Virus record (IMG/VR): IMGVR_UViG_3300010149_000222
Location: 1-21,573 of that record
Length of the DNA stretch: 21,573 nucleotides
Reading direction: 5' to 3' (one strand)
Origin: a virus
The position numbers and the translations under genes were made by a program. Under the pieces are notes generated by a model. It had not been told where the DNA came from. It did no database searches and saw only the letters and a list, made by a program, of their open reading frames with translations. Positions 1 through 21,573 of this stretch are shown here, piece after piece (position 1 is the first letter of the stretch; each line of letters starts with the position of its first letter).

Positions 1-350
1 CCGCCGTAAGTATCCATTAGAAAGTCTTGATTGATCAGTGTGGTGAAGTCTGATGTTTTCTCTGCGGTATAGAGCATCTTCATCCAGTCATACATTTTAC
101 GATAGTTTGCCATCTCTTCATCTACCAGAAAAGTGATGTTTAGTGGCTCGTATTCCAACTGGTCACCCGGTACATTCATGGTGGTGAGTGGTGTCTGCAT
201 AGGAACCGGGTTGCCAGATACCCCCGGTAGGTTAGCACTTTGTAGGTGGTATACCGTATCGGGAATGAACGAACAGGTGAACGAAAAGCCCGTTTCCTTC
301 AATAAATTGTTGCTTGTTGGTCCGTTTCTTGTAAATCCCGGTGTGGACAT
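1..350 (-). CDS. Tail-tube-fold virion protein, 5' part (runs off left edge)
   Basis: Read directly on the minus strand: ATG at 350-348 opens a frame with no stop to the window edge (about 116 codons). The N-terminus reads MSTPGFTRNGPTSNN and is followed by a hydrophobic/beta pattern with SANLPGVSG and then VPGDQLEYEPLNITFLVDEE. The motif 'nLPGvs...PGDqL.yepL.itFLVDEe...Y..mydWm' is, from memory, typical of T4-like virion proteins of the tail-tube fold (relatives of gp19/gp54-type tube and tube-cap proteins). An AAGGG-like ribosome site lies about 9 nt upstream, within GAAGGGTCATAAATC. A perfect late promoter box lies further upstream at 501-494. The exact T4 counterpart cannot be named, and the C-terminus is outside the window. 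It is divergent from the AAA+ operon; the two ATGs at 348-351 overlap on opposite strands if the longest AAA+ start is used. Confidence 0.72.
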   Translation of the reverse strand, partial: MSTPGFTRNGPTSNNLLKETGFSFTCSFIPDTVYHLQSANLPGVSGNPVPMQTPLTTMNVPGDQLEYEPLNITFLVDEEMANYRKMYDWMKMLYTAEKTSDFTTLINQDFLMDTYG

Positions 351-385
351 GATTTATGACCCTTCGAAAAAATTCTTTGGTTGTA

Positions 386-414
386 TTGATTTTGGCAGTG
401 AAAAAGCCTATACT
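386..414 (+). promoter_or_regulatory. Candidate sigma70-like promoter for the AAA+/vWA operon
   Basis: TTGATT (386-391) and TATACT (409-414) are separated by 17 nt, the ideal spacing for a bacterial housekeeping promoter. It faces the plus-strand operon, the only rightward genes here. The predicted transcription start is near 420, which coincides with the ATG at 421, so the message would be leaderless or use a later start. This is a pattern match only. Confidence 0.35.
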
Positions 415-420
415 TGTGTT

Positions 421-1680
421 ATGGAAATACCCAACATCGACAGCTACGGGGATGATCCATACGGTGAGGTTGTGTATTGTTCTCACACACCCCTATTTAT
501 ACCCCACGCGACAGGTGTTTGGTCAAACCATAACATCCCGTGGGAAAACATTATCACCCCTGAAGAGGTAGACATGGCAGATCAAATTGATTCGCAACTA
601 GACTTTGCTATTAAGAACGGCATGAATGTTATGTTGTCTGGTAAGCATGGTGTAGGTAAAACTGCTCGCATCAATGCAGCAATGGAACGGCATGACATCA
701 ATTTCGTCTACTTCTCTGGATCAACAATGGACCCGTTTGTTGACTTCATTGGTGTACCCAAAGAAATGACAGATAACCAAGGTGAAACCTATCTGGGTTT
801 TGTTCGACCACAAGCGTTGATGGATGAATCGCTAGAAGCAATCTTCATCGATGAGTACAACCGATCAGACAAGGGTGTTCGTAATGCGGTGATGGAGTTG
901 ATTCAGTTCAAGTCTATCAATGGTCGCAAGTTGCCGAATCTAAAATACGTCTGGACTGCTATCAATCCTGATGACGATGATGACTTCAACTATGACACTG
1001 AGCAACTAGACCCTGCACAAGCAGACCGGTTTCAGATGCAGATCGAAGTTCCTTACAAGGTATCGGCATCGTACTTTTCCAAGAAGTATCCCGGTGGAGA
1101 TGGTGCTTCCGCAGTTCAGTGGTGGAACACACTAACCAGCAAACAAAAGAACAGTCTATCGCCACGCCGACTTGACTATGCGATGGATGCGTTTGTAAAC
1201 TGTTCCGCAAATAAGTCTTTGCTTAAAACAATCTTCCCTAGCAACATCAATGTTGCAGACTTCCTCAACGTAATGACTGCTGGTTCTCTCAAACAAAGAA
1301 TCATTGCCGCACACCGAAGTGGAGATGATGATTTGATGGAATCGCTTGTCAATGGTTCAGAAACAAAAGCAGTTGTTGACAACCTAGAAGGCATTTGTGA
1401 TCAAGATGTAAATGTATTCCACAGTGTTGCTCATTCTGCGACTGATGAAACACTAGTGAGAATCGTGCGGGATTATGCGCCTATTACACGCGATGTTATG
1501 AAAAAGTGTAGCGACTATGATGAACGTCTAAGAGGTCTGCTTTCGCTTGAATCTCTTGATGATACTGTTCGCACACAAATCGAAGTGCTGCTTGACAGTG
1601 ATGAAGGCAACGTTAAGACTTGTGATACACCTGATGATTTCTGGTCAGGATCAACATGGGGCGGAGGCGCGGATGAGTGA
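421..1680 (+). CDS. MoxR-type AAA+ ATPase
   Basis: AAA+ ATPase of the MoxR/AAA_5 type. Numbered from the ATG at 421 (419 aa), Walker A is GKHGVGKT at about 74-81 and Walker B is AIFIDEYNR with D144/E145. An AINPDDD segment and LDPAQADRF follow; the last is a typical MoxR sensor/arginine region. Such ATPases remodel partner proteins, usually together with a vWA protein, and the vWA gene here overlaps its stop by 8 nt, so the two are probably translationally coupled. The start is uncertain. The frame is open from 133, but 133-350 overlaps the divergent tail gene and is not credible. ATG 421 keeps a protein-like N-terminus (IPHATGVWSNHNIPWENI) but has no clear ribosome site. ATG 574 has AAGAGG with a 5-nt spacer and would still leave a complete AAA core. 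GTG 472 is also possible. The substrate in the phage is unknown. Confidence 0.85.
   Translation: MEIPNIDSYGDDPYGEVVYCSHTPLFIPHATGVWSNHNIPWENIITPEEVDMADQIDSQLDFAIKNGMNVMLSGKHGVGKTARINAAMERHDINFVYFSGSTMDPFVDFIGVPKEMTDNQGETYLGFVRPQALMDESLEAIFIDEYNRSDKGVRNAVMELIQFKSINGRKLPNLKYVWTAINPDDDDDFNYDTEQLDPAQADRFQMQIEVPYKVSASYFSKKYPGGDGASAVQWWNTLTSKQKNSLSPRRLDYAMDAFVNCSANKSLLKTIFPSNINVADFLNVMTAGSLKQRIIAAHRSGDDDLMESLVNGSETKAVVDNLEGICDQDVNVFHSVAHSATDETLVRIVRDYAPITRDVMKKCSDYDERLRGLLSLESLDDTVRTQIEVLLDSDEGNVKTCDTPDDFWSGSTWGGGADE
494..501 (-). promoter_or_regulatory. T4-type late promoter TATAAATA (left tail gene)
   Basis: A perfect TATAAATA octamer on the minus strand, 144 nt upstream of the ATG at 350. It matches the box before gp22, gp19, the HNH gene and the 116-aa gene. 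It lies inside the 5' part of the AAA+ reading frame on the opposite strand, so it would make an antisense or overlapping late transcript if used. It could be a chance match, since the distance to the gene is longer than for the other boxes. Confidence 0.5.
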
Positions 1681-3127
1681 AGTCACACATGAAGATCGTC
1701 AGATAGTCATGCAAGACTTTCAATCTATCTGTCTATCGTTGGAAAATCTCAATGGTGTGTTTGCTCAGTTCTATGAATTGGGCAGACCAACAGTGACTTA
1801 TGATGTAGACACTGCTGCTGTATCATTCAACAAAGAAGGTGCATGTATTGACTTTTTGATCAACCCTGCATTCTGGCGACTTCTAAACTTTGACACTAAG
1901 CTGTTCTTGATTTGTCATGAATGCTTACATGTTATCCTTGATCATGGTAAGCGGTCATCAAAATCAAACTTCGACAAAGACACAACTGGTATGGAACGAC
2001 AGTTGACCAACATTGCTATGGATGTTGTGATCAACGAAACCATCGTAGGACATTTTGGTATCAGACGCGATTCGCTAAACTTCGGCGAAGCGTTTGACAT
2101 TCAACATCCCGAAGGCAGTGGGTTAGACGATGACCATCCAGCACAAGCACTAAGTGAAATCAAGCATGGTGCATTCTTGGATACTGTGTTTCATAAAATC
2201 AAACCGGACATCGAACCAAAGAAATCGTATGAGTATTACAACGATGTGTTGATCAAGTACTTCAAAGAAGAAATCAGTGAAGCAAAAGATCAACAACAAG
2301 CAATGCGTGAAATAGCAGATGCTTTGTCCAAGATGAGCAAGGATGATCATGAAAAACTCGCTGAGTCTATGGGTGAAGGTTCGGACAAAGACATGAAATC
2401 TGTTGTCGGTGAAATCATGGAGAATGCTGACAGGAAAGACTTGGATGACCTGAGTGATGCCTTGACTGAAAACTTCGGTAAAGGTAATCCCGGCGATCCA
2501 TTGATTGCTGGTTCTTTGGAGCGAGTCATTCAACAAGACTATCGCAAGGTGAAAAAACTCAAGCGATGGCAAGACCTGTTTCGTCGGTTTGTTCACAAGA
2601 CACAAGACAAGCAGAATGCTTTACAGTGGATTCATGCCGACCGCAGACGTAATCTGTTGCCTAGCAAGTATCTGTTACCATCAAAGAATCGTGCCAACGG
2701 TAAAGACAATCGATACTTGGTGTGGCTGTTCATTGATTCGTCTGGTTCATGTGAACACTTGAAAGAGCAGTTCTTCAAGGCAGCGTATTCACTAGACCCC
2801 AAGTATTTCAATGTTCGTTTGTTCTCACGAACTACTGAGGTCAAGGAATTAGATTACAAGAATCCTGTGGTCGCCGGTTATGGTTCTGATGACTATGGAT
2901 GTATTGAACGGTACATTCAACAACAATTATCTAGTAGAAGTATTGACAAATACCCCGAGATTGTGATACACTTTACTGATGGATATGACTGTTCCGGTGT
3001 GATGGTTCAGCCAGAAAAACCGCTTAACTGGTTTTGGTTTCTGACTGATGAAATGTACACCGACTGGATTCCTAAAAAGTGTATCGAACACAATCGCGTC
3101 TTTAAGTTATCGGAGTTTGAGTCTTGA
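1673..3127 (+). CDS. vWA-domain protein with HExxH metallopeptidase-like N-domain (DUF2201-like)
   Basis: 484 aa. The start is fixed by GGAGG with a 5-nt spacer before the ATG at 1673; the frame is open further upstream, but that is overlap with the AAA+ gene. The N-terminal domain has HECLHVILDH (H82, E83, H86, extra H91), followed by NIAMDVVIN at about 113-121. This is the pattern of the putative metallopeptidase domain that precedes VWA-like domains in the DUF2201 family. The middle (about 180-280) is charged and helical. The C-terminal 137 residues form a von Willebrand A fold with MIDAS residues D355-x-S357-x-S359 (IDSSGS) and a second acidic site at TDG (D436). Such proteins pair with MoxR AAA+ ATPases, here encoded immediately upstream. 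Whether it is an active protease, a metal-dependent adaptor or a defence/counter-defence component cannot be told from sequence. Confidence 0.85.
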   Translation: MSEVTHEDRQIVMQDFQSICLSLENLNGVFAQFYELGRPTVTYDVDTAAVSFNKEGACIDFLINPAFWRLLNFDTKLFLICHECLHVILDHGKRSSKSNFDKDTTGMERQLTNIAMDVVINETIVGHFGIRRDSLNFGEAFDIQHPEGSGLDDDHPAQALSEIKHGAFLDTVFHKIKPDIEPKKSYEYYNDVLIKYFKEEISEAKDQQQAMREIADALSKMSKDDHEKLAESMGEGSDKDMKSVVGEIMENADRKDLDDLSDALTENFGKGNPGDPLIAGSLERVIQQDYRKVKKLKRWQDLFRRFVHKTQDKQNALQWIHADRRRNLLPSKYLLPSKNRANGKDNRYLVWLFIDSSGSCEHLKEQFFKAAYSLDPKYFNVRLFSRTTEVKELDYKNPVVAGYGSDDYGCIERYIQQQLSSRSIDKYPEIVIHFTDGYDCSGVMVQPEKPLNWFWFLTDEMYTDWIPKKCIEHNRVFKLSEFES

Positions 3128-3675
3128 ACATTTTTTGCGTTGACAACGATCCTACTGTTTCTGCTACTCAACTATGTGATAAGCATGTAGTCAAGATGGT
3201 AACCGAAACTAGCCAGATGCTTGTCTCTGCTTTGCGTAGATACAACTGCCCTGAGCATCATCTTCCGTTGACTAAAGCAGGAACAGTATCGAAAGGTGGA
3301 TACCATCATCATCCGTCTACTAGATGGGCTGGTGATTCATCTGCAAACTTTCAGTGGTTGTTGATGCATGGCAAAGCGTTGTGCCGAGAATACACCAAGC
3401 GATACAAACGCGAACATTTTTGCGAAGCGGGTATTCATAAGATGGAACGGTATTGGGTGAGGTATATTCCGTTCGGTGTGAAGACTGCCTTTGCGATTGC
3501 AATTTCAGAAGACATGAAATGTAGACAAGTTTCTCACTTCAACACACTTAGCCCCGTTGTTCAGTATCGTCTGTATTACAAACTCGACAAATCAAACATT
3601 GCGAAGTGGATCAAGCGACCAGAATCAAAACCCGACTGGTATGATTTGCCTGTTAAAGAAATCATCAAAGGATAA
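3124..3675 (+). CDS. Conserved phage protein of unknown function (MNIF family)
   Basis: 183 aa, starting at a TTG (3124) that overlaps the vWA stop as TTGA. The start is supported by GGAG 8 nt upstream and by the N-terminus MNIFCVDNDP, which matches the usual beginning of a family seen in many tailed phages ('MNIFvlD.dP..aA...cDKHvvKM..E..Qml'). Conserved-looking elements are CDKHVVKMVTETSQML, HHHPSTRWAGDSSANFQWL, EYTKRY and a C-terminal AKWIKRPESKPDWY. The His, Asp and Trp content suggests a globular, possibly enzymatic protein, but I know of no established function. It is translationally linked to the AAA+/vWA pair by position, which may simply reflect an accessory operon. Confidence 0.8.
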   Translation: MNIFCVDNDPTVSATQLCDKHVVKMVTETSQMLVSALRRYNCPEHHLPLTKAGTVSKGGYHHHPSTRWAGDSSANFQWLLMHGKALCREYTKRYKREHFCEAGIHKMERYWVRYIPFGVKTAFAIAISEDMKCRQVSHFNTLSPVVQYRLYYKLDKSNIAKWIKRPESKPDWYDLPVKEIIKG

Positions 3676-3680
3676 AAGTT

Positions 3681-3974
3681 ATGAATAGAACCAGTGCGCA
3701 AGAGACAAGTAAAAACTCTCGTAAAAAATCGCTGGAGCAGTGGAAAGCAAAGAAGATCAACAAGATCATAGACAAGCTGGATAGAGCGATATATGTTGCC
3801 TCACACAGAGGAGAGTATTCTACTAGCAAGTTGATCAACTTTCCAAGACAGTGCAGATCAGAAGCAATAGAATGTGTTGAAGAGGTATTCAAAAATCGTG
3901 GGTTTGATGTTAAGTTTAGCCCAACCATTCGACCGACAACATGGGTCATGATACACTGGTCGGATCATGAATAA
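3681..3974 (+). CDS. Small basic hypothetical protein
   Basis: 97 aa, not recognised. AAAGGA lies about 7 nt before the ATG, and it starts 5 nt after the preceding stop, so it is the last gene of the plus-strand operon. The first 40 residues are rich in Lys/Ser and predicted helical (SRKKSLEQWKAKKINKIIDKLD). The C-terminal half looks like a small alpha/beta unit (ECVEEVFKNRGFDVKFSP, then TTWVMIHW). The stop codon lies directly against the terminator hairpin. Role unknown; a small accessory or DNA/RNA-binding protein is possible. Confidence 0.7.
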   Translation: MNRTSAQETSKNSRKKSLEQWKAKKINKIIDKLDRAIYVASHRGEYSTSKLINFPRQCRSEAIECVEEVFKNRGFDVKFSPTIRPTTWVMIHWSDHE

Positions 3975-3976
3975 TA

Positions 3977-4006
3977 AAAAACCCCGGTCGTTAAACCGGG
4001 GTTTTT
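3977..4006. terminator. Bidirectional rho-independent terminator between the plus operon and gp23
   Basis: A perfect 12-bp stem, AAAAACCCCGGT (3977-3988) with ACCGGGGTTTTT (3995-4006), and a 6-nt loop CGTTAA. A T-run follows on both strands, so it can end both the rightward operon (stop at 3974) and the leftward gp22-gp23 transcript (stop at 4031). A second, weaker inverted repeat, AACCTAA/TTAGGTT (4022-4028 and 4036-4042), spans the gp23 stop codon. Confidence 0.92.
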
Positions 4007-4030
4007 CTTTGAGTCTAACTTAACCTAAAC

Positions 4031-5365
4031 TTAGCTTAGGTTGTCAACGATGGTGAATCGGTAGTACTTGTTAGCACTAGGGACCAACTCGCCGGTGCCT
4101 GCGGTTGCGTTAGCAAACGGGTTGCTGACAAGACCGTAACGGGTCTTGAATGCAATCTTCGGCTGGAAGGTGTTCTCACCAACTGCACGAACCATTTGAA
4201 GCGGAACGTATGGGCAGTAGAACATACCAGCATCACGCTCGTCAGAACCCTTGTAACCAGCACAGTAGAAGTCAGTGGTTGACGATGCTGAGAAGTATGG
4301 GTCAACGATTACACGAACATTGCCGTGTAGGTTGCCAACATAGGTAGCACCGGTGTCATCACCGAGTTCGTTGGTCTGGAATGCAGGTGCGTAGTCAAGA
4401 ACGCCTGCAAGGTGTAGAGCAGCAGCAACGTCAGACGAAGTGACGATGAAGTTACCCTTACCACGACGGGTATCCTTAGCGATGTCGTTCAGGTCACGCT
4501 GGATGTTGAAGACAAGACCCTTCCAACGCTCTACCGACCAACGACCGTTGGTGTCTTGGTCGAGGTCAACAGTACCGGTTGAGGTAACGCCAACCTGCGC
4601 ACCCGGCTTAGCGATGGTGTACATCTTACGGACTACTTCGCGGTTGATTTCAGCTAGGATTTCTTGGGTAAGAATGTTCGCTAGCTCTGTCTCTGCGTCA
4701 AGACCGTGAACAGCCTTCAAGTCTTGTGCGAGTTCAGTTGTGTACTCTGCCTTTAGAGCGCGGCTCTTAGCAGTTACAGTAACCTTCTCGATGCTGAATG
4801 CCATCTCGTTGAAGTCCTGAGTAGCACCGGTTGAACCGAGTGCTTCTGCACGTGCAATGCTCATACCGTCACCAGTGGTGTATGCACCATTGGTTGGGTC
4901 TGAACCAGCGTGTGTACCGGATGAAGACGATGAAGTTTCGTCTTGGAAACCGGAGAAGTCGGTGTCAGCTTCGTTGTGGAGAGCTTCAGTACCGCCTTGT
5001 GATGCATAGTTTGAACGCATTGCGAAGATCAAGCCGGTAGGACCGGTCATTGCTTGAACACCGCAGATGTCGTATGCAAGTAGGTTAGGAACCGAACGTC
5101 GAAGCATCGACATAAGAATCGGATCGTAACCAGCAACTGCCGAACCGTCAGAAGCGTTTGCACCAAGTGCGCCGCCTGCTGCGTTGACAGGTGTTTCGAA
5201 GAGGCTAGTTGCACGTGATGCAGCTAGTTCTCTTTGAGTGTTTTCAAGAACAGCAGCGGTAACGCGCTTACGTGTTGCTGCATTCTTGCCTTCGATTGGT
5301 GCGAATTCCTTGTTTTCAAGGATTGGCGACCATTTGCTATAAAGACCTTCTGAAACCATTTCCAT
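4031..5365 (-). CDS. 23: Major capsid protein, gp23
   Basis: 444 aa (T4 gp23 is about 521), strongly gp23-like throughout. The N-terminus LYSKWSPILENKEF parallels T4's LLNKWKPLLEGEG. It also has RRSVPNLLAYDICGVQAMTGPTG, AYTTELAQDLKAVHGLDAE (read here with KAEYTTELAQDL), ILAEINREVV, RRGKGNFIV, and FKTRYGLVSNPFA near the end. It forms the capsid hexamers. The ATG at 5365 has TAGGAG about 7 nt upstream. The shorter length reflects a smaller insertion region (about 138-175), which here is Gly/Ser-rich with a five-serine tract (S145-149). A likely gp21 cleavage site is L-F-E|T after E57, close to the T4 site after residue 65. It follows gp22 with a 45-nt gap and is the last gene before the terminator. 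No gp24-type paralogue follows. Confidence 0.97.
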   Translation of the reverse strand: MEMVSEGLYSKWSPILENKEFAPIEGKNAATRKRVTAAVLENTQRELAASRATSLFETPVNAAGGALGANASDGSAVAGYDPILMSMLRRSVPNLLAYDICGVQAMTGPTGLIFAMRSNYASQGGTEALHNEADTDFSGFQDETSSSSSGTHAGSDPTNGAYTTGDGMSIARAEALGSTGATQDFNEMAFSIEKVTVTAKSRALKAEYTTELAQDLKAVHGLDAETELANILTQEILAEINREVVRKMYTIAKPGAQVGVTSTGTVDLDQDTNGRWSVERWKGLVFNIQRDLNDIAKDTRRGKGNFIVTSSDVAAALHLAGVLDYAPAFQTNELGDDTGATYVGNLHGNVRVIVDPYFSASSTTDFYCAGYKGSDERDAGMFYCPYVPLQMVRAVGENTFQPKIAFKTRYGLVSNPFANATAGTGELVPSANKYYRFTIVDNLS

Positions 5366-5410
5366 TTTATTATCTCCTAAATTCAGGGAAACGTGTGTTA
5401 GTAAGTAAAG

Positions 5411-6559
5411 TTAGTTATTGCGACCAAAACGTGATGTCATTGCCTTAGCAAGATCATTTACGTATGAGTCTGATGATACTGGTGTGTCTGAAACTTCTTC
5501 GGTGATTTCACCTTGACCTTCAGCGATCATTTCTTCTGAAAGAACCTTGTCTGAAGATTCTTCGGATGATGCTGGTTGGTAGTGTTCAACGAAAGTTTCG
5601 ATCTTTGATTCTAGTTCTTCAACGGAATCGTATGATGCGTTTTCGACTAGAGAAACAATCTTTGCCTTGTCAGAAGCAGTCATGTCTGCACATGCTTCGT
5701 CGAGTAGACGCTGCTTGTAAAGCTCTTGGGTTGCTTCTTTGAGTTCAAGGATGGTGCTGATTGATGCGTCAAGCTGTTGCTTGAGTTCGTTGTTTTCTGA
5801 AACAGTTGTTTCTAGAACGTCTTCCTGATCAGCAGGGATTTCTAGGTTGTGCTGTTCCATAAGACCACGAAGACCTGAGAAGAACGACTCAGCGATTTCT
5901 GCCTTGATGCCGTTGTCAACTGCAAGTTGGTTCTCAGACATCCACTCGCTACCAGCGTAGTCTAGGTATGAGTCTAGCTTACCGGTTAGGTCTTCGCGTA
6001 CTGCGTCAACTTCTTCTTGAAGTTGTGCGTTGTAGAGTTCGTTCAAGCGAACCTTTTCTTCGTTGATGCTTTGTGCGAAGCGTGCTTCAAGAAGTGAGGT
6101 TGCCTTGTTCTTGAATTCTTCCGAAAGATCAGCTTCAGCACCGAGAAGTTCGTTGACTTCTTCGGAAAGATCAACTTCGTTTTCAACAAGCTGATCACCA
6201 GCGATTGCTGCTAGAACAGAATCAAGACGCTCAGAAAGAGTATCTTTGTCAAGTGCTAGAAGTGATTCGTATGCCTTGGTTACCATCTTTGCCTTGGACG
6301 CATCCTTCATTGGCTCAGCGTTATCCTTGTCGGCAGGACGCTTAGACTTTGCGCTCTTATCGTCTGCCTTGAACGGACCTGAATCCTCATCGCCCTTAAC
6401 AACTGGCTCACCAAGGTCTTCAACCTTGTCTGCGTGTTCGCCCTTAGCGGCAACCGGCTTTTTCATGGCATCAGCTTTTGCTGCTTTTGCAGTTTGCTGA
6501 TCCTTGTTGAGCTTGGTTCCACCCTCGCCTTGATTTTCCATTTCGTTTAGCATATCCAT
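5411..6559 (-). CDS. 22: Prohead core scaffold protein, gp22
   Basis: 382 aa from ATG 6559, chosen because GGAGA lies about 9 nt upstream; the longer frame from a TTG at 6604 would translate through the late promoter. Residues about 195-235 contain LDSYLDYAGSEWMSENQLAV and AEIAESFFSGLRGL, the diagnostic gp22 segment. A Gln/Glu/Leu coiled coil follows (about 250-300). T4 gp22 is about 269 aa; the additional length is an N-terminal Lys/Ala/Asp-rich low-complexity part (about 15-95) plus extra helices. The protein forms the prohead core around which gp23 assembles and is expected to be degraded by gp21 before DNA packaging. Several L-x-E and I-x-E tripeptides are available for cleavage. Confidence 0.93.
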   Translation of the reverse strand: MDMLNEMENQGEGGTKLNKDQQTAKAAKADAMKKPVAAKGEHADKVEDLGEPVVKGDEDSGPFKADDKSAKSKRPADKDNAEPMKDASKAKMVTKAYESLLALDKDTLSERLDSVLAAIAGDQLVENEVDLSEEVNELLGAEADLSEEFKNKATSLLEARFAQSINEEKVRLNELYNAQLQEEVDAVREDLTGKLDSYLDYAGSEWMSENQLAVDNGIKAEIAESFFSGLRGLMEQHNLEIPADQEDVLETTVSENNELKQQLDASISTILELKEATQELYKQRLLDEACADMTASDKAKIVSLVENASYDSVEELESKIETFVEHYQPASSEESSDKVLSEEMIAEGQGEITEEVSDTPVSSDSYVNDLAKAMTSRFGRNN

Positions 6560-6593
6560 GTTACTGTTCTCCGGTTTACGGGTTTCTAGAGTG

Positions 6594-6601
6594 TATTTAT
6601 A
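6594..6601 (-). promoter_or_regulatory. T4-type late promoter TATAAATA for gp22-gp23
   Basis: A perfect TATAAATA octamer 35 nt upstream of the gp22 ATG and downstream of the gp21 stop codon. It would drive gp22 and gp23, the two most abundant head proteins, as a unit ending at the 3977-4006 terminator. Confidence 0.85.
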
Positions 6602-6604
6602 CAA

Positions 6605-6625
6605 TTTTATTCTTTGAGAATAAAA
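6605..6625. repeat. AT-rich inverted repeat between gp21 and gp22
   Basis: TTTTATTCT (6605-6613) and AGAATAAAA (6617-6625) form a perfect 9-bp stem with a 3-nt loop, just upstream of the late promoter and after the gp21 stop. It could be a weak terminator, an RNA end-stabilising hairpin or a processing site for gp21-containing transcripts. Confidence 0.5.
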
Positions 6626-6637
6626 ATTTGTGAATTA

Positions 6638-7288
6638 TTAGAATGTCTTCTTAATAAAGTCTGCGAATGCTGCTTTCTTAACTTCATCCAGCTTGCGTGC
6701 TGGTGATTCTTTGATTGCCTTCTGTGCGGCTTCGATGTGACGCTCGACATAGCGACCATCAACATACAACCATTCAACACCCTCAAGGATGCCATCAACA
6801 AAGCAGTCTGGACCCGATGGGTCGGTTACAATGTCTGCTGCTGTTGCTAGGGTGAAGTCGTTACCAACTTCCATGATGCCATCATGACGTTCTTTTAGTG
6901 TTCCCATACCACGGGATGAAACGCCAAGTTTTACACCACCTTCAAGTAGACCTTTTACAATGTTGCCACATGGGGTGTCTAGGATTTTTGCCTTGCCGAC
7001 ATAGTTGGTTCCGCTTTCACGTAGATCGGTGATCAGGTGAGAAACACGGTCAGGATTGATTTGGCAAGACTGTGGGTGTGTTAGTTCCCCCATTGCTCGA
7101 CCGGTCTTGATGTATTTATCATTGTAATTACGTACAGCATTTTCCATAACTGCCTTTGGATAGACACGACCGTTATGGTTCTTGAGTTCGGACTGTAGGA
7201 AGATACCCTCGATTGAGTATTCTTTCTTACCGTTCTTCTCTTCAGTGATAATCTGTACTTCTTGTTTTTGTTCAGTGATTAGCTTCAA
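6638..7288 (-). CDS. 21: Prohead core protease, gp21
   Basis: 216 aa (T4 gp21 is 212). Serine protease of the T4 prohead/herpes assemblin type. The core region reads GIFLQSELKNHNGRVYP, then GELTHPQS with the likely catalytic H71, and GVSSRGMGTL with the nucleophile among S124/S125. It cleaves scaffold, capsid and internal proteins at [L/I]-x-E sites. The start codon is TTG at 7288 giving MKLITEQ, a usual beginning for this family. AGGA lies 7 nt upstream and there is only a 4-nt gap after the preceding stop. It is in the core-protein operon and is separated from gp22 by an inverted repeat and a late promoter. Confidence 0.94.
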   Translation of the reverse strand: MKLITEQKQEVQIITEEKNGKKEYSIEGIFLQSELKNHNGRVYPKAVMENAVRNYNDKYIKTGRAMGELTHPQSCQINPDRVSHLITDLRESGTNYVGKAKILDTPCGNIVKGLLEGGVKLGVSSRGMGTLKERHDGIMEVGNDFTLATAADIVTDPSGPDCFVDGILEGVEWLYVDGRYVERHIEAAQKAIKESPARKLDEVKKAAFADFIKKTF

Positions 7289-7292
7289 TGTC

Positions 7293-8687
7293 TTATCCTC
7301 GCTGTTTGCGTCGTGCTGCTAGTTGGGCAGCTTTTGCCTTGAGTGCTGCGATCTTCGCGTCACTTGATGCTAGGTCGGCAGATGTTTGTTTTGCCAACTT
7401 TGCTCTTGCTCTGTCTGCTGCTGATTTGAAATTATCCATAGACGATTGTGCTTTTTTCAGGCTATCTTTTGCCTTCTTTAGTCTGTCGTTTGCCTTGGTT
7501 TGTCTTTGTTTTGCACGACGGACATCAGTAGCATCTGCTTCTTCAATGCTCGATTCTTCAACCTTTGCACCAGCACGCCATTGGCGACATGACCAGTAGC
7601 CCGCTGTTGTCTTGTCTTTTTTATCTGCACAGTTATGACGAGCGCGGAAGTTCTTACGACGCTCCGGATCATCCCGCTTGATTTCCATGTTCGGATCGCC
7701 GAAGTTCACCTTGACGATGTTGCCCTTTGCGTTCTTTACATAGACAGAAAACTTTTTAGGACCGCCCGGTGTGCGGAATGGTTTGTTGAGCGGCTTGTCT
7801 GCTTTCTTCTCTTCTTTGATCGGTTCAAGACCATATTCTTTACGCTTCACGTTGAATGCTTTGATTGCTTTCTTACGTGCTGCTGAACCGGGTAGTCCCG
7901 TGGTCATTGCTTTTCGTGCTAGTTTAAGAAACTCTGCATCATTAGTCCAGTCTTTGCCTTCTTCTTTCAGCTTGGTCTTGACCATGTTTGGCTTATCGCC
8001 TTTAGGGTTGCTCTTGTCACGCGATTCGGCGTCTCTTTTTCTGCTCACGGCTGATTTCTTTTCTTTGCTTGACAATTTACCCGCAGATTTAGCAGGGCGA
8101 CATTTAGGGTAGCCCTTACCATCAGCATCTTTTCTGCCGCATGATGGGTGCTTTCCGTCTTTATCTTTTCGGCTGATATCTACCCAATCTTGCTTAGCCC
8201 ATTTACCTAAACCAGAATCTGAATACACACTTTTGTCATCCAGACCCTTCTTACCTTCGCTTACCTTTTCCCAACTGCCACCCTTTGATTTATACCACTT
8301 AGCTGCCCATGCGTTTGCGTATGCACTTGGGTATACATCAAACTTGGATTTAGCTTTGGCGATAGCTTTTTTCCATAGGGCAGGGTTGCTAGGACTGTTC
8401 TTCTCAGTCAGTTGAGTCTCTTCATGTAGGATACGCTTCATCTTTTTGATAGCGTCTTTCTCTGACATTTCACGACCAGCGATTGTTACTGTCTTTCTCT
8501 TTGTGTTGCGGAAAACAGAATGACCAGCACGCTCAAACTTAACAATCAGCTTGTCGATTGCATCACCTTTGCTCATACGATCTTGACGGTCTGCGGCGGC
8601 ATTGAAGCTACCACTGCTGAAGTTGTTCCAGCTAGCAGATTCGTCTAGAAATTTATTCGCGTTGTTGATGGCTTGTGTTATTTTCAT
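7293..8687 (-). CDS. Lys-rich internal/prohead core protein with DUF5872-like domain
   Basis: 464 aa, very basic. The N-terminus MKITQAINNANKFLDE|SAS resembles a T4 capsid-targeting peptide ending in L-x-E. Residues about 101-140 (NPALWKKAIAKAKSKFDVYP, then SAYANAWAAKWYKSKGGSW) and 162-200 (WVDISRKDKDGKHPSCGRK, YPKCRP) form a DUF5872-like unit seen in phage and large-virus proteins. Residues about 305-371 carry a second conserved-looking module (RTPGGPKKFSVYVKN, NFGDPNMEIKRDDPERR, RARHNC, YWSCRQW) with paired His/Cys that could bind metal. The tail (about 388-464) is a Lys/Ala/Gln coiled coil. The gene overlaps the upstream one by ATGA. It is probably packaged in the head core with the DNA; the function is unknown. 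Confidence 0.8.
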   Translation of the reverse strand: MKITQAINNANKFLDESASWNNFSSGSFNAAADRQDRMSKGDAIDKLIVKFERAGHSVFRNTKRKTVTIAGREMSEKDAIKKMKRILHEETQLTEKNSPSNPALWKKAIAKAKSKFDVYPSAYANAWAAKWYKSKGGSWEKVSEGKKGLDDKSVYSDSGLGKWAKQDWVDISRKDKDGKHPSCGRKDADGKGYPKCRPAKSAGKLSSKEKKSAVSRKRDAESRDKSNPKGDKPNMVKTKLKEEGKDWTNDAEFLKLARKAMTTGLPGSAARKKAIKAFNVKRKEYGLEPIKEEKKADKPLNKPFRTPGGPKKFSVYVKNAKGNIVKVNFGDPNMEIKRDDPERRKNFRARHNCADKKDKTTAGYWSCRQWRAGAKVEESSIEEADATDVRRAKQRQTKANDRLKKAKDSLKKAQSSMDNFKSAADRARAKLAKQTSADLASSDAKIAALKAKAAQLAARRKQRG

Positions 8688-9739
8688 TCGTCTTCAACTT
8701 CTGCGTCTTGGACTGGTGAACCCTTAGTAGGCTTTTCTAGCTTGATGTTCTTTTCTTTTTCTTTAGCCTGAGCGATTGATGGCTTACCTTTTTCGCCCGG
8801 CTTTAGTGATGACTTGAAGTTAGCAAAGGATTTTGATGTATCTGCTTGTTGCTTTTCGTCTTCTTTGTCTTCAGCGTCTTTTTGCTTCTCATCATCTGCC
8901 TGCTGCTTTTCGTCTTCTGCTTCTTTCTTCTCTTCGTCTTTGTCTTTTTGCTCTTGCTCTTTCTCTTGCTCTTTCTTTGTGTCTTCTCGATCCTTTTCGA
9001 CCTTCTTCTTCATTGGGTCTTCGTCGGCTTCAGAGAAAGAGTAGATGTACTCAACGTCTTCAACAAAGAACACATCTTCCAGAAATTTATTTAGCTCTTG
9101 TGCCGAGACTTGATAGCGAACAGTGGTGTCTTTGGTGACCTTGGCAATCTTGTCAAGACCATGCTTCTCTACTTGCTGCATGAAGTAGTCAACAGCTTCT
9201 TTCTTATCACCGTCCATCTTCTTGTATGCACGTGTCTTTTTGTATGCATCTTCTGCTTCTTCAATACACTCTTCTGCAAAGAACACATCATAGTCAACAG
9301 AAGTTGCAATGCGAGAAAACCGGTCAAACGTCATTGCGTTTTCACCGGTAATCTGGTTTGATGGGATTGGTAGGAAGTCTTCGTATGCAAGAGTAACGCC
9401 TACACCTTCGTGCTTCTCACATAACCAGTTGATGAAATCATCATTGTCAATCTTTGATTCGAACATGATAGTAGTCGAGCCATCAGTCTCTGTGAAGAAT
9501 GAATCGTTTTTAGAAATCTTGTAGTCACGTAGCTTGTCTGCAAACTCGTATGCAGGAATAGATTCATCAAACTTGACAGCAAACTCAACAGACTCTTTCT
9601 TTGCGAGCTTAGTAGCAGTAGCGTACATGACACTCTTAGCGTCATCGCCGTATTGCTTTTCGAAGTCGCCCTTGTTGCGTTTCATCGCTTTGACGATCTT
9701 CTCTTTTTTGCCTGCTTGTTGTTTGGTCAGTTTTGCCAT
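8684..9739 (-). CDS. Charged prohead core/internal protein (MYATATK motif)
   Basis: 351 aa. The N-terminal 50 residues (KRNKGDFEKQYGDDAKSVMY, then ATATKLAKKE) match a motif I recall from head-core-region proteins of marine T4-like phages. The middle (about 50-230) is a mixed globular part. From about 240 onward it is an extreme Lys/Glu/Asp/Gln low-complexity segment with near-repeats of EDEKQQAD, probably a long helix or disordered tail. The corresponding DNA, about 8840-9010, is rich in CTT/CTC/GTC. The position between portal and gp21, with an ATGA overlap into the next core gene, indicates a core or internal protein. There is no T4 homologue that I can name. Confidence 0.78.
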   Translation of the reverse strand: MAKLTKQQAGKKEKIVKAMKRNKGDFEKQYGDDAKSVMYATATKLAKKESVEFAVKFDESIPAYEFADKLRDYKISKNDSFFTETDGSTTIMFESKIDNDDFINWLCEKHEGVGVTLAYEDFLPIPSNQITGENAMTFDRFSRIATSVDYDVFFAEECIEEAEDAYKKTRAYKKMDGDKKEAVDYFMQQVEKHGLDKIAKVTKDTTVRYQVSAQELNKFLEDVFFVEDVEYIYSFSEADEDPMKKKVEKDREDTKKEQEKEQEQKDKDEEKKEAEDEKQQADDEKQKDAEDKEDEKQQADTSKSFANFKSSLKPGEKGKPSIAQAKEKEKNIKLEKPTKGSPVQDAEVEDE

Positions 9740-9741
9740 AA

Positions 9742-10617
9742 TTACTTTACCAGTTTGAATGCAATGCTTGCTAGTTGTTTAACGGATAGCTTTTCCATTT
9801 TTGCCTTGTTCGCATCACTGACTGCGTTGTAGACTTGCATGATGACGTTTGCTGTGGTTGCGTCAAGACCCTTTTCATGCTGGTGGTTTTTTGCAACACG
9901 ACGGGCTAGATCGATAGCAGTTTCTTTTGCTTCTTTTACAAGAACAACGAATTCATTGTTGCCTTGCTTATGCACTTTGGATTTGACCTTTTTGGCATAC
10001 TTTTCAGCTTCCGCTTTGTTATTGAAGAAGACCGGATATGGTTCCGCTTTCATCTTTCGACCGAAATAGTCACGACCTGTTGCTCTTGGCTTTTCTCCGT
10101 CCCAACGGTCTTTGACATCATACCCGGCATCGTCGTATCGAGCTTCTAGAATCTGCTTTAGTTCTGCTTTGAATTTAGAAACAGGCGCGTCCATTGTTGT
10201 GCTTGCTTTATATGTCTTGCCATTTTTTGTGACTTCAATTCGCTGAACCCAAGTGTTGTATCCCTTTGCCTTAACCGAACCATCAGGCGATGAATAATTC
10301 CACCACTTGTTCTTGTTAGCAAGACGTAGCTTATTCATTGCTGCAATATGCTCGTCTGTGGATTCGGTAATGCCTTGATTCTTAGCAAACTTCAACGCAC
10401 CATCTGCTGATGGGTGTGTACCCAAGTCAAGAGTTTTACCATTGTCAAAGACATGGAACATCTTGTATCGGTCTTGTCCAGACTTAGGCGGTCGCTCGTA
10501 TACTTCAAACGTACCGCCATCTTTTGCCTTGACAGACTTTACCTTCTTCATGCCCTTCATGCTTGATTCGGCAAGAACTTGTTCTGCTTTTCGTAGTGCT
10601 TGTTTTGGATTTGGCAT
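9742..10617 (-). CDS. Putative internal/prohead core protein, basic
   Basis: 291 aa, not recognised beyond its position. The N-terminus MPNPKQALRKAEQVLAE|SSM ends in L-A-E at residues 15-17, a T4 gp21-type cleavage motif at the place expected for a capsid-targeting propeptide. The rest is mixed alpha/beta with many Lys and aromatic residues. Two similar-looking stretches (FEVYERPPKSGQDRYKMFHV and PYPVFFNNKAEAEKYAKKVK, each beta then helix) suggest repeated small domains. The C-terminal about 60 residues are helical and Ala/Lys-rich. It lies in the core-protein operon, 12 nt after the preceding gene and 2 nt before the next. Confidence 0.72.
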   Translation of the reverse strand: MPNPKQALRKAEQVLAESSMKGMKKVKSVKAKDGGTFEVYERPPKSGQDRYKMFHVFDNGKTLDLGTHPSADGALKFAKNQGITESTDEHIAAMNKLRLANKNKWWNYSSPDGSVKAKGYNTWVQRIEVTKNGKTYKASTTMDAPVSKFKAELKQILEARYDDAGYDVKDRWDGEKPRATGRDYFGRKMKAEPYPVFFNNKAEAEKYAKKVKSKVHKQGNNEFVVLVKEAKETAIDLARRVAKNHQHEKGLDATTANVIMQVYNAVSDANKAKMEKLSVKQLASIAFKLVK

Positions 10618-10629
10618 TGTGTTTCTTTC

Positions 10630-11199
10630 TTATCCAGCAGGGCGACCCTTAGAAAAATCAACCTTACCCTTGATCGATGGACCGCGCTTTACACCTTTGT
10701 GCTTGCCATCATCTTCGTTCTCTTCATCTTTTGCACCAGCAGGGCGACCCTTATCCCATTGTACTTTACCCTTGATCGACGGTCCACGCTTTGCAGATTC
10801 TTCTACTTCTTCTTCGTCTTCTTCGTCTTCTTCTTCTACTTCTTCTTCGTCTTCCTGTGCTTCCTCGACTGACTTGCTAATCTTTTCACGACGGTTCTTT
10901 AGATACTCATCGCTTTCGTCTTCGTCGCCATCGTTGTCAACGTCACCGTCTTCTTTACCGACAGCATCAAGAGCTTCTTCTAGCTCTTTATCGTAGTCTT
11001 CGTCTTCCTCTTCTTCTTCTTCTTCTTCGTCACACTTGCGTGCTTCGTGGATACCAGAAGCTAGCTCTTCGCGGCGAGCATCGATAGAGTCTGCTGCTTT
11101 GCTTTTGAGTGCAGTATCAAGTGCTTCTGCAAAGTCGAGTGGTGAACCGTTTTCCACGGCATTCATAAGTTGGTCTACAATTTGTTCGTTGATGTTCAT
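10630..11199 (-). CDS. Acidic prohead core protein (gp67/gp68-like position)
   Basis: 189 aa. The N-terminal part (MNINEQIVDQLMNAVENG, then SIDARREELASGIHEA) resembles the gp68-type prohead core proteins of T4-like phages, which typically show '..RIDe.R.eva..if'. Residues about 57-140 are dominated by Glu/Asp runs. The last 60 residues hold two copies of the block KRGPSIKGKV-xxx-KGRPAG. The position directly after portal is that of T4 genes 67/68, whose products are core components processed by gp21; I-H-E|A at 50-53 is a possible site. AGGA lies about 9 nt before the ATG. The assignment rests on position and the short N-terminal motif; the acidic composition alone would not identify it. Confidence 0.75.
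   Translation of the reverse strand: MNINEQIVDQLMNAVENGSPLDFAEALDTALKSKAADSIDARREELASGIHEARKCDEEEEEEEEDEDYDKELEEALDAVGKEDGDVDNDGDEDESDEYLKNRREKISKSVEEAQEDEEEVEEEDEEDEEEVEESAKRGPSIKGKVQWDKGRPAGAKDEENEDDGKHKGVKRGPSIKGKVDFSKGRPAG
10634..10690. repeat. 57-nt direct repeat, copy 1 (3' end of the acidic core gene)
   Basis: Begins CCAGCAGGGCGACCCTT and ends CGCGCTTT. It matches copy 2 at 10736-10792 with scattered differences in the middle. It encodes KRGPSIKGKVDFSKGRPAG. Confidence 0.85.
10736..10792. repeat. 57-nt direct repeat, copy 2
   Basis: Same start and end as copy 1, encoding KRGPSIKGKVQWDKGRPAG. The two copies are 102 nt apart, in the same frame, and flank a Glu/Asp-rich linker. Confidence 0.85.
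10797..11034. repeat. Low-complexity CTT/GTC triplet tracts encoding acidic runs
   Basis: Two tracts, about 10797-10857 and 10995-11034, consist almost only of CTT, CTC and GTC triplets on the plus strand, that is GAA/GAG/GAC codons on the coding strand. They are in frame and encode the Glu/Asp runs of the acidic core protein. Such tracts can change length by slippage. Confidence 0.7.
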
Positions 11200-11214
11200 G
11201 GTAGTGTTCCTTTG

Positions 11215-12762
11215 TTAATACCTATCGTCTTCGTTTTGACTATAGAATGAGTCGTTCTTTTCGGCTTCAATCTGCTCACGCATTTGAAGGATTTCTGTAT
11301 CGGTCATGCCTAGAATCTTTTTCTGCACGTATTGATGTGAGTAGTAGACCCCGACATATTCTTTGACATCGCCTACCGCACGTAGCTGTTCTTGTAGGAT
11401 GTCAATCTCTTTTAGCTGTGTGAAGAATGAATCGTTCGCAAAGCTGAAGTTGATCTTTCCACGAATCTTCTGCCAGTCTGCCAAGGTGATGACTTTGGTT
11501 AGGACTAGCTGCACACGCAATGCTTGAAGAAACAGTTCAGCAAACTTGTTTCGTAGCACATCAACAAATCGTGCAAACTTAACTTCATCACGGGTAATCT
11601 CTGATGCTCTGCCCAATGACATACCGTTTTCAGGTTGCAATCGTGAGATTGGTACGTTGAGTGACTTGTATAGTTTCTCTTTGAAGTACTGTACGTCTTC
11701 GATGTCACCCAAGTTCTGACCGCCCGGTAGTGAGGTAACTTCTGTACCACGACCACCTTCTCTACGTGGAAACCAGAAGTCATCAGTAATGGTCATGTGC
11801 TTACCATCACTATCAATCGTTCCACTATCAGCATCGTAGATGAGCTTACGACGGTATTTATTCATCTGCTCACGCACGTATTGTGCTGCTTTGCTTGATG
11901 GCAACGCACCAACGTCGATGTAAAATACTCTTCGCTCAGGTGCGCGGGAGAAACGATAGATCACTAGCGAATCTTCCATCATCTTCAACTGGTTGAGTGG
12001 TCGAACTGCCTTGTGCAAGTGACCAACAACACGGTTTGACTTCGAATCAAAAAGACCAGAAGTAACATGCAGGACTGAATCTTTTGGTAGCATGATGTTA
12101 CCAGTTGATGTTCCTGCCATTGCGGGCGATGCTGTCATGTTGACTGTTGCAGCACCGTTCTTCATTTGCAGAGACTGGTCGTATGTGTAGATAGATTCAA
12201 TCTTCTTTGCATACTTGGCTTTTGTCTCTTTGTCTTCGTCTTCTTCAATCTTGGTTATCTTCTTCAAACGTCGCGGGTCAAGGCGGCGCATGTCAAGGAT
12301 ACCACGATCAGGATTATCTTTGTCAATACTAATGTGGTAGCAGATGCGACCATCTACATACCACCGCTTGAACAAATCATGACCGTCTGATGAGAAGTTA
12401 AGCAAATCTAGTACATCTTCGAATGCATCAGAAATTTTATTCTTAACATCATCACTGATCTTAACCATGCTAAGATCAATCGAAACTGGTTGACGGTCTT
12501 CGTTATAAACGATTGCCTCATTGCAAACATCGGTCACTGCGTCATCCACTTCTTGGTGGACAAGCATTGACCGATATCTGTTTATTAGCTGCCCTTCGTT
12601 TTCACGTGAAGCGTCGATTTCATAGGGCGTGCCAAATCTACCACCCGATATAACAACATCGGATTCTGCCATGACATCATCTTGCGCGGTAACCGGCTTG
12701 ATGATCTTTTCATCTGCTTCTTGACTAGATGATTTTTTTAGTTCAAAACCAAAGAGCTTCAT
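11215..12762 (-). CDS. 20: Portal vertex protein, gp20
   Basis: 515 aa (T4 gp20 is 524). Typical portal features are YRSMLVHQEVDDAVTDVCNE near the N-terminus, RRLDPRRLKKI, the very characteristic YRFSRAPERRVFYIDVGALP, EGGRGTEVTSLPGGQNLGDI, and RLQPENGMSLGRASEITRDE towards the C-terminal third. It forms the dodecameric ring at the unique vertex, nucleates prohead assembly and docks the gp17 motor. GGAGA lies about 5 nt before the ATG. The C-terminus is acidic. A 42-nt gap separates it from gp19; a CTAAATAA motif sits at the gp19 stop. Confidence 0.97.
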   Translation of the reverse strand: MKLFGFELKKSSSQEADEKIIKPVTAQDDVMAESDVVISGGRFGTPYEIDASRENEGQLINRYRSMLVHQEVDDAVTDVCNEAIVYNEDRQPVSIDLSMVKISDDVKNKISDAFEDVLDLLNFSSDGHDLFKRWYVDGRICYHISIDKDNPDRGILDMRRLDPRRLKKITKIEEDEDKETKAKYAKKIESIYTYDQSLQMKNGAATVNMTASPAMAGTSTGNIMLPKDSVLHVTSGLFDSKSNRVVGHLHKAVRPLNQLKMMEDSLVIYRFSRAPERRVFYIDVGALPSSKAAQYVREQMNKYRRKLIYDADSGTIDSDGKHMTITDDFWFPRREGGRGTEVTSLPGGQNLGDIEDVQYFKEKLYKSLNVPISRLQPENGMSLGRASEITRDEVKFARFVDVLRNKFAELFLQALRVQLVLTKVITLADWQKIRGKINFSFANDSFFTQLKEIDILQEQLRAVGDVKEYVGVYYSHQYVQKKILGMTDTEILQMREQIEAEKNDSFYSQNEDDRY

Positions 12763-12800
12763 ACGTTCTCCATCATAATATAAAAGTTACTAACTCACGG

Positions 12801-12808
12801 TTATTTAG
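12801..12808 (-). promoter_or_regulatory. Candidate variant late promoter before gp20
   Basis: CTAAATAA on the minus strand (GCTAAATA when aligned to TATAAATA, two mismatches), overlapping the gp19 stop codon and 39 nt before the portal ATG. The same element at almost the same distance precedes gp18. Weak on its own. Confidence 0.25.
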
Positions 12809-13332
12809 CGGCTAGTTACGCCCGTGTGTGTCCAGTACTGATACTGAAGGGTCACAGGGAATTCTTCAATGGTGTCGCCTGATTCGTGTGATAGGTCAAT
12901 TGCACCAACAGATTCGGGATAGCAACCGACGAAGTTGTATGTTTCTGCAACCTTACCCGAACGGTCGAGTTGCTTAACTGTCCAGTCTTGATAGTAGTCA
13001 TCAAGAGATACAGCAGATTCGTTGGACGCAAGACCATTGACAATTTCACTCCATGCTTCGAATGCATTTCTTAGAGCAAAATCGTTTGTGTTGATTACAG
13101 TTAGTTCCCATGCTTCAAATGTACGGTCGCCCGCGATTTTTAGTTGGCGACCACGGTATGGTACTTCAATAGTACCAACTGTTGCCGCAGGGATCGATGC
13201 TGCCTTGATCAAAAACTTCATCTGGTCAACGTCAGCCCCGCCGCCCGGAAACGAACCAGTTACTTCAAAAAGGTTTGGTCGTGCGCCACCGTTACGTAGA
13301 GCTTGTTTAAAGTTATCAATTCTCATAGACAT
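12805..13332 (-). CDS. 19: Tail tube protein, gp19
   Basis: 175 aa (T4 gp19 is 163). N-terminus MSMRIDNFKQALRNGGARPN with FEVTGSFP; then MKFLIKAASIPAATVGTIEV, PYRGRQLKIAGDRTFEAWEL and NAFEAWSEIVNG. These are the gp19 hallmarks: an 'aAsiPaatvg.i.VpyrGR..k.aGdRtFe.W' strand pair. It polymerises into the inner tube of the contractile tail. AGGAGA lies upstream of the ATG at 13332 (a second ATG two codons in is also possible). It has its own late promoter at 13362-13355. Confidence 0.96.
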   Translation of the reverse strand: MSMRIDNFKQALRNGGARPNLFEVTGSFPGGGADVDQMKFLIKAASIPAATVGTIEVPYRGRQLKIAGDRTFEAWELTVINTNDFALRNAFEAWSEIVNGLASNESAVSLDDYYQDWTVKQLDRSGKVAETYNFVGCYPESVGAIDLSHESGDTIEEFPVTLQYQYWTHTGVTSR

Positions 13333-13354
13333 GTTTTTTGTCTCCTGTTAGTTT

Positions 13355-13362
13355 TATTTATA
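13355..13362 (-). promoter_or_regulatory. T4-type late promoter TATAAATA for gp19, overlapping the gp18 stop
   Basis: A perfect TATAAATA octamer 23 nt upstream of the gp19 ATG. The TAA within it is the gp18 stop codon (read GTA-TAA-ATA), so the sheath C-terminus and the tube promoter share bases. Confidence 0.82.
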
Positions 13363-15148
13363 CACCGATTTCGTTAAAGTCAATTCCAGATCGTGTTGCG
13401 ATGAAGTTTAGTTGGATGAAGTTGATCGACTTGTTTGGCTTAACAAAAATGTCTGCCACAAATTCTTGTCGGTCGATTACATCGCCAGTGTTGTTTGTTT
13501 CATCACATACAACTCGGAAGTCAGTGATACCACTACGCGACTGAACATTGCGTAGGAATGGCTCGATCTGATTTACGAACTGTGATCGGGTAAACTCGTC
13601 ATTGAATTCAAACAAGGTGAAGTTTGCTGCGGTAGCAATGCTCTTTTCCATGACGATGAACAAGCGACGAACATTGATTCGGTCGAATGCAGATGGTCGG
13701 GCAAGAAGAGTCTTATCACCAAGAAGAACAGTGCCTTGACCCGGTTGTTGAACAACAGGGTTTACACCACGCTTGTAAAGCTCGTCACGTGCTGCCTTGT
13801 TTGGGTTGTATGCCAGTTTGGTAACGTTCTTCAGTTGACCACGGTTGTAACCTGCTGGTGAGAACCAAGGGTCTTTATCGAAGTCGGTTCTTGCACAAAG
13901 ACCAGCGATGTCACCGTTGAGCGGAACCCATCGGAAAGTATCGTTGTAGCGGTCATATGTGTACTTCCAACCAGAGTCAAGAATTGCGTATGACGATGAC
14001 TTGTTTAGGTCGGTGTCTGCGAATGCTTGAACTGCGGTTAGCTGAGCGGAAGCATCGCCAACATTGTCAACAACATCTGATTGTAGCGGGGAGATGAAGG
14101 CTACACAATCCTTACGAACTTCTGCGATATTATCGATAACATATGATGCAGTTGTGGTAGGCGCAGGACCGGTGATGCACAATGAGATGTCGGTTGTCTG
14201 CGAATCTGCAAACAATTCCCAACCATTGTTTAGATCGTCTGCCTGAACAACATTGTCGTTAGTACCACCGGACATTGATGCACCATACTCGCCACCATCA
14301 AGAACAGCGAATGTGTTGCCAGCGTCACGGATTGCTGCTACGGTTAGACCCCAATCAACACCAGCATCGCCAGCAGATGATGAGGATACACCGTCACCAC
14401 CCCAACCGGGGTGACCCAACCACCAGATGTATTGTGACTGGTTGTTGATTACGTCAACATAGTAGTTCGATGAACCGTCTGCCTTCTTAGCATCGATTGC
14501 CTTGGAAACGAAAGCAAACTTCTCAAGGATAGTACCCTGAGTACCAGTCCATGCACCATCTTCATCGATGACTGCGATGTGAATTTCATCATTGATGCCT
14601 GCTGCACCAAGACCAGTTGCGTAGGTTGATGTTGCTGGAAGAGCATCAAACTCGTCTTCGATGCTGGTTGCGTTACCAACATCTACACCTGATGCTGATG
14701 CGTCAATGATAGCGATTGCGAGTGAGTTGCCAAGCTCGCCGGGATACTTAGCAGCAAACTTCGCGTCTGCGTATGCTGACTTAACAGTGTCATAGTGGTC
14801 AGCGTTCTTGATCTGTAGACCAAGTGCTTCGCCAGCAGATGACGATGATGTGAGTGCGGTTGCTTCAGCGTATGCGTTTGATGCCGACTGATCGACAACA
14901 CGAACAACCTGTAGGTTACCGCCGTATGCAAGGAATGATGCGGCAGAGAAGAACGATTGTGCGGTGTCGCTGTCAGGTTCACCGAACTTGCTGACAAGCT
15001 CGTTTTCGCTAGAGATGAGAGTGACTTCATCTACCGGTCCCCATACAAAAGGACCGACATATGCGGCGGGGGTAGAAGATACCGCTGGAACGATTGTTGA
15101 CAAATCCTTCTCAGTTACGGTAACTGCGGGTGAGAGACTAAATACCAT
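13358..15148 (-). CDS. 18: Tail sheath protein, gp18
   Basis: 596 aa (T4 gp18 is 659). The N-terminus SPAVTVTEKDLSTIVPAVSS and AAYVGPFVWGPVDEVTLISS are classic contractile sheath segments. FLAYGGNLQVVRVV follows. The C-terminal region has NVRRLFIVMEKSIATAANFT, RNVQSRSGITDFRVVCDETN and VKPNKSINFIQLNFIATRSG, the conserved sheath domain that mediates inter-subunit strand exchange. It surrounds the gp19 tube and contracts on infection. GGAGA lies about 8 nt before the ATG. Two short Ser4 tracts (S101-104 and another at about 250) lie in the variable surface domains. Confidence 0.97.
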   Translation of the reverse strand: MVFSLSPAVTVTEKDLSTIVPAVSSTPAAYVGPFVWGPVDEVTLISSENELVSKFGEPDSDTAQSFFSAASFLAYGGNLQVVRVVDQSASNAYAEATALTSSSSAGEALGLQIKNADHYDTVKSAYADAKFAAKYPGELGNSLAIAIIDASASGVDVGNATSIEDEFDALPATSTYATGLGAAGINDEIHIAVIDEDGAWTGTQGTILEKFAFVSKAIDAKKADGSSNYYVDVINNQSQYIWWLGHPGWGGDGVSSSSAGDAGVDWGLTVAAIRDAGNTFAVLDGGEYGASMSGGTNDNVVQADDLNNGWELFADSQTTDISLCITGPAPTTTASYVIDNIAEVRKDCVAFISPLQSDVVDNVGDASAQLTAVQAFADTDLNKSSSYAILDSGWKYTYDRYNDTFRWVPLNGDIAGLCARTDFDKDPWFSPAGYNRGQLKNVTKLAYNPNKAARDELYKRGVNPVVQQPGQGTVLLGDKTLLARPSAFDRINVRRLFIVMEKSIATAANFTLFEFNDEFTRSQFVNQIEPFLRNVQSRSGITDFRVVCDETNNTGDVIDRQEFVADIFVKPNKSINFIQLNFIATRSGIDFNEIGV

Positions 15149-15187
15149 TTGTTATTTCTCCATTTATGTGAAGTTTGAATTCTATGC

Positions 15188-15195
15188 TTATTTAG
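15188..15195 (-). promoter_or_regulatory. Candidate variant late promoter before gp18
   Basis: CTAAATAA on the minus strand, 40 nt before the gp18 ATG, in the 74-nt gap after gp17 (15149-15222). No perfect TATAAATA occurs in the gap. A CATAAATG closer to the ATG is another weak candidate. Confidence 0.28.
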
Positions 15196-15222
15196 TATTA
15201 TCTATGCGGCAAGAATTGATTA

Positions 15223-16830
15223 TTATATGCGTTCCCATCCACCGGGCATATCATCATCCAAGTCTCGTCCGTCATCAATGAATCCGAACGGAACAAGATC
15301 GGCTTCGATTGCCTTGATCTTGTCTGCGTATAGCTCTTCGCGGATGTTGATATCAAGCAATTCTCTGAAGTATGGTTGTTGGGTCAGCCAACCAAACAAT
15401 ACAAGTGTCATAGTCAAATCGTCGTGGTGTCCAACTTCTGCCTGATACTTACCTTTATAGAACACAAAAGTTGTAAGTTCTGATATGATATCGTGCGATT
15501 CTACGATTAATTTATTCTCTTCGATTAGTGTTTTGAGTGTCGAGCAACCGATCCGACGAAGTGGTGAAGTGGTCTTTACACCAAGTTTGCCGCCCTGACC
15601 ACCAAAACCGGATGAGATGGTTTGTCCTTTTCGACCACCGGATGTGGATAGTAATATATTCTCATACTCAAACTCGCCATGAAGCACATCGGCTACCTGT
15701 TTACCAATCGAGTTGGTTTCAATTAGTATATATGCTTCGTTGTACTCGGTTGCTAGCTTGAATATGACATCGGGAAATAGTAGTGTGGAGATTTTATTGT
15801 TTCTGTAGATAGCGGCGATGCGATATCCTTCATCTCCCGTGATGTCAAAGATTGTCATAGTAGAAAAGTCGCCCCCAACACCTTCAGCAACATCACATAC
15901 CCCTACATATACACCATTTTGTTTGGGTTTGTGGAATACCTGTACACCATCACGCTCAAAGATAGGAACGATATGACCCATTTGTTTGAGTTTCCATGTT
16001 GCAATCAGTGTGTTTGCTGAACCAAGGAATGATAGAGCATGTTCCTGTGCAAAATCCTGCTCGGATGTATTGGCAATTGTTTCTTCTCTCCACTTTTCAT
16101 CACGACCGGGAACCTGTTCCCATGATACTTTGTGGGTAACGAATGCCGATCTTCCTGCTTCAGCATCTGTCCAAATCTTGTGGAAGTGGTTCATACCGTT
16201 CGGTGTAGAAATCAGTGTTAGTTTGGTTTCTTTACCGGATGAAATGGTAGGATAGGTTGACTTGTAGAATTCATCCCACACATTAGGGGGAATAAACGCG
16301 ACTTCATCAATGAATACGTATGAGAATGAATAACCACGAATTGAGCTTGAGCTTGTAGAAGCTGCTAGTACTCTCGATCCGTTTTCTAGCTCAAACGAAC
16401 CTTTGTTCCAGTTGACTGCCCCTTGTTGCATAAACTTCGGTAGGTGCTGATATGCAAGCTGGACACGCGACAGGATTTCTACCGCAGTGTCTTTCTTGTT
16501 TGCTAGGATACCAACCGTCTTGCTCTGGTTGAACAGGATGTAGTGTAGGATGTATGCGGCAACCGTTGTAGATTTACCAGTCTGACGAGATTGCATAGCT
16601 ACTACAAATCGATTGTCGTGTAGTTTTGAAATTAATTCTTTCTGATAGTCGTATGGTTTGTATGAAACAAGCCCGTGGTCAACGTGGACGATCTTACAGA
16701 ATGTTTCAGCAAAGTAGACTGGATCGTTCTTGCACTTTAGGTACTCAGCAACTTCTTCTTTTGTCCAGTCATGCTGCTCGCCCGCTGGTTTTAGAAGCGG
16801 GTTACCCATATAGCTAGATGTGTCTGTCAT
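15223..16830 (-). CDS. 17: Terminase large subunit, gp17
   Basis: 535 aa (T4 gp17 is 610). The ATPase domain has Walker A SRQTGKST (81-88), Walker B YVFIDEVAF with D175/E176, and the coupling motif ISTPNG (about 207-212). The C-terminal RNase H-like nuclease has acidic residues at D313 (VCDVAEG), E371 (LIETNSIG) and D470/D471 (GHHDDLTM), in the order expected of the T4 gp17 triad. It packages DNA through gp20 and cuts concatemers. The start ATG overlaps the gp16 stop (ATGA). The shorter length compared with T4 is mostly at the two ends. No intein or intron is visible. Confidence 0.97.
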   Translation of the reverse strand: MTDTSSYMGNPLLKPAGEQHDWTKEEVAEYLKCKNDPVYFAETFCKIVHVDHGLVSYKPYDYQKELISKLHDNRFVVAMQSRQTGKSTTVAAYILHYILFNQSKTVGILANKKDTAVEILSRVQLAYQHLPKFMQQGAVNWNKGSFELENGSRVLAASTSSSSIRGYSFSYVFIDEVAFIPPNVWDEFYKSTYPTISSGKETKLTLISTPNGMNHFHKIWTDAEAGRSAFVTHKVSWEQVPGRDEKWREETIANTSEQDFAQEHALSFLGSANTLIATWKLKQMGHIVPIFERDGVQVFHKPKQNGVYVGVCDVAEGVGGDFSTMTIFDITGDEGYRIAAIYRNNKISTLLFPDVIFKLATEYNEAYILIETNSIGKQVADVLHGEFEYENILLSTSGGRKGQTISSGFGGQGGKLGVKTTSPLRRIGCSTLKTLIEENKLIVESHDIISELTTFVFYKGKYQAEVGHHDDLTMTLVLFGWLTQQPYFRELLDINIREELYADKIKAIEADLVPFGFIDDGRDLDDDMPGGWERI

Positions 16831-17378
16831 TTTTTACCACCACCCATTTCTTCAAGCATCTTCTGCAATTCAGCAGTTGACCCTACGAAGATAGAGTTGT
16901 TGGTGACATTGGAAGAGTTTTCTGTAGATGCTTCTTCTGTTTTCTTGCCCTTGTCACGCTTTGCATTCTTCTTATCTTCAAGGTCTTGCGTGTCGTGATG
17001 CAGTTCCATTAGCTGCTTGGAGTTGTCTGCAAGCGTTTTGATTAGCTGTGCCACAACTTCATATGCTCTTGGATGTTCGGATTCTTGTGCCACTTGTAGG
17101 ATGCCTTCAAGAGCTTCCTGTCCAGTCTCGGCTAGTTGATGTAGCCGACCACGGACCATTGCATAGTCTTTCTTGGCATCACGAATTGATTCTTCTTCAG
17201 GGACAATCGTGATTTCTTCTGATGTGTTGTTGTTATCAACCGGAGCATCATTGAAGAGTTGTGGTTCTGGTAGAGTCTTTCGTTTCACTACCGCTGTTTT
17301 CTCTTCTGGTACTACGATTTTATTGTCAACGCCTAGTGCGTCACTAAGAGGATCATGATATTTACTATTTTCGCCCAT
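16827..17378 (-). CDS. 16: Terminase small subunit, gp16
   Basis: 183 aa (T4 gp16 is 164). The core DYAMVRGRLHQLAETGQEAL followed by HPRAYEVVAQLIKTLADNSK and QLMELHHDTQDL matches the central helical oligomerisation domain of T4 gp16 (DYGVVRRNMHFQQQM.. PRHMEVFATLMGQM). The C-terminal NSIFVGSTAELQKML parallels T4's NATVFMGSPTELMDEI. It regulates gp17 and helps initiate packaging. The N-terminal 70 residues are variable and acidic. It is in a tight operon, with 5 nt between the gp15 stop and this ATG and an ATGA overlap with gp17. Confidence 0.94.
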   Translation of the reverse strand: MGENSKYHDPLSDALGVDNKIVVPEEKTAVVKRKTLPEPQLFNDAPVDNNNTSEEITIVPEEESIRDAKKDYAMVRGRLHQLAETGQEALEGILQVAQESEHPRAYEVVAQLIKTLADNSKQLMELHHDTQDLEDKKNAKRDKGKKTEEASTENSSNVTNNSIFVGSTAELQKMLEEMGGGKK

Positions 17379-17383
17379 GATGA

Positions 17384-18208
17384 TTATCCGCTGCTAGACG
17401 AAGACGAGTAATAGTCATACTCGGTGATCGTCGTGTTGTATGTTGTCGGATCGTCTGCGTCATACTCAACGCCCGCAACTGTTTCTGATCTGATGTCTGC
17501 AACCTTGTTCGGATTGTCTTCAGGCATCTTATCGTATAGGTTGATGAGAGTATCAAGGATAACACCGGTATCGCTGACTGATGAGTAGATGTAACCCTTC
17601 AACTCAAAGTTTAGTGTCCATGTAATCAAGCCAAGAGAATCAAACCCATCGAGTCTGTTCGATTCTTTGCTCACATCCTTGAGTGTTACTGAGATATCGG
17701 TGTCGATATTCAGATCATCCATGTCATTGATTGTAACCGATACGTCAGGTTTGAAGTATGGTAGAATCTGTTCAAGGATTTGCAGCGAGTCGTTCATCGT
17801 CTTTGTTGCGATGGATAGCTCAAAGTCATAGATGTATGATACACGACGGTATGATCGCTTACGTTCTGTGTATCGGTTTGCTGTAGAAGACGATGATGAG
17901 TCTAGAACAGGAACATCATATACGTGTTTTGTTGTTGCTACACCCGCGCGTTGCGAGTCGTATCTCATACCGGTAAAGTCAACGCCCATACGGGGTAAAA
18001 GACGAGAGACATTCGGTGGTTTTTCTGTTAGCTCTTGACGGATAGCATGATACCACTTTGCCTTGTCTGATACGGTAATAGGCACTTTGATAGTAGAATC
18101 AACAACGCCATCGTCCATGCGTTCGATTGAGATATCGTTGAATAGTGTGGTGAATGCCACGACCATCTTACGGATTGACTGATGATAGAATGGTTGGTTA
18201 GTAAGCAT
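17384..18208 (-). CDS. 15: Tail sheath stabiliser/tail completion protein, gp15
   Basis: 274 aa (T4 gp15 is 272). It aligns by eye with T4 gp15: PFYHQSIRKMVVAFTTLFND and IKVPITVSDKAKW near the N-terminus, RLLPRMGVDFTGM, YDFELSIATKTMNDSLQILE then QILPYFKPDVSVTIND, and ITWTLNFELKGYIY. It caps the tail and stabilises the sheath before joining to the head. The ATG directly follows the stop of the HNH gene (TAAATG). A five-serine tract lies at S104-108, and the C-terminus ends in six serines and Gly. Confidence 0.94.
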   Translation of the reverse strand: MLTNQPFYHQSIRKMVVAFTTLFNDISIERMDDGVVDSTIKVPITVSDKAKWYHAIRQELTEKPPNVSRLLPRMGVDFTGMRYDSQRAGVATTKHVYDVPVLDSSSSSTANRYTERKRSYRRVSYIYDFELSIATKTMNDSLQILEQILPYFKPDVSVTINDMDDLNIDTDISVTLKDVSKESNRLDGFDSLGLITWTLNFELKGYIYSSVSDTGVILDTLINLYDKMPEDNPNKVADIRSETVAGVEYDADDPTTYNTTITEYDYYSSSSSSG

Positions 18209-18907
18209 TTACTTTTTCCACGGTGTTTGGCTTTTTCCATCGAACTTGTCTATCCATCGCCGGACTACTTTCGCGGTTACATCATACTCTCTTGCTGCTG
18301 CCCTGACCGATTCGAACACACGACCATCGACAATACACGTTGTGTCTCTTTTGATGGACATTCCATTATTTCGCTGTAACCAGTAGGTGATGGTATTTGG
18401 ATCAACACTATAATGTCTTGCTGCCGCGCTCTTTGATGGGAACTCTACACCATCAATCTTACATTTATGTCTATGCTTCATTTCACTTTTTCCGATACCA
18501 GCCCATTTCTTTGCGGTGGTTATACATACACCATAGTGTTTAGCTGCGTTGGCATAACTACTAAACTCTATTTCATCAATCCGACAAGGTATGCTTTGGG
18601 CGAATGCTCTGGATTCTTTCATCTTCGCATACCGTGACGATGTTATGTATGTTCGATCTTGATCACTACTGGATCGGCTCATACAGAAGAAGGCATTGTG
18701 TAAAGATTTATTCTGTGGATAAATCTTGGTTAGTAGTAGGTGTGCGATGTAGTGTGCCTTCGCTGGAAGATCAACAAGATTGTCTTCGCTATCGTCGCCG
18801 CCCATACATCTCGGTATGATGTGGTGACGCTCGGTGTATCCATTGTATAGGTTGTTGCTATAGTGTTCTATCAGGTTGTTGTATCGGGTCTGGTAAATAG
18901 TAGTCAT
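18209..18907 (-). CDS. HNH homing endonuclease with three NUMOD/IENR1-like repeats
   Basis: 232 aa. The N-terminal HNH domain has YTERHHIIPRCMGGDDSEDN, then LVDLPAKAHYIAH, with H28/H29, N43, H52 and H56 as probable metal/catalytic ligands. Three helix-turn-helix repeats follow at about 109-136, 150-178 and 192-220, each starting with 'c.idg.eF.S...AA..Y.v....v..W'. They are typical of the NUMOD1/IENR1 DNA-binding modules of phage homing endonucleases. The gene sits between gp14 and gp15, with its own late promoter 17 nt upstream and a terminator just before that. GGAGA lies about 6 nt before the ATG. It is probably a free-standing mobile gene that cuts phage genomes lacking it; its target is unknown. 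Confidence 0.93.
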   Translation of the reverse strand: MTTIYQTRYNNLIEHYSNNLYNGYTERHHIIPRCMGGDDSEDNLVDLPAKAHYIAHLLLTKIYPQNKSLHNAFFCMSRSSSDQDRTYITSSRYAKMKESRAFAQSIPCRIDEIEFSSYANAAKHYGVCITTAKKWAGIGKSEMKHRHKCKIDGVEFPSKSAAARHYSVDPNTITYWLQRNNGMSIKRDTTCIVDGRVFESVRAAAREYDVTAKVVRRWIDKFDGKSQTPWKK

Positions 18908-18923
18908 TGTTAGTCTCCACTAC

Positions 18924-18931
18924 TATTTATA
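18924..18931 (-). promoter_or_regulatory. T4-type late promoter TATAAATA for HNH-gp15-gp16-gp17
   Basis: A perfect TATAAATA octamer 17 nt before the HNH ATG and immediately downstream of the terminator hairpin at 18935-18950. It would drive the HNH gene and the gp15-gp16-gp17 unit after the upstream transcript has ended. Confidence 0.83.
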
Positions 18932-18934
18932 AAA

Positions 18935-18950
18935 GGATCGACCTCGATCC
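18935..18950 (-). terminator. Rho-independent terminator after gp14
   Basis: On the minus strand GGATCG, loop AGGT and CGATCC form a 6-bp (7-bp with the A-T pair) GC-containing stem followed directly by TTTTAT. It lies 29 nt after the gp14 stop, and its T-run merges into the TATAAATA box of the next transcription unit. Confidence 0.7.
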
Positions 18951-18979
18951 CTTACATTTTTAGTGATTTCTACATTTTT

Positions 18980-19669
18980 TTAGTAGTTGCCGAACACATC
19001 CTTTTCATCAAAATTGATAAGCCCACTACCACGATCATCTGTTCCGCTATCATCAAACCCATCAGTGACTGTACCATCTGCTTCTGTTTCGATTGCGTCG
19101 TTATCAGCAAAGGTTTCAGTAGCATCGCCATTGGTGTATTGGTCTTCGATTGAGTCGATGTCTTGGATGCCTGTATCGAGTGTTTCGTGTGAGTATGCGA
19201 ACTTTTCTACTTCTAATTTATATGTATATCGTGTGCCTACCTGATAGAACGGCTCTTCTTTTTTCACGTGCTTGATCTCAAACAGAGAGCTAGTCTGTGG
19301 GTAGTAAAGAAGATCGCCTTCTTGTGGGTCTTTCATGGTAGAGAATTGCGATACCACTTCTTCGGCAAATCTTTTCTTCGACACAACAAGTGTAGCTGAG
19401 TTAGGAACAAGCAAACCAAACTTGGATAGGATGTGTCCCTCGCCTTCCCATCCCTCAAATGTATCTAGGTACATTTCGATGAGAACGGCAGAGTTGAAGT
19501 TTGATACTTGATCTTCACCAAAGAGATAGTCTACGTCTACTTCTGTACGGGGAATGTAATAGATGTTCAGACCGTGAATCTGAATTGCTTCATCAACGAG
19601 ACACTGAACTAATTCCTGTTCATGTGTATCGCCAAACTCTACATGGTCGAAGTATCTGTTTACTGTCAT
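18980..19669 (-). CDS. 14: Neck protein, gp14
   Basis: 229 aa (T4 gp14 is 256). Contains LVQCLVDEAIQIHGLNIYYI, then PRTEVDVDYLFGEDQVSNFN, and IEMYLDTFEGWEGEGHILSKFG. This matches T4's 'ELYGTNISYVKREFVNLDEVFGED...I.IYI.SFE.YGG...FSKFG'. It is part of the head-to-tail connector. The C-terminal 60 residues are strongly acidic (Asp/Glu/Thr/Gly), ending NFDEKDVFGNY. The ATG directly follows the stop of the 138-aa gene (TAAATG). A terminator follows the stop codon. Confidence 0.92.
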   Translation of the reverse strand: MTVNRYFDHVEFGDTHEQELVQCLVDEAIQIHGLNIYYIPRTEVDVDYLFGEDQVSNFNSAVLIEMYLDTFEGWEGEGHILSKFGLLVPNSATLVVSKKRFAEEVVSQFSTMKDPQEGDLLYYPQTSSLFEIKHVKKEEPFYQVGTRYTYKLEVEKFAYSHETLDTGIQDIDSIEDQYTNGDATETFADNDAIETEADGTVTDGFDDSGTDDRGSGLINFDEKDVFGNY

Positions 19670-20086
19670 TTAATACAGTCCTGTTAAAATATCTGGCGTG
19701 GTGTCTATAAGCTCTCGAAACCCGCGCGATGCTTTTTTGAGTTTGGCAATACCATCGGTGTATGGTGTGGTATCAACCGCAACTTCTAATTTACGACCGC
19801 GACGATATCGGATAATGCCCGACATATACTTAGCACCGTAGCCGTTAGGTTGCCCGATTCCGTAATGGATTGCCATGTATGCGTCCCATACAAATACAGT
19901 CGAGTCATCGTCGGTCAGTAGAAATTTTGCTTTCTTCTGCCGTGTCTTTTCGAAGAATCGCATAATCTCATTCGCACTGGTTGGATTGACCAGACCACGT
20001 AAAGAACTCATCTCGCCCCGTCCACCTGCAATTTTATATGAAATCGTTTCAGGTTTCTCTAAAATGTATTGTTTGAACGGCTTCAT
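19670..20086 (-). CDS. Hypothetical protein between gp13 and gp14
   Basis: 138 aa, function not recognised. The N-terminus MKPFKQYILE|KPE resembles the T4 internal-protein capsid-targeting peptide (a short basic-aromatic start ending in I/L-x-E). The body contains a segment, RGLVNPTSANEIMRFF then DDSTVFVWDAYMAIHYGIGQ, like a module I have seen in assorted phage proteins ('LRGlv.p...vyvWDAy.A.H'). It ends with basic helices. It starts 2 nt after the gp13 stop and ends against the gp14 ATG, so it is in the neck operon. It could be a neck accessory protein or a protein carried inside the head. Confidence 0.75.
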   Translation of the reverse strand: MKPFKQYILEKPETISYKIAGGRGEMSSLRGLVNPTSANEIMRFFEKTRQKKAKFLLTDDDSTVFVWDAYMAIHYGIGQPNGYGAKYMSGIIRYRRGRKLEVAVDTTPYTDGIAKLKKASRGFRELIDTTPDILTGLY

Positions 20087-20088
20087 GC

Positions 20089-20835
20089 TTAGCCCATCTC
20101 AAAGAACGGTAGCGGTTCTTGTGATCGCATCTCTTCGCGGAGTCGTGTAAGGTTTTCTTGTGCCAACGACCGGATGGCATCAGCATTCATGGTAACACCA
20201 CCGGGCAGCGAGATGTTGTCATACTTACTTAGGTTCTGCGCCCACTGCTCACGAATCAATTCTGTCACATACTGTTTCAGGAAGATGTCATTGTAAACAT
20301 CGGTGTATGTGTCGGGGTCGAGCTTGCGATAGGTATCGAAGATGACGTATTGACCCTCAAGGATATCTTCACCCCATCGACCGTCGATATAAATTTTATT
20401 GGTGTGTCTGTTATATCGAATGGTTTCTGCTGGATTCAGAATCTTGTTGACCAGATTAATGTACTGCTTGGTCTGGTCGTAGTATTGCAGAAACGTATTT
20501 GAGAAGTAGTGAACATCAGACAAGCGTGCTTGGTAACGAACATCAAATAGGTTGTTTGCGTTTGAGTTGTCGTTTAGCTGAAACACACCGGTTACTGCGA
20601 TGATGTCATCTTCGCCTGAGATGTCGATGTACTCATTAGTAATATCCGCAGCAGTTACTTCATGCTTGTAGTAGACTTGCTCAATAGCATCAAAGTGATA
20701 CTGGCTAAAGTATTGTAAAGCCTCATCGATCCGATCCTCTACCTGAGAATCAGCGACGTTTACCTTAATGGTTGGTTCGCCTAGCTTACGCAAGCACCAT
20801 TGCTTTAGGGTTTCTCTGCTTGTTGGAATTGCCAT
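20089..20835 (-). CDS. 13: Neck protein, gp13
   Basis: 248 aa (T4 gp13 is 309). The N-terminus IPTSRETLKQWCLRKLGEPT, followed by IKVNVADSQVEDRIDEALQY, is the conserved gp13 opening. Later come GRWGEDILEGQYVIFDTYRK, DVYNDIFLKQYVTELIREQW and QNLSKYDNISLPGGVTMNAD, a hallmark segment of gp13. It joins the portal to gp14/gp15 to close the head. It is shorter than T4 gp13 at the C-terminus. It starts 3 nt after the stop of the 116-aa gene. Confidence 0.95.
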   Translation of the reverse strand: MAIPTSRETLKQWCLRKLGEPTIKVNVADSQVEDRIDEALQYFSQYHFDAIEQVYYKHEVTAADITNEYIDISGEDDIIAVTGVFQLNDNSNANNLFDVRYQARLSDVHYFSNTFLQYYDQTKQYINLVNKILNPAETIRYNRHTNKIYIDGRWGEDILEGQYVIFDTYRKLDPDTYTDVYNDIFLKQYVTELIREQWAQNLSKYDNISLPGGVTMNADAIRSLAQENLTRLREEMRSQEPLPFFEMG

Positions 20836-20838
20836 ATG

Positions 20839-21189
20839 TTACACCACGTTGCTAAAGGTTACACGAATCTGTGTTGCTGCTCCAATAGTGTCTGCTGTAA
20901 CTCTTAGGTAACAAGGGGGGATGTTTAGGAATGAGCTATATGCAGTATTATCAACACCAGCACCGGCAGCTACGGCTACGGTATTAGATGTGATAATATC
21001 AGTTGCAGTTCCCCATGTGGTTCCACGATCATATGATGCTTCTAAAGTGATGCCTGCTCCGTTCCATACACCCTGTACAGAAACGAATAGTGGACCCCCA
21101 TCATGACGAAATTCTTGCGAGCCGCCACTAGATGATGAAGATGTGGTTTGATCAAAACCTAAAATTGAAAATTCGTATTTGTCTGCCAT
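20839..21189 (-). CDS. Small beta-rich virion-like protein, unknown
   Basis: 116 aa, not recognised. The N-terminus MADKYEFSILGFDQTTSSSSSGG carries a five-serine tract (S17-21). The remainder looks like a single beta-sandwich (GGPLFVSVQGVWNGAGITLE, ASYDRGTTWGTATDI, CYLRVTADTIGAATQIRVTF), a pattern seen in small capsid-decorating or head-fibre-type proteins. It has its own perfect late promoter 27 nt upstream and AGGA before the ATG, and it leads the gp13-gp14 operon. A surface decoration or collar role is a guess from fold type and position. Confidence 0.75.
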   Translation of the reverse strand: MADKYEFSILGFDQTTSSSSSGGSQEFRHDGGPLFVSVQGVWNGAGITLEASYDRGTTWGTATDIITSNTVAVAAGAGVDNTAYSSFLNIPPCYLRVTADTIGAATQIRVTFSNVV

Positions 21190-21215
21190 TTTATTTTTCC
21201 TGTTTTCTCTGGTAC

Positions 21216-21223
21216 TATTTATA
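21216..21223 (-). promoter_or_regulatory. T4-type late promoter TATAAATA for the 116-aa gene and gp13-gp14
   Basis: A perfect TATAAATA octamer 27 nt before the ATG at 21189 and 3 nt after the preceding stop codon. It heads the unit that ends at the 18935-18950 terminator. Confidence 0.83.
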
Positions 21224-21226
21224 CAA

Positions 21227-21379
21227 TTACGCGATTGATGGTAGAATTGATGAGCCTACGGCTGATGTAAACGACGATCCCGATCCAAGCGTCGAAATGT
21301 ACCAATTGCCATCGGATTCGTATGCGTCAAGAAATTGTTCATCTGTTAGTGTTAGAAACATAGAGTCGGTGATGAGCAT
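21227..21379 (-). CDS. Small protein, 50 aa, unknown
   Basis: The ATG at 21379 has AGGA about 9 nt upstream and starts 11 nt after the stop of the gene at the right edge. The longer frame to 21544 is overlap with that gene and was not used. The product starts MLITDSMFLTLTDEQF and continues DAYESDGNWYISTLGSGSS, ending in a Ser/Gly/Ala tail. It is acidic and has no signal peptide or membrane helix. It lies in the neck/virion operon just before a late promoter, so it may be a minor structural or assembly protein. Confidence 0.6.
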   Translation of the reverse strand: MLITDSMFLTLTDEQFLDAYESDGNWYISTLGSGSSFTSAVGSSILPSIA

Positions 21380-21390
21380 ATAAATTATCC

Positions 21391-21573
21391 TTATCCGTAG
21401 TTCGGGAACGCTGAGAAGTCTGCCTCGGTCACGGTGTATCCAGTAGAGACACCAGCCTGTGCGTCGGTGGTCGCAATCATGGCGTTTAGGTCGGCAATGT
21501 TGTCGGACACCGGAGTTCCCGATCCTGCTCCGCCATACGTCCATACCGTGACCAACACCAACTCGCCGTTGAC
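21391..21573 (-). CDS. C-terminal end of an unidentified virion-type gene (runs off right edge)
   Basis: An open minus-strand frame from the window edge to TAA at 21393-21391, 60 residues visible. It reads VNGELVLVTVWTYGGAGSGT, then IADLNAMIATTDAQAGVSTG and ends EADFSAFPNYG. The Gly/Ala/Thr-rich, beta-turn-rich composition resembles phage structural or collar/fibre proteins. The 5' part and identity are outside the window. Confidence 0.55.
   Translation of the reverse strand, partial: VNGELVLVTVWTYGGAGSGTPVSDNIADLNAMIATTDAQAGVSTGYTVTEADFSAFPNYG

What the first reader, a model, noticed from the sequence alone, without database searches (positions are those of the whole stretch)
8640..10617. 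Capsid-targeting-like N-termini ending in [L/I]-x-E
The 464-aa (MKITQ...FLDE|S), 291-aa (MPNPK...VLAE|S) and 138-aa (MKPFKQYILE|K, at 20086) proteins start with a short amphipathic peptide ending in the tripeptide cut by T4 gp21. T4 internal proteins such as IPIII begin with a similar peptide that targets them into the prohead and is then removed. This predicts which unknown proteins are carried inside the head.
Basis: partly seen in the sequence, partly recalled or inferred. Interest (0 to 1): 0.58.

Follow-up and report, generated by a model that had tools for sequence, protein, structure and literature searches.

The report
Address tags for phage head cargo
One small protein of this T4-like ocean phage starts with the same short removable address tag that sends T4's internal proteins into the phage head, and two neighbours carry weaker versions; in related cyanobacterial phages proteins with this tag are mostly ones already found in purified particles.

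Summary
The three N-termini exist as described. The window is a T4-like contig with its own gp21-type (S77) protease. The bare [L/I]xE motif is weak evidence: 7 of 22 window genes carry it at residues 8-20, against a 17% background (p = 0.07). Two stronger tests separate the candidates. (1) The 138-aa protein (MKPFKQYILE|K) has all four IPIII determinants (aromatic 4 and 7, hydrophobic 8, Glu 10), only one [LI]xE in the whole protein (as in T4 IPI, IPII and IPIII) and a basic body. The IPIII-type prefix is rare; Glu sits at position 10 in 12 of 40 cases in 12 S77+ phages, against about 7% background. (2) Applied to three cyanophages with published virion mass spectrometry, the pattern, fixed beforehand, hit 6 proteins; 5 are reported or labelled virion proteins (cytidylyltransferases, SAM hydrolase, a small protein), 1 is not. 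The 464- and 291-aa proteins lack residues 4/7, but lie in the gp20-gp21 prohead-core slot, where N-terminal [LI]xE is enriched (17/46 versus 17%, p = 0.0012) and relatives reuse one leader on unrelated bodies. They may be cargo, gp68-like core proteins, or multi-site precursors. Cleavage and packaging are not shown for any of the three.

The parts
19670..20086 (-). 138-aa protein (W138), candidate CTS-tagged internal head protein; pI 9.7; no Pfam or PHROG match; between gp13 and gp14
20057..20086 (-). IPIII-type leader MKPFKQYILE, predicted cut E10|K11
   Evidence: positions 4, 7 targeting; 8, 10 cleavage; sister allele MKSFKQYILEK in L007/L008
7293..8687 (-). 464-aa basic multi-module protein (W464), pI 10.1; matches to phrog_27331, phrog_23735, phrog_7595 (all unknown function)
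8640..8687 (-). leader MKITQAINNANKFLDE, predicted cut E16|S17; further [LI]xE at 89, 95, 242, 292, 383
9742..10617 (-). 291-aa basic protein (W291), pI 9.8; no family match
10567..10617 (-). leader MPNPKQALRKAEQVLAE, predicted cut E17|S18; further [LI]xE at 85 and 158
8684..9739 (-). 351-aa acidic protein (W351) in the same slot, no N-terminal [LI]xE; 52% identical relative in L010/L011
10630..11199 (-). 189-aa acidic protein (W189, pI 4.2), in the position of T4 gene 67; no detectable sequence identity to T4 gp67
6638..7288 (-). gp21-type prohead protease (Peptidase_S77); itself has [LI]xE at 6 and 16
5411..6604 (-). gp22-type scaffold, 19 [LI]xE sites; true start probably at an internal ATG
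4031..5365 (-). gp23 major capsid protein
11215..12762 (-). gp20 portal, upstream border of the core slot
18209..18907 (-). homing endonuclease with a chance N-terminal [LI]xE (residue 14): likely a false positive of the bare motif

Best explanation
The 138-aa protein is a T4-IP-like internal head protein. Its first ten residues act as a capsid targeting sequence that docks it on the prohead core; the phage's own gp21 protease cuts after E10; the basic 128-residue body stays in the head with the DNA and is injected at infection. The 464- and 291-aa proteins are prohead-core-slot proteins that also enter the prohead and are cut by gp21 at their N-terminal sites; whether they end as injected cargo or as processed core proteins is open. 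Shown here: sequence features, gene position, pattern statistics, and agreement of the IPIII-type pattern with published virion mass spectrometry in related phages. Inferred: targeting, cleavage, packaging and injection in this phage.
For: S77 protease in cis, 1.6e-37. W138 has F4, Y7, I8, E10; in IPIII residues 4 and 7 govern targeting, 8 and 10 cleavage (passage of PMC9026906). The same prefix with Glu at 10 picks exactly IPII and IPIII in T4; over 12 S77+ genomes Glu is at 10 in 12 of 40 prefix-bearing ORFs, p = 1.2e-5 against 7%; 0 of 3 in four genomes without S77. T4 IPI, IPII and IPIII have one [LI]xE each, W138 also one, whereas gp22/67/68 have 3.5-6 per 100 aa. External test with the pattern fixed: S-CREM2 3 of 3 hits are listed virion proteins (p = 0.017 over all ORFs, 0.0036 without the named structural proteins), or 4 of 4 with the annotated start of the kinase; S-SM1 1 of 1 is T4-GC190, reported in its virion; S-SCSM1 1 of 2. 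Leaders are kept on cytidylyltransferases and kinases whose bodies differ widely. Slot enrichment 17/46; reused leaders in the slot of relatives. All three candidates are basic, as the T4 IPs are.
Against: No proteomics of this phage. W138 and W291 have no relatives beyond near-identical copies, so site conservation could not be tested; W138 was absent between gp13 and gp14 in the relatives fetched. W464/W291 lack aromatic residues 4 and 7. HTVC008M, S-PM2, S-BM3, RL38J1 and immuto gave no strict hit. One S-SCSM1 hit (110 aa) is labelled hypothetical, not virion. A looser pattern gave 4 undetected hits among 8 in S-CREM2. Virion detection does not prove an internal position; the S-CREM2 authors left contamination open. 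W464's N-terminus is not significantly similar to that of the protein that replaces it in L010 (94 of 2000 shuffles as good).
Confidence: 0.68

Rival explanations
1. W464 and W291 are the counterparts of T4 gp68 and neighbours: structural prohead-core proteins, cut by gp21 at several places and largely cleared, not carried to the host; only W138 is cargo.
For: They lie between gp20 and gp21, where T4 has 67 and 68. T4 gp68 is basic (pI 10.1), gp67 acidic (4.1); here W464/W291 are basic and W189 acidic. W464 has 6 [LI]xE against 1.8 expected from composition, W291 3 against 1.4.
Against: No sequence identity to T4 gp67 or gp68. Site density (1.0-1.3 per 100 aa) is far below that of gp22/67/68 (3.5-6). 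W464 carries conserved modules, the last of which is found as separate small proteins in other phages.
Confidence: 0.4
2. W464 and W291 are polyprotein precursors: each [LI]xE separates small basic domains which gp21 releases inside the head.
For: W291's three sites read VLAE|S, GITE|S, ILE|A; 5 of W464's 6 sites lie outside the PHROG-matched modules and the sixth at a module edge. In 19 of 33 non-redundant proteins with the W464 C-terminal module an [LI]xE lies within 30 residues upstream, shuffled mean 12.9 (15 of 1000 as high); the same module occurs alone in 104-118-aa proteins. T4 gp67 is annotated as a precursor of internal peptides.
Against: Statistics are modest, several of the 33 proteins come from contigs where no S77 was found, and structure models were too poor to define domains (mean pLDDT 45).
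Confidence: 0.2
3. The motif is chance: ordinary N-termini that happen to contain [LI]xE.
For: 7 of 22 genes, p = 0.07; a homing endonuclease and gp13 also have it.
Against: Does not explain the IPIII-type pattern of W138, its virion correlation in cyanophages, or slot enrichment.
Confidence: 0.2
4. The N-terminal tag marks late-expressed or virion-associated proteins for another reason (for example attachment to the tail or outer capsid).
For: Mass spectrometry of whole virions cannot place a protein inside the head.
Against: Match to the IPIII determinants, and presence in S77+ but not in the S77- genomes tested.
Confidence: 0.1

Closest known systems
Phage T4 internal proteins IPI, IPII, IPIII (capsid targeting sequence)
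   Same: W138: ten-residue leader with aromatic 4 and 7, hydrophobic 8, Glu 10; single [LI]xE; basic body; gp21 protease in cis.
   Different: Body without a detectable family; gene sits between gp13 and gp14; P1' is Lys instead of Ala. W464/W291 have longer leaders without residues 4/7.
T4 prohead core proteins gp67 and gp68
   Same: W189/W291/W351/W464 occupy the gp20-gp21 interval; an acidic protein comes first, basic ones follow.
   Different: No sequence identity detected; larger; far fewer cut motifs.
Virion-associated enzymes of T4-like cyanophages (cytidylyltransferase/NMNAT T4-GC190, APH/Ser-Thr kinase, SAM hydrolase)
   Same: Same IPIII-type leader: MKNFSSFLTE, MKKFSAFLNE, MKSFLQFLKE, MKRFDAFLTE, MKDFDSFLEE.
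   Different: Recognisable enzymes; W138 has no detectable family.
Phage P1 DarB N-terminal packaging signal; long propeptides of phiKZ-like phage SPN3US
   Same: N-terminal signals that load head proteins (passages).
   Different: Different length and motif; SPN3US protease cuts after AxE (passage).

Membership tests
T4-type CTS-bearing internal protein | gp21/S77 prohead protease in the same phage | tested here: met
   PF03420 1.6e-37
T4-type CTS-bearing internal protein | Targeting residues: aromatic at 4 and 7 (W138) | tested here: met
   F4, Y7; rule from PMC9026906 passage
T4-type CTS-bearing internal protein | Targeting residues: aromatic at 4 and 7 (W464, W291) | tested here: not met
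   T4/I7 and P4/A7
T4-type CTS-bearing internal protein | [L/I]xE cut site ending a leader of about 10-20 residues | tested here: met
   E10, E16, E17; non-specific on its own
T4-type CTS-bearing internal protein | No further [L/I]xE in the body (true of T4 IPI-III) | tested here: inconclusive
   W138 met (1 site); W291 3 sites, W464 6 sites, not met
T4-type CTS-bearing internal protein | Basic body | tested here: met
   pI 9.7, 9.8, 10.1; T4 IPs 8.9-9.5
T4-type CTS-bearing internal protein | Site conserved in divergent homologues | tested here: inconclusive
   Only near-identical copies; one P3S change leaves the W138 site intact; W464 alignment not significant
T4-type CTS-bearing internal protein | Present inside virion with new N-terminus; leader transplantable to a reporter | not testable with these tools
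   needs virion N-terminomics and fusions
T4 prohead core protein (gp67/gp68) | Gene between gp20 and gp21 | tested here: met
   W189, W291, W351, W464
T4 prohead core protein (gp67/gp68) | Sequence homology to gp67 or gp68 | tested here: not met
   W189 vs gp67, W464 and W291 vs gp68
T4 prohead core protein (gp67/gp68) | Rich in cut sites (3.5-6 per 100 aa in T4 gp22/67/68) | tested here: not met
   W189 1.6, W291 1.0, W464 1.3, W351 0.6 per 100 aa

The most novel reading that the evidence does not exclude
Marine T4-like phages run a general payload system: a short gp21-cleaved N-terminal address, in lineage-specific dialects, loads enzymes and small basic proteins into the head for injection (cytidylyltransferase/NMNAT, kinase, SAM hydrolase, and here the unknown W138). 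In this phage the gp20-gp21 slot adds multi-domain precursors (W464, W291) that gp21 cuts at each [LI]xE into separate payload proteins.
Probability: 0.3. Interest if true: 0.75.

Novelty: new member of a known kind. Interest (0 to 1): 0.52.

Why it matters
Which phage proteins enter the host together with the DNA is mostly unknown outside T4. If the leader is a general address in marine T4-like phages, injected effectors can be read from genome sequence, and it offers a loading route for enzymes that cyanophage virion studies found but could not explain (carried or contaminant). W138 then becomes a concrete candidate for an early effector, such as an anti-restriction protein.

Tried and rejected
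Bare [LI]xE as evidence: rejected, too frequent. Homologues of W138 and W291: only near-identical contigs in IMG/VR; two E > 1 hits each in phage records, not pursued beyond looking at S-RSM4. Similarity of the W464 leader region to the 190-aa protein that replaces it in L010 (shared NFSSGSF): not above shuffles. W138 relatives between gp13 and gp14: none in L093-L109; 15 of these 17 loci showed both genes, 2 were too short to show gp14. Single-sequence structure models of W138 (mean pLDDT 37) and W291 (45) are useless, so no fold search was made. Looser leader pattern (38 observed against 12.9 expected over 12 S77+ genomes plus the window; 2 against 2.1 in S77- genomes) is less specific: in S-CREM2 4 of 8 hits detected, p = 0.12. 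Paper searches for virion data of immuto, Cr30 and Melnitz gave nothing usable. 'Capsid targeting' with 'cyanophage' is held together by one paper only, a T4 review. S-PM2 carries the cytidylyltransferase domain inside a longer open frame without the leader and its protein was not seen in that virion according to PMC3037559 (passage); S-PM2 start sites are unclear, so this is only suggestive. The S-CREM2 'Cas9' (ORF12) had no Pfam match, so that label is the authors'.

Limits of the tests: frames were called mechanically from the first ATG/GTG/TTG in 20-kb tiles; genes across tile ends are lost, and the last parts of W03, W04, W06, W08 and W09 were not fetched. 50 of 52 S-CREM2 virion proteins were matched to called frames. 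The three virion-data phages were chosen because such data were in print, and after I knew that the tagged P-SSM2 protein was a cytidyltransferase; the pattern itself was fixed earlier. The 4 of 4 figure uses the annotated GTG start of ORF14, found after I had seen that it is a virion protein.
Full report
What the window is. It is a 21.6-kb virus contig with a T4-like late cluster on the minus strand: gp13, 138-aa protein (W138), gp14, a homing endonuclease, gp15, gp16, gp17, gp18, gp19, gp20, then 189-, 291-, 351- and 464-aa proteins, gp21, gp22, gp23 (T4 gene numbers assigned from family hits and order). The prohead protease is Peptidase_S77 at 1.6e-37.

Observation. The three leaders are exactly as reported. 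The bare tripeptide is weak: T4 has [LI]xE with E at residues 8-20 in 50 of 235 genes, against 14% of internal windows (282 of 2012); 12 S77+ genomes have it in 389 of 2271 non-redundant N-termini, and the window in 7 of 22 (p = 0.07). Chance alone would give about four.

The 138-aa protein. Mutational work on IPIII, as reviewed in PMC9026906 (passages), places targeting at residues 4 and 7 and cleavage at 8 and 10. W138 has F4, Y7, I8, E10. A prefix pattern of this type (M[KR]x[FYL]xx[FYLHWM][ILVMFAT]x, any residue at 10) occurs in 40 of 2846 called frames in 12 S77+ genomes; 12 of the 40 have Glu at position 10, against 7.1% Glu background, p = 1.2e-5. In T4 the hits are IPII and IPIII. In four genomes without S77 (N4, SPO1, CRP-2, HTVC027P) the prefix occurs 3 times in 413 frames, none with Glu. 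Five S77+ genomes gave no hit (HTVC008M, S-PM2, S-BM3, RL38J1, immuto). By this count roughly three quarters of such hits exceed chance. T4 IPI, IPII and IPIII each hold a single [LI]xE in the whole protein, the propeptide site; so does W138. The shredded core proteins gp22, gp67 and gp68 hold 3.5-6 per 100 aa. W138 is basic (pI 9.7).

External test. After fixing that pattern I looked for T4-like phages with published virion mass spectrometry. For S-CREM2 I read the virion table (Table 3, PMC10665884, sections 18 and 19). Three of 193 called frames match the pattern and all three are in the table: SAM hydrolase MKDFDSFLEE, a 78-aa protein MKDLHSFLTE, cytidylyltransferase MKNFSSFLTE (50 of 52 listed proteins matched to frames; p = 0.017, or 0.0036 after removing the 24 proteins that the table names as structural). 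With the annotated GTG start the APH-like kinase MKRFDAFLTE is a fourth. ORF136 (MQTFSMFFSE), between the terminase genes and in the table, fits except for residue 2. In S-SM1 the only strict hit among 202 frames is SSM1_190, T4-GC190 cytidyltransferase, MKKFSAFLNE; PMC3037559 (passages) reports T4-GC190 in the S-SM1 virion. In S-SCSM1 two of 248 frames match: the NMNAT MKSFLQFLKE, labelled virion protein in the record and reported in PMC9602691 (section 13), and a 110-aa protein MKTFKQFMSE, labelled hypothetical, which counts against. In all, 5 of 6 mechanical hits (6 of 7 with the kinase start) are reported or labelled virion proteins. The kinase leader is also kept in S-CRM01 (MISFDQFLSE), whose protein aligns to the S-CREM2 kinase only from residue 22. 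The S-CREM2 and S-SCSM1 papers left open whether such enzymes are carried or contaminants; in the parts that I read neither mentions a targeting sequence, and a full-text search for 'capsid targeting' with 'cyanophage' finds one T4 review.

The 464- and 291-aa proteins. They lack aromatic residues at 4 and 7. Support is positional. In 62 relatives with both borders, plus the window, the slot holds 46 non-redundant proteins; 17 have [LI]xE at residues 8-20 against 17% of N-termini in general (Fisher p = 0.0012) and 11% of internal windows of the same proteins (130 of 1186). In some relatives (L021, L024, L028, L032) neighbouring slot proteins share one leader (such as MKSFDNSHDTLADAAKEILE|G and MEDFNKKHDSLAEAAKEIFE|A) on unrelated bodies; these five pairs are the best-scoring of all same-locus pairs found. 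Others (L031, L063, L067, L087) carry MKKFN.Y..E or a close form in the slot. So the slot of related phages does hold tagged proteins, with leaders of more than one kind. Both window proteins have additional [LI]xE sites (3 and 6 in all, against 1.4 and 1.8 expected). In W464 five of six lie outside the PHROG-matched modules; in homologues of its last module an [LI]xE often stands just upstream (19 of 33, shuffled mean 12.9, 15 of 1000 as high). This allows a precursor reading, at modest strength. They show no identity to T4 gp68.

Mechanism, with status. gp21 present: shown. Leader of W138 fits the IPIII rules: shown. Leader type tracks virion presence in related phages: shown by agreement with published data, 5 of 6. 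Docking to the core, cleavage after E10, packaging and injection of W138: inferred. Function of the W138 body: unknown; by analogy with IPI (gmrS/gmrD inhibitor, passage of PMC3012670) an early anti-defence role is a guess.

Novelty. The tag is a known kind. W138 is a new candidate member with an unknown body. The wider use of the tag on enzymes in cyanophages is, within the papers I could search, not described; subscription papers were not searchable.

Noticed in passing
L220:1824-8408 (phage C48C1); L269:12203-16866 and L270:1306-1701 (Melnitz-3): Groups of neighbouring or nearby genes, several with an F-x-x-[FY]-[IL]-x-E leader: NMNAT-like proteins, small very basic proteins, W464-module proteins, a 407-418-aa conserved protein. 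Looks like a payload gene cluster of marine T4-like phages.
   Followed up: partly
L276:1803-2318, L281:3806-4354, L281:17631-18632, L281:18632-18931 (Flavobacterium phage immuto_2-6A): Four different proteins share a leader of the form FDLKKFLVE|NKLTxNS: a possible lineage-specific address tag.
   Followed up: no
S-CREM2 ORF14, S-SM1 SSM1_190, S-SCSM1 NMNAT, P-SSM2 PSSM2_194, L031:4415-5281: Directly behind the leader several cargo proteins share a second short module (roughly A.KL.L...G.G.W.D..G), which may be part of the packaging signal.
   Followed up: no
   Followed up: partly
L302:8015-8380 (Caulobacter phage Cr30): 121-aa protein MKTFKQFFNE|S followed by YYHGTSYKNA..., which resembles the start of an ADP-ribosyltransferase-like fold (recalled, not searched); could parallel T4 Alt.
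   Followed up: no
window 5411-6604: gp22 frame begins at TTG with a 15-residue extension; the ATG reading MDMLNEM... is the likelier start and begins like the relative in L010.
   Followed up: no
window 3124-3675: Pyrimidine dimer DNA glycosylase (PF03013, 6.5e-11) on the plus strand beside the head genes.
   Followed up: no
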